From positions 62,001 to 126,000 of the forward strand of contig JACJNZ010000048.1 of NCBI GenBank assembly GCA_014695325.1: DNA of 64,000 bases, in the 5' to 3' direction. This stretch comes from Cyanobacteria bacterium FACHB-502 (GTDB taxonomy: Bacteria; Cyanobacteriota; Cyanobacteriia; Elainellales; Elainellaceae). Below, in pieces: positions 1 through 64,000 of the stretch; position 1 is the stretch's first letter, and the number at the start of each line of letters is the position of its first letter. The notes beneath the pieces were generated by a model. It was not told the origin of the DNA and ran no database searches. It was given only the letters and a program-made list of their open reading frames with translations. The position numbers were made by a program, and so were the translations under genes.

Positions 1-495
1 GTTCAGCAGCACATCGATTACCTGAGCCGTTGCCCCATTGATGCCAAAGTTAAACACTTTTAGCCCTGGATAGCCTCGCTTTGCTAATCCTTCCTGAAGC
101 GCGATCGGATCAATGCCCTGAAGCGCTCGAGAGCTACCAATAATCAGCACATCAGGTTTGCCAAATGTGCGGAGGTAGCGGCTATAGAGGTGAAGTTCCT
201 GGTCAAGCCGCTGACTGTTAAAAGACGGAAAATTATACGGCGGCATCAGCAGATCGGGCATCAGCAGTGGCGGCAGCGGCAAAATCAGCGATGAAAGACG
301 CGGCTGCGGAATGGGCGGAAGCGTATCGTTTTGGCCTGGCTCGATTGTTTCAGGGGAGGGGCTGTCAGCCGATTGATTTTGCTGGGCAATCAGATGATTT
401 TTAAAGCCCAGGATGTTATCTGCTAATGCAGTGCCCCGTAAGCCTTGAAACAGCGTGAACAGCAGTCCAACCAGGAGCAGTTTCTTGAGTTGCAT
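1..495 (-). CDS. Secreted SGNH-hydrolase-like protein, N-terminal 165 residues (partial)
   Basis: An open frame runs from an ATG at 495 off the left edge without a stop, so only the N-terminus is present. Residues 1-25 form a signal peptide or anchor (MQLKKLLLVGLLFTLFQG, then an Ala-rich cleavage-like stretch). A Pro/Gln/Ser-rich linker follows. From about residue 120 the sequence reads DVLIIGSSRALQGIDP, which resembles the GxS nucleophile block of SGNH/GDSL hydrolases and of cyanobacterial DUF1574-like proteins. A second block, FNFGINGATAQV, fits the Gly/Asn block of the same fold. An envelope or polysaccharide-modifying role is inference; the catalytic Asp/His block lies outside the window. 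Confidence 0.6.
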   Translation of the reverse strand, partial: MQLKKLLLVGLLFTLFQGLRGTALADNILGFKNHLIAQQNQSADSPSPETIEPGQNDTLPPIPQPRLSSLILPLPPLLMPDLLMPPYNFPSFNSQRLDQELHLYSRYLRTFGKPDVLIIGSSRALQGIDPIALQEGLAKRGYPGLKVFNFGINGATAQVIDVLLN

Positions 496-1138
496 AAAAT
501 AACCCCGATGATCCTGACTCGCAAAACAGCTAGAACAGGGCAACTAAAGCTCTATATCCCTCGATCGAAAGAGGGCGTATCAGCAAAACACCGATTCTAA
601 ACTATCCTTAAGCTTGAGCTGGGGTCAACTGTTTGCTGCAAAGTGACCAAAGATTGATAAATGATTGGTTTTCAGAGCTTACGGTTTGCGGATCGTTCAA
701 TTAAATGGATTAAATTGAGCAACCTTCGTGAACTGCGTCCAGAAGAATGAATAAAAACCTATTTTTGACTCAGGATTAGCCGATTGTAAGCCTCGGGTGC
801 GTTAGGCTTTGCCAACACACAATCCTTACCGATACAGAACCTTTACCGGCTGATGCTTTGCCTATTTATCCAGGATACAGGCGATCGACAAATCATCCGG
901 TAAGAAGAGGCTTAAAAAGTTAGAGTCGTCGCCAAACTGTGAAGAGCAAAAAGCAATAGCAACCCGAACCTGCAATCAAATTGACAGCAAAAAAGCAGCC
1001 CCCAAAGGAAAAGGACTGCATGGTTCGATTCCTCCAATATTTGGATATTAGTCAGAGGAGCGATCGGTTCTCTTCTACCTAAAGAGATAGGACACAAGCT
1101 GAACGAATCACAAATCAAAATGAATTGATCGCGTTTTA
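496..1138. other. Intergenic region, 643 bp
   Basis: No convincing gene was found. Open frames on either strand here lack a ribosome-binding site and recognisable protein features. A short inverted repeat AAGCCT/AGGCTT near 788-812 could be a weak hairpin but has no following T-run. Confidence 0.5.
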
Positions 1139-1639
1139 CTAAACATTCGTGTTGTTGTCGATCTGCTGTAGAATTTCCTGTGCTTTTTTCACTTCTTCTT
1201 GGGTACCGCCATCCATAAGCAGCAGGAAGTTTTGCTCTGTGGGGGTCGAGTCTGCTACCGCCTGTTTATTGACAGAGCCGCCCGTGATTGCTGCGATCGC
1301 GGCTCCACCTGCTGCTCCAACACCGCTTGCAATTAAGGTAAAGGTCAAAATTTGGCTAAAGGGAGCCATGCTGGGCGAAGCAGGATCATGCAGACTGAGC
1401 GCAGCAATCAAAAAGCCTGCCATTGCCCCTAACACGGTTCCGGCGATCGCGCCTTTCCCCGCATTAGCAGCCGCCTCGGTTTGGGACAGTTTGGGCGTTG
1501 ATTGCAGTGCCTCTGGAACCAGGGCGAGCCGCTCTGGAGAAAAGCCTGCATCTTGAAGGGCACTGAGAGCAGTTGCCCCTTGCTGAACGTCAGAGAATTT
1601 TTTGATTGGATACTGATGGGATTGAGCGAGCTGTACCAT
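1139..1639 (-). CDS. Glycine-zipper membrane protein, general-stress-protein-like
   Basis: This 166-residue protein starts at ATG 1639. Residues 1-45 resemble the N-terminal domain of general stress proteins of the YflT/17M type (a 'YPIKKFSDVQQGATALSALQDAGF'-like helix-turn region that monitors or binds an unknown partner). Two hydrophobic Gly/Ala-rich segments follow, GAIAGTVLGAMAGFLIAA and GVGAAGGAAIAAITGG, typical glycine zippers, so it is probably membrane-inserted. The C-terminus is acidic and helical. Its neighbours psaE and the carotenoid protein suggest a stress setting, but that is inference. The exact function is unknown. Confidence 0.7.
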   Translation of the reverse strand: MVQLAQSHQYPIKKFSDVQQGATALSALQDAGFSPERLALVPEALQSTPKLSQTEAAANAGKGAIAGTVLGAMAGFLIAALSLHDPASPSMAPFSQILTFTLIASGVGAAGGAAIAAITGGSVNKQAVADSTPTEQNFLLLMDGGTQEEVKKAQEILQQIDNNTNV

Positions 1640-1809
1640 GACTGTAAAGTCCTAATTTGCTTCAAGAGGACAGTCAAAAGAAAGTTCAAGTGAATCCTGT
1701 CTTCTATTGACGAATTCTTTTGAGCAAAAACACTCGCTCGATGGTTATAAACCACAAAAAAGGGACACTTCTCAGCATCCCAAAGTTCATGATTGACCTC
1801 TGCAAAACA

Positions 1810-1833
1810 TTCGATCGTTCGATCGTTCGATCG
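1810..1833. repeat. Three tandem copies of TTCGATCG downstream of psaE
   Basis: The octamer TTCGATCG is repeated three times in tandem, starting 9 bases beyond the psaE stop. It is a self-complementary HIP1-like palindrome, so the stretch can fold on either strand. It has no T-run and is not a typical terminator. Confidence 0.7.
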
Positions 1834-1841
1834 ATTCAAAA

Positions 1842-2231
1842 TTAGCGAGAATCGGTTCCCTGGTTGGGGCTGCCCTCAATGCTTGGATTGTCGGTTCCTG
1901 GTGCTTCTGGTGCAGCACCTGATGATGAAGCGCCCGAGCGAACATCGTTGCGTGCGCCCTGTCCGGTTCTGCGAGTCCGCTCATCCAGCGTGGTTTGCTT
2001 ACCGCCGGATGGCTCGGTGGACGTTCTCGGCTGAGAAGCAGGAACGCTCACTTCGAGCAGTTCATTCATCGAAAAGTTGTTCGTATTCACCCCGGCATAG
2101 TTAATCTTTGTAAAACGAACAACGACCGGATACTTGACGCCGCTCTGGTCAACTGATGCGACAGTTCCAAAATCTTGAAACCAGAAGGACTCTTTACGGA
2201 GAACCTGAACTGTCGAGCCACGCTGAATCAT
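1842..2231 (-). CDS. psaE: Photosystem I reaction centre subunit IV (PsaE) with long C-terminal tail
   Basis: PsaE is a stromal subunit of photosystem I that helps dock ferredoxin/flavodoxin and supports cyclic electron flow. Residues 1-66 match the family closely: [20 protein letters not shown], then [17 protein letters not shown] and the [13 protein letters not shown] ending, an SH3-like five-stranded barrel. Cyanobacterial PsaE is usually about 70-75 residues, but this one is 129. The extra 60 or so residues are rich in Ser, Pro, Gly, Thr and Arg and look disordered. A ribosome-binding-like AAGGGGA lies about 9 bases before ATG 2231. The gene is monocistronic by spacing. Confidence 0.95.
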
Positions 2232-2467
2232 AACAAGTGTCCCCTTGAAAATAACTAAACAGGAATTAAATCTAAGTTAAACAGATACCCGATGCCTGCA
2301 CTCCGACATATCTCTCAATAGGCGTATCTCTTAAGCAGGAGATGTTTAAGTTTTGTTACCAAATTTACTGCTCGATCGCTCCCCTCCTACAAAGCCAAAA
2401 CGCAAAAAAACCACACAGCAAAACTGCATGGTCCTGAAGCAAGAAAAATTAAGTTTTTTGATGTTTT

Positions 2468-2773
2468 TTAAAGGCGGGGATTCACGTCTTTTGCCATGTC
2501 TAGAAAAGCGGCTGGGTCAGCATCCGAGAATCCTTCGGTCGCCTGCGACGCATCAGACTGGCTGCTTATTTTACTGATATCGAGGTTAGGAGAAGTTGCT
2601 TCTTCAGCTGCTTTTTCGCCTTCGCCCGTGCGATCGATCGCGGCAACATCAAACTGTTTTGATAATTCATAGTCCGAAGCAACATCAACCTGGGGCATTT
2701 TCTCATCGCCCGTCTTGATTTCTTCGACCATGCGTTCAGCATCAAAATTAGAGTTTGCACCAGCTTGAGTCAT
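2468..2773 (-). CDS. Small acidic protein of unknown function
   Basis: This frame encodes 101 residues rich in Asp, Glu, Ala and Ser, without hydrophobic segments or cysteines, so a soluble and largely disordered protein is expected. The start at 2773 is supported by an AAGGAG ribosome-binding site about 7 bases upstream. I do not recognise a family. It is divergent from the helical carotenoid protein gene 222 bp away, so the two may share a control region. Confidence 0.6.
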   Translation of the reverse strand: MTQAGANSNFDAERMVEEIKTGDEKMPQVDVASDYELSKQFDVAAIDRTGEGEKAAEEATSPNLDISKISSQSDASQATEGFSDADPAAFLDMAKDVNPRL

Positions 2774-2995
2774 ATTCTACTCCTTGTAACTTTTGCTATA
2801 AATATCGCGGATTGAATGGGCTAATCGTACCAACTGCTTTTTCGAGCCATACCACCCTTGAGGCAGATTTAATTCTTTTCGTAGGAGAGATTTCGAAAAG
2901 ACAATTCCACTTTTCAAAGTCTTTCCTCGGAGCGTTTCAGATGGCTTCAGTAACCTGCTAAATCTAGACGGGAAAAAGTTCGGAGATAACAAACG

Positions 2996-3523
2996 ATGAC
3001 ATTTAATACCGATCAGAACTCTCAACTGCTTGCAGAAAAAGAACAGCGCGTTTTTCAGTCGTATGGTGAATTGGGAATTGACGATCGCCTTGCATTGCTT
3101 TATTTGATTTATGAGAAAATGGGCGAGTCGATTACGCCTGCAGCTCCGGCAGCAGCAGAACCTAATCTGGCTCCTGTACTGCTGGGTGATTTTTATCATC
3201 TTGGCAAGGACAAACAGCTCGCCGTTATGCGCGAAATTGTGAACCGTGAAGAGACAGAATATTCCAGAGCATACGGCGGTTTGAGAGAAAATAATCAGCT
3301 TGCAGTGTGGTATGCCTGGGCAAAGGGCATGGGCGATACCGTAGTGGGAATGCCAGACAACTATCAGCCCACGGAGGCAATCCAAAACCTGCTGAAGGCG
3401 CTCGAGGACCTGGAGTTTCAAGAGCAAATTTCAGTTCTGCGTCTGATCGCGAGCAACATGGGCTACAGCGAAGTGGAGCCAATTCCAACTCAGGCAGAAA
3501 CCGGAAAGACCTCTAGTTTCTAA
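2996..3523 (+). CDS. Helical carotenoid protein (OCP N-terminal-domain paralogue)
   Basis: The 175-residue product is an all-helical orange carotenoid protein N-terminal domain without the C-terminal NTF2-like domain, which defines a helical carotenoid protein (HCP). Family members bind a keto-carotenoid and quench singlet oxygen or, in some clades, phycobilisome excitation. Helices match OCP: LALLYLIYEKMG for the Trp41/Tyr44 region, QLAVWYAWAKGMG for the Trp110 region and ISVLRLIASNMG for the Arg155 region. Tyr39, Trp105 and Arg149 are conserved, but the OCP Trp41 position is Tyr36 here. The HCP clade cannot be assigned by eye. A GGAG lies 11 bases before ATG 2996. Confidence 0.88.
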   Translation: MTFNTDQNSQLLAEKEQRVFQSYGELGIDDRLALLYLIYEKMGESITPAAPAAAEPNLAPVLLGDFYHLGKDKQLAVMREIVNREETEYSRAYGGLRENNQLAVWYAWAKGMGDTVVGMPDNYQPTEAIQNLLKALEDLEFQEQISVLRLIASNMGYSEVEPIPTQAETGKTSSF

Positions 3524-3596
3524 AGAAACTCCTGATATCTAGACGGCACATCGATATTTCAGCTAGATATTTCGGCAGCGATCGTTCAGAGTCTAG

Positions 3597-3625
3597 GGGC
3601 AGTTGGCAAGCTGCCCTTATTTTTA
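3597..3625 (+). terminator. Terminator of the helical carotenoid protein gene
   Basis: GGGCAG at 3597-3602 pairs with CTGCCC at 3611-3616 around an 8-base loop and is followed by TTATTTTTAT. It lies about 75 bases past the stop. A separate perfect AGTTTC/GAAACT hairpin overlaps the stop codon itself at 3515-3530. Confidence 0.7.
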
Positions 3626-3814
3626 TAGAACGTTTCCTGATAGACGTGAACTGTGCAGATGGTCTGCCGTATCACTAAGTTTCAGAAATCGTAAAACCTT
3701 CGATCAGCATTCGGATCGAAAACTGGAGAAATTGATCGAACGCTTTCCCCTGAGCGACAAATCGTTGCTTATCCCATCGTTGCCCATCGCATTGCTAAAC
3801 CCAACTAACACCCC

Positions 3815-6019
3815 TTAAGCAGCTTCTGGATAAATCGAATCAATCGGTTCTGCTTCTGGCTCTGGGTCAAACTCAACTTCTGGTACGGGGATATCTGCTC
3901 CGTTAATCGTTGTCCCCAAAAACTGAATTTCTTCTGACTCCAATAGCTGCTGCGTCGTTTCGTTCAGCAAACCCTCTTCGGTTACTTCAGGACGCGCCAC
4001 TAGCATAATGCCATCGCTGAGCGGCTCCAGCAGCAGGGCATCGCTCGATCGACTCAGAGCGGGTGTATCTAGAACGACCCAATCAAACTGTTCTCGTCCG
4101 ATTTTAATGAGCTGTCGCATTGCGTCCGATTCCAGAATGGCTGCGGCATATCGCTGAGGTGCAAGGCTCGGCACAATAAATAAATGATCGATCGCCGGAA
4201 CTGCCCGAATACAGCGATCGAGCTGCTGATAATACTCTGCCGATTTAAAGGCTAGACCATCAGGTGGCTGAAGGTGCAGAGCGGTGGCTTGAGAAGGCGA
4301 TCGAAGGTCTGCTTCAATCAGCAGCGTCTTTTTGCCTGCCCGTGCTGCCGCGACTGCAAGATTATAAGCCGTGACCGTTTTTCCTTCGCCGCTCACTGTG
4401 CTGGTAATCAAAACGACCTTTAGCTCAGGTTCGCCCCCAATTCGCTTCAGGTTAGTCCTCAGTCGCTCATAGAAGTCTAGATAGGGTGAGTCCGCTTCTA
4501 AGACGGGCAATTGCTCATCTTCCTCGGGCAGCAAAGGCAAAATACCCAGCATGGGAACTTCTTGCTGGCGCAAAGCTGCTTGGATATCTTCAGACGTGTA
4601 GAACGTGGGATCGATCATTCCCAGCACCATGACCAGTCCGCCACCAACCAGTACGGCGAATATCCCGCCTAATAATAGAATCATGCTGCCGCTCAAGCTA
4701 GCTTCGCTAGTCGCCTCGGTTGCCGGCGGCTCAGCCACAATTAAGCTGCCAACCGTTTCTTCTTGCGCCAGTTTTGCATCTGCTAAGCGTGCCTGTACCT
4801 GATTGTAGAAAGTCTGCTTCAGGGCAATCTGCTGCTGAAGTCGCTGCTGTTCGAGCTGCTTATTCGGAATGCTGCCATACTCTCGCCGAAGCTCCTGTTC
4901 CGATCGCACTAGGTCGGTGAGCTGCTGCTGAAGGGTTTGCTGCTGAGTGGCCAGCCCGACTAAGGTATCTGCCAGTGCCTTTCGTGCCGGGTCGAGGCTA
5001 CTGGCTTGGCGAATCTGCTGTAATGCTGTTCTTCGTCCGAGAGCATTATCACGATCCAGGGAAGTCGCGATTGGATTGCCGCCAATCACTTCACCGACCC
5101 GTGCCTGAAGCTGCTGCTCATACACTTCGAGCTGACTCTGTAAGTCCAGCATTGTTGGATGATCGGGACGCAGGGTTTTGGCAAATAGCTCCCGCTGCGA
5201 TTCCACCTGATAAATTCGCGCCCGCAAGTCGGCAAGAATCGGATCGGCACTCAGGGCAGAAGCAAGATAGGCTTGTTCAGGAGTCATGCCCAGACGGTTC
5301 TGCAAGCTGCGAATTTGAGCAGTCATTCCCGTGAGGGCTAATCGAAGCTGTCGCTGCTGCTGCTGAGTGCTGGTGATTGCGCCGAGCAAACTACCGCTTT
5401 CGGCTGCCTCGATCGCCGTTCCTTCTCGCCGCACATAGGTTTCAAGCTGCTGTTCTGCCGATCGCAGTTCGTCGGTGACTTTCGGCAAAAGCTGATCCAG
5501 GTTTTCGATCACGCGCCGCAATTGCTGCGTATTAAATTGACGGCTCTGCTCGATCATGGCTTTCATGAGCAGATTAGTGACTTTTTGCGATCGCTCTTTG
5601 CTGCTGTCTTGATACGCCACGGTAATGCGTAGAGCCTGAGAGCCAGCTGGAGCAGCACCTGCAGCTTCTGTGCCATTTCCCGTGACGGTAACTTTGGCAC
5701 GCTGTGTTAAAGCCAGTTCCGATAGGCGAATCTCCTCTGCTTCAAGCAGCTTGAGCGTCGTGCTAACGACCTGGTTTGAAAGCAGCATTTCCTTGGTTAC
5801 AGCCTGTCCTTGCTGCTGCAATGCCGTTCCTGTGGCAGAAAAAACGTCTGGCGGCGCGCCATAGGTGAGAGCGCCCTCGGTTACATAGGTTGCTGTGGGT
5901 GGCTTTTGCAGCACTGCTGCTCCGCCTGCAAGCCCTGCGACGACCAGGAATCCGGCGAGTCCAGCCCATTTATGTCGATCGAGGGCGATCCAATATCGCT
6001 TAATGAAGGGGGGAGTCAT
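3815..6019 (-). CDS. Wzc-like polysaccharide copolymerase with BY-kinase-type ATPase domain
   Basis: This 734-residue inner-membrane protein should control chain length and export of an exopolysaccharide. A first membrane segment at about 18-38 and a second at about 443-466 flank a long periplasmic coiled-coil region (Wzz fold, Gln-rich helices). The cytoplasmic part carries Walker A (TSTVSGEGKT, near 537-546), Walker A' (LLIEADLRSP, near 560-569) and Walker B (WVVLDTP, near 645). Classical BY-kinases end in a tyrosine cluster; here the C-terminus is Glu/Pro-rich with a single Tyr four residues from the end, so autophosphorylation may be reduced. It follows the Wza-like gene by 90 bp in the same direction. 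Confidence 0.9.
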   Translation of the reverse strand: MTPPFIKRYWIALDRHKWAGLAGFLVVAGLAGGAAVLQKPPTATYVTEGALTYGAPPDVFSATGTALQQQGQAVTKEMLLSNQVVSTTLKLLEAEEIRLSELALTQRAKVTVTGNGTEAAGAAPAGSQALRITVAYQDSSKERSQKVTNLLMKAMIEQSRQFNTQQLRRVIENLDQLLPKVTDELRSAEQQLETYVRREGTAIEAAESGSLLGAITSTQQQQRQLRLALTGMTAQIRSLQNRLGMTPEQAYLASALSADPILADLRARIYQVESQRELFAKTLRPDHPTMLDLQSQLEVYEQQLQARVGEVIGGNPIATSLDRDNALGRRTALQQIRQASSLDPARKALADTLVGLATQQQTLQQQLTDLVRSEQELRREYGSIPNKQLEQQRLQQQIALKQTFYNQVQARLADAKLAQEETVGSLIVAEPPATEATSEASLSGSMILLLGGIFAVLVGGGLVMVLGMIDPTFYTSEDIQAALRQQEVPMLGILPLLPEEDEQLPVLEADSPYLDFYERLRTNLKRIGGEPELKVVLITSTVSGEGKTVTAYNLAVAAARAGKKTLLIEADLRSPSQATALHLQPPDGLAFKSAEYYQQLDRCIRAVPAIDHLFIVPSLAPQRYAAAILESDAMRQLIKIGREQFDWVVLDTPALSRSSDALLLEPLSDGIMLVARPEVTEEGLLNETTQQLLESEEIQFLGTTINGADIPVPEVEFDPEPEAEPIDSIYPEAA

Positions 6020-6109
6020 GGGTTAGCCCTTGGTTATTGCCCTCATGTTGCCAGCCTTAGTGTTCCCTGAGTGTCCTGCCGAATCGCGGTTGATCTTAAC
6101 GTCTGAGCT

Positions 6110-7264
6110 TTAATCACTTGATCTCGATTCCCCTGACGGACCAAACAAACTTGCCGCACTGTTGCCAAGCGACTGAAAAAACAGCAAAAATCCCAGCACA
6201 TCGCGAAATGGCTGCGTGAACGTATTCAGCGCATAGGTAATTCGTGCTACCCAGTTCCGACCAATCACAATCACATCGTCGTTTTCCAACATCGGGTCTT
6301 GCGTCGAGTCACCGAGCATCGCCTTTTTGCCGTCTAGCTCCTGACTCACGGCTTTTTGCTGCTGTTCATCAAACCGCACCAACCCCACATTGCGAATGTC
6401 AGCACTATTGAGATCGATCGATATTGCAGTCAGGGCATCGAGAAACCGACTGCCGCTCGGCAGCGCTAAACTTCCCATCGCGCCTCCATTTCCGGCAGCG
6501 TAATTCATAATCCGAATCTGAATTTGCTGCTGTGCCAGGGTGGATTGCGCCATCAGCATCCGGTTATAGCCCTCATCGCTGGTGCGTGAAGGAATCACGA
6601 TCGTATCGCCATCGCTTAGCCGCACATCCGGTAGGGTTCGAGACTGGGAAAAGGGCGTGTACAAGTCAATTTCTCGATCGCGCACCGAGCCATCGGGCAT
6701 TTGCCGTTGTACCCGAACCGATCGCAAATCTGCCTGTCCGCTGGTTCCGCCTGCTGCAATCAACGCTGAGGTCAACTGCGGCGACTGCAACGGATAAAAG
6801 CCCGGACGCACCACCTCACCCACGATCGTTACTGAAACCGGACGTTGCCCCACTAGCATCAGATCGATTTGCGGCTGAATTACAAAGCGATCGAGCGCGG
6901 TTTGAATTTTCGCTTTTGCTTCTTCCAGGGTTAACCCCTCTAATGGCAACGCGCCCACCAGGGGAATCAGCAGATTGCCCGCCGGATCGATCGTGTTCTG
7001 AAAGGTCAGATCAGGAAAGCGAAAGACATTCACAAACAGCGAATCGCCTGCTCCTAAACGATATTCATCAAACTCATCAGCCGATTGGGAAACTTCCTGG
7101 AAAATATCGGTGATTGAGGTAGGTACTTCTCTAGAAGGCAGCCTTTGGGGGTCTGCTGAATTGATCGGCATCTCCGAGTTGGCTTGAGCTGCCTGATAAA
7201 AGACGCTTGCCTGGGTCGCCCAGAACAGCGAAGTAAGCGAGAGGATTATGAGTTGGCGAAACAT
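6110..7264 (-). CDS. Wza-like polysaccharide export protein with SLBB domains
   Basis: The 384-residue protein starts with a signal peptide (about 1-28, cleaved after an Ala-rich end). A polysaccharide export sequence domain follows at about 68-150, with the hallmark YRLGAGDSLFVNVF, and then SLBB-type repeats (VSVTIVGEVVRPGFYPL). Such proteins form the outer-membrane/periplasmic channel that works with a Wzc-like copolymerase, here the next gene downstream. A C-terminal hydrophobic stretch (FRDVLGFLLFFQSLG) could sit in the membrane. It lies 59 bp after the cyanoexosortase-associated gene and probably shares its operon. Confidence 0.9.
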   Translation of the reverse strand: MFRQLIILSLTSLFWATQASVFYQAAQANSEMPINSADPQRLPSREVPTSITDIFQEVSQSADEFDEYRLGAGDSLFVNVFRFPDLTFQNTIDPAGNLLIPLVGALPLEGLTLEEAKAKIQTALDRFVIQPQIDLMLVGQRPVSVTIVGEVVRPGFYPLQSPQLTSALIAAGGTSGQADLRSVRVQRQMPDGSVRDREIDLYTPFSQSRTLPDVRLSDGDTIVIPSRTSDEGYNRMLMAQSTLAQQQIQIRIMNYAAGNGGAMGSLALPSGSRFLDALTAISIDLNSADIRNVGLVRFDEQQQKAVSQELDGKKAMLGDSTQDPMLENDDVIVIGRNWVARITYALNTFTQPFRDVLGFLLFFQSLGNSAASLFGPSGESRSSD

Positions 7265-7323
7265 AGGGATCAGGTGTGCGGTCTACAGGAAGCAATCACC
7301 CTGACAGCAAAATCAATCACAGC

Positions 7324-8079
7324 CTATGGTGAAGGCTGAAGGGCAGTTTCAGTCAAAGCAGTCTGAATTTGCTGTGCCAGGGTTTCGAGTGGAAGACGCA
7401 CCGTTTCAATGTTTCCCAAAGGAGCGATTGGCTGCATCACACTGACGGCAATCCAAGCAAGTGGCTGCTCGGTTTTCCACTGCGTTATCTGGTTTGCCCA
7501 AAACCAGTTGGTCGGGGAAGGACTGCCGCCCGTTGACCAGGCATACCACTGCATCACGGCATAGGTGCGTTCCTTTGTCCAGCCGCGCAGGAATCGAGCC
7601 TTCACTGGAATCGACTGTCCATTTGAACCAGTCACCCTAAACTCGATCGATCGCGCTGAGTCTGTCTTCCACTGCTGGAGTCCGTTGATATCCATCCAGT
7701 CCACCTGAGGCAAATCGCGAATCCAGGTTTGGGGACGCAGCAGCAGCAGGGTTGTGGTTTGCGGTGTGGCAAGTGCGGCTTCTGCTTCAGGCATGATTGC
7801 CTCAGTGGGGAAAGTGCTTCGCATCGCCTGCGCTGACCAGCTATGTCCGCCAATTTTGATCGATCGCTGGTTCAGCGTTTGCCAGCCTTTCAAGGCAAGT
7901 CCCTGTTGCTGAATCTGTTTGAGCTGCTTGACCTGCGCGAGTTCGGGCAAATGATTCCACGTCCAAGCTTGCGTCCAGTAGTTTGGCACAACGATCGCCA
8001 CAACGATTGCCAGTGTAAATAAGACGATGCTTTGTTTGATCACAGCCCATTTCATTACAGTCATTCGAAATGAAATCAT
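7324..8079 (-). CDS. Cyanoexosortase B system-associated protein
   Basis: The 251-residue protein has one N-terminal membrane anchor (about 12-33) and a periplasmic domain ending in a Trp-rich region (TNWFWANQITQW, PLAWIAVSVMQPI). This architecture and its position directly after the exosortase match the cyanoexosortase-B-associated family, whose role in sorting is not established. The start codon overlaps the last base of the exosortase stop codon (shared base at 8079), so the two are probably translationally coupled. ATG codons at residues 1, 6 and 9 leave the start open by a few residues. Confidence 0.75.
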   Translation of the reverse strand: MISFRMTVMKWAVIKQSIVLFTLAIVVAIVVPNYWTQAWTWNHLPELAQVKQLKQIQQQGLALKGWQTLNQRSIKIGGHSWSAQAMRSTFPTEAIMPEAEAALATPQTTTLLLLRPQTWIRDLPQVDWMDINGLQQWKTDSARSIEFRVTGSNGQSIPVKARFLRGWTKERTYAVMQWYAWSTGGSPSPTNWFWANQITQWKTEQPLAWIAVSVMQPIAPLGNIETVRLPLETLAQQIQTALTETALQPSP

Positions 8080-8963
8080 CAGAAATCTGTGGGTTGAGGA
8101 GCAGTATCGTTTGATTGGCGATCGATCCAGCGCATTAGCAGCACAATCAGCCCCAGCAGCACAGTGGAAAACAGATCGCCGCCCCAGCCGTCATGCAGCC
8201 AGTGAAAACCCGCCTCCTGCGCTGTGCCGTAAAAGTAGGTCAATAATGCATTGCGAATAATATTAGCAATCAGATTCAGCAGCAAGATTCCCGCTAGTAG
8301 CCGCATCACCTGTGAGCGAGACATCCGTGCTCCTGTCCAGTAGAGCAAAATCATCCCCACATAAAGGCTGGTAAACAGCATTTTTAGCCCCGCACAGTAG
8401 GGAGCAACTTCTACCACGCGATCGTTTACAAACAGGTAAATCTCATCCACCCGCACCGGCATTCCCGCTTGCACCAGCAAAAACCCTGCAACTCCGGCAA
8501 TAAAACGCTGAAGCGGCAGGGTATAGGGTACGAGCAAATAGGGAACTGAGTTGGGCGTTGCTAGCAGCACCAGCAGCAGTGGAAATGCCTGAAGCCGCAG
8601 ACCGGGAATCCCCTTCAGCCACAGACAAAGCCCCGCCAGCAAAATCGGCAGTGACAGATTAATCGCGTCCGGGAGCGGGCTGAGATACCAGACCAAGCCC
8701 AGCGTCAGCAGCACCATGCCGCCAAGGTGAGTGCGATCGGGTAAGGTCTGCCAGCGATGCCGTTTTGACCAGACCAGATAGGCAGCAAAAGGCAAGCCTA
8801 GCAGCCCGTGGCTAAAGTATTCATGCTCGGTGCTGATGGATTTGTTGATCCAGCCATCGATCCAGTGCAGCAGCAGCGGCGTGTACAGTAACAGCAGCAA
8901 ACCGCCGATCGCCAGTATGGGCAATTGTTGAGGAAGTGCATCGAGTTTTTGCCTGACGTGCAT
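8079..8963 (-). CDS. crtB: Cyanoexosortase B
   Basis: Exosortases are membrane transpeptidases believed to process PEP-CTERM-type sorting signals during export of envelope or matrix proteins. This one has 294 residues and about eight membrane helices. The conserved catalytic trio is visible: Cys in APYCAGLKML (near 189), Arg in NIIRNALLTY (near 236) and His in FHWLHDGWGG (near 256). The symbol follows the exosortase nomenclature and is unrelated to phytoene synthase crtB. It heads a compact minus-strand run with its partner, Wza-like and Wzc-like genes, linking sorting to polysaccharide export. No PEP-CTERM target protein is encoded in this window. Confidence 0.88.
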   Translation of the reverse strand: MHVRQKLDALPQQLPILAIGGLLLLLYTPLLLHWIDGWINKSISTEHEYFSHGLLGLPFAAYLVWSKRHRWQTLPDRTHLGGMVLLTLGLVWYLSPLPDAINLSLPILLAGLCLWLKGIPGLRLQAFPLLLVLLATPNSVPYLLVPYTLPLQRFIAGVAGFLLVQAGMPVRVDEIYLFVNDRVVEVAPYCAGLKMLFTSLYVGMILLYWTGARMSRSQVMRLLAGILLLNLIANIIRNALLTYFYGTAQEAGFHWLHDGWGGDLFSTVLLGLIVLLMRWIDRQSNDTAPQPTDF

Positions 8964-9155
8964 AAGCGCAGGAAATGCTTTTCAGAATGGCTGTTTCTAG
9001 CATTCCCGCAACTGCCTTCCAAACACCAAGACCCGTCATCCTCAAATAAACGTCCTCCCCCAAAAATTTTGAAAGCCTCTCAAGCGGGAGGCACTTCATC
9101 TGAAAACTGCTGTGAAGTTATGGACATTACTGAGTAGACGAGTAGACGAATAGAA

Positions 9156-10097
9156 TTATTCTGCGAATTCCTGCAACAGGGCAACCTTGTCCTGACCGCC
9201 CTGCTTGCTCAAGAAAAGGTAATTTTGAAATTCCTTGATCGACAAATCGAGAGAACTCTTTGCTGATATCATGACAGCCGGATGACCAGAGCGTTGAGCT
9301 TCCTGAAAAAACTCCTTTAGCTCCTCGTTGGACATTGGGCGCTCTTCCCAATAACACCAGCACACTTTTTGCAAATGATCGTCGTAGTGCCCAGCGTTTT
9401 CTCTCATTACATAGCTTACAAACAACCCGTAGAGAACGTACTCGGACAAATGCTTTACTCTAGTAACGACCTCTAGCCAGTCCTGCTGAAAGTTCTCCTC
9501 AAGCAATCGATACAGTTGGATTAAAGTATCACGTCTCCAGGTAACAATCTGGCTAATGTAGAAGTCATAGTAGTTGTTTTCCAGGGGCAAATTAAGTAAT
9601 TTCTTGGCAGTATCCTTCCATTTTCTGCTCTCCTCAAATTCGTGATCGCTAGAGTGGTTCACTCGAAAGATTCGGGCTTTATCGCCTTTCGTTAATGCTC
9701 GAGGATCAAAGGAGTTAATGAATGCAACATCTGAGTCAACAAATATGAGAATGTCCTCTTTTACATACTGCGCTGCTGCTAGTTTCACAATCTGCTGAAC
9801 TAACCATCCTCGCAGCAAAAAGTTACCTGATTGGTAACCTTTCAGATTTAGCCAAATATTTTTTCGGTCAAAGAAAGGAACTCGCTTAATCCAAAAGGGA
9901 AGAATTTCTTCTTTGGTTAAGATGATTATGTTTTCATTAGATAGCTGCTGAAAAAGATCAAAGTCTTTTTTCTCGACAACGATGTAATGTTTTACTGGGA
10001 AAGCTACGAACTGCTTGATGCTCCAACACAGTAGCTTGCATCTTTGAAAATCTGGCGCATAGCTGGGGGTAATAAATGCAAAAGAAAAGATGCTCAT
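9156..10097 (-). CDS. DUF6492-type glycosyltransferase-like protein
   Basis: The 313-residue soluble protein begins FAFITPSYAPDFQRC, a GT-A-like first strand, and carries a DxD-type motif in ILIFVDSDVAFI near residue 120. These are hallmarks of nucleotide-sugar-dependent glycosyltransferases and of the DUF6492 family. It lies upstream of the exosortase/Wza/Wzc genes, 192 bp away, on the same strand. The gene and its upstream spacer look AT-richer, with fewer CGATCG palindromes, than flanking genes, which suggests recent acquisition. The sugar donor and acceptor are unknown. Confidence 0.7.
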   Translation of the reverse strand: MSIFSFAFITPSYAPDFQRCKLLCWSIKQFVAFPVKHYIVVEKKDFDLFQQLSNENIIILTKEEILPFWIKRVPFFDRKNIWLNLKGYQSGNFLLRGWLVQQIVKLAAAQYVKEDILIFVDSDVAFINSFDPRALTKGDKARIFRVNHSSDHEFEESRKWKDTAKKLLNLPLENNYYDFYISQIVTWRRDTLIQLYRLLEENFQQDWLEVVTRVKHLSEYVLYGLFVSYVMRENAGHYDDHLQKVCWCYWEERPMSNEELKEFFQEAQRSGHPAVMISAKSSLDLSIKEFQNYLFLSKQGGQDKVALLQEFAE

Positions 10098-10560
10098 TGT
10101 TTTCCCAGGTACTGGCAGTGTTATTTACAAGATACTGGGCTATCCGTAAGTATTCCAGTGCTTCACAAAACCTTTATGAAGGCATCTGTAAAAATATGTA
10201 GGAAACTTATCCTAACTCCCTACAATTGTTCCTGGTAATCATGTGCTGTGCCAGCAAAACACTGAGTAGAAGGCGGTTTGACAGCCTTTTAGTGAATCAG
10301 GGTAACGATCACAATCTCATTCGGACATTAGAGAATCCAGGCGATTACTTAAGCTGCCCCTAGCTCTTTAGTTTTCGGTATAGTTCATTACTTTTGGAAG
10401 GAATCAAACCTCGTTTCCTTCTGTCTTGATAGAAGAAGGTAAATCAAGGATTAGAGCTTCTAAAACTTTTTACTTCCAAAGATAGTTGGCATACTCCAAG
10501 TGAGGGCTAGGGGAGCAGGTTTGTGTTCTACTTAATAATGCCAGGCTGCAAATTTACGCT
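10098..10560. other. Intergenic region, 463 bp, AT-rich
   Basis: I see no supported gene. The region separates the DUF6492 gene from the sugar aminotransferase and probably holds the promoter of the former. No clear hairpin with a T-run was found. Confidence 0.5.
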
Positions 10561-11757
10561 TTATCCTGCTAGCAGCGATCGATCCGCCTGAAATTCCATC
10601 GCTGGATGTGAGGCAAGGATCGACTGCTTCATCAGGGATTCGATCGCGCTGACCACCTGCTGAATCTGTGAGTCTGCCATACCCGGATAGAGCGGCAGCG
10701 ACAAAATCTCCTGGCTCATTAGTTCTGCGGCGGGAAAGTCACCTGCGCGATAGCCAAGATGCTGGTAGGCGGGCTGAAGATGGCAGGGAATCGGATAGTG
10801 AATGCCCGTTTGAATGCCGAGTTCGGTCAGTCCGGTTTGCAGTGCGATTCGATCGATTGTGCAAGCCTGGGTCACACGAACCACATACAGATGATAGACA
10901 TGACCCGGACCGCTCTGGTTCTTAATCGGCACAATGCCGTATTCTGCAAGCGGCTGAAGCAAAGCGTCATACTGCTGAGCAATTCGGTAGCGATCGGCAT
11001 TCCAGGCAGCCAGATGAGGCAGTTTCACCTTGAGGACGGCAGCCTGAATCGAGTCCAGCCGGCTGTTTGTGCCCAGATCGGTGTGAAAGTATTTGCGGAG
11101 TGCGCCGTAGTTGCGAAGCGATCGCAAGGTTTGCGCCACAATCTCTTCCGAAGTAAGCACGATACCCCCATCGCCGAATGCTCCCAGATTCTTGCTGGGG
11201 TAAAAGCTAAACGCCGCCGCGCTGCCAATCGAGCCTGCTTGATAGCCCTCCCGCGCTGCCAAGTGCGCTTGGGCAGCATCCTCGAAAATCAGCAGGTCAT
11301 AGGCACTGGCGAGATTCAGCAGTGCACTAGGCGACACCATTTGCCCGTAGAGGTGAACTGGGACGATCGCCCGTGTCCGGTAGGTGATTGCCTTCTCGGC
11401 TGCCAGCAAATCGATCAGCCCAGTTTCCAGATTGCAGTCTACCAGGATTGGCGTTGCCCCCGTTCGCAGTACCCCAATCAGTGTGGCAACAAAGGTATTT
11501 GCTGGCAGCAGCACTTCATCGCCCTGGCCAATTCCACAAGCTTGAAGCCCCAGCGCAACTGCATCTGTGCCGCAAGCCACCCCAACCCCATAGCGAGTTC
11601 CGCAAACTTGAGCAAAGGCAAACTCAAACTCACTTACTGCTTGCCCCAAAACATAGTCGCCCTGCTCGATTACCGATCGAATTGCCTGTTCAAGCTCTTG
11701 TTGAAGCGGCTGCTGGAACTGAAAATCAACAAATGGAATGAAAGAAGAATGATTCAT
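10561..11757 (-). CDS. DegT/DnrJ/EryC1/StrS family sugar aminotransferase
   Basis: PLP-dependent enzymes of this family aminate keto-sugar nucleotides for surface polysaccharides. The protein reads FIPFVDFQFQ at the start, ACGTDAVALGLQ and PANTFVATL for cofactor-phosphate binding, FEDAAQAHLA for the PLP aspartate and FSFYPSKNLGAFGDGG with the Schiff-base lysine. The C-terminal IHYPIPCHLQPAY block is also typical. The open frame extends to 11865, but the extra 36 residues are hydrophobic and unlike the family, so the ATG at 11757 (398 residues) is preferred; no strong ribosome-binding site decides it. It fits the polysaccharide locus downstream. Confidence 0.9.
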   Translation of the reverse strand: MNHSSFIPFVDFQFQQPLQQELEQAIRSVIEQGDYVLGQAVSEFEFAFAQVCGTRYGVGVACGTDAVALGLQACGIGQGDEVLLPANTFVATLIGVLRTGATPILVDCNLETGLIDLLAAEKAITYRTRAIVPVHLYGQMVSPSALLNLASAYDLLIFEDAAQAHLAAREGYQAGSIGSAAAFSFYPSKNLGAFGDGGIVLTSEEIVAQTLRSLRNYGALRKYFHTDLGTNSRLDSIQAAVLKVKLPHLAAWNADRYRIAQQYDALLQPLAEYGIVPIKNQSGPGHVYHLYVVRVTQACTIDRIALQTGLTELGIQTGIHYPIPCHLQPAYQHLGYRAGDFPAAELMSQEILSLPLYPGMADSQIQQVVSAIESLMKQSILASHPAMEFQADRSLLAG

Positions 11758-11906
11758 AAACCCAAGAAATTCTGAAAGGAGGGTAACCAGGGAAACATCA
11801 TGAGCAATGGGAAGACGATAAGTAATAAGCAAGAGCAGCAAACAAGCATATCTGACCCACTGCAATCGAAAAAAGCTGGAATAGAAGCAGTGTTCTAGCT
11901 CGGTAT

Positions 11907-11954
11907 ACTGCTCACCAAACGACTGCTCACCAAAATACTGCTCACTGAACGACT
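11907..11954. repeat. 15-bp tandem repeat, three copies
   Basis: The units ACTGCTCACCAAACG, ACTGCTCACCAAAAT and ACTGCTCACTGAACG follow one another without gaps, and a partial ACT starts a fourth. They lie in the spacer upstream of the sugar aminotransferase. Confidence 0.85.
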
Positions 11955-11999
11955 CAAGTTACCTGATGAGGATACGGTTCGCGAGAATACAGTCCGCAA

Positions 12000-12071
12000 T
12001 TCTGCAAGAGTTCTGCAAGAATCCGGCCTGCAAAGAACTTACTGTGCCTAATGGGGCTGTGCCTAATGGGG
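12000..12071. repeat. Two further short tandem duplications
   Basis: TTCTGCAAGAG/TTCTGCAAGAA (11 bp) occurs twice at 12000-12021. CTGTGCCTAATGGGG (15 bp) occurs twice, perfectly, at 12042-12071. With the 15-bp triplet nearby, this 358-bp spacer carries three independent tandem repeats. Confidence 0.85.
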
Positions 12072-12223
12072 GCGATATCTCTAGTTATGTCGGATCTTGT
12101 GTAATTTTAGATACAGATTGATAGTGAAGAGTCGATAAAGACTTTTTTCCAGGGTTTCAGAATTAGGATTTCAAACTATGTTCTGAAACGCATTGCTTCT
12201 ATCGTATTTGTTTCATCCAATCG

Positions 12224-12844
12224 CTAACTCCGATCGCGCAACTCTGTTTCTAGCTTATTGATATCTTCCGGCAGAAAAACGTAGATTTGACCACTGTACG
12301 CCTCGCCGCTTCGCGTTTGCGCTGTTTCCATCCAGTAGGCATAGCGATCGCCCTGGCGAATTTCTCCTTGAACCGATTCCAGCAGAGGAGTGTCACGATT
12401 CGTTGCGGCTTGCTGCTGCTCCTCCGTGGGATAGCGGTACACCAGGTTTCCCTGCACAAAATCCTGATAAATGTCATCGCCGTAGACGCTGCGAAGAGTT
12501 GAAGCAAGGCGATCGAATGTTACGCCATTGGTCATGTCAAACAGGGTAATGCGCTCTGTTCGAATTGTGCCCCGGCTCTCTAGAGCGGCTGCGCGTCCGG
12601 GTGAAGCGGTGAGTGCTTCAAAGGAAAATCGGCGGGCAGGCGTATCGCTTTTTCGCACAAGCAGCGTTTCGCCACTGGCAGGACGAAGGGCAGAATTGGC
12701 TTGAATCCATGCGGCCGCTTGATCAACCGTTTGCCCCGGAAGTGCCATTGCGCGATCGTTTCGCAATGAAAATTGCCCGATATCGGTAATCATCAGCAAA
12801 ACACTGGCGAAAACAAGCTGAAATCCAAATCGAAGCTTCTTCAT
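12224..12844 (-). CDS. Secreted protein of unknown function
   Basis: The 206-residue product starts with a signal peptide or anchor (MKKLRFGFQLVFASVLLMI) and continues as a polar domain with no cysteines. Features include FDMTNGVTFDRLASTLRSVYGDDIY and a Tyr-rich region RQGDRYAYWMETAQTR. I do not recognise the family; similar small exported proteins are common in cyanobacteria. It stands alone, more than 300 bp from either neighbour. Confidence 0.6.
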   Translation of the reverse strand: MKKLRFGFQLVFASVLLMITDIGQFSLRNDRAMALPGQTVDQAAAWIQANSALRPASGETLLVRKSDTPARRFSFEALTASPGRAAALESRGTIRTERITLFDMTNGVTFDRLASTLRSVYGDDIYQDFVQGNLVYRYPTEEQQQAATNRDTPLLESVQGEIRQGDRYAYWMETAQTRSGEAYSGQIYVFLPEDINKLETELRDRS

Positions 12845-13404
12845 GCGTCCTTTGTTAACCTGAACGATTACAAGTATGCTTCTAACGTGCCCACATCAAC
12901 CCATTGATGCACTCCCCTGCGCGAATTACAAGGAGCCCCAGGACGGGCGAGTGTAGCCCACGCAGTTTCAAGACTTAACGCTTTCAACTTTAATCACAGC
13001 AGAGTGTTCAACGCAAGGGATGAAAAAAGGTATCAAAAAGAACAGACATCCTCTACTGCAAAGTTACTGCTCACAACTTTACTAAACACTCTTTGAAACG
13101 TGACAGAACTGAATAAATCTATTAATCAAGCTTTTTGCTCTCTCGGTACCTATGTGAATTGATACTTTTGATGCTTCTTCTCCGGAATGAAGCAATACTC
13201 ATCACATCTCGATCTGGATGATTCTGCTATCCTACTATCGTGACTAAATCAGTGTGTCCGGAACAGGTGCTACTACCGTTTAGAAAAAGCCATCGCAGGA
13301 TGAGGGGGAGAATCCCCTTGCGAATCGATATTAGAGTTTGATAAATCTATCCAGACTCTTGTGCAAGCAAGCATTTGTGGAAGCATTGAGCAAGGAGCTA
13401 GAGG
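12845..13404. other. Intergenic region, 560 bp, with a hairpin in the kinase leader
   Basis: No gene was found. GGGGA at 13305-13309 pairs with TCCCC at 13313-13317 around a 3-base loop, about 90 bases before the kinase start. It may lie in the kinase 5' leader. The rest is the divergent control region between the secreted protein and the kinase. Confidence 0.45.
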
Positions 13405-15870
13405 GTGACGTCAAGCGTAGAGTTGGTTCCCGGCACGGTAGTAAATCACCGCTATCATATTCAGCGCGTTCTTGGACGGGGCGGTTGTGGACGGACTTAT
13501 TTGGCGATCGATCGATGTCGCTTTAACGAGCTGTGCGTTCTTAAAGAATTTGTGCCCAATCACCAGGGCGACCCGGTGGTTGCTTCAAAACTGCGTCAGC
13601 TCTTTCGGCGAGAGGCGGCAATTCTGCACAAGCTCGATCATTCGCAGATCCCCAAGTTCTATGCAGGATTTGAGCTAAATGATCGGCTGTTTATCGTTCA
13701 GGAGTTCATCGATGGCAAAACCTACTGGAAACAGCTTCAGGAACGAAAACAGCAGGGTGAAGCGTTTACGGAACAGGAAATTGTGCCCTGGCTTCGCAGC
13801 CTCCTGGAATTGCTTGACTATCTACACAGCCAGAAGATTGTGCATCGGGACATTTCGCCCGACAACATCATGCTTTCCCGCAGGCGCAATCTCCCAGTTT
13901 TGATCGATTTTGGCGTGGTTAAGCAAACGACCCAGGCAGAGCTGATTCCTCAAAGCTCTGGGCTGATTCAGGCTTCTGTCGCAGTTGGCAAAGTCGGCTA
14001 CGCGCCCTACGAGCAGATTCGGATGGGGCAGTGCTCGCCACGCAGCGATCTCTATGCCCTGGCAGTTACCGCCGTTGTGCTGTTGACTGGGCAATCGCCG
14101 CACCTGCTGATGAATCCAAAAACGCTGGACTGGCAATGGCATCGCAGGGTTAAGCTCGATCGCCGCTTTATGCAGATCCTCGATCGCATGATGGCAGAAC
14201 GCCCCACTGATCGTTACCCCTCGGCTCGTGCTGTTCTACGGGATTTGTCAGGTCTGCCGACAGGTTCTCATTCTGAGTCAATCAGCTTCCTGTCTCGCCC
14301 GCAGCCGATTCGAACTGCGCAACCTGAGGAGAGTTCCGTCCGAAATGCCCAGCCTGAGCTGACCCTGCTCCAGTCCTCGGTTTCCTTTCTGACGATCGCG
14401 ACTGACTCCACCCAGATCGAATCCGCTTCTAGTCGAACTCGCCTGACATTGGCTTCCCAGGTTGCTTTGTCTTCAACTTGTGTGCCGCTTCCCCTGACCG
14501 ATCTCAATCCGCTGACATCGGGGCAGCTAGGCAGCGCGATTCCTCCATACGAGAACCAGCTTCGCTTCGCTCCTAGGACAGGATATTCAAAGATTTGGGT
14601 TAGGCAGAAACCAGCCTGGTTTGAGCGATCGGTTAGTCAAGCGCTCATGGTTGCCTCACTGCTGCTGCTACCAGTAGCAGGAATTGTGGTCGGAGTCCAG
14701 TCACCCCACATCACGCCTTTGTGTGCACCGCTGGGCAACTGTGCAGGACTTCAGGTAGCAGAGCGATATCGGCAGGCGATTGAGCAGGCAGCGAGTGCAA
14801 AAACGCTGATGTCGCAGGCTCAAACCGTGCTTGATTTGCAGCGTGCCCGCGATCGGCTCTCTGAATCCTTGGCACAGCTCAGCACGTTCAGCACAGACCC
14901 TCAAATTCAGCCCCAGGCAGTCAATCTGGTGCGGCAGTATCAGGCGGTCTTTCAGGGGCTAGAAGTCCACCTTGAACAAGAAGCGCGGGCAGAACAGCTC
15001 CTAAAACGAGCAGAGGCAGAAGCTCAGCAAGCCGCAGCGCAAAGCCATACCGCAAAAACGGCTCAGCAGTTGATCGGTGCAAAGCAGCAGTGGGAAAAAG
15101 CAGTTGCAACCCTTAAGGCAATTCCTGAGCGAGCATTTGTGACAAAACAGGCGAAATCGCGTTCAGAAGAATATCGAACTCGCCTTAAGGCAGTTGACCT
15201 ACGGCTAGCAGCAATGCCGCAGTTTCTAAAGCCAGATCAGTCTCTAAAACTCGATCGATTGGTGGCTCAAGGGCAACCTGCCATACAGGCGCAACCGTCC
15301 ATTACAAGTGCTTCTGCTGCTCCTGCTGTGCCGCAGCCTACGGCTGTTCAGCCAGCTCAGACCAATAGCTCATCCCGGTCTGTTGCTCGTGTGCCTCAGC
15401 CATCCCGTGCTCAGGCATTAAAGCGATCGTCTCAGGTAAGGGCTGCATCTCGCTCACAGCCGCCTCGCCGCTCCTCACCAATACCGCGTCTGGCCATGGC
15501 AACGCATCGATCGAGCCAGGTCTTTATTTGGGTCGATCAAGCCTTGGTTAATTCTGATGGAGTGCCGACCGCCAATCTCCGTATTGTCAACAATAGCGAT
15601 CGAGCATTTAGCTTTAGTCCTGTCTATGCTGAGGTGCAAACGGCTGAAAACCAGATGCTTCGCTCCAGAGTTTTGCTGACCAGCACCTCTGAAACTGTGC
15701 TGCAGCCTGGAGAAGCGATGTCAGGCTCAGTCTCGCTGCTCGATCGCAACTGGAATTCTTCGCATCCGAGGCAGGCAACACTGGTGATTCAAGAACGGGC
15801 AAGCGGCAATCGCGTGTTTCGCATTCCCCTACCAATGAGCCTTGTGGGATGGTATTCCTCTAATCGCTGA
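13405..15870 (+). CDS. Membrane-anchored Ser/Thr protein kinase
   Basis: The 821-residue protein has an N-terminal Hanks-type kinase domain (about 13-280), a membrane helix at about 411-432, a Gln/Ala-rich coiled coil (about 460-600), a Pro/Ser linker and a C-terminal beta-rich extracytoplasmic domain (about 700-821). Kinase motifs are the glycine loop GRGGCGRTYLA, VLKEFVP for the ATP lysine, HRDISPDNIM and DFGVVKQ. The catalytic-loop lysine of HRDxKxxN is Ser (HRDIS), a substitution I believe is also seen in other cyanobacterial kinases. The start is GTG at 13405, supported by AAGGAG at 13392-13397. Substrates are unknown. Confidence 0.85.
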   Translation: MTSSVELVPGTVVNHRYHIQRVLGRGGCGRTYLAIDRCRFNELCVLKEFVPNHQGDPVVASKLRQLFRREAAILHKLDHSQIPKFYAGFELNDRLFIVQEFIDGKTYWKQLQERKQQGEAFTEQEIVPWLRSLLELLDYLHSQKIVHRDISPDNIMLSRRRNLPVLIDFGVVKQTTQAELIPQSSGLIQASVAVGKVGYAPYEQIRMGQCSPRSDLYALAVTAVVLLTGQSPHLLMNPKTLDWQWHRRVKLDRRFMQILDRMMAERPTDRYPSARAVLRDLSGLPTGSHSESISFLSRPQPIRTAQPEESSVRNAQPELTLLQSSVSFLTIATDSTQIESASSRTRLTLASQVALSSTCVPLPLTDLNPLTSGQLGSAIPPYENQLRFAPRTGYSKIWVRQKPAWFERSVSQALMVASLLLLPVAGIVVGVQSPHITPLCAPLGNCAGLQVAERYRQAIEQAASAKTLMSQAQTVLDLQRARDRLSESLAQLSTFSTDPQIQPQAVNLVRQYQAVFQGLEVHLEQEARAEQLLKRAEAEAQQAAAQSHTAKTAQQLIGAKQQWEKAVATLKAIPERAFVTKQAKSRSEEYRTRLKAVDLRLAAMPQFLKPDQSLKLDRLVAQGQPAIQAQPSITSASAAPAVPQPTAVQPAQTNSSSRSVARVPQPSRAQALKRSSQVRAASRSQPPRRSSPIPRLAMATHRSSQVFIWVDQALVNSDGVPTANLRIVNNSDRAFSFSPVYAEVQTAENQMLRSRVLLTSTSETVLQPGEAMSGSVSLLDRNWNSSHPRQATLVIQERASGNRVFRIPLPMSLVGWYSSNR

Positions 15871-15897
15871 AGCAGCAAAAATCGCTAAAGCAGCAAA

Positions 15898-15921
15898 AAA
15901 GAGGGACAACGATCCCTCTTT
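15898..15921. terminator. Bidirectional terminator between the kinase and metK
   Basis: AAAGAGGGA at 15898-15906 pairs perfectly with TCCCTCTTT at 15913-15921 around CAACGA. A-tracts upstream and T-rich sequence downstream suit termination in both directions for the convergent pair. Confidence 0.8.
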
Positions 15922-16000
15922 ACTTTTCAAACTAAAATTCAAACTAGAAATTGTCAGTTGAATATCAGTTGAAATTGTCAGCCAACATGGGTTCTAAAGC

Positions 16001-17263
16001 TTACACGGTTGCTCTCGAAAGCAACTGGTCTGCCGCTGCTCGTAAAAGCTCTGCCTTATCCGTTTGCTCCCAGGGCAACTCCAGATCGTTACGTCCAAAG
16101 TGACCGTAAGCAGCAACCTCCTGATAAAACCGTCCGCCCCGCTCACCCGGAATATTTCGCAATCCAAACGTTTGAATAATACCTGCCGGACGCAGTTCAA
16201 AGTGCTGTTTCACTAGCTCTAGCAGGCGATCGTCATCAATCTTGCCAGTGCCAAAGGTTTCCACCAGGATACTCACCGGACGCGCGACCCCGATCGCATA
16301 GCTGAGCTGAACCTCGCATCTTTCCGCCAGCCCGGCTGCCACGATATTTTTGGCGACATAGCGGCAGGCATAGGCAGCACTGCGATCAACCTTTGTGGGA
16401 TCCTTGCCAGAGAAAGCCCCTCCACCATGCCGGGAATAGCCGCCATAGGTGTCCACAATAATCTTACGCCCAGTCAAGCCTGCATCGCCCTGAGGTCCAC
16501 CAATCACAAACTTTCCTGTCGGGTTGACCAGATAGCGAGTGCGATCGTCCGGCTTGACTTCCAGATCATTAAAGCAAGGTTCCACAACTAGCGACCACAG
16601 ATCCTCCCGAATTTTTGCCTGAATTTCAGCCAGGTCTGTAATCTCACCAATCTCAGGGGCATGCTGCGTGGAGACGAGAATTGTGTCAATTCCAACAGGT
16701 TTACCGTCTTCGTAGATCACCGTCACCTGTGTTTTACCATCAGGACGCAAATAGGCAAGCTGTCCTGTTTTCCGAATGGCGGCTAGCTTCCGAGCGATCC
16801 GGTGAGCCAAACAAATTGGGAGCGGCATCAATTCGGGGGTTTCGTTGCAGGCAAAGCCAAACATCAAACCCTGATCGCCAGCCCCAACCGCATCCAGTGC
16901 TTCTTCGCTGGACTGTTCACGGGTTTCCTGTGCGTGGTTTACTCCCTGAGCAATATCGGGAGACTGTTCATCCAGCGCAACGAGGACAGCGCAGCTACTG
17001 GCTGAGAAGCCATTTGTTGCATCGGTGTACCCGATTTCAGCAATCTTTTTGCGTGCCAAATCCACATAATTGACCTGCGCCTTTGAAGTAATTTCGCCCG
17101 TGATTAACACCAGACCGGTGTTCACGACAACTTCTGCCGCAACGCGGCTGGCAGGATCTTGAGCTAACAGCGCATCCAGGATCGTATCCGAGATCTGGTC
17201 GCAGACTTTATCGGGATGACCTTCCGTAACAGATTCCGATGTGAACAGGTAACGACGTGCCAA
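16001..17263 (-). CDS. metK: S-adenosylmethionine synthase
   Basis: MetK makes S-adenosylmethionine from methionine and ATP, the methyl donor of the cell. The 420-residue protein shows the ATP-binding GHPDK at 15-19, the [10 protein letters not shown] signature in the middle and the glycine-rich [16 protein letters not shown] phosphate loop. It is slightly longer than bacterial MetK (about 385-400), as in other cyanobacteria. The start codon is TTG at 17263; the family N-terminus [19 protein letters not shown] fits it exactly, and GGAGAGG lies about 10 bases upstream. A TATACT-like -10 box lies further upstream. Confidence 0.96.
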
Positions 17264-17442
17264 GGCAACAACCTCTCCTAACGCTAGAGTCAGAGATAAG
17301 TATAATCAGGGAAGGGAATAAATTGATATCCTTCCTGAACGGAGCGACAATCTCAGCTTAACCGAATTCTGGAATCCTTTCGGATAACCAGCTCTTTTGT
17401 AAAGCAATAAATTCCCCCAGTAGGTTTACTGATTTGGTCATT

Positions 17443-18207
17443 CTAAATAATTTGAATTTGATCAAGCTGATTCACTAAAACAGTAGCATTGGTCAGATTC
17501 GGTTTGCTCGACCATCCCCCGGTCATGCCAATACAGCCGAGCATCTGAGCTGTTTTTGCAATTTGGATATCAATCTGAGAATCGCCAACTATCAGAGTTT
17601 GTCCTGGAACTGTTCCTAATTTCAGTAGAACCTGCTCCAGTAGCATTGGATCGGATTTGCTCAAATTCTCTCGAACACCGATCGCAATCTGAAAATAACG
17701 GCTTAACTCGTAAGTAACGACAAAATCATCTACGTTGCTTTGGCTATCAGAAGACAAAATTCCGAGCCTGATTCCCGCATGAGTGAGCTTTTGTAGGAGT
17801 GGTACTGCACCCGGCAAGAGTGGAGTTTGCTTTGCTTTTGGCTGACTCGATCGATCCGCAGCTTGAAACGCTTCTTGAACCAGGGCAAGTGACTGTGTCC
17901 AGCCTCGTCCCGTTGCAGCACTATAGGCGGCAGCAGCGATTGCGTTCTCTTGCCTGCTTCCAACTGCCATCAGCCCTGCCGGATTCAGGCAATAACCTTG
18001 GGGGGAGGCTTGAGCATTACCTTTCTGAATACCAAACGCATCCAGCAGCAAAGCTTCAATTCCTGGAACGCGAGCATCAATCAGGCGCGATCGACAGCAG
18101 GCAAGCTTACAAAGGAACGCTTCCACATTTGCCAGAGTGCCGTCCTTATCAAAAATTACCGCTTCAACGTTAGTGAAGGTGACTTTCCCACACTGAATTG
18201 TTGCCAC
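17443..18207 (-). CDS. HAD-superfamily phosphatase
   Basis: The 254-residue protein has the HAD nucleophile motif FDKDGT near residue 19-24, motif II in LGILSSDSQ, and motif IV in TLIVGDSQIDIQIAKTAQ. The helical cap between residues 30 and 130 resembles phosphoglycolate-phosphatase-like members. Motif spacing supports an active phosphohydrolase, but the substrate cannot be told. The gene lies between rpsA and metK on the same strand, with 100-180 bp gaps, so it may be transcribed separately. Confidence 0.8.
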   Translation of the reverse strand: MATIQCGKVTFTNVEAVIFDKDGTLANVEAFLCKLACCRSRLIDARVPGIEALLLDAFGIQKGNAQASPQGYCLNPAGLMAVGSRQENAIAAAAYSAATGRGWTQSLALVQEAFQAADRSSQPKAKQTPLLPGAVPLLQKLTHAGIRLGILSSDSQSNVDDFVVTYELSRYFQIAIGVRENLSKSDPMLLEQVLLKLGTVPGQTLIVGDSQIDIQIAKTAQMLGCIGMTGGWSSKPNLTNATVLVNQLDQIQII

Positions 18208-18234
18208 CTCGCTTCCCTCCCAATATCACCTCAA

Positions 18235-18264
18235 AAAAAATTAGGGAGAGAAACCCCTCCCCAA
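18235..18264 (-). terminator. Terminator downstream of rpsA
   Basis: Read on the minus strand, GGGGAG and CTCCC form a stem followed by TAATTTTTTTT. It lies about 47 bases beyond the rpsA stop and just before the HAD gene. Confidence 0.7.
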
Positions 18265-18310
18265 CTTAACCGATGAGATATATAAGACAAGACGTTCAGC
18301 AATCGATCGC

Positions 18311-19282
18311 CTAGTCCTCAGTTGCAGCCGGCAGCTCTTCCTCAAGCACAACGTCTTCTACCGCTTCTACCGCAGCAGCCTGAGGCTGAGATTGCTGCAA
18401 CATACGTTCCCGATACTTTGCAGCCATTTCCTCTGCTTTCTCGTACACCACATCTGGATTCTTCACCATATCGCCCGGTTCGGGTTCAAGCTGCTTAGTC
18501 GAGAGCGAAATGCGACCCCGCTCTGCATCCAGATCGATGATCATGACCTTGACCTCATCATTCACGTTAAAAACGCTATGAGGCGTATCAATATGGTCAT
18601 GGGAGATCTCAGAGATGTGCAGCAGACCACTGACACCGCCGATATCAATAAATGCACCGTAGGGCTTTAAGCCACGCACCGTTCCGATCACAACTTCGCC
18701 CACTTCTAAGCGGTTCATCTTTCGCTCAACTAGCGCACGACGATGGCTCAGAACCAGACGGTTTCGGTCCTCATCCACTTCCAGAAACTTAAGAGGAAGT
18801 TCTTCGCCTACGAGTTCTTCCTTTGGTTTGCGGGTGCTGATGTGAGAACCAGGGATAAATCCACGTAATCCTTCAATGCGAACCAGTGCGCCTCCTCGGT
18901 TTGTAGCGAAGACGGCAGAGCGCACCGTAGCATCTTCAGCCTGAAGCTGACGCACCCGCTCCCATGCCCGCATATATTCTATGCGCCGAATCGACAGGGT
19001 AAGCTGTCCATCCTCATTCTCATCAGTCAGAATGAAAAATTCGCGGGTTTCGTTGGATTGCAGCACCTCTTCCGGGTTTTCAATCCGGTTGATCGACATT
19101 TCCTGGATTGGAATGTAAGCTGCTGTCTTAGCACCAATGTCAATCAGAGCCCCCCTCGGCTCAATGCTAAAAACGGTTCCAGCAACAATGTCGCCGGGGT
19201 TGAAGTGATAGTCGTATTGATCGAGGAGAGCCGCAAAATCCTCGTGAGTAAAGCCAATTTCCGTTACTTCCTGATTGACCAT
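18311..19282 (-). CDS. rpsA: 30S ribosomal protein S1
   Basis: S1 binds mRNA on the small ribosomal subunit. The 323-residue protein has three S1 OB-fold domains, at about 29-98, 116-181 and 197-266; the signature PYGAFIDIGGVSGLLHISEIS is in the third. Cyanobacterial and chloroplast S1 carry three domains, unlike six in E. coli, so the length is normal. The acidic C-terminal tail is also typical. It precedes the HAD gene; the next gene upstream is nrdR. Confidence 0.95.
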   Translation of the reverse strand: MVNQEVTEIGFTHEDFAALLDQYDYHFNPGDIVAGTVFSIEPRGALIDIGAKTAAYIPIQEMSINRIENPEEVLQSNETREFFILTDENEDGQLTLSIRRIEYMRAWERVRQLQAEDATVRSAVFATNRGGALVRIEGLRGFIPGSHISTRKPKEELVGEELPLKFLEVDEDRNRLVLSHRRALVERKMNRLEVGEVVIGTVRGLKPYGAFIDIGGVSGLLHISEISHDHIDTPHSVFNVNDEVKVMIIDLDAERGRISLSTKQLEPEPGDMVKNPDVVYEKAEEMAAKYRERMLQQSQPQAAAVEAVEDVVLEEELPAATED

Positions 19283-19578
19283 GCGATGTATTTCCTGGTG
19301 TTTGTCTCCGTAATAGTAGTGGTCTGTTGACGATTCCCCATTTTAGAACCAAAAGTTTAGAACCCAAAGCTCTGGAACCACAGGAACAGCAACCTGCTGA
19401 GCAGAACCGACACGCAAAAAGTTTGGAAGATGCTATCTTCCGTGCTAGACCCTAGACAGATAATCATAGCTCATTTTGGGCAGGATCATACCCTCCCTTC
19501 ACTGACTTGCCTAAAATGGTGAAGTGGGAGAGAAAAGCGTTAAAGGAAGGCTCTTTAAAGACCCTCCTTCAGGCGAGA

Positions 19579-20148
19579 TCACCGAGGCACAGAGTTGAGG
19601 GCTGGAGAAGTCGGTTCTTGAGGTTGATTCATTGAATTAGACTCTGCAAAATTATCGCTTTCCAGACTCAGGCTGCCTTCCCGCTTGCTTTTTAACGATC
19701 CGGTCTGAAGCTGATTTAGGGTTTCAATAAAATCATGAATGCCCTGAAACTGCCGATACACCGAGGCAAATCGAATATAGGCAACCTCATTTAGTTGCTG
19801 CAAATGCTTAAGCACCAGTTCTCCAATTTCATTGCTGGTGACTTCACGAATCGATCGCTGCTGAAGCTCCATCTCAATTTCATCGACCAGATTCTCCAGG
19901 TGAGCCGGAGATAAACCTGTTTTCTCACTAGCTCGCATGACGCCTTTTAAAACTTTCGATCGATCGAAGGATTCCCGTTCCCCGTTGCGCTTAATGACAA
20001 CGATCGGAACAAACTCAATTCGCTCATAGGTTGTGAAGCGGCGATTGCAGCTTAAACATTCTCGGCGGCGGCGAACGCTATGCCCAGATTCTGCTGAACG
20101 CGACTCCAAAACCCGGTTGTCTGGAAACTGGCAAAATGGACATCGCAT
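19579..20148 (-). CDS. nrdR: Transcriptional repressor NrdR
   Basis: NrdR represses ribonucleotide reductase genes by sensing ATP/dATP. From ATG 20148 the protein (189 residues) begins MRCPFCQ, with a zinc ribbon of Cys3-Cys6 and Cys31-Cys34 and the RRRRECLSC turn. An ATP-cone domain follows at about 49-139 ([16 protein letters not shown]). The frame extends 6 residues upstream, but the family starts at MRCPFC. A Ser-rich tail of about 40 residues beyond the usual end (near 150) is an extra. I see no reductase gene nearby. Confidence 0.93.
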
Positions 20149-20375
20149 GGCAAACGTCCTCCGCAATGTTAGGCAGATTTAACAACAAAAGTATTCCTAA
20201 TTCATTAGGAAGTGATGCTACATACAGCCATCATACTGCATTTATAAAAACGATAAAACCTGAGCGAGTTAACTCGATTTAAGGGCTTCAGACCCGATCA
20301 AGCGTACTGCTCAGGAATATCGAATTGCTATTTAAAGCGTAGATTGCTGCTCGCGAAAAATCACAGCGATCGAAA

Positions 20376-20474
20376 TTAGTCTTTGGTGATGCGCGGTGGC
20401 TCACGAAATGCGATCGCGAAGAACAGAACAAAGATTGCCAACGCCAGAATCAGAATGTATGCAACGCTTTCCAT
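20376..20474 (-). CDS. psbT: Photosystem II protein PsbT
   Basis: This 32-residue gene reads MESVAYILILALAIFVLFFA and ends with the family tail FREPPRI. PsbT is a single-helix subunit at the photosystem II dimer interface. A GGAGG lies about 9 bases before ATG 20474. It sits 127 bp downstream of psbB, the conserved cyanobacterial order, and is probably cotranscribed. Confidence 0.97.
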   Translation of the reverse strand: MESVAYILILALAIFVLFFAIAFREPPRITKD

Positions 20475-20601
20475 TGTGGAATTCCTCCTATTCAGTGATT
20501 GATTTAGCCGTCCGATTCGACCGTACTGTATCGAGGAAAGCTAGAGGCGACAAGGATGAATCAATACCAAACCTGCCGCGCTCCAGCTACTTAGACTTCG
20601 A

Positions 20602-22134
20602 CTAGATGGGTGTGGTGCGACGGGACGATTTGTCGCCCAGCTTTTGGTAAAAGCCCCACTCGACTTGCTCTTCTGCTAGATCCGGGTCAATACCTGCAAA
20701 TACGTCGCGGAATAGTGTCCGAGAGCCGTGCCAAATGTGTCCAAAGAAGAACAGCAGCGCGAACACGGCGTGCCCATAGGTAAACCAACCGCGAGGACTG
20801 GTGCGGAACACACCGTCTGAGTTCAGGGTCTCCTGGTCAAACTTGAACCCTTCGCCGAGCTGTGCTTTACGAGCAAATCGCTTCACCACTGCCGGATCAG
20901 AGAAAGTTTGTCCATTCAGTTCACCGCCGTAGAAGCTAGCGGTTACGCCAACTTGCTCAAAGCTGTACTTAGACTCTGCACGACGGAAGGGGATGTCTGC
21001 CCGGACAACGCCATCTTTATCTGTCAGGATAACCGGGAAAGTTTCAAAGAAGTTAGGCATCCGGCGAACGCTCAGCTCACGACCTTCGCCATCTCTAAAG
21101 ACAGCGTGACCGAGCCAGCCTTCAGCGATTCCATCACCCTTGTCCATCGGACCAGTACGGAACAAACCACCTTTCGCGGGGTTGTTGCCAATGTAGTCGT
21201 AGAACGCGAGCTTCTCAGGAATGTCAGACCAGGCTTCTTCGGGGCTTGCGCCATCAGCAACGTTTGCCTGAACGCGGCGATCGATTTCTTGCTGGAAGTA
21301 GGCACTATCCCACTGATAGCGAGTCGGTCCATAGAGTTCGATCGGGGTTGCTGCGCTGCCGTACCACATCGTTCCTGCGACCACGAAGGCTGCAAAGAAG
21401 ACGGCTGCGATACTGCTAGACAGTACGGTTTCGATATTTCCCATCCGCAGAGCGCGATAGAGCCGCTCCGGTGGACGTACCGCCAGGTGGAAAAGACCTG
21501 CGATGATACCAACGACTCCGGCAGCGATGTGGTGTGCCACAATACCACCCGGATTAAATGGATCAAAGCCTTCTGGACCCCAGGCGGGAGCAACAGGCTG
21601 CACGCTTCCGGTTAATCCGTAGGCGTCGGACACCCACATGCCCGGCCCAAATAGACCCGTAAGGTGGAATGCCCCGAATCCAAAACAGAGCAAACCAGAA
21701 AGGAACAAATGAATTCCAAACATTTTGGGCAAGTCTAGTGCAGGCTCACCCGTACGCGGATCTCTAAAAAGTTCTAAATCCCAGTAGACCCAGTGCCAGC
21801 AGGCAGCCAGGAATAGCAAACCAGAGAGAATAATGTGAGCAGCGGCTACGCCTTCAAACGACCAGAATCCGGGGTCAACGCCCGTTTCGCCCGTAATGCC
21901 CCAGCCGCCCCAAGAGCTAGTGACGCCGAGACGCGCCATAAAGGGCATCACGAACATCCCTTGCCGCCACATGGGGTTGAGTACCGGATCGCTCGGATCA
22001 AAAATTGCTAGCTCGTAGAGTGCCATCGAGCCAGCCCAGCCTGCCACCAGCGCGGTGTGCATCAGGTGTACAGCAATCAACCGTCCTGGGTCATTCAGGA
22101 CGACTGTGTGTACGCGATACCAGGGTAGTCCCAT
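20602..22134 (-). CDS. psbB: Photosystem II CP47 chlorophyll apoprotein
   Basis: CP47 is a core antenna of photosystem II with six membrane helices and a large lumenal loop E. The 510-residue protein starts [18 protein letters not shown] and contains histidine pairs such as [14 protein letters not shown] and GHIWHG that ligate chlorophyll. The length matches the family (505-510). AGGAGG lies about 9 bases before ATG 22134. It is divergent from a [2Fe-2S] ferredoxin gene and followed by psbT. Confidence 0.98.
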
Positions 22135-22396
22135 CGACTACGCTCCTCCTACTATAAATTTCAACGCTTCCTTCAGCCTTTTATTAAGGTGTCTAATACT
22201 GGTTAGCCTACCAGATTATCGGAGCACCCGATCGCACGATTGACAACTGTTGCTCAACCTCTTGTCTAATCAGACTTAAGGAGTTTGGAGACTGGATTGT
22301 TTTCCTTGAAAAAAACAATTTGGACAGTTTGGCAATCCGCTTGTAAAAATGAAAGTGTATAAAGAAGTGTAACTAGTGCGAGAGGCGAATGCAAGC

Positions 22397-22786
22397 ATGA
22401 CTCAAACTGGCGCAGAAGAACAATTAACGCCCTCAGAAGCCCCTGATGCAGCGCAAACTCCGGCAAAAGTTTCGTTCGGTGGAACTATTAAGTTTGTTAA
22501 AGAAAACAAGGAAGTTATCGTAGCAGACGGAGCTAATCTCCGCTTTAAGGCATTGGAAAACGGGATCGACCTGTACACCTTTATGGGCAAGATGATGAGC
22601 TGCGGCGGCTACGGTCAGTGTGGAACCTGCGTTGTTGAAGTTGTGGAAGGGATGGAAAACCTGTCGCCCCGCACGCCAACTGAGGAGCAAAAGCTGAAGA
22701 AGCGATCGACAAATTGCCGCCTTGCTTGCCAAACGCTCGTTCACGGCAGTGCCAGCATTGTGACAAAACCCGCTAAGTCGTCCTGA
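22397..22786 (+). CDS. [2Fe-2S] ferredoxin, adrenodoxin-like cysteine spacing
   Basis: The protein has about 129 residues from ATG 22397; the frame also allows a GTG at 22376. Cluster ligands read [11 protein letters not shown], a C-x5-C-x2-C pattern, with the fourth cysteine in [10 protein letters not shown]. This spacing fits the adrenodoxin/Isc type rather than plant-type PetF (C-x4-C-x2-C). An N-terminal 30-residue Ala/Glu-rich stretch precedes the domain. It is divergent from psbB and 76 bp before psbM, suggesting a role tied to photosystem II biogenesis; that is inference from position. Confidence 0.82.
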
Positions 22787-22862
22787 TCATTCTGTTTTGG
22801 TCAGGTTGAGGTGTATCCTTAGACCATGGATTGTTAACAAAATGATCTAGAGGCTGGGTTTC

Positions 22863-22973
22863 ATGCAAGTTAATGATTTAGGTTTTGTTGCAACGATTTT
22901 GTTTGTCCTGGTGCCTGCGGTATTTCTGATTATTCTGTATATTCAAACCGCGAGTCGGCAGAACAACCCGTAA
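22863..22973 (+). CDS. psbM: Photosystem II protein PsbM
   Basis: The 36-residue product reads [20 protein letters not shown] followed by FLIILYIQT and a polar end, the single-helix PsbM pattern. PsbM sits at the photosystem II dimer interface near PsbT. It follows the ferredoxin gene by 76 bp in the same direction. Confidence 0.96.
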
Positions 22974-23063
22974 GATTAATCAGTTTGTAGAGTCGTTTAT
23001 CGGACTACGAATTGGGACTACGAATTGTTTGTCGCTTGAGCAGTCGTGACTCAAGCATAATCG

Positions 23064-23097
23064 AAAGTGCCAGGGAGCTTATCTTCTGGCACTTTTT
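23064..23097 (+). terminator. Terminator of psbM
   Basis: AAAGTGCCAG at 23064-23073 pairs perfectly with CTGGCACTTT at 23086-23095 around a 12-base loop and continues TT. It lies about 90 bases beyond psbM. Confidence 0.85.
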
Positions 23098-23182
23098 AAG
23101 TTGATTGGTTGAGGTGAATCAGGGATGCAAAAGCGGTGTGAGTTCAGGCATTCCCTACTTCCAAAAGGCTGAACTGTTGCCG

Positions 23183-24031
23183 TTAGCTTCCCGATCGCAC
23201 CAGCAGCACCGGGCAGTTGGCGTACACGCGCACATAGTCTGACAGCGATTGTCCCAGCAGGCGATCGAGATCCGGGAGACCTTTGGCGATTGAAGGACGG
23301 CGATCGGGCGAACCGAGAATCAACAGATCGACATTTAATTCTTCAGCCACCTGACAAATCCGTTCGCCAGGCTTGCCTTCCGGCGCAACACACTTGTAAT
23401 TAATTCCTTGTTTTTTAGCTTCTGTGATTGCTGGAATCAGCACCGGGTCTTCGTTAGGATTTGCAGCAATTTCGCCAGGCTTGAGTTTCAGGTCAGAATT
23501 GGCGTGAACCAGAATGAGTTGACCGTTCTTGATGTCTCGCACAAGGGAGATCGCTAGCTTTAGAGAGTCTTTTGAAGCATCTGACTTATCCAGAGCAACC
23601 ATGACTCGACTAATTTTCTTAACAAAAAGCTCGTCCTTCACGAGCAGCATGGGACGAGATGCAAGCTGAAAAACGTATTGGCTGACTGAGTTTTCTAGAA
23701 TTGACTGAATCCGCTTTAGACCACGCGAACCCATAATAATGAGATCCGTGTCAATCTCTTCGGCAACGCGACAGACAATATCTTTTGGATCGCCTTCGCG
23801 TAGCACTGCATTGACCTGTGCAGGGTCGAGATTCAGGGTTTGGATGGCGTTTGCCAGAATTTTGCCGCCTTCTTCCCATTTTTGAGTCATTCCCTCAGCG
23901 GTGACTTGGGGTGAAACGACGTGTAAAACAGTAACCTTGGCATGCTGGATCATGGGAACTTCCATGAGAGCTTTGAGCATCTCTTCGGTATGTCCCATGC
24001 CAGAGTTTGCCAGCAAAATTTTTTCTATCAT
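23183..24031 (-). CDS. Tandem universal stress protein (UspA family)
   Basis: The 282-residue protein holds two Usp domains, about 1-133 and 140-282. Each starts with a beta strand (KILLANSG; SRVMVALDKSD) and has the central DLIIMGSRG or DLLILGSPD turn. The G-x2-G-x9-G(S/T) ATP motif is imperfect: Asn replaces the last Gly in domain 1, and domain 2 has an insertion, so ATP binding is uncertain. AAGGAG lies about 6 bases before ATG 24031. Its role is stress-related by family only. Confidence 0.88.
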   Translation of the reverse strand: MIEKILLANSGMGHTEEMLKALMEVPMIQHAKVTVLHVVSPQVTAEGMTQKWEEGGKILANAIQTLNLDPAQVNAVLREGDPKDIVCRVAEEIDTDLIIMGSRGLKRIQSILENSVSQYVFQLASRPMLLVKDELFVKKISRVMVALDKSDASKDSLKLAISLVRDIKNGQLILVHANSDLKLKPGEIAANPNEDPVLIPAITEAKKQGINYKCVAPEGKPGERICQVAEELNVDLLILGSPDRRPSIAKGLPDLDRLLGQSLSDYVRVYANCPVLLVRSGS

Positions 24032-24455
24032 AATTGCTCCTTAACCTTAACCCGAGGCTGCTGATGAGTTCTCGGTCAATCATGAATTGCTCTATGACTC
24101 AGTCTAGGACAGCTTGTAGGTAAAGGAATGGACAGAAAAATAATCGTTTCAATTAGTTAAATCAGGTCAATCAATTAGGGCGATTGTTTCTTAATTAGAG
24201 AGATTTGTTCTTACACTGCTTTTTACTCGAAGTCAATAGTTTTTATCGTTTTGATAACTTTAATTTGAGCCGATCGCACTTAACGGGTGGTGCTGAAAAG
24301 CGCTGATAACAGAAGTATTTAGCAAATCGATCAGGCAACAAAGACGGCTTGAGATATTAGGAAAAGCTTATTTTGTTTCTAAGTTTTACGTTTAAACCGA
24401 TGCAAAAAATATTATAAAAACAGGATGATACTCCTTAGCCTTGCCTGGTTTAACG
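24032..24455. other. Intergenic region, 424 bp, AT-rich
   Basis: The spacer between the divergent Usp and thioesterase genes has no supported gene. Repeated AATTAG/TCAATTAG words occur at 24148-24206. No terminator or tRNA was seen. Confidence 0.5.
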
Positions 24456-24932
24456 ATGCCACAGATTGATCCTTCTTCCGCTCAAGCCATTCAATCGATC
24501 GATTCTCAAACTAATCCCCAATGGTTTGACTATCCCATTCGCGTTCACCCTCATCATACTGATCATGGCGGCATTGTCTGGCACGGTTCTTATGTTGTCT
24601 GGTTAGAGGAGGCGCGGGTTGAGGCTCTGCGGTCGATTGGGATTGACTATGCAGATTGGGTTACCCTTGGCTGTGAATTGCCCGTAGTAGAGCTTTCGAT
24701 CCGCTACCATCGCTCGATGCGGCTGGGAATGCAGGGAATTGTAAAAGCCAGGATGGTGCAGGCTCAGGGGGTGCGAATTTTTTGGGACTACCGTATTGAG
24801 TCACCGGATGCCCAAGAGCTGTATATCACTGCCCAGGTGACGCTGGTAGCGATCGATCGAGAGAAGGGCAAAATCATGCGCCGACTTCCTGCTCCTGTCC
24901 AGGCTGCACTGATGCAAATGAGGCGATGCTAA
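24456..24932 (+). CDS. Hotdog-fold acyl-CoA thioesterase (4HBT/YbgC type)
   Basis: The 158-residue protein carries the family signature HPHHTDHGGIVWHGSYVVWL followed by EEAR, with the catalytic Asp in TDHGG. In cyanobacteria such enzymes include 1,4-dihydroxy-2-naphthoyl-CoA hydrolase of phylloquinone synthesis; that assignment is plausible but not proved here. Start: ATG 24456 is preferred over a TTG at 24441, as the first 22 residues are polar and non-conserved. It is convergent with ygfZ. Confidence 0.8.
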   Translation: MPQIDPSSAQAIQSIDSQTNPQWFDYPIRVHPHHTDHGGIVWHGSYVVWLEEARVEALRSIGIDYADWVTLGCELPVVELSIRYHRSMRLGMQGIVKARMVQAQGVRIFWDYRIESPDAQELYITAQVTLVAIDREKGKIMRRLPAPVQAALMQMRRC

Positions 24933-25061
24933 GCAATTCCTCCTACGGGGTAATCGAGCTGGGGACGGCTTGTGCAAGGGATGGTTTGAGGAGTCGTAGA
25001 AATGCTGCATTGCCCTCTAAATTCCCCATCAATGGAGGACTTTGAAACTCAGGTTAGGGCT

Positions 25062-26114
25062 TTACAGATATTCATGGCTGATAAACGGCAGCGAAGCCAG
25101 TTGTCCTTTTGCCTCACCAACCTGTACCACTAAATCGGGAGCGATTGCCTTGGTACGAATGTAGGCGAGTCCAAAAAAACCGTTCTCGGTTGGGGTGCAG
25201 CTTGTTAGCTTGCCAATTTTTTCAGCATCAACAGTAATTGGGGTATCAATTTCAGCCGATCGATCGAGCTGGATGCCCCAGAGCTGCTGTTTTACGCCTT
25301 TATAGGTGTGAAGGCGGGCGATCGTCTCCTGTCCGATGTAACAGCCCTTGCTGAGGGAAATCGTTTGCCAGAGTCCGGCTTCGAGGGGGTTATAGTCGTC
25401 GGTGAGTTCCTGACCGGGAACAGGTCGCCCCTGAAGGATTCTGAGCTGCTGCCAGACTTGTTCACCCATGGGAACTGCTCCTGCTTCTGCCAGGGTTTGC
25501 CACAGATTTGCTGCCTGATCTACCTCTGCAATCAGCGTATATCCGGCTAGGGCGAGTCCGCTACCGACTGCTATTCTTACCGGTTGCCCACCGATCGCAG
25601 CTTGAACATGATTGCCCAACGGCTGATCGACGATTGCCCCTGCGCCCAATTTTTCTAAAACCTGGCTGCTCTCGGAACCAATTAGGCTGAAAACGCTTTG
25701 AGTTGCGGTCAAATCTTTTAGCTCTACTTTGTCCGCAAAAAAGATATAGCGATCCATCCAGGCAATCAGTTTCTCGCTGTAGCCGGGAGAAGCCAGCAGC
25801 AGCACGCTATCTTCCATAGCATAGGCACTGACCAAGTCGATTGTCCGGGCTGTTGAAGTGACAAATACCGTGTCGCAACCCTGCCCCGGATTAAGCGTCT
25901 GAAAATTGTTGGTCGTTTGGTTATGGAGAAACCGCAGCCGATCGTCTCCTGTCACCCTAATTTTGCCCCAGTGAGATCGATCGTAAAGTGCCACACCAGA
26001 CTGAGCCGCCTGAAATGCCTGGGCATCGTTGCCAAAGCGAGCAGGAATTTCTACCCCGGCAAGAGTAGTAAAGGTTGCGCCTGCGGCTTGCTGGAGGTCG
26101 TGAAGCTGAGTCAT
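25062..26114 (-). CDS. ygfZ: Folate-binding protein YgfZ
   Basis: YgfZ-family proteins are GcvT-like, bind tetrahydrofolate and support maturation or repair of iron-sulfur enzymes. The 350-residue protein has the GcvT fold and the diagnostic KGCYIGQE motif near 254-261, plus FLHNQTTNNFQ in the N-terminal domain. Length matches the family. It stands alone, with a CAT start at 26112-26114. Confidence 0.88.
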   Translation of the reverse strand: MTQLHDLQQAAGATFTTLAGVEIPARFGNDAQAFQAAQSGVALYDRSHWGKIRVTGDDRLRFLHNQTTNNFQTLNPGQGCDTVFVTSTARTIDLVSAYAMEDSVLLLASPGYSEKLIAWMDRYIFFADKVELKDLTATQSVFSLIGSESSQVLEKLGAGAIVDQPLGNHVQAAIGGQPVRIAVGSGLALAGYTLIAEVDQAANLWQTLAEAGAVPMGEQVWQQLRILQGRPVPGQELTDDYNPLEAGLWQTISLSKGCYIGQETIARLHTYKGVKQQLWGIQLDRSAEIDTPITVDAEKIGKLTSCTPTENGFFGLAYIRTKAIAPDLVVQVGEAKGQLASLPFISHEYL

Positions 26115-26239
26115 GGGTGTCTTTCGCCTGTGCCTTGTTCATCCTTACTTCTCATCATACTGAGCTGCTGTGCTGAAACTGTCGCGTCGCTTTTGTAGTC
26201 ACTCTTTTCAGACTTAATCAAATTGCTAGAGTAGTCTCT

Positions 26240-27172
26240 ATGAAGCCGCAGCATCTATTTGTCTGGTTTATTGTGCTCAGTTCCTCGATCATAGGTGGCA
26301 CGCTTGCTCTGGTGAATCACGATCGCCTCAGGTTGCCAATCGATCCCCCTGCCCTGAATAGGCAAAGCAACCGTTCTACCTCTTCATGGCAAAGCCAGCT
26401 AAGCCAGAATTCAGCGAGTCAGTTACCTTCTAGCCAACCTGTCAGCCCATATCAACCCGTCGCCCCGGATAGTCTGACGGCTTCGACCTCAGTTGCTCCC
26501 CGCCAGCCGATCGTCTTGCGCGATGAAGTTCCTCCTGGCAGTGCGTTTGACCAGTTTCGATCGCAGTTTCGACAGGCAGTTCGCGATCGGAATGTAGCGT
26601 TTGTGAAAGGATTGATTCCGGCTGAGGGTCTTTCGATCGGCTTTGGGACACCCCGATCGGCTGAGCAGCTAGAGCTAGAGAATCCGAGTTCGCGATTTTG
26701 GGGAGTTTTAGAAAAATCGATTAGTCGGGGATGCGCGGCAGCCAGGCGATCGGATTATCCAACTGTCGATGCCAATTCTGAAGTCTGGATTTGCTCGAAC
26801 GTAACAGCGGCTTTTAATCAGCAGTATCCCAATCCTGGAACCGAACCGGGAGTTGGCTATGAAATCAGTCGGGTGATTGTCGTGGGAAATCGGGTCAATG
26901 TTCGTGCCCAGCCCGTGGTAAATAGCGCGATCGTCGGAGTGCTGAGCAATGAGGTCGTGCAGTTCGATCAGCAAGCCTGGGAAGATTTTCCGCCAGAACA
27001 GCGCGAAGCAAAACTGCTGCACCCGATCGACGGCTGGACTCCTGCAATTCTGCCCGATGGACAGAAGGGCTTTGTGTTTAACCGCTATGCTTATCGACCG
27101 CTTGGCGAACGTCTTATTTTAGGGCAAGTGAACGGTGCATGGAAAATTCTCTATGTTCCTGCTGGGGATTAG
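26240..27172 (+). CDS. Membrane-anchored SH3-domain protein
   Basis: The 310-residue protein starts with a signal anchor (about 5-25) and a Ser/Gln/Pro-rich linker. A folded central domain (about 95-210) follows, then a bacterial SH3 domain (VVGNRVNVRAQPVVNSAIVGVLSNEVV), which commonly binds peptidoglycan or cell-surface ligands. The C-terminus has FVFNRYAYRPLGERLI. It is convergent with the next gene, with stops only 9 bp apart. Function is unknown beyond a probable envelope location. Confidence 0.72.
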   Translation: MKPQHLFVWFIVLSSSIIGGTLALVNHDRLRLPIDPPALNRQSNRSTSSWQSQLSQNSASQLPSSQPVSPYQPVAPDSLTASTSVAPRQPIVLRDEVPPGSAFDQFRSQFRQAVRDRNVAFVKGLIPAEGLSIGFGTPRSAEQLELENPSSRFWGVLEKSISRGCAAARRSDYPTVDANSEVWICSNVTAAFNQQYPNPGTEPGVGYEISRVIVVGNRVNVRAQPVVNSAIVGVLSNEVVQFDQQAWEDFPPEQREAKLLHPIDGWTPAILPDGQKGFVFNRYAYRPLGERLILGQVNGAWKILYVPAGD

Positions 27173-27181
27173 TGCAAACCC

Positions 27182-27709
27182 TCAAACTTCCTGCTCGGTT
27201 GGGGTAACCGCACCGGGAAGACTGCCGAAAATTTGACCGACAATTCGCTTTGCTTTTTCGTCTAGCTGCTGCCAGTCTACGTCCCCTGTTTCGTCAATCA
27301 GAGTCGTATCCACTTCAACCTTTAGATCGCGATCGAGCGCATTGAGTACTGGACTGTAGTTGCGAAAGCAGATTTGATAGCATAGCTCCCACAGGTCGAT
27401 CGTGATGCGCTGACCGTTTTTCTCTAAACAGAGCAGATAGCCGGGATGAGGCTTCGGAAGGCGATCGAGAACGGCGTGAATTTCTTCTGCTTCTTCGGGG
27501 CTTGCGGTGGCAAGTTGCTGCTGAAGCTCAACAACCTGTGCCTTGATTGCTTCAGACACATCGGCTGACCAGACCTGCACATCTTCATAAGTGCCTTTCC
27601 AGCTAGACTCGTCAAGCTGCTTGCGAATATTGTCGATAATACGGATAAAAACAGGCTGCATCAGCAGTTCTGCCTGCTGCCATGCCAGCGTATTTGCAAA
27701 TTTGGGCAT
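27182..27709 (-). CDS. Conserved hypothetical protein, cyanobacterial
   Basis: The 175-residue soluble, mostly helical protein has no signal peptide. Recognisable blocks are QPVFIRIIDNIRKQLDESSW, WELCYQICFRNYSPV and a Gln/Glu-rich helix. I do not recognise a functional family. The start ATG 27709 gives MPKFANTLAWQQ. It lies 53 bp after thiD on the same strand, so it may be cotranscribed with it. Confidence 0.65.
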   Translation of the reverse strand: MPKFANTLAWQQAELLMQPVFIRIIDNIRKQLDESSWKGTYEDVQVWSADVSEAIKAQVVELQQQLATASPEEAEEIHAVLDRLPKPHPGYLLCLEKNGQRITIDLWELCYQICFRNYSPVLNALDRDLKVEVDTTLIDETGDVDWQQLDEKAKRIVGQIFGSLPGAVTPTEQEV

Positions 27710-27762
27710 TCTTTCGCCACTCCTTCGCTTGAATGCTGCCTATCTTGCATCATAGCGATACC

Positions 27763-28578
27763 TTAACGGTTTACCTCTAGCAGGGGGAAGAAGTGTCCTA
27801 CGGGTCCCTGTCCCTGTCCGATTCGCAGTGAGTAGTGAAGCGCATGGGTGACGTAGGTTTTTGCCGCCCGGGTCGCAGTAAGAGCATCCTTTCCCTGCGC
27901 CAAATTTGCCGCGATCGCTGCTGCCAAAGTACAGCCCGTACCGTGAGTATCGTTTGTGTTTACCGTTTCTGTGCGGAGGACTTCCATCCGATCGCCATCA
28001 AACCAAACATCAACGCCGCGCAGTTCTCCCTGCATTCCGCCGCCTTTTACCAGCACCGCTTTTGCACCCAGCGATCGGATTTTTTCAGCCGCCGCCTGCA
28101 TGGTGTTGAGCGAATCAATTTCTAAACCGCTCAGCATTTGTGCCTCGTAGCGATTGGGCGTGAGGATTGTGGCTAAGGGAACGAGTCGATCGCGCAGGGT
28201 TGAAACTGCTGCGTCATCGATCAACTGCGCCCCGGTGCGTGACACCATCACCGGATCGATTACCAGATTGGGCAGCGCTAGCTCAACGGCGCGATCGGCA
28301 ACCGTGGCAATAATTGCCTGATTCAGCAACATTCCGGTTTTTACTGCCTGCACGCCAATGTCTTGAACAACTGCCTCAATCTGTGCCGCGATTGCTTCTG
28401 GCGGTAGAGCATCGACTCGCGTAACGCCGATCGTGTTTTGGGCAGTAATGCAAGTGAGGGCACTGGTTCCATGCACTCGATGAAAGGCAAACGTGCGGAG
28501 GTCTGCCTGAATCCCGGCTCCGCCACCGCTATCGGAACCTGCGATCGTCAGGGCGATCGGAACAAAAGGCTGAATCAT
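27763..28578 (-). CDS. thiD: Hydroxymethylpyrimidine (phosphate) kinase
   Basis: ThiD phosphorylates HMP and HMP-phosphate in thiamine pyrophosphate synthesis. From ATG 28578 the protein has 271 residues: the ribokinase-fold start ALTIAGSDSGGGAGIQAD, KTGMLLN, PVMVSRTGAQL and the anion-hole NDTHGTGCTLAAAIAA. An upstream ATG at 28611 would add 11 non-family residues. No TPP riboswitch was recognised upstream. Confidence 0.93.
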   Translation of the reverse strand: MIQPFVPIALTIAGSDSGGGAGIQADLRTFAFHRVHGTSALTCITAQNTIGVTRVDALPPEAIAAQIEAVVQDIGVQAVKTGMLLNQAIIATVADRAVELALPNLVIDPVMVSRTGAQLIDDAAVSTLRDRLVPLATILTPNRYEAQMLSGLEIDSLNTMQAAAEKIRSLGAKAVLVKGGGMQGELRGVDVWFDGDRMEVLRTETVNTNDTHGTGCTLAAAIAANLAQGKDALTATRAAKTYVTHALHYSLRIGQGQGPVGHFFPLLEVNR

Positions 28579-28629
28579 GATGCGTGAACGTCGATTGTCT
28601 GTGAAATGCAAGATACTAGTGTATCGTTC

Positions 28630-29682
28630 TCAGACCCGCTCCAAACTTTCACGCAACTCCTGAAGAAATTGCAGCACTTTGCCGCTCAACAGCAGCCGTC
28701 TTGCTTCCTCCAGTCCGATCGCCAGATCAGGACACAATCCAGACTGCCAGAGATAAAAGCCGCCGTTCCAAACCGTTGATTTCAGCAGCTCGCTGGGTTC
28801 GCCGTGCAGCACTGTTTTCAGTTGGTCGATGTACTGCGCTTCGTCTTTCAGAGGCACTTCGGCGGCATCAAAACCATAGTCTCGCGGGTGCAGCAGGAGC
28901 CGATTGAGTTCTGTCCCGCTTTCCGGTGTGTGAATGCCGATAATGCAGGTGCGCTCACGGGGCAGGTCACAGCTTCCTTCTAGTCCTTTCACGGTCATAA
29001 AGCGATCAGTTCCGCGTAGGGCAAACGCCGATCGCGCCATTTCTTCGGTTGGAGGATGCACAAAGCCAGACACCAGCCTCGACTCTCCCTGATAGGGACA
29101 CCAGAATAGCTCCAGCGTGGCAAAAGGCGGACGCTTGCCGATTTCTTCCCGATAGGGCACGAGTCCTTCTGCCAGGGGAAAATGGGTTGGTAGATAAACA
29201 AATCCCACCCGCGTCTGCTCAAATACCTGCTGGACTTGCATCAGCGAAAGGGTAGACCAATCAATTCCCAACCCCTGCCAAATCTCAATCAGCGGAATCC
29301 CCTCTTTGGTAGGCATGCGTCTGCCGCCGTGCATCACGACCGGACAGCCTACCGTTGCCAGCATCAGCGCAACCAGTGGACTGACCGGCGAAGTACGCGA
29401 TCGTCCGTCATACGGAATGCTCATTACCAAGGTTGGAACGGTCGCGGCGATCGGCGTTAGTTTCGGTCCTAGTTCGTCATAGGCATCCAGCATTCCCGCC
29501 AGTTCTTCCCCGGTTGGACGCTTGATGCGGTGGGCAATCATAAATGCGCCAATCTGAGCGGGGGTAGCTTCTTGAGTCAACATCATACGTGTGGCAGCGG
29601 CTGCCTCAGTCCGGGTCAAATCCTCGCTCGTGTGCGGTCCACTGCCCACTTTACGGAGCAGATTACGAAATGCTTCACTCAT
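28630..29682 (-). CDS. Anthranilate phosphoribosyltransferase-family paralogue
   Basis: The 350-residue protein has the TrpD-like helical N-terminus (EDLTRTEAAAATRMML) and the MHGGRRMPTKEG loop in place of TrpD's HGNR. The PRPP-binding GTG-type loop is changed to SIPYDGRSRTS, so it is unlikely to make phosphoribosyl anthranilate; such cyanobacterial paralogues have unknown function. It is 51 bp from thiD and 56 bp from an LysR regulator, all on the minus strand, suggesting one unit. Confidence 0.8.
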   Translation of the reverse strand: MSEAFRNLLRKVGSGPHTSEDLTRTEAAAATRMMLTQEATPAQIGAFMIAHRIKRPTGEELAGMLDAYDELGPKLTPIAATVPTLVMSIPYDGRSRTSPVSPLVALMLATVGCPVVMHGGRRMPTKEGIPLIEIWQGLGIDWSTLSLMQVQQVFEQTRVGFVYLPTHFPLAEGLVPYREEIGKRPPFATLELFWCPYQGESRLVSGFVHPPTEEMARSAFALRGTDRFMTVKGLEGSCDLPRERTCIIGIHTPESGTELNRLLLHPRDYGFDAAEVPLKDEAQYIDQLKTVLHGEPSELLKSTVWNGGFYLWQSGLCPDLAIGLEEARRLLLSGKVLQFLQELRESLERV

Positions 29683-29738
29683 GGGCGGTCGGGTTGTTTG
29701 CGATCGGGTTAGCAGGTCAGGAGATTCAGGTCAGGAGG

Positions 29739-30689
29739 TTAAAGAGGCCATCGGGAGCCAAGCAGGTCATTCGGAGTCGATGGCAGCAGCAGGCGCGGCA
29801 CTGCCACAAGCTGATGTACCAGTTCGCGAAATCGCTGAATCGGAGGGATTTCCAGACGATCCTGGGTGGTGACCAGCACTACTTCGCGGCTAATGATCGG
29901 CTCGTCGGTTGGGCGAATTGCCAGCGTCGGATCACTCTTCATCTCCGATAGCGCGGACTGAGGCAGCAGGGCAACCAGATTTCCCTGTCGCACCATACCG
30001 CGAAAACCATCCAGCGTATTTAGTTCGATCGCTGGCTGCAACGAAAGCCCCGATCGCTGAAACTGCTCTTGCACCAATCGCTGCATTCCGTATCCGTCCT
30101 TAAACACCACCTGCGGATAGCAAGACAATTCGGCCCACGGAATTCGATCGTACTGCGTGAGGGGGTGACTAGACGAGATCAGAACCGCGATCGGCTCCTG
30201 AAACAGAGAGTCCACCACAATTTCTGCGCTAGAGGTGAGAAAGCGGTTGTTCATCACGATCGCCAGATCCACCAAGCCATCTTTCAGCACCTTTAGGGCA
30301 CGATCGCTGCCCAACGAAGTGACGCGAAGCTGCACCTCTGGATAATCCTGACAGAACTGCTGAAGCACAGGCGGCAGGAAGTACGCAGAAACCGAGTGTA
30401 TCGACGCTACACAAAGTTCCGGCTGCTTGCCTGCTACCAAATCCGCCAACTCCGTCGTTGCGTTCTGCCATTCCTGACAGATTTTACGAGCACGCGGCAA
30501 AAAACGTTCTCCGGCGATCGTCAGCTTTGCCTGAGAGGCGCGATGAAACAGGGGTAGCCCCAGCTCTGCTTCTAATGCCTGAATTTGCCGACTAATCGTG
30601 GACTGCGTCACTTGACAGCGACGGGTTGCCTGCTGAAAACTACCCGCTTCCGCCACTGCCAAAAATGCTTGCAACTGTTCCAGCCGCAT
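29739..30689 (-). CDS. ntcB: LysR-family regulator, NtcB-like
   Basis: The 316-residue protein has an LTTR winged helix (MRLEQLQAFLAVAEAGSFQQ, TQSTISRQIQALEAELGLPLF) and an effector domain. The overall sequence, including ELCVASIHSVSAYFLPPVLQ and SDRALKVLKDGLVDLAIVMN, recalls NtcB, the activator of nitrate assimilation genes in cyanobacteria. That name is from memory of the family and less certain than the LTTR call. No nitrate genes are in this window. Confidence 0.65.
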   Translation of the reverse strand: MRLEQLQAFLAVAEAGSFQQATRRCQVTQSTISRQIQALEAELGLPLFHRASQAKLTIAGERFLPRARKICQEWQNATTELADLVAGKQPELCVASIHSVSAYFLPPVLQQFCQDYPEVQLRVTSLGSDRALKVLKDGLVDLAIVMNNRFLTSSAEIVVDSLFQEPIAVLISSSHPLTQYDRIPWAELSCYPQVVFKDGYGMQRLVQEQFQRSGLSLQPAIELNTLDGFRGMVRQGNLVALLPQSALSEMKSDPTLAIRPTDEPIISREVVLVTTQDRLEIPPIQRFRELVHQLVAVPRLLLPSTPNDLLGSRWPL

Positions 30690-30813
30690 AATATCTCAAC
30701 GTAGAGAATCCCGAAATAGAAGATCGATCGCTTCCTGTTCTCCGGTATCGCTACGTTAAGGGAATTGGGAGCGTGTCTTAGTATCGCAAACTACGATATT
30801 GGCTGTAAAACGG

Positions 30814-31665
30814 TCAGAATTCAGATGTTTGTCTCACCTCAGGAATACCGTCTTCGGGTAAACCCCAAAACAACACTCGCTGCTGCAACGTTCCAGACTC
30901 TTGCCACTGCTCGATCGCTGTATTCACCTGCTGCCGCAAAGCGGCAAACTGCTGTCCTCTTGGCATTCCAACGGCAAGCGCATCAGCAGAAATCAGATTT
31001 GGCAACAGGCGATCGTCTGGGAATTCTTGCACCCAGCCTGCTAGCACCGTCGCGTCTGCTGCAAATGCGGCTACCTCATCTGTCTGCAACACTGCCTTTG
31101 CTTCCTGGTATGAATTGATGCCCCGTAGCTGCACGTTGGGGATGAGCGATCGAACCGTTGATATCGTATCTGACCCATTTAGCACTGCAATTTGCTGTCC
31201 GCTCAAATCCCGCAGTGATTGAACTGCCTCACTTCGCGTCACAAAACCGGTGCCGTCAATAAAGTAAGGCAAGCTAAAATCCACCAATCGAGCGCGGGCA
31301 TCCGTAACGCTGAGTCGGGCGATGACTAAATCCGCTTGATCTTCGAGCAGGCTACTGATTCGATCGCGGTTCGCAACGGGCAAAAACTGTACTGCATTCG
31401 CATCCCCTAGCAAAGCCTGAGCCAGCCAGCGTGCCAGGTCAATTTCAAACCCCTGAACTTGTCCGCCATTGCTAATAAACCCCAGGGGACGCAAATTGTC
31501 TTTGACTGCCACTACCAAATAGCCGCGCTGCCGAATTTCAGCCAACGTCGCTGCGGCTCCCGGTTCCACAAATCCACAGACAAACCCGATCGCCCATCCA
31601 CCCAATAGCAAACTCATAGACAGAAAACGATTGAGGCGATCGAATCTCTTCCGCAGAAGCTTCAT
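30814..31665 (-). CDS. Amino-acid-type solute-binding protein (family 3)
   Basis: The 283-residue protein has a signal anchor (about 12-38) and the SBP_bac_3 pattern: LRPLGFISNGGQVQGFEIDLAR, DLVIARLSVTDARARLVDFS, TGFVTRSEAV and LNGSDTIST. Such proteins bind amino acids for ABC uptake or sensing. No permease or ATPase genes adjoin it, so it may act as an orphan receptor. It is 125 bp from the LysR gene, same strand. Confidence 0.85.
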   Translation of the reverse strand: MKLLRKRFDRLNRFLSMSLLLGGWAIGFVCGFVEPGAAATLAEIRQRGYLVVAVKDNLRPLGFISNGGQVQGFEIDLARWLAQALLGDANAVQFLPVANRDRISSLLEDQADLVIARLSVTDARARLVDFSLPYFIDGTGFVTRSEAVQSLRDLSGQQIAVLNGSDTISTVRSLIPNVQLRGINSYQEAKAVLQTDEVAAFAADATVLAGWVQEFPDDRLLPNLISADALAVGMPRGQQFAALRQQVNTAIEQWQESGTLQQRVLFWGLPEDGIPEVRQTSEF

Positions 31666-31821
31666 GCAGCGAACTAGTTAAGGTAAATAGAAGTTGAGGT
31701 AAACAATTTTTGTCTACTTAAAACAATTCGCCTCAGCAATCACTTGCTCAGGCAAATTTGAACTCGGTTTCATAACCGACAGTTAAGCTGTATTAGGGCA
31801 AGCGTCAAAGAACAGCAGACG

Positions 31822-32172
31822 TTAAGCCTGGGTGACTACCTCAACTACTTTGCCAAACCCAGCCGGGTCAAGCACTGCCATTTGTGCCAGCATCTTGCGG
31901 TTAATTTGCACCTCTGCTTTCTTCAGTCCGCCCATCAATTTGCTGTAGCTGATGCCATGCTGCCGTGCGGCGGCGTTAATGCGAACGATCCACAGACGAC
32001 GAAAATCGCGCTTACGGCGGCGACGATCGCGATAGGCATTTCGCAGTGCCTTCATCACGACCTGATTGGCCGTGCGGAACAGCCGAGAGTGAGACCCCCG
32101 GAAGCCCTTCGCTAATTTGAGAATCTTTTTGCGGCGTTTGCGAGCGACATTGCCGCGCTTAACCCGTGTCAT
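31822..32172 (-). CDS. rplT: 50S ribosomal protein L20
   Basis: L20 is a primary 23S rRNA-binding protein needed for large-subunit assembly. The 116-residue sequence [20 protein letters not shown] and [20 protein letters not shown] is diagnostic. It follows rpmI by 27 bp, the usual order; infC is not upstream here, since the plus-strand side holds a carotenoid gene. Confidence 0.98.
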
Positions 32173-32199
32173 ATAACTTTACTTCTCCTGGACTTCAAT

Positions 32200-32397
32200 T
32201 TACGAATAAGGCAGCATCAGTTCAACGTTTTCAGCATCCCGCTCGTTCACGACCGCTAATCCGGTGATTCGACGCTTGCGCTCGGCGGACTTGTGCTGGA
32301 GCAGGTGATTTTTAAAAGCCTTGCGGCGCATTAACTTACCGCTACCGCTACGCTGGAACCGCTTGGCGGCGGCTTTACGAGTCTTAAGTTTGGGCAT
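32200..32397 (-). CDS. rpmI: 50S ribosomal protein L35
   Basis: The 65-residue Lys/Arg-rich protein reads [20 protein letters not shown] and [20 protein letters not shown], typical of L35. It is the first gene of the rpmI-rplT unit. Confidence 0.98.
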
Positions 32398-32624
32398 GGC
32401 TCGCCTACTGGTTTAGCTGATTTGACACAGTCTACAATCTTACTATCAGAAAGCCCTAAAGTGCAACTTTCCCGCCAAGGAAAATCCGGCGGAAAAGTCG
32501 CGATCGATCGTCAGGTTTTCCCATTTACAGCAAGCACCCTCTCGGTCTAAAGTCCTGATCTAGGGCTGCAATATTTTTTAACGAATTCTTTTATTGCTTC
32601 TTTATTACTGGGTGGATACAGGTT

Positions 32625-33338
32625 ATGGGTGAAGGATGGCTGACTGCAAGCCACGGAATCATGTTCGGGCTGCTGCTGGGTTTTGCGATCGTGCATAGCG
32701 GGCTGGCGGCACTGCGCCCTAAAGGCGAAAAGCTGATTGGGGCACGGCTCTATCGGGTTATGTTTGCCTTGGTAAGTTTGCCCTATGCCGTGGTTCTGAT
32801 TGTGTATTTTATTAGTCATCGCTATGACGGGGTGCGCCTGTGGAATGTTCAGGGCAATGGAACCGTTGAGGCGATCGTCTGGATACTGTCTGCTATTTCG
32901 TTTTTGTTTCTTTATCCGGCAACCTTTAATTTGCTGGAAGTGGCTGCAATTCAAAAGCCTCAAGTACATCTTTACGAAACGGGCATTATTCGGATTACCC
33001 GTCACCCGCAGATGGTGGGGCAGGTAATTTGGTGTATTGCCCATACGCTATGGGTCGGAACCAGCTTTATGATTGTGACTTCGCTGGGGCTGATTCTGCA
33101 TCACCTGTTTGCTGTGTGGCACGGCGATCGACGGCTCAAAGTTCGCTATGGAGAAGCATTTGATGTGGTAAGAGCAAGAACTTCCGTGATTCCGTTCCTG
33201 GCAATCTTGCAGGGGCGGCAAACATTTCATCTGAAAGAAATGCTGCGTCCTGCCTACATCGGAGTGACCCTATTCGTACTGATCTTTTGGTGGATTCACC
33301 CTATTTTGATTCGCGCAACGAGTAACGTAGGCTGGTAG
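32625..33338 (+). CDS. 15-cis-zeta-carotene isomerase (NnrU family)
   Basis: The 237-residue protein has about six membrane helices and matches plant/cyanobacterial Z-ISO in HSGLAALRPKGEKLIGARLY, YFISHRYDGVRLW and RHPQMVGQVIW with HHLFAVWHGDRRL. Z-ISO is a heme enzyme that isomerises 9,15,9'-tri-cis-zeta-carotene during carotenoid synthesis; conserved His residues that could ligate heme are present. It is followed by a thioredoxin gene 37 bp away, perhaps cotranscribed. A denitrification role, as in NnrU, is less likely in this organism. Confidence 0.85.
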   Translation: MGEGWLTASHGIMFGLLLGFAIVHSGLAALRPKGEKLIGARLYRVMFALVSLPYAVVLIVYFISHRYDGVRLWNVQGNGTVEAIVWILSAISFLFLYPATFNLLEVAAIQKPQVHLYETGIIRITRHPQMVGQVIWCIAHTLWVGTSFMIVTSLGLILHHLFAVWHGDRRLKVRYGEAFDVVRARTSVIPFLAILQGRQTFHLKEMLRPAYIGVTLFVLIFWWIHPILIRATSNVGW

Positions 33339-33375
33339 CATGATCCCAAAGGCTCATGGAACGAACAATTAGAAA

Positions 33376-33750
33376 ATGGGCAACATGATGCTAACGGTAA
33401 ATCAGTTGACATTCGATCAGGAAGTCTTGGGTTCGGCTACGCCTGTGCTGGTAAACTTTTGGGCACCCTGGTGCGGAGTCTGTCGGATGATTGATCCGCT
33501 ACTGCTTGAACTCCAGAAAGATTGGGACGGGCAAATCAAACTAGTCAGTATCAACGCAGACGACAATCTTAAGTTATCAAACACCTATAAACTCAAAACT
33601 TTACCGACGGTGCTGCTCTTCAATAAACAGCAGGTTCTTTGCCGAATCGATCGCTTCCACAATCGCAGCGATTTTCGTGAAGCCTCAGCAATGCTGCAAG
33701 TTGCACTATCCGAAGTTCTGCCCCATCGCTCTTATTCCGCCTCGGTTTAG
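33376..33750 (+). CDS. Thioredoxin-family protein with WCGVC active site
   Basis: The 124-residue protein has the thioredoxin fold: FDQEVLGSATPVLVNFWAPWCGVCRMIDPLL, with WCGVC at about 32-36 instead of canonical WCGPC, then KLKTLPTVLLF with the cis-proline. It is a dithiol oxidoreductase of the atypical cyanobacterial group. Several ATGs at 33376, 33385 and 33388 leave the start open by up to 4 residues. It follows the zeta-carotene isomerase gene. Confidence 0.85.
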   Translation: MGNMMLTVNQLTFDQEVLGSATPVLVNFWAPWCGVCRMIDPLLLELQKDWDGQIKLVSINADDNLKLSNTYKLKTLPTVLLFNKQQVLCRIDRFHNRSDFREASAMLQVALSEVLPHRSYSASV

Positions 33751-33786
33751 AGCGATTCTGATTTCAAGCTACTTTTTAAGCTCAAA

Positions 33787-35691
33787 CTAGAAAATCAGGT
33801 CAACGTCAACGTCTTTGAGATTCACGGTATAGAGGCTGCCCTGTGAGCCGTTCCAGGTAGCGATCGCCACTTGGTGCTGCTCCAGGGCAGTTATTGCTGT
33901 AATCGGTTCGGGCGCGATGAGACAGCCCACTTTTTGCCCTTCTACGTCAAGCAAAACGATTTTTCCTTCCTGATCTGACAGCAGATACCCCCAGGGAGCC
34001 GTTGCCAGAAAAATGGGGGTAATATCAACGCTAATTCTCAGGATGCGGTAGGGCTTGAGGTCAAGCAGTGCCACAAGACCAGGGTTGTCCCGATCGACCG
34101 CTAGCAAACGATAAGGCTTGGAAGTCACCAGGGTAGCTCCCAGGCGGAGGGGCAGCATTAATGCTCCAATGCGAAGCCCTCTCCGGCAGAAAATTTGGAC
34201 TTCTGTACCGTGGCTCAGCTCCTCAGCTTTCTGTGAGGATTTGACGGTCAATCCGCCTTGGTCGCCGTCGCTGTCAATATCGGTCAAGATTGCAACGTGA
34301 TGGGCATCGAGTGCAAAGATGCGACTGGAACGCGTCGATCGCCCAGGCAGGGAAATCGGCATTGGGTCAGAGACGATCTGCATTTGGGTTGCCACCTGAG
34401 ACAAACGCTCAAAGCAGAGATAGGGTTCGCCGTGTGAGTTGGGGGCAAGCACTGCAAGCCAGCGTCCTTTTGCTTCGAGCACCACCTGGCTAAACGGCAG
34501 CAGGCTTCTGATTTGCTGAGGGATTAAGGTAGCTGCCTGCACCTCTGGGCAGATGAGGTAAAGAGCCTTTTCTGCAACTACAAAGCAGCCTTGAGGACGA
34601 CAAGCTAACTGGATAATTGGAGAGGGTAGTCGCGCAAGCTGCCAAAGCTTTGAGCAAGGAATGTAGGTCGTCGGCAACGGGTCTGCTCCCTGATAGGCTT
34701 GAAAAGCGGCTTGTTGATTGCTACCTCGAAACACATAGGTCTGGAGCTGATTTGCCGTCGCGCAGAGCGCAGTGACAGGGGAGCGCAACGTTTCTTGAGA
34801 TTGAGCATGAAACGCTGTAGAACAAGGCAACGTTACTGGTTTAAGCAAAGGCAGGACTGCTGTTGAATCGAGCAAATCAGCGGCACGAGCGATCGAGAGA
34901 ATGGCTTCTCGCATTTCCTGTGCCGATCGAAATCGCCGCGCCGAAAGCTTTTGCAGCGCAGTGACAAGAATTGGCTTCCAAACTTCGGGAAAAGACGCTG
35001 GAAAAGTGACCGGATGATTCAGGTGGGCGGTCATTAACTCAGCAGGAGTTCCCGAAAAAGGGCGATGACCCACCAGCAGTTCGTACAGCAACACTCCAAC
35101 TGCATACAGGTCAGAAATAGGAGAAAACTGACCATAAAACCGTTCTGGAGCCATGTAAGCAGGCGAACCGCTATTGGTATTGCTCAGGCGATGATCGTCT
35201 AATTCTTGATTGAGACGGGCAATGCCAAAATCAGAAATGCGGGCTGTCCAGCCGATCGAGGTTACGTTGAGCAGGATATTTTCCGGTTTGATGTCGCAGT
35301 GAACAATCTGCCGAGCATGAGCGTGTTCCAGCCCTGCCAGAATATCGATCACCAGCTTTAGGCTCTGGGAAAAGCTGAGTCCGCCCTCTTCTGCAATCAA
35401 GCTTCTGAGTGTGCCGCCTTCGCAGTAGTCCATGACCAGGTAGCGTCCGGTCGCGGTATGCTCAACTGCCTGAAACATCACAATGTTAGGGTGCTGGAGG
35501 CTAAGTAGAAAGCGGAGTTCCCGTAAAAATTTAGCTGTGGGAAAGCGATGGCGATCGAGGTCTTTTAGCGCAGCAAGCTGCCCGGTCTGCCGATGGGCGC
35601 CACAAAACACACGCCCAAACTGTCCTTGCCCAACCAGACCGAGAAGACGATATTTTGAACGTTTTGGTTCACTTTCTAGAGGTTTTGCCAC
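33787..35691 (-). CDS. Ser/Thr protein kinase of the PAP-like cluster
   Basis: The 634-residue protein has a kinase domain at about 13-280 and a C-terminal region of about 350 residues that is beta-rich and repetitive, possibly a propeller. Motifs are GQGQFGRVF, ALKDLDR, HCDIKPENILL, DFGIARL and GSPAYMAPERF. The HRD arginine is Cys (HCD), which makes it a non-RD kinase. It closes a run of same-strand genes, 38 bp after a V4R gene. In Synechocystis the corresponding operon ends with the kinase SpkG (slr0152), so it is a probable functional counterpart; orthology is inference. Confidence 0.82.
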   Translation of the reverse strand: MAKPLESEPKRSKYRLLGLVGQGQFGRVFCGAHRQTGQLAALKDLDRHRFPTAKFLRELRFLLSLQHPNIVMFQAVEHTATGRYLVMDYCEGGTLRSLIAEEGGLSFSQSLKLVIDILAGLEHAHARQIVHCDIKPENILLNVTSIGWTARISDFGIARLNQELDDHRLSNTNSGSPAYMAPERFYGQFSPISDLYAVGVLLYELLVGHRPFSGTPAELMTAHLNHPVTFPASFPEVWKPILVTALQKLSARRFRSAQEMREAILSIARAADLLDSTAVLPLLKPVTLPCSTAFHAQSQETLRSPVTALCATANQLQTYVFRGSNQQAAFQAYQGADPLPTTYIPCSKLWQLARLPSPIIQLACRPQGCFVVAEKALYLICPEVQAATLIPQQIRSLLPFSQVVLEAKGRWLAVLAPNSHGEPYLCFERLSQVATQMQIVSDPMPISLPGRSTRSSRIFALDAHHVAILTDIDSDGDQGGLTVKSSQKAEELSHGTEVQIFCRRGLRIGALMLPLRLGATLVTSKPYRLLAVDRDNPGLVALLDLKPYRILRISVDITPIFLATAPWGYLLSDQEGKIVLLDVEGQKVGCLIAPEPITAITALEQHQVAIATWNGSQGSLYTVNLKDVDVDLIF

Positions 35692-35729
35692 GTGCGCTCA
35701 CCCTCAGCAAAACATCTCACCCCAAAGCT

Positions 35730-36383
35730 CTACTGGCAAAGCTGCTGCATAATTGTATCGTGGTCGAAGTTAGTCACCATTGTTTCGGCTGGCTCAATCC
35801 GCTTTGACAAACCTAGAACAAAGCGATTACAGTCCGCGCCTAGAGATTCACAGCTTGTTTGGATACAGTGTAGCTCCCTGCCCGACAATTGACTGAAAAA
35901 GCTTGATAAAACGCCCGCCTCTAAAAAACAAACCGGATACTCCCACTGAGGTGCAAGACGAACAAAGGGAGAGTTCCAAATTTTAATGATCAAGAAGCCG
36001 CGACTTTGATAAGTCTGGTCGAGTTCAAGCCTGCCCCAGCCATGGGTAATCCAGCACTGCTGCAGACAGCGCAGAAATTCAGCCATTGGCAGATTCGCTG
36101 CTGAAGTTTCGTAGTAGTGACTGAGCTGCTCCCAGAAACGGGTGTAAAAGCTTTTGCCCCACCAGCGACCGCAGTTAAACAGGACGAGACGAGCTGCCTG
36201 TCCAGTTTCTTTTTCGAGTCCAGAATAGATGGCTTGCAGCAGAGTTTCAGGTAGAGCAAGTAGCCGATCGCCCTGACGGTTTTGGAGCAGCCCCAGTTCT
36301 AATTCACTACGGACATACACATCTGGCGCGAAATAGTTACCTGGAACGGGAGCATTGCTGATTAAATCTGCAACAGAAATCAT
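35730..36383 (-). CDS. V4R-domain protein (first paralogue)
   Basis: The 217-residue protein ends in a V4R (4-vinyl-reductase-like) domain: GRELHCIQTSCESLGADCNRFVLG with its cysteines. The N-terminal half is a separate helical domain (LALPETLLQAIYSGLEKETG). V4R domains sense or bind small hydrophobic or tetrapyrrole-like ligands. In the Synechocystis operon slr0144-slr0152, slr0144 and slr0147 are V4R proteins linked to photosystem II assembly. It lies between a phycobiliprotein-fold gene and the kinase. Confidence 0.8.
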   Translation of the reverse strand: MISVADLISNAPVPGNYFAPDVYVRSELELGLLQNRQGDRLLALPETLLQAIYSGLEKETGQAARLVLFNCGRWWGKSFYTRFWEQLSHYYETSAANLPMAEFLRCLQQCWITHGWGRLELDQTYQSRGFLIIKIWNSPFVRLAPQWEYPVCFLEAGVLSSFFSQLSGRELHCIQTSCESLGADCNRFVLGLSKRIEPAETMVTNFDHDTIMQQLCQ

Positions 36384-36442
36384 AGGGATGAAGTTAGGGG
36401 AGGGGGAGAGAGAAGCAATTGGCGAATTAAGGGCAAAAAGAA

Positions 36443-36931
36443 TTAGCCGAGCAGACCACCGCTGAGCAAAGCGGTTTCAGGCTGTTGAGCTTGAGCCAGC
36501 AGCAGCATTGGCCTGAGCAGATTCATTGCCTTGCTGTCTAAGGTTTGAGTTAGCCTTAGATTCAGGTAGTGATAAAGGGTCGCGTCAATCGCTTCAGTGT
36601 TGTAAATGTGGCTCATTTCACTGAACCAGGTAACATATCGATCACACACAATCCGATCGTCGTTCATCAGCATTCCCATCGCGCAGTAGCGCAGCATCAG
36701 CACTGCATTTTTAATACTGCGTTCTAAAAGCTCAGTTTTTTCTTGGGGCATGGCCGCCTGAAGCTGATCCGCAACCCACTGCATAATGTCGATTTCACGA
36801 TCGCGCAGCATTCGGTAAATTTGAAGGCGATCGGGTAGAGAACCAACATACTGGTTCAGGAGCTTCAGTTCTTCTGGCTTAAGGAAGCGGTTTTCTGCGT
36901 TATCAAAAATGGATTCAAGAAAAGAATTCAT
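36443..36931 (-). CDS. Phycobiliprotein-fold protein without bilin cysteine (first)
   Basis: The 162-residue all-helical protein shows the phycobiliprotein globin-like pattern: helices ending in MLRYCAMGMLMNDDRIVCDR, aligned with phycobiliprotein [12 protein letters not shown]. The position of the bilin-binding Cys84 is Ser72 (ERSIKN), so it probably carries no thioether-linked bilin. It lies 87 bp after a small repeat protein gene. It is likely an slr0146-like member of the PAP operon. What it binds is unknown. Confidence 0.7.
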   Translation of the reverse strand: MNSFLESIFDNAENRFLKPEELKLLNQYVGSLPDRLQIYRMLRDREIDIMQWVADQLQAAMPQEKTELLERSIKNAVLMLRYCAMGMLMNDDRIVCDRYVTWFSEMSHIYNTEAIDATLYHYLNLRLTQTLDSKAMNLLRPMLLLAQAQQPETALLSGGLLG

Positions 36932-37018
36932 AAGCAGAGGATGAAGGGCAAAAGGAACGGCTGCAAACAGAGTTTAGATCCAGATCAAATTAGATTTCGG
37001 ATCAGATTTAGATTCAGA

Positions 37019-37345
37019 TCAAAACAAATCAGAAAAATCATCAAGCGTAAACGACTCAACAGAGGCAGGAAAAAGGGAGTCTTCCAGGGTTGTGGTGCAA
37101 TGCGGTTCTCCTTGTAAATGAAGCAGGCTGCCTTCCCAGTTGATGGTGCTAAAGAACTGGCTGACCGTCAGCATTAAACTGGCAGCAGGATCATCATCCG
37201 ACCCAGAAGATATCTGAAATTTATGCAGCTCCGGGGGTTGATTGTCCCAGTTGAAGTGGCTGAAGAACTGCTGGACAGACTGCTGCATCCAGGAATGATT
37301 TGAATGGGCTGAACCGTTGGGCAAGGAAAAGAGTGCATTGGTCAT
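37019..37345 (-). CDS. Small protein with two F-F-x3-N-W repeats
   Basis: The 108-residue protein has an internal duplication: SVQQFFSHFNWDN at 23-35 and TVSQFFSTINWEG at 60-72, each a helix ending in a conserved Asn-Trp. The C-terminus is acidic (SFTLDDFSDLF). It resembles the small slr0145 slot of the operon. Its start overlaps the stop of the upstream V4R gene by 4 bases (ATGA type), so the pair is translationally coupled. Confidence 0.7.
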   Translation of the reverse strand: MTNALFSLPNGSAHSNHSWMQQSVQQFFSHFNWDNQPPELHKFQISSGSDDDPAASLMLTVSQFFSTINWEGSLLHLQGEPHCTTTLEDSLFPASVESFTLDDFSDLF

Positions 37346-38043
37346 CGCAGCACCTCCCCGGCTTTTAGCCGTTTCTCAATATCTTTTGCGGTTGCGCCCT
37401 CGTTTAACCAAAATGTCGCTGCATCAATTCGCTCCTGTCCGCCGAGCAAGAATTTGCAGTAGGTTTCGCCCATTGAGTAGCACTGAATTTCGATGCAGCT
37501 TAGCTGTTTTCTAACTAACTCCGTGAAAAATCCGGCAAAGAGACCTGCGTAAAGATGACAGACAGGCTTCCCCACATCGCCAAGCGTTCGAGCAACGGCT
37601 GAATCGAAAATGTTAATAAACATAAAGCCCTGCTTTCGATCGCCCATATCCACTTCCCAGCGTCCCCACCCCTGCGATACAAAGGGCCACCACCAGGTTT
37701 CTAGCAGAAACAGCAGATTCGTTTGACGCATTCCACAATCGAACTCCTTTTCAAACCATTTCTCAAAGAAGAAAGCGTCTTTCTGACCCCACTCACAGCC
37801 GATCGTGTACATGGTAACGGCAGAGGCATCGCCCACTTCTTCTTCTAGCCCCTCGACCAAGCCAATAATAAAATCTTCAGTCGTTAAGATATTGTGGCTA
37901 CCATTCCAATCGACGATCGTCCCTTTATCAGGGTCGAAGTGAAAAAAGTCACGAAAGCCGTAGTGGTTATGCTTTTTGGGATGTTTCTGCCGGGCAGGAT
38001 TCGATGATTCTGTTAAGGTTGCTGCGGTTTTTGCGGTAATCAT
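37342..38043 (-). CDS. V4R-domain protein (second paralogue)
   Basis: The 233-residue protein has a helical N-terminal domain with an aromatic core (FLLETWWWPFVSQGWGRWE) and a V4R C-terminal domain (QLSCIEIQCYSMGETYCKFLLGG) whose cysteines match the family. It is probably the slr0144-like member. A 365-bp spacer lies upstream, so it may have its own promoter. Confidence 0.8.
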   Translation of the reverse strand: MITAKTAATLTESSNPARQKHPKKHNHYGFRDFFHFDPDKGTIVDWNGSHNILTTEDFIIGLVEGLEEEVGDASAVTMYTIGCEWGQKDAFFFEKWFEKEFDCGMRQTNLLFLLETWWWPFVSQGWGRWEVDMGDRKQGFMFINIFDSAVARTLGDVGKPVCHLYAGLFAGFFTELVRKQLSCIEIQCYSMGETYCKFLLGGQERIDAATFWLNEGATAKDIEKRLKAGEVLR

Positions 38044-38408
38044 AATTGTTTGGGTTTAACGGTCTTGGATTAAGCAGGGTATTTCGATGTCTGCTGAGGG
38101 CTGTAAAAATTGTTTGATTTGATAAAAAGCTGCGGATTGAGGAGCGAATGGCAGAAAGCCCAGCTTCACTAAAGAACTTGAAAAAATAGCCTTACCCATC
38201 CGGGTTTGTTACGGAGCTTTACGAGCTCTTTTCACAGTTTCTAACCGTAGAAAGCAAGATTTTACTGAACGCAAATTTGAAAATTAAGTTTGTGAGGAGT
38301 GACCTCTTTAAAGGTTAAGCAGGTTAAAGGTTAAACAGAAAGAAACTAGCTTTTGCTCTGCTGTCTAAGCGATCGCTCAAGAGCCATGAGCGCGAGGCGA
38401 TTTGCGGT
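38044..38408. other. Spacer within the PAP-like cluster, 365 bp
   Basis: No gene was found. It is the longest gap in the cluster and would suit an internal promoter for the V4R gene downstream. No T-run hairpin was seen that would separate the two halves. Confidence 0.4.
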
Positions 38409-38882
38409 TTAATTTACTGACCCTAAGGATTGGCGAGCGAGTTCGAGAATCGGGCAAAGTCGATCGGCTTGTTGAGCGGAAAGCTGCCGCTTAAAGACCT
38501 CTTGCATTAACTGATAAGTGACGCGACAGCTTTGCTGTGCCCCAAAAGCACGCATAATCTGAGGCCAGGATGAAAATTGCTCTTGCAGCGTCTCCAGGTC
38601 ATTAAACAGCATTGCGACTGCGCTATAGCGTAGCGTTCTTAGAGTGTCTTGTTTCCATTTGCTTGTAACATCTTCTGCGCCGTAATAGAAAAGTTTTGGG
38701 TCGATCAATTGCATTTTTGCATGGGTTTGCTGAACGATCGTAACTTCTATCTCTTGTAGTTTTTGATAGGTTTGCAGGCGTCGTAGATAGGACTTAACGT
38801 ACTCTGCAATAAACAAAAGTTCAGCATCGGTTGCATAGCGACCTTCCACGTCTCGACTCAAGCAATTGAGTTGACTCAGCAT
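38409..38882 (-). CDS. Phycobiliprotein-fold protein without bilin cysteine (second)
   Basis: The 157-residue helical protein aligns with allophycocyanin beta: EGRYATDAELLFIAEYVKSY, then DTLRTLRYSAVAMLFNDLET against [20 protein letters not shown]. The Cys84 position is Trp76, so covalent bilin attachment is unlikely. It is distinct in sequence from the other phycobiliprotein-like gene in the cluster. Its ribosome-binding site is duplicated just upstream. Role is unknown; cluster context suggests photosystem II assembly. Confidence 0.72.
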   Translation of the reverse strand: MLSQLNCLSRDVEGRYATDAELLFIAEYVKSYLRRLQTYQKLQEIEVTIVQQTHAKMQLIDPKLFYYGAEDVTSKWKQDTLRTLRYSAVAMLFNDLETLQEQFSSWPQIMRAFGAQQSCRVTYQLMQEVFKRQLSAQQADRLCPILELARQSLGSVN

Positions 38883-38908
38883 CTATACCTCCTGATCTAT
38901 ACCTCCTA
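38881..38908 (-). promoter_or_regulatory. Duplicated Shine-Dalgarno/spacer, two 14-bp units
   Basis: Read on the minus strand, AGGAGGTATAGAT occurs twice in tandem, the second copy abutting the ATG at 38882. On plus the units are ATCTATACCTCCTG (38881-38894) and ATCTATACCTCCTA (38895-38908). Both carry a full AGGAGG; the first lies 21 bases from the ATG and the nearer one 7, so only the near one has normal spacing. Confidence 0.85.
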
Positions 38909-39105
38909 CGAAAGGAACCTGTTTCTCAGTTTGCCCACTTTGAGAATTCAGATAACAAAAGGAGAACCTGCTGCTAGGTGACGGTTGAAGGCGAGGACTC
39001 AGACAGGGGAATGTTAATGCAGAGCAGTTTCACCCCAAAGTCTTACCCTTAAGAATGTGCATCAATGATCTGCAAATCCAGCATTTTAGGTTTGAGGATT
39101 TTGAG

Positions 39106-39591
39106 TTAGCTGTTGCTGCTGTGGGTAAAGAAGTCTGTATAGTTAAAGCTTGTGGTTGCTTCAATCTGTTTAAGCACTGAGCGAGTAATCAGCTTTCCTG
39201 CCTCAACCAGAATGTGCCCTGTCACGGGATGCAGCAGGTTTTGCTCTGCGCGTCGCCCAATGAGAGCCTCGATATCTTGAATCGAGTTAATGTACATTCC
39301 GGGGGGCAGTTCGACGACAACTCCATTTGCCAGGACTCGTGCCTGACAGGCGAGACGCGAATTCGTTTTGCAGGACGTAATCACTTCCAGCGTGCGCTGT
39401 TCTCGGCGATTAATGGGCGACAGTCCAGACATCCCATCTTTTACATAGATGTGGCAAGTCGCGCACATTCCGCGTCCGCCGCACTCCTTCAGCACATCTA
39501 AGTCTTTCTTCAGCAGCACCGAGAGTAGATTGCCATTGGTTTCGATCGCCGTCTCCTGCGCGATCGGTTCCAGTCGAACGATTTTCACCAT
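39106..39591 (-). CDS. [2Fe-2S] ferredoxin of the PAP-like cluster
   Basis: The 161-residue protein has an adrenodoxin-type cluster motif ECGGRGMCATC with C-x5-C-x2-C and the fourth Cys in SRLACQARV. A C-terminal extension (about 100-161) includes ALIGRRAEQNLLHPV. It corresponds to slr0148 of Synechocystis by context. It shares cysteine spacing with the psbB-adjacent ferredoxin in this window, but not its N-terminal extension. Confidence 0.85.
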   Translation of the reverse strand: MVKIVRLEPIAQETAIETNGNLLSVLLKKDLDVLKECGGRGMCATCHIYVKDGMSGLSPINRREQRTLEVITSCKTNSRLACQARVLANGVVVELPPGMYINSIQDIEALIGRRAEQNLLHPVTGHILVEAGKLITRSVLKQIEATTSFNYTDFFTHSSNS

Positions 39592-39645
39592 AGATTAAAA
39601 CTGCTCCAGAGCATAGGAATGAAAGACAAGGAAAACGGCTGCTTT

Positions 39646-40509
39646 TTAGGCTGGCTTATCTCGCAGGAGGAACTGTTGTTGAGCATTGAGTGCCTGCTGC
39701 CGTACTGTTTTAGGAAAGTCGCGCATCACCTTTGCACATCGCTGAATGAACGCTTCGACCCAATCCTGAATCCACTGCTGCTGTTCAGGCGTTAGCACTG
39801 CATTGTCTAACGTAGAAGCAGAAAAAGTGATTTGGGCAGAGCGTTCGACCTGAAACTGCTGGAGCCAGGGAGTATCGGGGCGAGTTGCTTTCCAGTAGTT
39901 TGTCACAACTGTTCCACCCAGGTATTGAATCGTAAATTGGCTCAGCTGATTCATGGCTGCGATCGTTTCTCTAACCGTAATGCCGAGGTCAGGTTGGGAG
40001 CTGGATCCTGATGCAGGAGCAGGAGGAGCCGTAAAGGGAGAAGCGAGCGACGAAGAACTAGACAGCCAGACCTCTGGGGGTACGGTTGGAACCGCTTCAA
40101 ACTTCGCTTGCTGCCAGTAGTCTTGCTTTGAGAGCGTTGTGCTGCCTGCTAATAAGCGGAAGGTCGCGATCGAATTGACAATGTCTTGTTGCAGTTCCTG
40201 CTTGAGCTGTTCAATGGCTTCTGCATAGGAGGAATAGACAAGGCCACGGGTAGTAAGAACAAGCAGAATAATGCCGTGCTCGAGTTTGTAAAGGTAAACT
40301 TGCTGCCCGCTAAACTGGAACTCAAAAAATTTGAAACCGGGCGGAGTCGTATTAACCACCTGCTGGATCCCGCGTACCAGGGCTTCTTTTTGCTGAAAAT
40401 TGAGCCTTTGATCTATGCCACAAAAGTAGGGACGCGATCGTCCATCCATCAGGGCAACTCCAGCAACCCCCGGTAAATTGAGAAAGTTTTGGACAACCTC
40501 CCGCCTCAT
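39646..40509 (-). CDS. Roadblock/LC7-like protein of the PAP-like cluster
   Basis: Residues 1-110 resemble a roadblock/LC7 fold (FLNLPGVAGVALMDGRSRPY, VYLYKLEHGIILLVLTTRG). A linker of Ser/Pro and a C-terminal helical domain follow (about 180-287, QQQWIQDWVEAFIQRC). The start is taken as ATG 40509; a TTG at 40524 would add 5 residues. It is the first gene of the same-strand cluster and divergent from rbcR. Its closest counterpart in Synechocystis may be slr0149, which is uncertain. Confidence 0.6.
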   Translation of the reverse strand: MRREVVQNFLNLPGVAGVALMDGRSRPYFCGIDQRLNFQQKEALVRGIQQVVNTTPPGFKFFEFQFSGQQVYLYKLEHGIILLVLTTRGLVYSSYAEAIEQLKQELQQDIVNSIATFRLLAGSTTLSKQDYWQQAKFEAVPTVPPEVWLSSSSSLASPFTAPPAPASGSSSQPDLGITVRETIAAMNQLSQFTIQYLGGTVVTNYWKATRPDTPWLQQFQVERSAQITFSASTLDNAVLTPEQQQWIQDWVEAFIQRCAKVMRDFPKTVRQQALNAQQQFLLRDKPA

Positions 40510-41026
40510 AAAGCCTGAAATCAACTTTTGCTAAACCGTTGCTAAAGCGTGAACGAAGTCGACTAACTGAGAAATGACAGGGACAGCCCCTTGCTCACTG
40601 CCTTAGGCAGAATTGCAAACGCTGACTTCCTCAGTCTTTTCAATCTCGACTCATTTGGGCTCATTTGATCGATGCTACCCCTGAGTATGCCAGTATAGGG
40701 GCATGACGATCGCGATGTATCTTCAGGAGATGCTTTCAGCAGCCCTCCTTAATTTAAAGAGGACGATAGCTTAAAGCTGCTTCTGCAATACTATGATTCC
40801 CAATCTTGCTCATCCAAATACGTTGGCTCCTCGTTTTGTTCTATTGGCGTTAATTTCTTCGATCGATCAAATTATCCTGCGGTTTCTAGCGATCGAGAAC
40901 TGCTTCTCAGATGTCCGGTTTCCATTTAGACTTTGGATGAGTCATCGAATTGCTGTCTTTCCTTTTGTTTTGACCCCTTGATCTTGCTTCGTCTCCAGGC
41001 TTTTCTTCTCTTTAGATTTAGCAGCC
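40510..41026. other. Divergent control region between the PAP-like cluster and rbcR, 517 bp
   Basis: I see no supported gene. The region holds the promoters of both divergent units. LysR regulators often bind near their own gene, so an RbcR site here is plausible but was not identified. Confidence 0.45.
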
Positions 41027-42064
41027 ATGTCTGATCTTCCTTTCACTTTGGATCAGTTACGCATTCTTAAAGCCATTGCCGCCGAGGGTAGCTTTAAGCG
41101 TGCAGCCGATAGTCTGTACGTTTCTCAGCCTGCCGTTAGCCTTCAGGTGCAAAACCTGGAACGGCAATTAGATGTTCCTTTGTTTGACCGGGGGGGACGA
41201 CGGGCACAGCTTACCGAAGCGGGGCATTTGCTCCTGAACTACGGCGATCGAATCTTGAGTTTGTGTCAGGAAACTTGTCGGGCGATCGAAGACCTGCAAA
41301 ACCTTCAGGGCGGAACGTTGATTGTCGGTGCGAGTCAAACCACCGGAACCTATCTGCTGCCGCGAATGCTGGGGCTATTTCGGCAAAAGTACCCCGATGT
41401 TGCGGTTCAGCTTCACGTTCACTCGACTCGGCGAACTGCCTGGAGCGTAGCAAATGGACAGATCGATTTGGCAATTATCGGCGGTGAAATTCCACCCGAG
41501 CTGCAAGACTCGCTCGAAGTGATTCCCTACGCTGAAGATGAGATGGCACTGATTCTGCCAATGTTCCACTCGCTAGCGCAGGCAGACAAGATCGAGAAAG
41601 ATGATTTGTACAAGCTGCAATTTATCGCCCTTGATTCTCAGTCTACGATTCGGAAAGTCATTGATCAGGTGTTGACTCGCTGCGGCATTGAAACTCGGCG
41701 GCTCAAGATCGAGATGGAGCTGAACACGATCGAAGCGATTAAGAATGCGGTTCAATCGGGTTTGGGGGCAGCGTTTGTGTCAATTTCAGCGATCGAAAAA
41801 GAGCTTCAGCTTGGCGTGCTGCATCGTGCCGCGATCGAGGGAGTGGTGGTGAACCGAACGCTCTCTGTGATTACCAATCCCAACCGCTATCGCTCAAAAG
41901 CTGCTGAAGCCTTTACCAAAGAAATTCTGCCGCAGTTTTCGACCTACGAGTCGCCGCTCCAAGTCCTGGAAAAATCGAGGGAGAAAGTTATGGCAGACCA
42001 TTTGAATGTGAATGCGCTGGCACTGGAGGCAACGCTGGGTAAAGTGATTCAACTCGATGATTGA
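41027..42064 (+). CDS. rbcR: RuBisCO operon regulator RbcR (LysR type, Ycf30)
   Basis: The 345-residue LysR regulator starts [20 protein letters not shown] and has the winged helix [21 protein letters not shown], followed by the cofactor domain ([20 protein letters not shown]). It matches cyanobacterial and chloroplast Ycf30/RbcR, which activates rbcL-rbcS and carbon-fixation genes. The extended C-terminus ([20 protein letters not shown]) is also family-typical. It is divergent from the PAP-like cluster. Confidence 0.92.
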
Positions 42065-42150
42065 TCCAGTTCGATCACTCAGCAGGCTGACGCAAAGGAT
42101 TGATTCAAGCAGTTGATTCTCAGGCAGTTATGGCGCAGAATTGAGGACTT

Positions 42151-43701
42151 ATGGAAGTGTACTGCACCCGCCCAAGTTGTCCTCGTCCGCTCAATCACTT
42201 TGCCGACCTCGATACTCCGGCAACGCTGAGAACGATTCCTCAAAAATACTGCACGGCTTGCGGTCTGGAGCTTTTACTCGCAGGTCGCTACTTTCCTGTG
42301 AAAGTGCTGGGGCAGGGCGGTTTTGGCACAGCGTATCTGGCACGCGATCGCTATACTCCGGCGATGCGGTTTTGCGTCGTCAAGCAGTTTCAACCTTCAA
42401 ACCACCTCACTGCTCAGCAGCTTCAGCTTGCTCAAAACCTGTTTGAACGAGAAGGTCAGGTGCTAGAAGAACTGGGAACTAATCCGCAGATTCCTGATTT
42501 GCTGGCTTTCTTTGCGCTACCCGTAACGCGCCGCTTCCCCGATGATCCTGATCAGTTTTTTTATCTGGTTCAGGAGTTTATCGACGGGCAGAATTTGGAA
42601 CAAGAACTCGAACAGCAGGGACGCTTTTCGGAAGCAAAAATTCTGGAACTGCTTCAAAGCTTGCTGCCCGTGCTGCAATTCGTTCACGATCGCGGCTCGA
42701 TTCATCGCGATATTAAGCCTTCCAACGTGATGCGCCGCAAAGACGGAACTCTATTTCTGTTAGACTTTGGCGCAGTCAAGCAGGCAACCTCTGCAACGCC
42801 AGGGCAGGCACAGCCCTCCTCGACGGGTATCTACTCAATGGGCTTTGCTCCGCCGGAACAGATGAAGGGGAATCAGGTTTATCCGGCAACCGATTTGTAT
42901 GCCCTTGCTGTCACTTGTCTAATGCTGCTAACCAGAGAACAGCCCCAGGATCTCTACGATACCTACCGGGACGAGTGGAACTGGCGATCGTATGTGACGG
43001 TGAGCGATCGGCTGGCGACCGTGCTCGATCGGCTGCTGCTGCCCACTCCAAGCCAACGCTTTCAATCTGCCAGTGAAGTGTTGGCTGCCCTACACCCTTC
43101 GAGTTCGCCTGGGTCTGTTCCTGCGGTCACTCCAACGGCTGCGCCTGTTCGCCCGGCTCCGGGTCAAGTTGCTAAATCAGGTTCGATCGGCACGGCAATT
43201 CAAACGCCGCCTGCGGCAAGCCCAGTCCCAGTTTCTACTCCGGCTCCTGCACCAACGCCCACCCCCAAGCCTGCGCCCAAGTCCAAACCGACTCGCAAAC
43301 CCTTTTCTACGCTGGAATATCTTTACAATGCGGCTTTTACAGGATTTGAAGGGGGATTGGTGACGATCGCGCTGGCAAGCTTGCTAGGAACGATTGCTTT
43401 TACGCCGACTTTCTGGTTAATTTTGATGGCGATCGGGGCGGGATTGGTGATAGCTCAGGCATTGCGCTGGATCGAGCGAATTGATTTATTGCTGATTGCG
43501 GGCGGGTCGATTGCCGCCATTTTCTTTCTGCCGTTTCTGCGCGATGTTTTGCCGCGTGCGCCGTTTTTACGCACTCTGCTGGCAACGACAGGAAGCCCTC
43601 TGCAAACCATTCTGATTGCTGCCGGAGTGACTGCCCTGACGGTAGTTTTTGTAGCGATCGTGTTTCGGTTGGTTTACAAACTGGTTGCCAGATTACTCTA
43701 A
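42151..43701 (+). CDS. 4-Cys-prefix Ser/Thr kinase with C-terminal membrane segments
   Basis: The 516-residue protein starts with a zinc-ribbon-like prefix (CTRPSCPRP and KYCTACGLEL, four Cys pairs of C-x4-C and C-x2-C). A Hanks kinase domain follows at about 50-310 (GQGGFGTAYLARDR, VVKQF, HRDIKPSNVM, DFGAVKQ, GFAPPEQ). A Pro/Ala/Thr linker leads to about four C-terminal membrane helices (about 410-516). It is 58 bp before the periplasmic-binding protein gene. Substrates are unknown. Confidence 0.87.
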   Translation: MEVYCTRPSCPRPLNHFADLDTPATLRTIPQKYCTACGLELLLAGRYFPVKVLGQGGFGTAYLARDRYTPAMRFCVVKQFQPSNHLTAQQLQLAQNLFEREGQVLEELGTNPQIPDLLAFFALPVTRRFPDDPDQFFYLVQEFIDGQNLEQELEQQGRFSEAKILELLQSLLPVLQFVHDRGSIHRDIKPSNVMRRKDGTLFLLDFGAVKQATSATPGQAQPSSTGIYSMGFAPPEQMKGNQVYPATDLYALAVTCLMLLTREQPQDLYDTYRDEWNWRSYVTVSDRLATVLDRLLLPTPSQRFQSASEVLAALHPSSSPGSVPAVTPTAAPVRPAPGQVAKSGSIGTAIQTPPAASPVPVSTPAPAPTPTPKPAPKSKPTRKPFSTLEYLYNAAFTGFEGGLVTIALASLLGTIAFTPTFWLILMAIGAGLVIAQALRWIERIDLLLIAGGSIAAIFFLPFLRDVLPRAPFLRTLLATTGSPLQTILIAAGVTALTVVFVAIVFRLVYKLVARLL

Positions 43702-43759
43702 ACCGCTAAAAAGTGGCTAATCTGAGATTAAATTTGCATCGCCGCTTTGTGTCGCCACT

Positions 43760-45175
43760 ATGTCCCAGAAGAATGAAACGCCTGCCCTGATTGTTGCCTT
43801 GCTGCTGACGGCTCTGCTGCTTGGGGGCGGGGGATGGTTGCTGTTTAATCGGTTTTTTCAGTCGGGAGTTCCCGGTGTCGCTTCGTCAGATGGTCAGTCG
43901 GGAAATTCTTCAGAAGTAACTCCCGATCGCTTTAGCGATGGAACACAGCTTCTCGACCCCAGCAACGCCTCGCCGGAAAAGCAGGCAGGAATTGCCGCGA
44001 TCGGTGCAGGGAATTTTGAACAGGCAGTTCAGGATTTGACGACGAGCCTGCAAGTGAACCGTAACGACCCGGAAGCGTTGATTTACCTCAATAATGCCCA
44101 GATCGGTCAGCAGAAATCCTATACGATCGCCGTTGCAGTCCCAATGGCAACTTCCCTCAGTACCGCTCAGGAAATTCTGCGGGGTGTAGCGCAGTCGCAA
44201 GCAGAGGTGAATCGGGCAGGGGGAATCAATGGGGTTCCGCTCAAGGTGAAAATTGCCAGCGATGATAGTAGTCCTGCCCTGGCTCCGGCGGTGGCTCGAT
44301 CGCTAATCGAGGATGGCTCAGTTCTGGGGGTTGTCGGTCACTTTAGCAGCGGAGCTTCCCTGGCAGCAGGAGAAGTGTATCAGCAGGGTGGACTGGTAAT
44401 GATCTCGCCCACCAGCACAGCGGTGCAGCTCTCGAATTTGGGTGACTTTGTGTTTCGGACGGTGCCCAGCGATCGGTTTTCGGCAACAACGCTGTCTCGC
44501 TATATGCTCACCAATTTGCAACGTCGGAATGCAGCCATCTTTTTCGACTCTAGCAGTCAGTACAGCCTTTCATTAAAAGAAGAGTTTACGACAGCGGTGG
44601 CAAATGATGGCGGGCAGGTGGTCGCTGACTTTGATCTGAACAATCCTGGCTTTAGTGCGTCTAATGCGATCGAGCAGGCAAGGCGACAGGGCGCAGAAGT
44701 TTTGGTCTTGCTATCGAGCAGCAGCGTCTTAAATTTGGCACTGCAGGTCGTCACCGTGAATCAGCGGAAGTTGCCTTTGCTCGCAGGCGATGATCTTTAT
44801 GATCCAAAAACGCTGGAGGTTGGTGGTGCGGCAGCAGAGGGAATGGTTGTCGCAGTGCCGTGGATTCTGCTTGCCGATCCGAATTCTGCGTTTGCCCAAC
44901 AGTCCAGACAGTTTTGGGGGGGTGATGTCAACTGGCGAACCGCGATGGCTTACGATGCGGCGCAAGTTCTGATCACAGGTTTGAAACAGAACCCAACGCG
45001 ACAGGGCATTCAGCAGACCCTCACGGCTCCGAACTTTTCGCTGTTAGGTGCAACAGGAACCGTTCGCTTTTTGTCTTCGGGCGATCGCAGTCAGCCAATG
45101 CAGTTAGTGACGGTAAAACCTGGCACGCGATCGGGCTATGAGTTTGATTTTGTGCCCGTCACGCCATCGTTGTGA
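43760..45175 (+). CDS. Membrane-tethered type-I periplasmic-binding protein with TPR-like repeat
   Basis: The 471-residue protein has an N-terminal anchor (about 10-30), a TPR-like unit (GNFEQAVQDLTTSLQVNRND), and a Leu/Ile/Val-binding-protein fold (IAVAVPMATSLSTAQEILRG, VVGHFSSGASLAAGEVYQQG, VFRTVPSDRF). Such domains bind small ligands such as amino acids. No transporter genes adjoin it, and it follows the kinase by 58 bp in the same direction. A receptor for that kinase is an attractive inference but not shown. Confidence 0.82.
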   Translation: MSQKNETPALIVALLLTALLLGGGGWLLFNRFFQSGVPGVASSDGQSGNSSEVTPDRFSDGTQLLDPSNASPEKQAGIAAIGAGNFEQAVQDLTTSLQVNRNDPEALIYLNNAQIGQQKSYTIAVAVPMATSLSTAQEILRGVAQSQAEVNRAGGINGVPLKVKIASDDSSPALAPAVARSLIEDGSVLGVVGHFSSGASLAAGEVYQQGGLVMISPTSTAVQLSNLGDFVFRTVPSDRFSATTLSRYMLTNLQRRNAAIFFDSSSQYSLSLKEEFTTAVANDGGQVVADFDLNNPGFSASNAIEQARRQGAEVLVLLSSSSVLNLALQVVTVNQRKLPLLAGDDLYDPKTLEVGGAAAEGMVVAVPWILLADPNSAFAQQSRQFWGGDVNWRTAMAYDAAQVLITGLKQNPTRQGIQQTLTAPNFSLLGATGTVRFLSSGDRSQPMQLVTVKPGTRSGYEFDFVPVTPSL

Positions 45176-45189
45176 AACTGCATAGAGCC

Positions 45190-45215
45190 AAAAAAGGTGG
45201 ACAAGTTGCCCACCT
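45190..45215 (-). terminator. Terminator of gyrA
   Basis: On the minus strand AGGTGG pairs with CCACCT and is followed by TTTTTTGG. It lies about 42 bases beyond the gyrA stop. The opposite side is the end of the periplasmic-binding protein gene. Confidence 0.75.
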
Positions 45216-45256
45216 ACAGGAGTTATTTGGTTACAGCAAACGCTAGTCCGCAAACC

Positions 45257-47815
45257 TTATTCCGCCAGGTCTACCAGCTCCTCTTCGCCATTAGAAGGAG
45301 GAACCAGCGCGACTGCAACGATCGCATCATCCTCATCGAGTCGCTGAACCCGAACTCCAGTTGCAGCACGAGACTGACAGGAAATTGCCTTCACCGCCTG
45401 ACGGATAATGATTCCTCGGCTGCTGACCAGCACAATCTCGTCGCTATCGTTTACAACCTGGAGGGCTGCTAATCGATCGCCGGATTTACGGAACTTAATC
45501 GCTCGCAAACCCATGCCTGCCCGATTTTGTAGGCGGAACTGAGTGACCGGAACCCGCTTGCCCAGCCCACCTGTCGTGATCACCAGTGCCCACGGACCTT
45601 GCTGCGACGTTTCTGCATCCAGCACTTCTTCAGACTCGTTTTCAGGTGCATCGGCTTCAGCCACCTGAGCCACCACCTGAGACGGCAGAATGTCCATGCT
45701 GATCAACTCATCGCCCGCTCGCAGCGACATTGCCCGCACCCCACGTGTTGCCCGACCCAGAGGACGAAGCTGCTCATTGGTTGCCCGGAAATGAATTGCC
45801 ATTCCCTGCCGCGTCCCGATCATGATGCTGTCTTCGACCCGCACCCGACGTACCCAGCGCAACTGATCGCCTTCTTCCAGCGAAATGGCAATCAGTCCGT
45901 TTGCCCGAATATTACTGAAGGCAGAAAGCTGCGTCTTCTTGATAAAGCCCTTCTGGGTCAGCATTACCAGATACTCATCGTTTGCAAACTCCACCACAGG
46001 CACGATCGACGTAATTTTTTCCTGGTGGGAGATAGGCAGCATTTGCACAATCGGTACGCCGCGAGCGTTACGCGAACTCACCGGAATTTGATATGCCTTC
46101 ACGCTGTAAACCGTGCCGCGATCGCTGAAGAACAGCACACTATCGTGGTCGCAGCAGGTGAGAAAGTGCTCAACGCCGTCGTCTTCCTTCATGCGCGTAC
46201 CCGACTTGCCGCGGGTGGCTCGGCTCTGCGCCTCGAAGTTGCTCATCGGCATCCGCTTAATGTAGCCCTGCTCAGTCAGCAGAATAATCGACTGCTCATT
46301 CGCAATCAGATCGATGTCACCCAGTTCGCCGTCTATCGTTTCAATAACGGTACGACGCGGGTTTGCATGAGCCGATCGTAAATCCGATAGCTCGGTTTCG
46401 ATCATTTGCAGAATTCGCTCTCGTCGCTCCAGGATGTCTTGCAGATCGGCAATCTTGCGCTGGAGGTCTTCGTGTTCCTGCTGAATCTTTTCTGATTCGA
46501 GGGCGGTGAGACGACGGAGCTGCATTTGCAGAATCGCATCTGCCTGCGTTTCCGAAAGCTGATAGGTCTGGATGAGTTCCTGCTTTGCCGATACGGTATC
46601 GGCGGCGTGGCGAATCAGGCTGATAATCGCGTCCAGATTTGCCAGCGCGATCAGGTAGCCTTGCAGAACGTGATCCCGCTCTTGGGCTTTGCGGAGTTCG
46701 TAGCGTGTCCGGCGGGTGATTGTTTCAATTCGGAAGTCGAGGAAGACTTGCAGGCATTCCTTCAAACCGAGGATTTGTGGTTCGCCGTTGACCAACGCCA
46801 GCATATTCACGCCGAAGTTTGCCTGAAGGGGCGTTTGCTTGTAGAGATTGTTCAGCACCACGCGTGGATAAGCGTCCCGTCGCAGCTCAATCACAATCCG
46901 CATTCCGTCCCGATCGCTTTCATCGCGAATATCAACAATGCCTTCTAATCTGCGCTCGTTTACCATTTCGGCAATGCGCTCGATCATGGCAGCCTTGTTG
47001 GTCTGGTAAGGCAGCTCGGTGATGATAATGGCTTCGCGATCGGGTCTGCCGCGCTGTTCGATCGTTTCGATCGCTGCCACACCCCGCATCGTAATCGAGC
47101 CGCGTCCGGTGGTGTAAGCCTCCCGAATCCCGCTGGTTCCCAGGATTTGTCCGCCCGTGGGGAAGTCGGGACCGGGAATGTACTGCATGAGCTCCAGATT
47201 GGTGATGTCTGGATTTTGAATCAGTGCCACCACGCCGTTCAGCAGTTCACCCAGGTTGTGCGGCGGAATGTTGGTTGCCATGCCTACGGCAATTCCCGAA
47301 GACCCGTTCAGCAGAAGCTGCGGCACACGGGCAGGCATAACTAGCGGTTCTTGCTGTGAGCCGTCGAAATTGTCGCCAAAGTCAACCGTTTCGGACTCGA
47401 TATCCTGCAGCAGGGCAGCCATCGTCAGGGCTTGCAGGCGACACTCGGTGTATCGCATTGCAGCCGGAGGATCATTGTCGATCGACCCGAAGTTGCCATG
47501 TCCGTTGATCAGGGGGGCGCGCATCGAAAAATCCTGCGCCATCCGCACCAGGGCATCGTAGACCGCTGTATCGCCGTGGGGGTGATATTTACCCAACACT
47601 TCCCCCACCACACGGGCGCATTTTCGGAAGGGGCGATCGTGCGTTAAGCCCAATTCGTGCATCGCATAAAGAATCCGGCGGTGAACTGGCTTGAGTCCAT
47701 CCCGCGCATCTGGCAATGCCCGACCCACGATCACGCTCATGGCGTATTCCAGATACGATCGGGACATTTCGTTCCGCAGATCGGTGGGAACGATTCGCTC
47801 CTGGGGAATACTCAT
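45257..47815 (-). CDS. gyrA: DNA gyrase subunit A
   Basis: GyrA carries the DNA breakage-reunion tyrosine and the DNA-wrapping C-terminal domain. The 852-residue protein has [20 protein letters not shown] and [14 protein letters not shown] at the start and [10 protein letters not shown] with the active-site Tyr. The wrapping-domain GyrA box is degenerate ([10 protein letters not shown]), as I recall for other cyanobacterial GyrA. A ParC paralogue is also known in cyanobacteria; the QNRAG and KSGTRM context favours GyrA. Length fits. Confidence 0.92.
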
Positions 47816-48184
47816 ACCGTGAAAAAGCTCCAGATCTGTGAACGTTTAGCAGGCGAACTGTTGTCTCTGCTGGCAAAACTCAGGCATGGGAAGAGCTTGG
47901 CGAAGCACTTCTTTCAAAGAACGTTGTCGCCAGGAACTTACTGCCCAAAATTCTCTAAAACCTGCTTGCAGAATCGCTCTACAGGCAAGTAACCGACCCT
48001 CATACCGCTTAATCAGCGCGCTGCTAAATATCGTTCGCTAACTATGAAATTTTAGCATATTTGCCTATCCGCTGAGGTCTGAGCGGTTTGCTGCGATGCC
48101 GTTTTCAGTCGTCCCCACTCAAGGCAATCTAAAATGCAATCTAAACAGCTTGTCTGAACCGACTCGAGTGAGCAGGCAACGAAA
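47816..48184. other. Intergenic region upstream of gyrA, 369 bp
   Basis: No gene supported by a ribosome-binding site was found. It probably holds the gyrA promoter, but no clear -35/-10 pair stands out. Confidence 0.4.
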
Positions 48185-48295
48185 TCAAGCCCAGGTTGGA
48201 GCAATCAGCAGCCATGCGATCGCAACTGCCAGCGCAAGCGTCATCAGATCACCTAGAAAAGCAGTAGATTGGACGCGGGGAATCGGAGTATTCAT
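48185..48295 (-). CDS. 36-residue single-helix membrane protein (new small ORF)
   Basis: An ATG at 48295 opens a 36-codon frame ending TGA at 48185. The product starts MNTPIPRVQSTAFLGD and continues as a hydrophobic Leu/Ala helix of about 18 residues, ending APTWA. A full GGAGG at 48303-48307 lies 7 bases upstream, ideal spacing. Codons use the favoured CTG/GCG/ATC and a CGATCG-type word, like neighbouring genes. It is not in a known small photosystem family that I recognise. It lies 369 bp upstream of gyrA on the same strand. Confidence 0.6.
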   Translation of the reverse strand: MNTPIPRVQSTAFLGDLMTLALAVAIAWLLIAPTWA

Positions 48296-48731
48296 GAAGC
48301 GACCTCCAATTTTTCCAACCGTATCTTGTTCTACACTCCTTTATTGTCCATCTAAATCCGATCTAGATTCGATCGAAGATTGAATTTTGCAATGAACTGT
48401 ATCGAGAACTGAAAAGGCAAGGATGAATTCTAGAGTAACTGCTTGCTGATAAGGGACTTTGAAGTCTGTGATTTTATGGAATTTTGGCAACTGGCTCTTC
48501 GACTCTTAGAAAATGTTTGAGAAGAAGATGTTTGAGAAGTGATAATTTTTAGCCAAGCTGCCCCCTGACCCTCATTTTGAAGGGAACCGAGCCTGCTTTA
48601 GGATATTCAAAGCCTTCCAGTATTGGGGCTGTAGAGGACGATGTAGAAGGCTTGCTGCTTCTCAAACAAGCTCTTAGAGCTAATTGACAGGCTATCCTGA
48701 TTGCAATTTGTTAAACAATGAAATTAGCAAG
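48296..48731. other. Intergenic region, 436 bp
   Basis: No gene was found. A 12-bp word (GATGTTTGAGAA or AATGTTTGAGAA) is repeated at about 48512-48538. The region separates the small membrane ORF from the divergent LOG gene. Confidence 0.45.
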
Positions 48732-49316
48732 ATGAGATATATTTGCGTGTTTTGTGGCTCTAGTTCGGGTGCTAATCCGATCTATCGAGAAGCGGCTGAA
48801 GCAATGGGTCAGGCGATCGCGCAGCGCGGCTATGGTTTGGTGTATGGCGGCGGCAAAGTCGGTTTGATGGGCAAGGTGGCAGATACTGTGATGGCAGCAG
48901 GCGGCGAGGCGATCGGTGTTATTCCCGCATTTCTAGAGGCCAAGGAAATTGCTCACCCCAATTTGACTCAGCTTCATGTTGTGAACTCGATGCACGAACG
49001 CAAAGCGCTGATGGCAAATCTCGCTGATAGCTTTGTGGCAATGCCCGGCGGCTATGGCACTCTGGAAGAGTTTTGTGAAGTTCTCACGTGGTCGCAGTTG
49101 GGGCTGCACCAGAAGCCAATGGGATTGCTCAACGTGGCAGGCTATTACGATGCGCTGCTGACTCTGTTCGATCGCGCCGTTACCGATCGCTTTTTGCAGC
49201 CAGAACTGAGGGCAATCGTGCTGGAAGCTGATCAACCCAATACGCTACTCGATCGAATGGCAACTTATCAGCCCACCAAAGTCGAAAAGTGGATTCGAGA
49301 AGAGAATGAAACATAG
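48732..49316 (+). CDS. LOG-family nucleotide phosphoribohydrolase (TIGR00730)
   Basis: LOG proteins hydrolyse nucleoside monophosphates such as cytokinin ribotides to base and ribose phosphate. From ATG 48732 the protein (194 residues) reads MRYICVFCGSSSGANPIY, then GLVYGGGKVGLMG, and the signature PGGYGTLEEF with the catalytic Glu. The preceding 16 codons from a TTG at 48684 are non-family. It is followed 11 bp later by a histone-deacetylase-like gene. Confidence 0.87.
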   Translation: MRYICVFCGSSSGANPIYREAAEAMGQAIAQRGYGLVYGGGKVGLMGKVADTVMAAGGEAIGVIPAFLEAKEIAHPNLTQLHVVNSMHERKALMANLADSFVAMPGGYGTLEEFCEVLTWSQLGLHQKPMGLLNVAGYYDALLTLFDRAVTDRFLQPELRAIVLEADQPNTLLDRMATYQPTKVEKWIREENET

Positions 49317-49327
49317 GGAATCTAATT

Positions 49328-50302
49328 ATGCCCTCCATCCCCTCATCTCCTATGATCTCTATCCTCTACAGCGACAAATTTCTCGATCACGACACAGGCT
49401 CCTTTCATCCCGAAAACGCCGGACGCCTAAAGGCGATTGTCTCTGCCCTCAAACAGGCTCCCTGGCACGATCAGCTTGATTGGCGCACCCCTACTGCGAT
49501 CGACTCGCATCCCGCCGATCACCTTGAAGGAGAAACTGCTTCGCATCGACTAACAAAGGCACTGCACGCAATCCATCCCCCTCAGTATGTGGAAGCTGTC
49601 CGGCAACTTGCCCACTCCGGCGGCGGCAGGCTCGATCAGGACACGGTTGTTTCGCCGCACAGCTACGAGGTAGCCCTACTTGCCATTAATGCCTGGTTGG
49701 ATGGGGTCGATCGCGTTTTGCAAACGGGTAGCCCTACTTTTGTGATTGCGCGTCCACCCGGTCATCATGCGCTGGCAAAGCGTGGCATGGGATTCTGTTT
49801 GTTTGCAAATGCGGCAATTGCAGCACACTACGCCCTGACTCAGCCAGGAATCGATCGTGTCGGCATTCTCGATTGGGATGTCCATCATGGAAATGGCACA
49901 CAGGCACTCGTCGAAACGAATCCCCAAATCGCCTTTTGCTCACTTCACGAGTCGCCCCAATATCCGGGTACTGGCAATTCTGACGAACGCGGACAACATA
50001 ACAACGTGCTGAACTTTCCCATGCAGGCAGGTAGTACCCTAGCAGACTACCAGCCTATCTTCGAGCAGCAGATTGTTCCCTTTTTCCAGGCATTCCAACC
50101 CGACCTGCTGATCGTCAGTGCCGGATACGATGCTAACCAAGCTGACCCCCTCGCCAACCTGTCCCTGAAGCCTTCGGACTACGGCATTTTCACCCGCTAC
50201 TGTCAGCAGATCTGCGATCGGCTTTTGTTTGGTTTGGAAGGCGGCTATGACTACAGTGCCCTATCGCAGTCAGTCGTGGCGACGATCGGGGAGTTGGTTT
50301 AG
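49328..50302 (+). CDS. Histone-deacetylase-family amidohydrolase
   Basis: The 324-residue protein is a zinc-dependent arginase/deacetylase-fold enzyme. Signatures are FHPENAGRLKAI, the catalytic PGHHA, and the zinc-site DWDVHHGNGTQ and SAGYDANQADPL. Bacterial members act on acetylpolyamines, acetoin-related or unknown acyl substrates. The start ATG at 49328 gives MPSIPSS; a downstream ATG (residue 9, MISILYSDKF) fits the family start as well. It is tightly linked to the LOG gene. Confidence 0.88.
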   Translation: MPSIPSSPMISILYSDKFLDHDTGSFHPENAGRLKAIVSALKQAPWHDQLDWRTPTAIDSHPADHLEGETASHRLTKALHAIHPPQYVEAVRQLAHSGGGRLDQDTVVSPHSYEVALLAINAWLDGVDRVLQTGSPTFVIARPPGHHALAKRGMGFCLFANAAIAAHYALTQPGIDRVGILDWDVHHGNGTQALVETNPQIAFCSLHESPQYPGTGNSDERGQHNNVLNFPMQAGSTLADYQPIFEQQIVPFFQAFQPDLLIVSAGYDANQADPLANLSLKPSDYGIFTRYCQQICDRLLFGLEGGYDYSALSQSVVATIGELV

Positions 50303-50641
50303 GGGAAGTAGAGAATGGGTGAGTGGGTGTGGAATGGAGGAGTTTAAAGTAAGTTCTGGGGAAGAAGCGAGTGTTGGACTTGTGAATCTGTGAAGTTTGG
50401 AAGCTTACTGAGTCGCTTTCAACCAACAGGGCTAAAAGATATCGAATCAGTGCAGCAAATATCTCAGCCAATATCTCAGCCAATATCAATGATTCCTCCT
50501 CAACCCTTTCCTTCCCCTTTCATTCCTCTACCTCCCCACCTCCCCACCTTCCCACTCCCCCACCTTCCCACTCCCCCACCCGTCCCCCAAAGCCGTACAC
50601 TAAAGGATGCTCTTTTTGTGTTCATAACCTGGGATTAAAAC
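50303..50641. other. Purine-rich then pyrimidine-rich spacer, 339 bp
   Basis: Purine-rich plus-strand sequence at about 50303-50370 (runs such as GGGTGAGTGGGTGTGG) is followed at about 50500-50590 by an almost pure pyrimidine tract. The tract contains a tandem 16-bp unit CTTCCCACTCCCCCAC twice. A 12-bp unit AATATCTCAGCC is repeated at about 50457-50482. No gene is supported; the frame through the tract has no family features. Confidence 0.7.
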
Positions 50642-51370
50642 GTGCGTAAGGTCATCATTGCGGGTAACTGGAAGATGTATAAAACCCAGGCGGAGTCCCT
50701 GGAGTTTTTGAAGGCATTTTTAGATACGATCGCCGAGACACCGGACGATCGCGAGATTGTGCTGTGTGTGCCGTTTACTGATCTGAGCGTGATGTCCAAA
50801 AGCCTGCATGGTACGCGAGTTCAGTTGGGGGCGCAGAACGTTCACTGGGAAGTTGCAGGGGCATTTACAGGCGAAATTGCTGCCCCGATGCTGCTAGAAC
50901 TGGGTGTGCGATACGTGATTATCGGTCATAGTGAACGCAGACAGTATTTTGGCGAAACGGATGAGACAGTAAATCTGCGGCTCAAGGCGGCACAGCAGCA
51001 CGGTTTGATTCCAATTCTTTGCGTGGGCGAAACCAAACAGCAGCGGGATGCGGGCGAAACGGAAGCGGTGATTTCTGGGCAGCTTGAGAAAGATCTCGAG
51101 GGTATTGACCGAGAGCAACTGGTCATTGCCTATGAGCCGATTTGGGCGATCGGGACAGGCGCTACCTGTGAGTCGATCGAAGCCGATCGCATTATTAGTT
51201 TGATTCGGAAGCAGGTACAAAATTCTGACCTGTCAATTCTATACGGCGGTTCGGTTAAGCCCGGAAATATCGATGAAATTATGGCACAACCAGAAATCGA
51301 TGGAGCATTAGTCGGGGGAGCTAGCCTGTCTTCAGCAGATTTTTCTCGACTGGTGAACTATCAAGAATAA
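50642..51370 (+). CDS. tpiA: Triosephosphate isomerase
   Basis: TpiA interconverts dihydroxyacetone phosphate and glyceraldehyde 3-phosphate in the Calvin cycle and glycolysis. The 242-residue protein has GNWKMYKT, the catalytic His in IGHSERR and the catalytic Glu in [11 protein letters not shown], and the phosphate-binding YGGSVKPGN. The start is GTG at 50642, which reproduces the family start [15 protein letters not shown] exactly; there is no nearer ATG. Confidence 0.96.
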
Positions 51371-51397
51371 ACACACAGAAATAAACACAACTCACGT

Positions 51398-51898
51398 TTA
51401 CGGATTTAAATCCTTTATTCGAGCCTCTATTTTAGGGGCTGTTTTTATTTGAATACTTTTAAATTCTTGCGCGAGTTGGCGCAGTTCTTGCTCATCCATG
51501 CAGGTTCGTACGGCAGCGAAAATTTCGTTTTCTTCCTCTTCGATATGTCCCATGATTAATTCTTTGAGTTCATCTAATCTTGCTTGAAAGGTTGGGTCGA
51601 CGGGTGAAAGTTGTCTCATTTGCTCAAGCAAAACCATCGTGGTGCTGTGTTCTTCTTCTACGGTTTCTAAATAAACAGCAGTCTGCTCATATTCCCGCAT
51701 TGATGGGTAGAAAACGAGCGTTTCACCGTAATGGTGCAGAAATAGAATACGATAAAGTTCTCTAAATCTTCGTTCTGCTTCGACTGCATGATTTGCCGCT
51801 TCCAGTGCATCAATTCGCTGCTCGATTGATCGATGCTCTGCCGCAAGCATCACCAGAATGTCTTGCTGAACTGAGGACTTAGTCGAGAATTTGGCCAT
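51398..51898 (-). CDS. Hemerythrin-domain protein
   Basis: From ATG 51898 the 166-residue helical protein has His and Glu residues spaced as in hemerythrin HHE domains: AEHRSIEQRID, FLHHYGETLVFYP, EEEHSTTMVLL and HIEEEENEIF. Such proteins bind a di-iron site and can sense or store oxygen or NO, or protect iron-sulfur repair. An upstream start at 51946 adds 16 non-family residues. It is convergent with tpiA. Confidence 0.8.
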   Translation of the reverse strand: MAKFSTKSSVQQDILVMLAAEHRSIEQRIDALEAANHAVEAERRFRELYRILFLHHYGETLVFYPSMREYEQTAVYLETVEEEHSTTMVLLEQMRQLSPVDPTFQARLDELKELIMGHIEEEENEIFAAVRTCMDEQELRQLAQEFKSIQIKTAPKIEARIKDLNP

Positions 51899-52309
51899 AC
51901 TGATTTTATCGATCGTTATTCCGAAACAGAGCGATAAGCGGTACAAATTAAACCTGTATCGCCTGAAGGACTTGCTTGAGAAAAATTAATTAGCTGACTG
52001 GCTTCTGAAATCGAACTTTTCGATTTGAAATATGAAGCAAAATAAGCAAGTAATTTTGCCTTATAAGCTAACGATCCCGGTTAAAAAATAGCCTCTAACT
52101 AAAAGTTGATCTCAATCCCGAGTTGGGGAGAACTTTGTAGGTTATCCTCCCCGCAGCGATTCGGATTGTACGACTGCTCAATCAATTCGATCGTCTGATG
52201 CGTAGATTATGATGAACCTAGGTAAAGATGCGCTTCCGCAATTCGCTCATCCCCATTGCTCATTAAATTCGGTTTAATTTCTTGATCTAACTTGGAGAGT
52301 TCAGGCAGT
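51899..52309. other. Intergenic region between hemerythrin and msrA, 411 bp
   Basis: I found no gene. It is divergent space and probably contains both promoters. A GGAGAG site at 52294-52299 serves msrA. Confidence 0.45.
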
Positions 52310-52969
52310 ATGGTGCTTTTTGGATTTGGCAAAAAACAGAACCTTCCCTCCCCTGAGGAAGCCCTACCGGGACGCAGCACCCCAATTCCTGTTCCCGATC
52401 GCCACTTTGTCAACGGCAACCCTTTACAGCCTCCTTTTCCCGCAGGCATGGAAATTGCGCTGTTTGGTCTGGGCTGCTTCTGGGGTGCGGAGCGGAAATT
52501 CTGGCAGCAGCCTGGTGTGTTTTCGACTGCAGTGGGTTATGCCGCAGGCGCGACGCCAAACCCGACCTATCACGAAGTCTGCACTGGCATGACCGGGCAC
52601 AATGAAGTAGTGCAGGTCGTTTACAATCCGGCAGAAGTCAGCTACGAAACCCTACTTAAGATCTTTTGGGAAAGCCACGACCCAACGCAGGGAATGCGTC
52701 AGGGCAATGATAGGGGCACTCAGTATCGCTCTGGCATCTACGCTTGCTCGCCGGAGCAGCGACAGCTAGCTGAGGCTTCGCGAGATGCTTATCAAAAGGC
52801 ACTGCGCGAGTCCGGGTATGGCGAGATTACGACTGAGATCCTAGATGCACCGCCTTTCTATTACGCTGAAGACTATCATCAGCAATATCTCGCTAAAAAT
52901 CCAGGCGGCTATTGCGGTTTAGGCGGTACCAAGGTTTGTTTCCCACCGCAAGTTGAAGCTGGAAACTAA
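52310..52969 (+). CDS. msrA: Peptide-methionine (S)-S-oxide reductase MsrA
   Basis: MsrA reduces methionine-S-sulfoxide in proteins. The 219-residue protein from ATG 52310 has the active-site motif [12 protein letters not shown] and the downstream GTQYRSGIY and [21 protein letters not shown]. An N-terminal extension of about 45 residues precedes the catalytic core. An alternative TTG at 52292 would add 6 residues. GGAGAG lies about 10 bases upstream of the ATG. Confidence 0.95.
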
Positions 52970-53024
52970 AACGATCGCAGGTGACGAGATCGCCTGAATC
53001 AGCATTCATTCAATAAGCATTAAA

Positions 53025-53060
53025 AAGGGGTAACCTGCACCTTTCCGCAGAATACCCCTT
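53025..53060. terminator. Bidirectional terminator after msrA
   Basis: AAGGGGTA at 53025-53032 pairs with TACCCCTT at 53053-53060 across a 20-base loop, with TCTTTTGT following on plus and TTTTTAAT following on minus. It can end both msrA and the convergent disordered-protein gene. Confidence 0.75.
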
Positions 53061-53098
53061 CTTTTGTCTCAAGTTTGAGTCTCAAATCCGCTCATTGC

Positions 53099-54397
53099 CT
53101 ACTCTTGCGAAGTCGGGGGCGCACCTTCAGGCGGACGACGTTTGATCGGTTTGGTCACTTCAGAGCGTGGCTGAGGGGAAGGGGTCGGACGATCGCCGCT
53201 CTTAAATTGCGGTCTAGGTGCGCCGCCTTCTCGACTACCCGCATTCCACTTGCGCGGAGGACCACTCGGACGACGACCACCGCCGGGACCGCTAGGACCG
53301 CCTGAACCACCAGGACCACCAGGACGACGGAAGCGACCCTGCGGCTTTCTGCTGCCGTCCTTGCGCTTCTGAGGCGGAACCAGCCCAATCATCGTGCCCT
53401 GCTGCACAATCAGGTCGTTTTCCTGTCGCTGCACCTGCAAATCCCAGAAATAGCCAATCGCTTTTCCTTCCAGCGTTCCTTTCAAGGCAACTTTAAAGGC
53501 TTTGTCCTGAGTATCGCCCGGACGAGACATCCGCCGGATTTTAACCATCAGCCGCTCTTCTTCTGGAGCCTGGTAGATAATTTCGCCGCGAATCGAGAAG
53601 AATTTATCGTCTAGCTCCGAAGCAGGAACCATTTCGAGCAGTGAGTCTGAACCAGAGCTGCTAGAGCTTGTTTCTTCGGCAGTTTCCTCGGTGCTTTCCT
53701 CGGTTCCTTCTGCGCTCTCTTCTTCTCCCGCTTCCATCTCTAATCGATTCAGCTTTTCAGGCTCCCACACGCCGACAATTTGAACGTGCAGATCGTTCAT
53801 TTTTTCGCGGGTGCGCGGATACACCACCCACAGGTGAGGCTGCTCCAGGTCAAGGTGCTTTTTAACCAGGCTCATCACGCGCCCTAGCAAAACCGCATCG
53901 ATCGCCACGCCATCATCGGTCTGGATCAATCCACGGGTAAACTGTTCTTCTGACGGAACATAGGTGCCGCGCACTAAGCCGATCGCCCGATACTGCATCG
54001 GCTCGCTAGCGGGGGGAATCGGCTGAAGACGGTTAGACAGCAAATTGTCCAATGAAACATCGGCGGTACTCTCAGCTTCAGCCTCAGAACTTTCAGAAGC
54101 CGTTAACTCAGCTTCAGGCTGATCTGCCTTGGGCTGCTCTTTCAATTCAGAGGTAGCAGGCGCAGAGGAAGGCTGGGGAGTCGAGAGGGCTACTTCTCGC
54201 GCAACCGGACGCTTTGGCGGCGTGGGGGGGCGAAGCGGTTCTTCTTGAGGGGCGATCGGTTGAGAAGGCTGATCCATAGCGGGTTCTACAATAGGGTCGG
54301 CTGAAGGAGGTTCGGACGGTGAATGGGTATCCACCGATGACTCGGATGCTGAGGTAGACTTGGGCGACTGAGGATTTTTATTCTGGGCGGGACTCAT
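53099..54397 (-). CDS. Large disordered acidic/Gly-rich protein of unknown function
   Basis: From ATG 54397, preceded by a full AAGGAGG, the protein has about 432 residues. The first 140 are Pro/Ser/Glu-rich and disordered. A folded central part (about 140-340) has VRGTYVPSEEQFTRGLIQTD and HLWVVYPRTREKMNDLHVQIV. Then comes a Gly/Arg/Pro-rich tail (RRPGGPGGSGGPSGPGGG) resembling RNA-binding RGG regions. Two strongly acidic Glu/Ser runs occur near 228-262. A nucleic-acid role is a guess. An upstream start would add 15 residues. Confidence 0.7.
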   Translation of the reverse strand: MSPAQNKNPQSPKSTSASESSVDTHSPSEPPSADPIVEPAMDQPSQPIAPQEEPLRPPTPPKRPVAREVALSTPQPSSAPATSELKEQPKADQPEAELTASESSEAEAESTADVSLDNLLSNRLQPIPPASEPMQYRAIGLVRGTYVPSEEQFTRGLIQTDDGVAIDAVLLGRVMSLVKKHLDLEQPHLWVVYPRTREKMNDLHVQIVGVWEPEKLNRLEMEAGEEESAEGTEESTEETAEETSSSSSGSDSLLEMVPASELDDKFFSIRGEIIYQAPEEERLMVKIRRMSRPGDTQDKAFKVALKGTLEGKAIGYFWDLQVQRQENDLIVQQGTMIGLVPPQKRKDGSRKPQGRFRRPGGPGGSGGPSGPGGGRRPSGPPRKWNAGSREGGAPRPQFKSGDRPTPSPQPRSEVTKPIKRRPPEGAPPTSQE

Positions 54398-54703
54398 GAG
54401 ACCTCCTTGACAGCGGCAGGTAATCCGCTTACCGTTATGCACTACAGCAAATTTCTAGTCCTGAAGACCAGATTTCAATGCGGAATTAAACACTAGGTTA
54501 ACACTCAGGTTTGATCTCCTTCGTGAAATGACTGAGACATTATTCTGAATCATTTCCTGTGGTAATTCGCCCTTTTCCTCTATACAGCTTCCTCTAGCTT
54601 AGATCAGGCTGTTCGGCGGCAAATTACCCCAAAGGAAGGTGACAGTTAGTGATCAGTTAATTGGGACTATGTTAGTAATGACAGTCGAGTTTGGGAATAG
54701 CGT
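54398..54703. other. Divergent spacer, 306 bp
   Basis: No gene was found between the disordered protein and the TPR protein. It probably holds both promoters. Confidence 0.4.
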
Positions 54704-55612
54704 GTGGCTGAAAAGAAAAATCGTCGCTGGTTAGCTCTGGTCGTTGTTTCGCTTGCAACGCTTGCTTTTGTTGCTGTACCGATCGTGGCTTCAGTATCGG
54801 GCGTGCTGAATCTGCAAAAACAAACGGCTTCCGCGCCTTCTCCCTCTCCGTCTGCCAGTCCAGGCTCAAGCGAAGAATTGATAGCCCAGGCACGAGGTTA
54901 TGAAGCAGTGCTTCAGCGGGAACCCGACAATCAGACCGCTCTGCGCGGATTAGTCGATGTCAAGATCAAGCAGGGCGACATTCAGGGCATTATTGCGCCG
55001 CTCGAAAAATTGGCAGCGTTAAACCCTGATCAGCCCGACTATACCGTTCTATTAGCGCAGGCAAAACAGCGCACGGGCGATCGAGAAGGCGCAGCCCAGG
55101 CATACCGCAACATTCTGGCAACCCGTCCCGGCGATCTCAATGCCTTGAAAGGCTTGACCGATCTGCTACTTCAGCAGAACCGACCCGAAGCAGCGATCGG
55201 ACTGTTAGAAGACACGCTGAAGACGGCAGACGAAGCAAACCAGGCAAAACCAGGCACGGTCGATACAGCTTCGGTGCAGCTTTTGTTGGGTGAAGTCTAT
55301 GCAATTCAGGGACGATACGACGAGGCAGTTGCCATCTACGATCGAATTATTGCCAGCAATGCTCAGGATTTTCGCCCAGTGCTGGGTAAAGCGATCATTC
55401 TCAAAACCCAGGGCAAAACCGAGGAAGCTAAACCTCTGTTCACCTCAGCAGCCACTCTGGCTCCGGCTGAATTTAAAGATCAGATCAATCAGCTAGCGGC
55501 GGCTCCCAGCCCGACTGCCTCTCCTCAAGCTAGCCCCCCCGGAACTGCTCCTGCTAGCCCTGCCCCTGAAGCCAGTCCCACTCCCGCAGCATCACCTTCT
55601 CCCGCTCAATAA
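54704..55612 (+). CDS. Membrane-anchored TPR protein
   Basis: The 302-residue protein has an N-terminal anchor (about 8-30), a Ser/Pro linker and about five TPR units (YEAVLQREPDNQTALRGL, GAAQAYRNILATRPGDLNAL, YDEAVAIYDRIIASNAQDF). A Pro/Ala/Ser-rich tail ends it. TPRs bind protein partners, probably in the periplasm or thylakoid lumen side. The start is GTG at 54704. No partner gene is obvious next to it. Confidence 0.75.
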   Translation: MAEKKNRRWLALVVVSLATLAFVAVPIVASVSGVLNLQKQTASAPSPSPSASPGSSEELIAQARGYEAVLQREPDNQTALRGLVDVKIKQGDIQGIIAPLEKLAALNPDQPDYTVLLAQAKQRTGDREGAAQAYRNILATRPGDLNALKGLTDLLLQQNRPEAAIGLLEDTLKTADEANQAKPGTVDTASVQLLLGEVYAIQGRYDEAVAIYDRIIASNAQDFRPVLGKAIILKTQGKTEEAKPLFTSAATLAPAEFKDQINQLAAAPSPTASPQASPPGTAPASPAPEASPTPAASPSPAQ

Positions 55613-55647
55613 ACCAGGAAACAAACTCCAAAAAACTGCAAGACAAG

Positions 55648-55669
55648 AAGGGGCTTTTGCCCCTTTTTT
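55648..55669 (+). terminator. Terminator of the TPR gene
   Basis: AAGGGGC at 55648-55654 pairs with GCCCCTT at 55659-55665 around TTTT, followed by TTTT. It lies about 36 bases past the stop. Confidence 0.85.
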
Positions 55670-55877
55670 GATCGATTCTCTTGTAGCCTTTAATGTGGTT
55701 TAACGCGGTTCACTAGTGGGATTGAAGCAGAAAAACCTGAGGCTTATGCTCAAACCATGGATATCTTCAGGATTTCAGGCTAACGATTCTGACTGTCCCT
55801 TATTGCAGATTAAGGATAGCTGTCGCGATTGAGAAATAGTGCAGCGGCATAGGAATAATGCGGAGGCATGATACAAA

Positions 55878-55910
55878 AGAAGCCTACTCTGCAATCGAGA
55901 ATAGGCTTCT
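55878..55910 (-). terminator. Terminator of the sigma-factor gene
   Basis: AGAAGCCTA at 55878-55886 pairs with TAGGCTTCT at 55902-55910. On the minus strand it is followed by TTTGTATC, suiting termination of sigA transcription. It lies about 140 bases beyond the stop. Confidence 0.75.
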
Positions 55911-56052
55911 GCTATTTCTAAATTATGCTAGAAACATCCCAGAGCATTCGCTCATAAAGCGTAGGATGGTTTAGCCAAGTGTAACCAATGCAGTTTCAAG
56001 AACTAATTCTTGCTGAACGGTTTGATTAGCAAACCCTAAGCTTTGAGAAATT

Positions 56053-57198
56053 CTAGCGGATGTACTCCTTTAGAACGCTGTTGCGGTTCGGGTGACGCAG
56101 CTTTCGCAGAGCCTTGGCTTCGATCTGGCGAATCCGCTCACGGGTAACGTTGAAGATCTGTCCAATTTCTTCCAGCGTCTTCATCCGTCCATCGTCTAAA
56201 CCGTAGCGCAGCCGCAACACATCCCGCTCCCTTGCACTAAGAGTTCCCAGCACGTTTTCCAGGTCTTCCCGCAGCAGATTCTTGGAAACCTGATCCTCCG
56301 GGGTTTCACCATCGGATTCAATGAAGTCACCCAGGCGCGAATCCTCTTCTTTGCCGATCGGCGTTTCCAGAGAAATCGGAAGCTGAGCTGATTTGGCAAT
56401 AAACCGCAGCTTCTCGATCGTCATCTCCATACGGGTCGCGATTTCTTCCTCGGTCGGCTTCCGCCCCATTTCCTGAGACAGTAGCTTGGTCGTCTTCTTG
56501 ATCCGCGAGATGGTTTCGTAAAGGTGAACGGGCAGACGGATCGTGCGAGACTGATCTGCAATGGCGCGAGTGATCGCCTGCCGAATCCACCAGGTGGCGT
56601 AGGTTGAGAACTTGTAGCCTTTCTCGTGGTCAAACTTCTCAGCAGCGCGAATCAGACCCAGACTGCCCTCTTGAATCAAGTCCTGGAACGACAGACCCCG
56701 GTTCATGTATTTCTTGGCGATCGACACCACCAGTCGCAGGTTAGACTGCACCATTTTCTCTTTGGCGCGTCGTCCTTCATGCAGCCGTCTACGGAACTTA
56801 GGAAGAGGTTGATTAACCTCATTCGCCCATGCTTCCGGGTTGCGTTCTAGCTCTTGCGGAGTCCGATCGAGCTTTTCACACAGACGATCGCGAATGCGTT
56901 CTAGCTCCAGTAGGTCAGCGATTTTGCGTGCCAGTTCGATCTCTTCGTCTGCCCGCAGTAGCCGGATGCGACCGATTTCTTGCAGGTAAAGCCGAATTGA
57001 GTCTTCTGTATACAGTTTTTTCTTGGCTTGCGCCCGACGACGGGTTGCGCCCTTTGGGGTTTTGCCGTCTTCCTCCTCATCAGGCTGAGTGTCGAACAAG
57101 TCCTCTTCGTCGTCTCGATCCTCTCCTTCAATCAAGAGTTCGTCCAGGTCACTCTCGGCGGGGTCAATGGTTTCGAGTACGTCGTTAGCCTGGGTCAT
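56053..57198 (-). CDS. sigA: Primary sigma factor SigA (RpoD)
   Basis: The primary sigma factor directs RNA polymerase to housekeeping promoters. From ATG 57198 the protein has 381 residues: an acidic N-terminus, region 1.2 ([16 protein letters not shown]), region 2 ([36 protein letters not shown]), region 3 and region 4 ([20 protein letters not shown]). Length matches cyanobacterial group-1 sigma. An AGGAG lies about 7 bases before the ATG; a TTG at 57243 would add 15 residues. Confidence 0.95.
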
Positions 57199-57905
57199 GC
57201 CGCGCTCCTCATGCTCCTTAGTGTCAATAACGTTGAAGGTCAATTAAGACCAGGAAATAGTACGACTGATTCTGAATCACTGATCAGCTGCTAGCGAATC
57301 TGTCCGGATATAGCCTACCCATTGGATTCAATATTCGCAGCAAACTCGCTTTCTCCGCTAACCGCCCACAGTTTCAGGTAGAAGCACTGCGAGTAGAAGC
57401 ACCAAAACAAGTCTGCACTCCTCAACTTTAGCCAAGACTTCTCCGATTGTAACTTTTCTCACAAAAATTGCATCCTTTTTAATCTCATTCGTTGTGGGAA
57501 TGTGATAAGGGCATTAGAAAAGCGCAATCAATAATAAAGCCTCTCGACGAGTAGAGTTTTCTTAACTTGCGTTAGCAGGGCAGTGCCTTGTTGGCATCCT
57601 AGCTGTAATCCTAAATTACTTACGGTGAATTGTGTACAAGCTCAGCCAACTTGCTGAACTCAGCGAGACTTTGTAATGAATTAGCATAACCGAACAATTG
57701 CGGAGTTGGGGGATTAGTAATCGGAGATCTCAATGGTTTAGGGGAAGTAAAGCTAGATTCAGTAAGCATTGTAAGATTTGTCGCAAAATGTGAAATAGAC
57801 AAAGCTTCAGTTTAGACAGATTTTTCTTTCATAATTTCTGTGTTGAATTGTTTCTTGAAAGATTACTCTCTAGGCTTCAATTTTCGTTTCTATAAATCGC
57901 AGCAC
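57199..57905. other. Intergenic region upstream of sigA, 707 bp
   Basis: No gene with clear support was found. A 60-codon minus-strand frame at 57620-57802 has no good ribosome-binding site. The upstream region of sigA is usually rich in promoters; no consensus pair was obvious. Confidence 0.45.
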
Positions 57906-58166
57906 ATGCCAAAAAAGCAAAAGTTTCCTTATCTGGTCGGTTCTAAGTGGACAGCGCAGCAAAAAACCTGGGGCTGGCGGCATTTTCAAGTTCTGAATCG
58001 AAAAAATGAAGGGCGTTGGGTTTTTGCAGAAATGGTGGCTGCTTGTGATCCAGCAGTTCGCTTTTGGCTGAATGCCCAGCAGCTTAAAGACCGCTCTCTT
58101 TGGCAGGCGGGGTGGCAATCGTTGCAGGAACAGGGCGATGGATCTTCGTCTTTACAGGAATTTTAA
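57906..58166 (+). CDS. Trp-rich conserved protein, TIGR02450 family
   Basis: From ATG 57906 the 86-residue protein reads PYLVGSKWTAQQKTWGWRHF and WVFAEMVAACDPAVRFWLNA, the TIGR02450 small Trp-rich family of unknown function. Six tryptophans fall in 60 residues. The frame extends to 57840 with 22 non-family residues. It stands alone before the SpoIID gene. Confidence 0.85.
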   Translation: MPKKQKFPYLVGSKWTAQQKTWGWRHFQVLNRKNEGRWVFAEMVAACDPAVRFWLNAQQLKDRSLWQAGWQSLQEQGDGSSSLQEF

Positions 58167-58298
58167 ATAGCAAATCTTTTAGGGTATTTATCGCGAAAAG
58201 ATTGAGGATAGTAAACAAGCTAGTCACACTAGAGTTGGCTCGCTAAAATGCAGAACAGGCAAGAAGTTATTTTTTCCCAAGAATTAAGATTGCCCTAA

Positions 58299-60155
58299 GT
58301 GCAGGGGTTAATCGCTGAGTTCAGAGCTGCATCAAACCGTTTTTCGCTGTCATTCGCTATGAGGATCTGTCCTGTGACTTCCCTACAACGGAATGCCCCA
58401 GTTCGTTGGCTTTTGTGTCACCTGCTGAAACTACGTCCCAATTCCTGGATAAAAACGCTGCTGATATCAGCTTGTCTTCTGGCTGGTATGGGGCAGTTTG
58501 GGCACGTCCAACCTGCTCCGCTCAACCCCTTGCTAGATGTGGGTGTAGTGCAGCGGTTTGGCTCAAATGCAACGGATGAAATCACATTAAAGCCCCTGTC
58601 GGGCGATCGACTGACGCTCAAGCTTAAAGATGGACAGCAAGATCGAGTACTAGCTACAAGCGGCGAAGTCAAGGTTAATGTCGTGATGCAGCCGCTCCCA
58701 CAGCCCGAAGTCGTTGAACGCATTGTGCTCAGTACTCACCGCAGCTTTGAAAGTGCGGAGGATAGTGCAAATCGCTGGAAGTCTGAAGGGATTGCGGTCG
58801 AAATTGGTCAGCCGAGGCAGTGGCAGGTCTGGGCAGATCGAGAGACCTATCGAACACCGCTTTTGAGACGACTCCTGCTGCAAAACCTGCAAGCCCAGGG
58901 AGCAAGAACAGCCTTTATTGATACGCAGGTAAAGCCACAAATTCCAAAGGCGGCTCTGACGGTGGACGGCTACCGCTATCAGCAAGACCAGGTCGAGATT
59001 GACACAGCAAACGATCGCATTCAGGTCACGTTTAATCGCAGCGATCACGGAACGCGCCTCTATGCCGGGACACTGCGGCTTCAGACCAATGCTTACGGCA
59101 CCTATACCCTGGTCAATCAAGTTCCGATCGAAACCTACTTGCGCGGAGTGGTACCCCATGAAATTGGGGTTGGTGCACCACAAACCACGATCGAAGCGCA
59201 AGCAATCCTGGCACGAACCTACGCTTTACGAAATCTGCGCCGTTTTGCGATCGATAATTATCAGCTTTGTGCTGATACCCAGTGTCAGGTTTACTGGGGA
59301 TTGTCAGGAGCGGTTCCAGAAACCGATCGCGCCATTGCTGCCACACGTGGCTTGGTTTTGACCTACAACAATGAACTGGTGGATGCACTCTATTCCTCGA
59401 CTACAGGTGGCGTGACGGCTCCGTTTAGCGATGTTTGGGCAGGCAGCAATCGCCCTTATTTACGAGCGGTGGTAGATTCAGTGCAAAATATCTGGAATCT
59501 GTCTCAGCGCAGTCTGGCAGACGAAAGCAACTTCAGAGCCTTTATTGCTCAAAGACGCGGCTTCAACGAAGAAGGCTGGGATATGTTTCGCTGGCGTGTC
59601 GAAAGTCCAATCGGCGAAATCACAAATGATTTGCGGCAGGTGCTCGCGACGAAAAAGCATCCCTTCGTCAACTTTACTCAGATCCGAGAGCTGAGCGTTG
59701 TAGAACGATCGCCTGCCGGACGGGTACAGAAAATGGCAGTTACCACGGATTTGGGCGTTATTGAACTCGAAAAAGACGAAATCATTCGTGCGCTGTCTGC
59801 TCCTAACAGCACCCTGTTTTACCTTGATCCAATCTATGAAACGGCTGAGGGACAAAAAATTTCCCAACCCGTTCAGAAGCCTGCCACAAAGACTGCAAAT
59901 CAAAAAACAGCCCAAACTAAACAGGCTGCCTCTCCTCCGGGAGTTTTGAAGGGCTATGTCTTTGTGGGCGGTGGATTAGGGCATGGCGTGGGAATGAGTC
60001 AGACCGGAGCCTATCGTCTCGGTGATCTGGGATGGGCGCATGAGCAGATTCTCAGCTTCTATTACCCGGAAACGCAATTGCAGCCTCTCACTCCGGCGAT
60101 CGTGCTATGGCGAGATCCGTCCACCTTAACCCCGTCCCAAGAGACTGCGCAGTAG
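58299..60155 (+). CDS. SpoIID/LytB-domain exported protein
   Basis: The 618-residue protein has an N-terminal membrane segment (about 48-68) and a SpoIID/LytB domain at about 240-580, with VPIETYLRGVVPHEIG, AQAILARTYALRN, VYWGLSGAVPETDRAIAATR and the C-terminal GHGVGMSQTGAYRLGDLGW. SpoIID-type domains hydrolyse or bind denuded peptidoglycan glycan. The start is probably near 58359 (MRICPVTS), 20 residues into the frame; this is not decided. Function here is probably cell-wall remodelling. Confidence 0.85.
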   Translation: MQGLIAEFRAASNRFSLSFAMRICPVTSLQRNAPVRWLLCHLLKLRPNSWIKTLLISACLLAGMGQFGHVQPAPLNPLLDVGVVQRFGSNATDEITLKPLSGDRLTLKLKDGQQDRVLATSGEVKVNVVMQPLPQPEVVERIVLSTHRSFESAEDSANRWKSEGIAVEIGQPRQWQVWADRETYRTPLLRRLLLQNLQAQGARTAFIDTQVKPQIPKAALTVDGYRYQQDQVEIDTANDRIQVTFNRSDHGTRLYAGTLRLQTNAYGTYTLVNQVPIETYLRGVVPHEIGVGAPQTTIEAQAILARTYALRNLRRFAIDNYQLCADTQCQVYWGLSGAVPETDRAIAATRGLVLTYNNELVDALYSSTTGGVTAPFSDVWAGSNRPYLRAVVDSVQNIWNLSQRSLADESNFRAFIAQRRGFNEEGWDMFRWRVESPIGEITNDLRQVLATKKHPFVNFTQIRELSVVERSPAGRVQKMAVTTDLGVIELEKDEIIRALSAPNSTLFYLDPIYETAEGQKISQPVQKPATKTANQKTAQTKQAASPPGVLKGYVFVGGGLGHGVGMSQTGAYRLGDLGWAHEQILSFYYPETQLQPLTPAIVLWRDPSTLTPSQETAQ

Positions 60156-60207
60156 TGCAGCTTAAACTCGCAGTTACTCATCAAATGAACAGCAGATGAA
60201 TAGCAAA

Positions 60208-60231
60208 ACAGGGGCGCATCTGCGCTCCTGT
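60208..60231. terminator. Bidirectional hairpin between spoIID-like and petF
   Basis: ACAGGGGCGCA at 60208-60218 pairs with TGCGCTCCTGT at 60221-60231 (one G-T pair), a very stable stem. On the minus strand it is followed by TTTTGC, so it should end petF. Confidence 0.75.
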
Positions 60232-60313
60232 CTGTAGATTAAACTGAGCCTGACAAATGCCTTGCACTCAGCAAATAATCTGAAAATCTGCTTGAATTCT
60301 GACGAACCAAGAC

Positions 60314-60613
60314 TTAGTACAGTTCTTCTTCCTGGTGAGTCATGATTGTGCAGTCAGAGGTGGGGTAAGCCACACAGGTCAGGACGAAACCCGCTTCGAT
60401 CTGATCGTCATCCAAGAAGGATTGGTCAGACTGATCAACAGTGCCTGCGGTAATCTTGCCAGCACAAGTGGAGCAAGCACCCGCACGGCAGGAGTAGGGC
60501 AGGTCTATACCTTGCTCTTCCGCAGCATCCAGAATGTACTGATCATCGGGAACTTCGATGGTGGTGTTTAGCCCTTCAGTCTCGTTGATCAACGTGACTT
60601 TGTAACTTGGCAT
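60314..60613 (-). CDS. petF: Plant-type [2Fe-2S] ferredoxin PetF
   Basis: PetF carries electrons from photosystem I to FNR and other acceptors. The 99-residue protein has the C-x4-C-x2-C motif CRAGACSTC and the last ligand in [11 protein letters not shown], and the ending MTHQEEELY typical of cyanobacterial ferredoxin I. This cysteine spacing differs from the two adrenodoxin-type ferredoxins in this window. Confidence 0.97.
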
Positions 60614-61154
60614 GTCGTAATCCTCTCAATGTTCAAACGGCAGAAACAATGTAGCCAAAATAGCCTACCTAAAGCATTGCACCGAAAGCTCGAACAGCGA
60701 CGCATCTTATTCTAAGCGTTGCTTCAGGCAAACTCTATTTCTGATACTACGGGAAAACCATATCGCTGTAACCTGAGAATAACTGTTGGGCTGAATGGGA
60801 TTCGTAATGAAAATACCGTTACCAATCCTGAATTACTTATATATGTGTCACGTACCAGAAGATATGGGATGATCACAAGCCCGATCGCCTGCCAATGCTG
60901 AAATAGACAGATAACGAAAACAATATATAGAAGAACATTAAAGATTAGATTCAGTAATGTTTTGAGTGAGGGTGTAACTCACAGTTGACCGGGAATTATT
61001 TGAGTTAAAGTTAGCGTTTCGTCTCCTTAGAGATTCAGCACAAATTTAGCAAGCGTTTAACCACTAATCGAGAAGTTTCAGCGAATGGTCAATCTTAATG
61101 CCGCAATGCAAGATAAAATCCCAAATCTGCAATTGCTGAATTAGGTGAAGATGC
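60614..61154. other. Intergenic region upstream of petF, 541 bp
   Basis: The region holds the petF promoter on the minus strand. No gene is supported. It continues into the broken nuclease gene. Confidence 0.45.
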
Positions 61155-61573
61155 TCACAAATGCGCCGATCGCATCTGGGGATTGGTTTGCTGCCAAAAG
61201 CCAATTTGCTGCCGTCGTGCCTGCTGCTCTGCCTGAGGTACTGGCTCTGGGTACTCGGACAGCGATCGAAATAGGGCGGATAAATGACCGTCATTCCTTC
61301 TTTTACAAGCTGTAAATTAACCGACTGGCTCCCCTAGTAAACTTCAGCCACCGTTTTGCCGTAGCGATCAATATCAACCACGCGAAGCTGAACTTTCTCA
61401 CCCGACGGCAAAATGTCCTTTAGCCGTTGAGTCGCAGCGTCTCCTCCGGTTTGATCCTGCTCTGGGGCATCTACATAAGCCAGGCGAATCGTTGCTGTTT
61501 GGCTTCCTGTCCGAACGCGTAGCGTATCTCCATAGACTCGCCATCCCACTACAGAGTCGCAGCGACTTGACAT
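61155..61573 (-). pseudogene. Broken thermonuclease (SNase)-family gene
   Basis: Reading from 61573, the sequence gives GDTLRVRTGSQTATIRLAYV and DAPEQ, then VVDIDRYGKTVAEVY, the SNase nuclease core. An in-frame TAG stops it at 61334-61336. The same frame resumes as GSQSVNLQLVKEGMTVIYPP and YFDRCPSTQSQYL. A missing base near 61235-61238 shifts the rest, which reads QAEQQARRQQIGFWQQTNPQ in the next frame. The N-terminal signal region is also degraded. Stop plus frameshift indicate a pseudogene of a secreted or periplasmic nuclease. Confidence 0.8.
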
Positions 61574-62200
61574 GGCACAGAGCCCTCTACTTGGAACAGG
61601 TTTCCTGAAACAATTTACCTGGGGTAGCGCGTCAAATCAGCAATGTAACAAAAGGTCGTCAGATCCGAAGGGTTTCCTTTTGTTCTCGTTGGGGATGGCG
61701 CTGTCTGTGATCCCCGTTCTGCGGGACGATCGCTTGGCAAAATCTTCATATCCCAAAAATTTTTATTTAGAAGAGGTAGAAGTTTGTCACGCTGATGTAA
61801 TATTTCTTTACAGTTAGGGTATGCTATTTGGGTAGGTAGAAATTACTGTTTGCTTCCTACAAATCTCGAACTGCTACGAACCTCGACTGACTTAGCAACA
61901 GCCCGGTCTGTTAAGCGCAATTCCTGGGAGCGGTGTAAGGTCACAGCCTTTTAGTCCCTTGATCCCTACGATTGACGGGTTAACTGGTTCAGCCAATCGC
62001 GCTTTGCTCGCACCTTTGTTAACCCCAAAGTTAACCCTGAAGTACGAGAGTGCCCAAGCATCTAGCTTCCCGCTTCATGTTCTGTTAGATGCCTGACTTC
62101 GCAGACTGAGCGAAGGTTGCTCGACTAAGCCAGCCACTCAGCAGATCGTCTGCACACTATCGACTGCACTTCATCGAATACTGAATTTGGGTAAGCTCTC
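61574..62200. other. Intergenic region upstream of ndhD, 627 bp
   Basis: No gene or recognisable RNA was found. It probably contains the ndhD leader and promoter. Small hairpin-forming words such as GTTAACC occur around 61978-62035 but without a terminator T-run. Confidence 0.45.
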
Positions 62201-63817
62201 ATGCCGAGTATGCAACTTCCCTGGTTAACTCTCCTGATTGTGTTTCCGCTCTTTGCGGCACTGCCAATTCCCTTTATTCCAGACAAATACGGCAAAACAA
62301 TTCGCTCTTACACACTGGGCGCGAGTCTGGTTGAGTTTTCGCTAATTGTCTACGCTTTCTGGAAGCACTACGACTTGAGCAGTCCGGGCTTTCAGCTTGC
62401 CGAGCAGTATTCCTGGGTTCCTCAGCTTGGGTTAAATTGGGCAGTCGCTGTCGATGGGCTCTCAATGCCGCTCGTGGTTTTGACAGGACTAGTGACAACA
62501 CTAGCGATTTTCGCTGCTTGGAAGGTCGATCGTAAGCCCCGCCTGTTCTACTTCCTGATGCTGGTGATGTACAGCGCCCAGATTGGCGTCTTTGCGGCTC
62601 AAGATTTGCTCCTCTTCTTTGTTATGTGGGAGTTGGAACTCGTTCCGGTCTATCTACTGATCTCAATCTGGGGTGGGCAAAGACGGCTCTATGCCTCGAC
62701 GAAATTCATTCTGTACACGGCGACTGGCTCAGTTTTCATTCTGATCGCTGCGCTGGCAATGGCATTTTATGGTGATACTGTCACGTTTAATTTGCAAGAG
62801 TTGGGGCTGAAGGATTACTCGCTCGGATTTGAGCTGGTGATGTACGCCGCACTGCTGGTCGCTTTTGGCGTGAAGCTGCCGATTTTTCCGTTCCACACCT
62901 GGCTGCCTGATGCTCACAGTGAAGCTCCTGCTCCAGTCTCCATGATTCTGGCGGGGGTGCTGCTAAAGATGGCAGGCTATGCGCTGATTCGCTTTAACAT
63001 TGAAATTCTTGCCAACGCTCACGTTTATTTTGCTCCGGTACTTGCCGTTCTTGGTGTGGTGAGCATTATTTATGCGTCGCTGACCGCGTTTGCTCAAACG
63101 AATTTGAAGCGGCGGTTAGCCTATTCTTCGATCGCCCACATGGGGTTTGTGCTGCTAGGCATTGCTTCCTTTAACGAGTTAGGGATGAGCGGCGCGATGC
63201 TGCAAATGGTCTCCCACGGTCTGATTGCGGCGGCTCTATTCTTCCTGGCAGGCGTGACTTATGAGCGGACGCATACGCTGGACATGCAAGAAATGGGCGG
63301 CATGGCAAAAACAATGCCCCGAACCTTTGCCCTTTTTACCGCAGGCGCAATGGCTTCTCTTGCCTTACCAGGGATGAGCGGGTTTGTGGGGGAAATTGCT
63401 GTGTTTCTGGGATTCGCCACTAGCGATGCCTACACTGCTCCATTTAAGGTGGTGATTGTGACGCTGGCTGCGATCGGGGTCATTCTCTCGCCAATTTATC
63501 TGCTATCAATGCTGCGAACTGTTTTTTATGGTGCAGAAAATCAAGACCTGATGGCTGAAATTACGGTCTCTGATGCAAAGCCACGAGAAGCATTCATCGC
63601 GCTCTGCCTGATCATTCCAATTATTGCGATCGGGGTTTATCCCAAGCTGGTAACTCAGACCTATGATGCGAAGACCACGCAGGTTGCTGCTGAAGCGCGT
63701 CAAGGTTTGCCTCTGATTGCAGAACATCCCATTCGAGTGAACGTTCCTTTCATTGCCCCAACTGTCTTTGGTACAGAAGCAAAAGATTTGACCCAGGCAG
63801 TGCGAGTGCTCGACTAG
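62201..63817 (+). CDS. ndhD: NAD(P)H-quinone oxidoreductase subunit 4 (NdhD)
   Basis: NdhD is a proton-pumping membrane subunit of NDH-1 in thylakoid membranes, active in respiration and cyclic electron flow. The 538-residue protein has about 14 helices, the family blocks [38 protein letters not shown] and [16 protein letters not shown]. Length fits NdhD. Which paralogue (D1-D4) cannot be told by eye. The start may be ATG 62201 or the ATG three codons later. Confidence 0.93.
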
Positions 63818-63859
63818 GAATTCTTGATAAATTCAATGATTTGCGCTTAATGAGGTAAG

Positions 63860-63885
63860 AGGGTGGACAGGAGTTCACCCTTTTT
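63860..63885 (+). terminator. Terminator of ndhD
   Basis: AGGGTG at 63860-63865 pairs with CACCCT at 63876-63881, with TTTTC following. It lies 43 bases past the stop. Confidence 0.8.
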
Positions 63886-63895
63886 CTTTATCAAT

Positions 63896-64000
63896 AGACT
63901 TCTTGCACGAATCAGGAAGCGAGAGCCAGCTCAAAGTTGAGGATGCCTGCGAGCAAATGCACCCTGCGCGTGAAGTGCCGTCGCCGATTGCGATAGCGCC
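63896..64000 (-). mobile_element. 3' end of an IS5-like insertion sequence, cut by the window edge
   Basis: On the minus strand the last bases translate as RYRNRRRHFTRRVHLLAGIL and NFELALAS, the C-terminus typical of IS5-group DDE transposases (usually NRRKRFGLRFNLIAGIYN). The stop is TGA at 63912-63914. AGACTTCTTGCACGAATC at 63897-63914 probably is the terminal inverted repeat. The rest of the element is outside the window. Confidence 0.65.
63912..64000 (-). CDS. IS5-family transposase, C-terminal 29 residues (partial)
   Basis: This is the C-terminal end of a transposase frame entering from the right edge. It keeps the basic RRRHFTRR cluster that is conserved before the stop in IS5-group transposases. 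Whether the whole gene is intact cannot be judged. Confidence 0.6.
   Translation of the reverse strand, partial: RYRNRRRHFTRRVHLLAGILNFELALAS

Follow-up and report, generated by a model that had tools for sequence, protein, structure and literature searches.

A 36-codon reading frame on the minus strand of a 64,000-nucleotide stretch of cyanobacterial DNA (hereafter the window) is almost certainly a real gene, and the wider family of one-helix membrane peptides to which it belongs is very probably real as well. This family is not described in the protein-family libraries searched (Pfam, NCBIfam, and PHROGs). The gene appears to stand alone in the genomes that carry it, and most members share a recurrent element upstream of the start codon that would serve as a promoter.

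The frame runs from 48295 to 48185 and translates as MNTPIPRVQSTAFLGDLMTLALAVAIAWLLIAPTWA, followed by a stop. The initial annotation gave its boundaries correctly (48185-48295) and left out the strand, which is minus. It also described a GGAGG 7 bases from the ATG and codon use like that of neighboring genes, and both descriptions are borne out. The start region reads AATTGGAGGTCGCTTC-ATG with the 7-nt distance as described, and the codon score is 0.152, compared with -0.101 ± 0.088 when synonymous codons are drawn at random (p = 0.0005, 2,000 draws) and 0.086 ± 0.067 for random draws from the codons of the window's own genes. The codon choice is gene-like, as in the genes around it. AlphaFold2, run on the single 36-aa sequence, predicts one helix spanning residues 7-35 (mean pLDDT 89.5). 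Only two frames in the 64-kb window combine a GGAGG, an ATG 4-9 nt further on, a length of 20-60 aa, and an 18-mer with a mean hydropathy above 2.0, namely the small gene and psbT (window 20376-20474, minus strand; MESVAYILILALAIFVLFFAIAFREPPRITKD), whereas 30 first-order Markov sequences of 64 kb each contained a mean of 0.033 such frames per sequence. The presence of psbT also marks the DNA as probably cyanobacterial. The features of the locus are collected in Table 1.

Table 1. Features at and around the small gene (window coordinates; G001 is a congeneric genome).
Feature	Position	Strand	Basis or remark
Small gene, 36 codons + stop	48185..48295	minus	Translation, G001 homologue, dN/dS, AlphaFold2
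Ribosome-binding site GGAGGTC	48301..48307	minus	Conserved in G001 (AATTGGAGGTC); seen in the more distant genome G041 (TTTGGAGGTC)
Promoter-like element GGACAATAAAGGAGTGTAGA	48330..48349	minus	Core A[CAT]AATARA; putative promoter
16-nt box TACAGTTCATTGCAAA	48386..48401	minus	Same sequence ahead of the gene in the two genus members
TATGCTAAAATT, between small gene and gyrA	48048..48059	minus	Identical in G001; putative promoter
gyrA (DNA gyrase subunit A)	45257..47815	minus	Same strand; neighbor, outside the peptide family

Comparison within the genus involves two genomes, the source genome and G001. The latter encodes a 40-aa homologue upstream of its gyrA, with 64% identity over residues 2-34 and 22 of 36 residues identical in the full alignment. 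The initial annotation had named a stop or frameshift in close strains as grounds for rejecting the gene; in this syntenic homologue, from the one congener compared, there is neither, and the change in length is a single in-frame difference of four codons. The Ka/Ks check that it proposed gave a dN/dS of about 0.3 over 36 codons (0.32/1.04 by NG86, 0.34/1.43 by LWL85, and 0.33/1.32 by ML), a rough ratio because dS is near saturation. When the same substitutions were placed at random (20,000 trials), 5e-5 of the trials retained the identity without a stop and 5e-4 attained the observed similarity score. The intergenic DNA is mostly poorly conserved between the two genomes. Exceptions are the 16-nt box, the GACAATA element, the ribosome-binding site, and 96 nt (82% identical) around the presumed gyrA promoter TATGCTAAAATT.

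From the stop of the small gene to the start of the same-strand downstream gene, which we take to be gyrA from its protein, there are 369 nt. The assignment of TATGCTAAAATT as the promoter of gyrA is probable, and similar motifs stand before gyrA in some relatives. The gene on the other side of the small gene, a divergent frame ending at 49316, is presumably LOG/TIGR00730-like; its counterpart in G001 is not the same gene and looks to us like a ribA-like frame. Among 36 gyrA loci (30 + 6) of the organism's taxonomic family, a few of them on contigs that end within 1 kb upstream, only the two genus members have a hydrophobic small ATG frame led by a Shine-Dalgarno (SD) sequence within 1 kb upstream of gyrA; at three other loci such frames lie farther upstream than 1 kb. 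The gyrA neighborhood of the small gene is specific to the genus. The 16-nt box has no further exact copies in the two genus genomes, and a search for a regulon returned, besides the two sites at the small gene, only two one-mismatch sites, both in genome G000. No Rfam model matches in the window.

We found no Pfam or NCBIfam match for the peptide, and no family in either library is matched by more than one of 20 members of the wider family (best values 0.0048 in Pfam and 0.037 in NCBIfam). In the PDB, the peptide returned one unrelated chain at E = 1.1, and a profile of 20 members returned no chain up to E = 10. PHROGs gave 0.12 for the peptide and, over 20 members, five families with one matching member each (best 0.0092). 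Searches of PADLOC with the two genus members, of viral contigs with three alignments, and of plasmid and phage records with one member of sub-type A (defined below) were likewise without a match. As positive controls, a PetL peptide was named by both Pfam and NCBIfam, and psbT was matched by 31 PDB sequences. We found no description of the peptide family in open-licence PMC text. The initial annotation did not recognize the peptide among the small photosystem or cytochrome subunits, and the searches agree: as far as tested, they support the view that it is not a known small photosystem, cytochrome b6f, or NDH subunit.

The wider family was assembled by iterated profile searches of cyanobacterial genomes. 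Searching the organism's taxonomic family (36 genomes; its order comprises the same 36) with a two-sequence profile gave two clear members. Across the whole class, this profile had matches at E <= 0.02 in 13 of 388 genomes, 11 of them beyond the genus vs. about 8 expected by chance. Weak matches in G382 and G041 were, on inspection, SD-led frames of 36-37 aa that end just past the helix. A four-row core profile then gained a member in G288 and, at E = 0.02, one in G009, a genome of the same taxonomic family; this second member had scored E = 0.945 in the two-sequence search and was then taken for chance. With six rows, the profile matched 66 of 388 genomes at E <= 0.06 (about 23 expected by chance), and the inspected loci yielded 23 member-like rows with frames of 36-42 aa, three of them doubtful and six already in the profile. 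A 20-row profile (A5), from which L226, L227, and L229 were left out for their diverged C-termini, had matches at E <= 0.01 in 29 of 233 genomes. At E <= 1e-5 there remained 21 rows, from 20 genomes; the profile already contained 14 of these, and the other 7 were new. Each of the 21 is an ATG-led frame of 36-41 aa with a stop at most six codons past the end of the match, and GGAG, GAGG, or AGGA precedes the ATG in 19.

In total, 34 sequences were collected, of which four (L226, L227, L229, and L250) are doubtful. The family reaches beyond what the initial annotation claimed: non-doubtful members occur in eight cyanobacterial families (f1, f6, f7, f13, f16, f31, f32, and f37 in the numbering of the tool). 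The organism's taxonomic family has clear members in 4 of 36 genomes, and its own genome has one copy at E <= 0.1. Because the distribution is patchy (4/36 genomes, and 20/233 at E <= 1e-5), the family is not a core subunit, though the initial search step may miss divergent copies. A DNA pattern that joins the SD sequence to the peptide motif matched four known members and missed those of G288 and G009. Two other matches, in G317 and G287, appear not to be members, judging by the portion inspected. The pattern is no clean test because its backwards control gave single matches in at least four genomes.

Several controls speak against the family being an artefact of iterating on hydrophobic helices. 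A profile of 29 members without the organism's own genus still recovered G001 at 2e-7 and the peptide itself at 1.1e-4. In the set of 4,147 sequences scored, which included 4,000 shuffles and 145 short hydrophobic frames of natural origin, no shuffle and only three of the 145 natural frames scored above the own-genus peptides, and all three (L223, L245, and L248) are family members. Profiles of the two sub-types behaved differently. With sub-type B alone the own-genus peptides ranked 1 and 2, whereas with sub-type A alone G001 scored 8.9e-5 and the peptide itself came only 9th, behind shuffles; its tie to sub-type A therefore runs through sub-type B and G001. The gene boundaries point the same way, with an ATG start in 32 of 32 members examined and GGAG, GAGG, or AGGA ahead of it in 30, as does the upstream element described below. 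The initial annotation read the frame as a real short gene whose product is a membrane peptide with one helix and a Pro in its N-terminus; synteny, purifying selection, and the family-wide profile support this reading.

The family is defined by ATG-led frames of 36-42 aa with one helix, an L-x(2)-L-x-[LI] motif in its first half, a Trp near its end, and a Pro near the C-terminus. The peptide of the window fits this definition, with Ala in the aligned Trp column and a Trp one residue later; L223 and L248 have no Trp. Sub-type B reads MRHTTxFPxExRDLIIGLxALxLAxMIW and is the nearest to the own genus; MRHTT-x-FP is invariant in five members of this sub-type. Sub-type A, ...P-x(4)-Y-x(3)-K..., has its Y-x(3)-K where the helix begins and LLW close to where it ends. 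G041 holds one member of each sub-type (L204 and L254), and G047 holds L246 together with the doubtful L227. With two family-like frames in each of these genomes, the sub-types may be paralogues. L227 and L229, both from f13, are diverged and carry a longer C-terminal tail with His and Lys (AKHHQPES); they may represent a separate peptide family.

Charge is unevenly distributed along the members. The last 10 residues lack Lys, Arg, Asp, and Glu in 26 of 31 members; Lys or Arg occurs within residues 1-16 in 18 of the 31, and the other 13 have one at 17-19, where the helix starts. Under the positive-inside rule, this arrangement argues for an N-in orientation. One-sided conservation of the helix was not significant (p 0.17-0.78). 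Docking through one helix face is not supported, since conservation follows no single face.

The element A[CAT]AATARA, which played no part in the family search, is found no more than 130 nt before the ATG in 18 of 26 non-redundant members, compared with a Markov null mean of 0.94 and maximum of 5 (400 runs). The 26 leave out six near-duplicates and still contain the doubtful L226, L227, and L250; leaving these three out gives 17 of 23. Two further members do not belong to the 26: L248, which has the element, and L223, which has only a variant. The reverse complements of the same upstream stretches contain it in 0 of 26 cases. It is also rare before other genes: 0 of 49 in the window, 6 of 247 in other loci (a control set with duplicates from overlapping loci), 0 of 65 larger genes in the family loci, and 2 of 69 gyrA or gyrA-like genes. 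The pattern was drawn by eye on the first 23 upstream stretches and then slightly loosened. The strict form GACAATARA occurs in 10 of these 23 (null mean 0.05). Of the seven members outside profile A5, six have the element, and with three near-duplicates among them this corresponds to 4 of 5 lineages; these later members had already been seen when the loosened pattern was run.

The small gene's own copy, GACAATAAA, stands at -53. Aligned, the elements read roughly GACAATARAGRTAGA, which resembles a -10 box followed by a conserved stretch, and the aligned upstream stretches contain no clear -35 box. We infer that the element is a promoter. In G295, L223 lies upstream of a gene that has its own ACAATAGA element and is presumably carboxyl-terminal-protease-like.

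Outside the genus, gyrA is absent from all 32 family loci (1.9-3.1 kb each). Shared neighbors there join the close pairs L207/L208, L213/L218, and L227/L229. In one further cluster, the loci of L210, L213/L218, and L216 have in common genes with two-component kinase or receiver domains, as read from the sequences; these genes differ in build and place near three unrelated members, and their recurrence is probably a coincidence. Since shared neighbors occur only in close pairs, the two-component case apart, the family gene appears to stand alone.

One-helix peptides such as CydX, AcrZ, and KdpF stabilize or tune a larger membrane protein; no sequence link between them and the new family was seen in Pfam or NCBIfam. 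PsbT and PetL (PF05115 is PetL) resemble the new family in size, in having one helix, and in being encoded by an SD-led tiny gene. The new family has no profile match to any subunit of this type, is patchy, and carries a different motif. HliR1 of Synechocystis 6803, the same protein as SliP4, has 37 aa and one predicted helix and comes from an initially unannotated small gene (PMC5126843, PMC12850537). It was considered as a homologue for its length. The termini implied by our reading of its printed primers, MSNLIAVAF and SLNLPE (PMC5126843), are unlike the new family and match no collected member; by these primer-derived ends, SliP4 is not a homologue. HliR1 lies upstream of sodB and had no homologues found outside Synechocystis as of 2016 (PMC5126843). 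As a model of what a one-helix peptide can do, SliP4 is reported to help NDH1 to associate with photosystems in high light (PMC12850537). Norf4 of Synechocystis, a conserved 31-aa membrane peptide with one helix found via transcriptomics, is called extremely conserved, whereas the new family is patchy; the primers of Norf4, as we read them, imply MTADQLL... and ...SFAKGG, which is not the motif of the new family (PMC5126843).

The stand-alone gene and the single N-in helix lead us to favor, tentatively and at slightly less than even confidence, a one-helix accessory subunit or regulator of a larger membrane complex. Transcription would start just after the GACAATA element, and the peptide would insert N-in/C-out, with a short Pro-containing N-terminus in the cytoplasm and a C-terminus that stops shortly after the helix and lies in the lumen or periplasm. 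It could then pack laterally against a larger integral membrane complex, as photosynthetic and respiratory one-helix peptides do, and may tune the assembly or activity of that complex under a condition set by its dedicated promoter. Three observations weigh against this mechanism: the patchy distribution, the lack of a recurrent partner gene beyond close relatives, and the lack of one-sided helix conservation. A more specific version, which we consider rather unlikely, is a thylakoid or plasma-membrane accessory family of two sub-types, switched on by a dedicated regulator through GACAATARAGRTAGA, that would, in strains retaining it, remodel photosynthetic or respiratory complexes.

Two other functions for the peptide appear improbable to about the same degree. 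Its size, single helix, near-uncharged C-terminus, stand-alone location, and patchy distribution would all suit a type I toxin-like hydrophobic peptide that permeabilizes the membrane and is silenced by an antisense RNA. However, the own genome has only the single copy at E <= 0.1, the element is confined to the forward strand (18/26 vs. 0/26), and the N-terminus is constrained, as the invariant MRHTT-x-FP of sub-type B illustrates. Sigma-70-type scans of the window and G001 also found no opposing promoter within the frame, though they missed the presumed forward promoters too. A strongly diverged small subunit of the Psb, Psa, Pet, or Ndh type, overlooked by the family models, would share the size and topology class, and such subunits diverge fast. 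Against it, the 20 members have no Pfam or NCBIfam family in common and no PDB chain to E = 10, the PetL and PsbT controls were found at once, and the family is too patchy for a core subunit.

Readings that deny the peptide an independent role are far less probable still. In both genus members the frame lies on the same strand as gyrA and a few hundred nucleotides upstream of it, as would suit a leader peptide or upstream frame with a role in gyrA expression, through either attenuation or translational coupling. We consider this very unlikely, given that the conserved promoter-like TATGCTAAAATT intervenes, that gyrA is missing from all 32 family loci outside the genus, that only 2 of 36 gyrA loci (some on contigs that end sooner) have a comparable small frame within 1 kb upstream, and that constraint falls on the protein, as judged from dN/dS and the random-placement trials. 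Least probable of all is a chance frame without a product. The genus comparison has two members only, and dN/dS comes from 36 codons with dS near saturation, which would leave room for it, but the conserved protein, ribosome-binding site, family, and shared upstream element together stand against it.

Gene callers and family libraries readily overlook proteins as short as these. Because it stands alone, occurs in eight cyanobacterial families as numbered by the tool, and has a recurrent upstream element of its own, the new family makes a concrete experimental target, and the element itself offers a handle on whatever controls the family gene.
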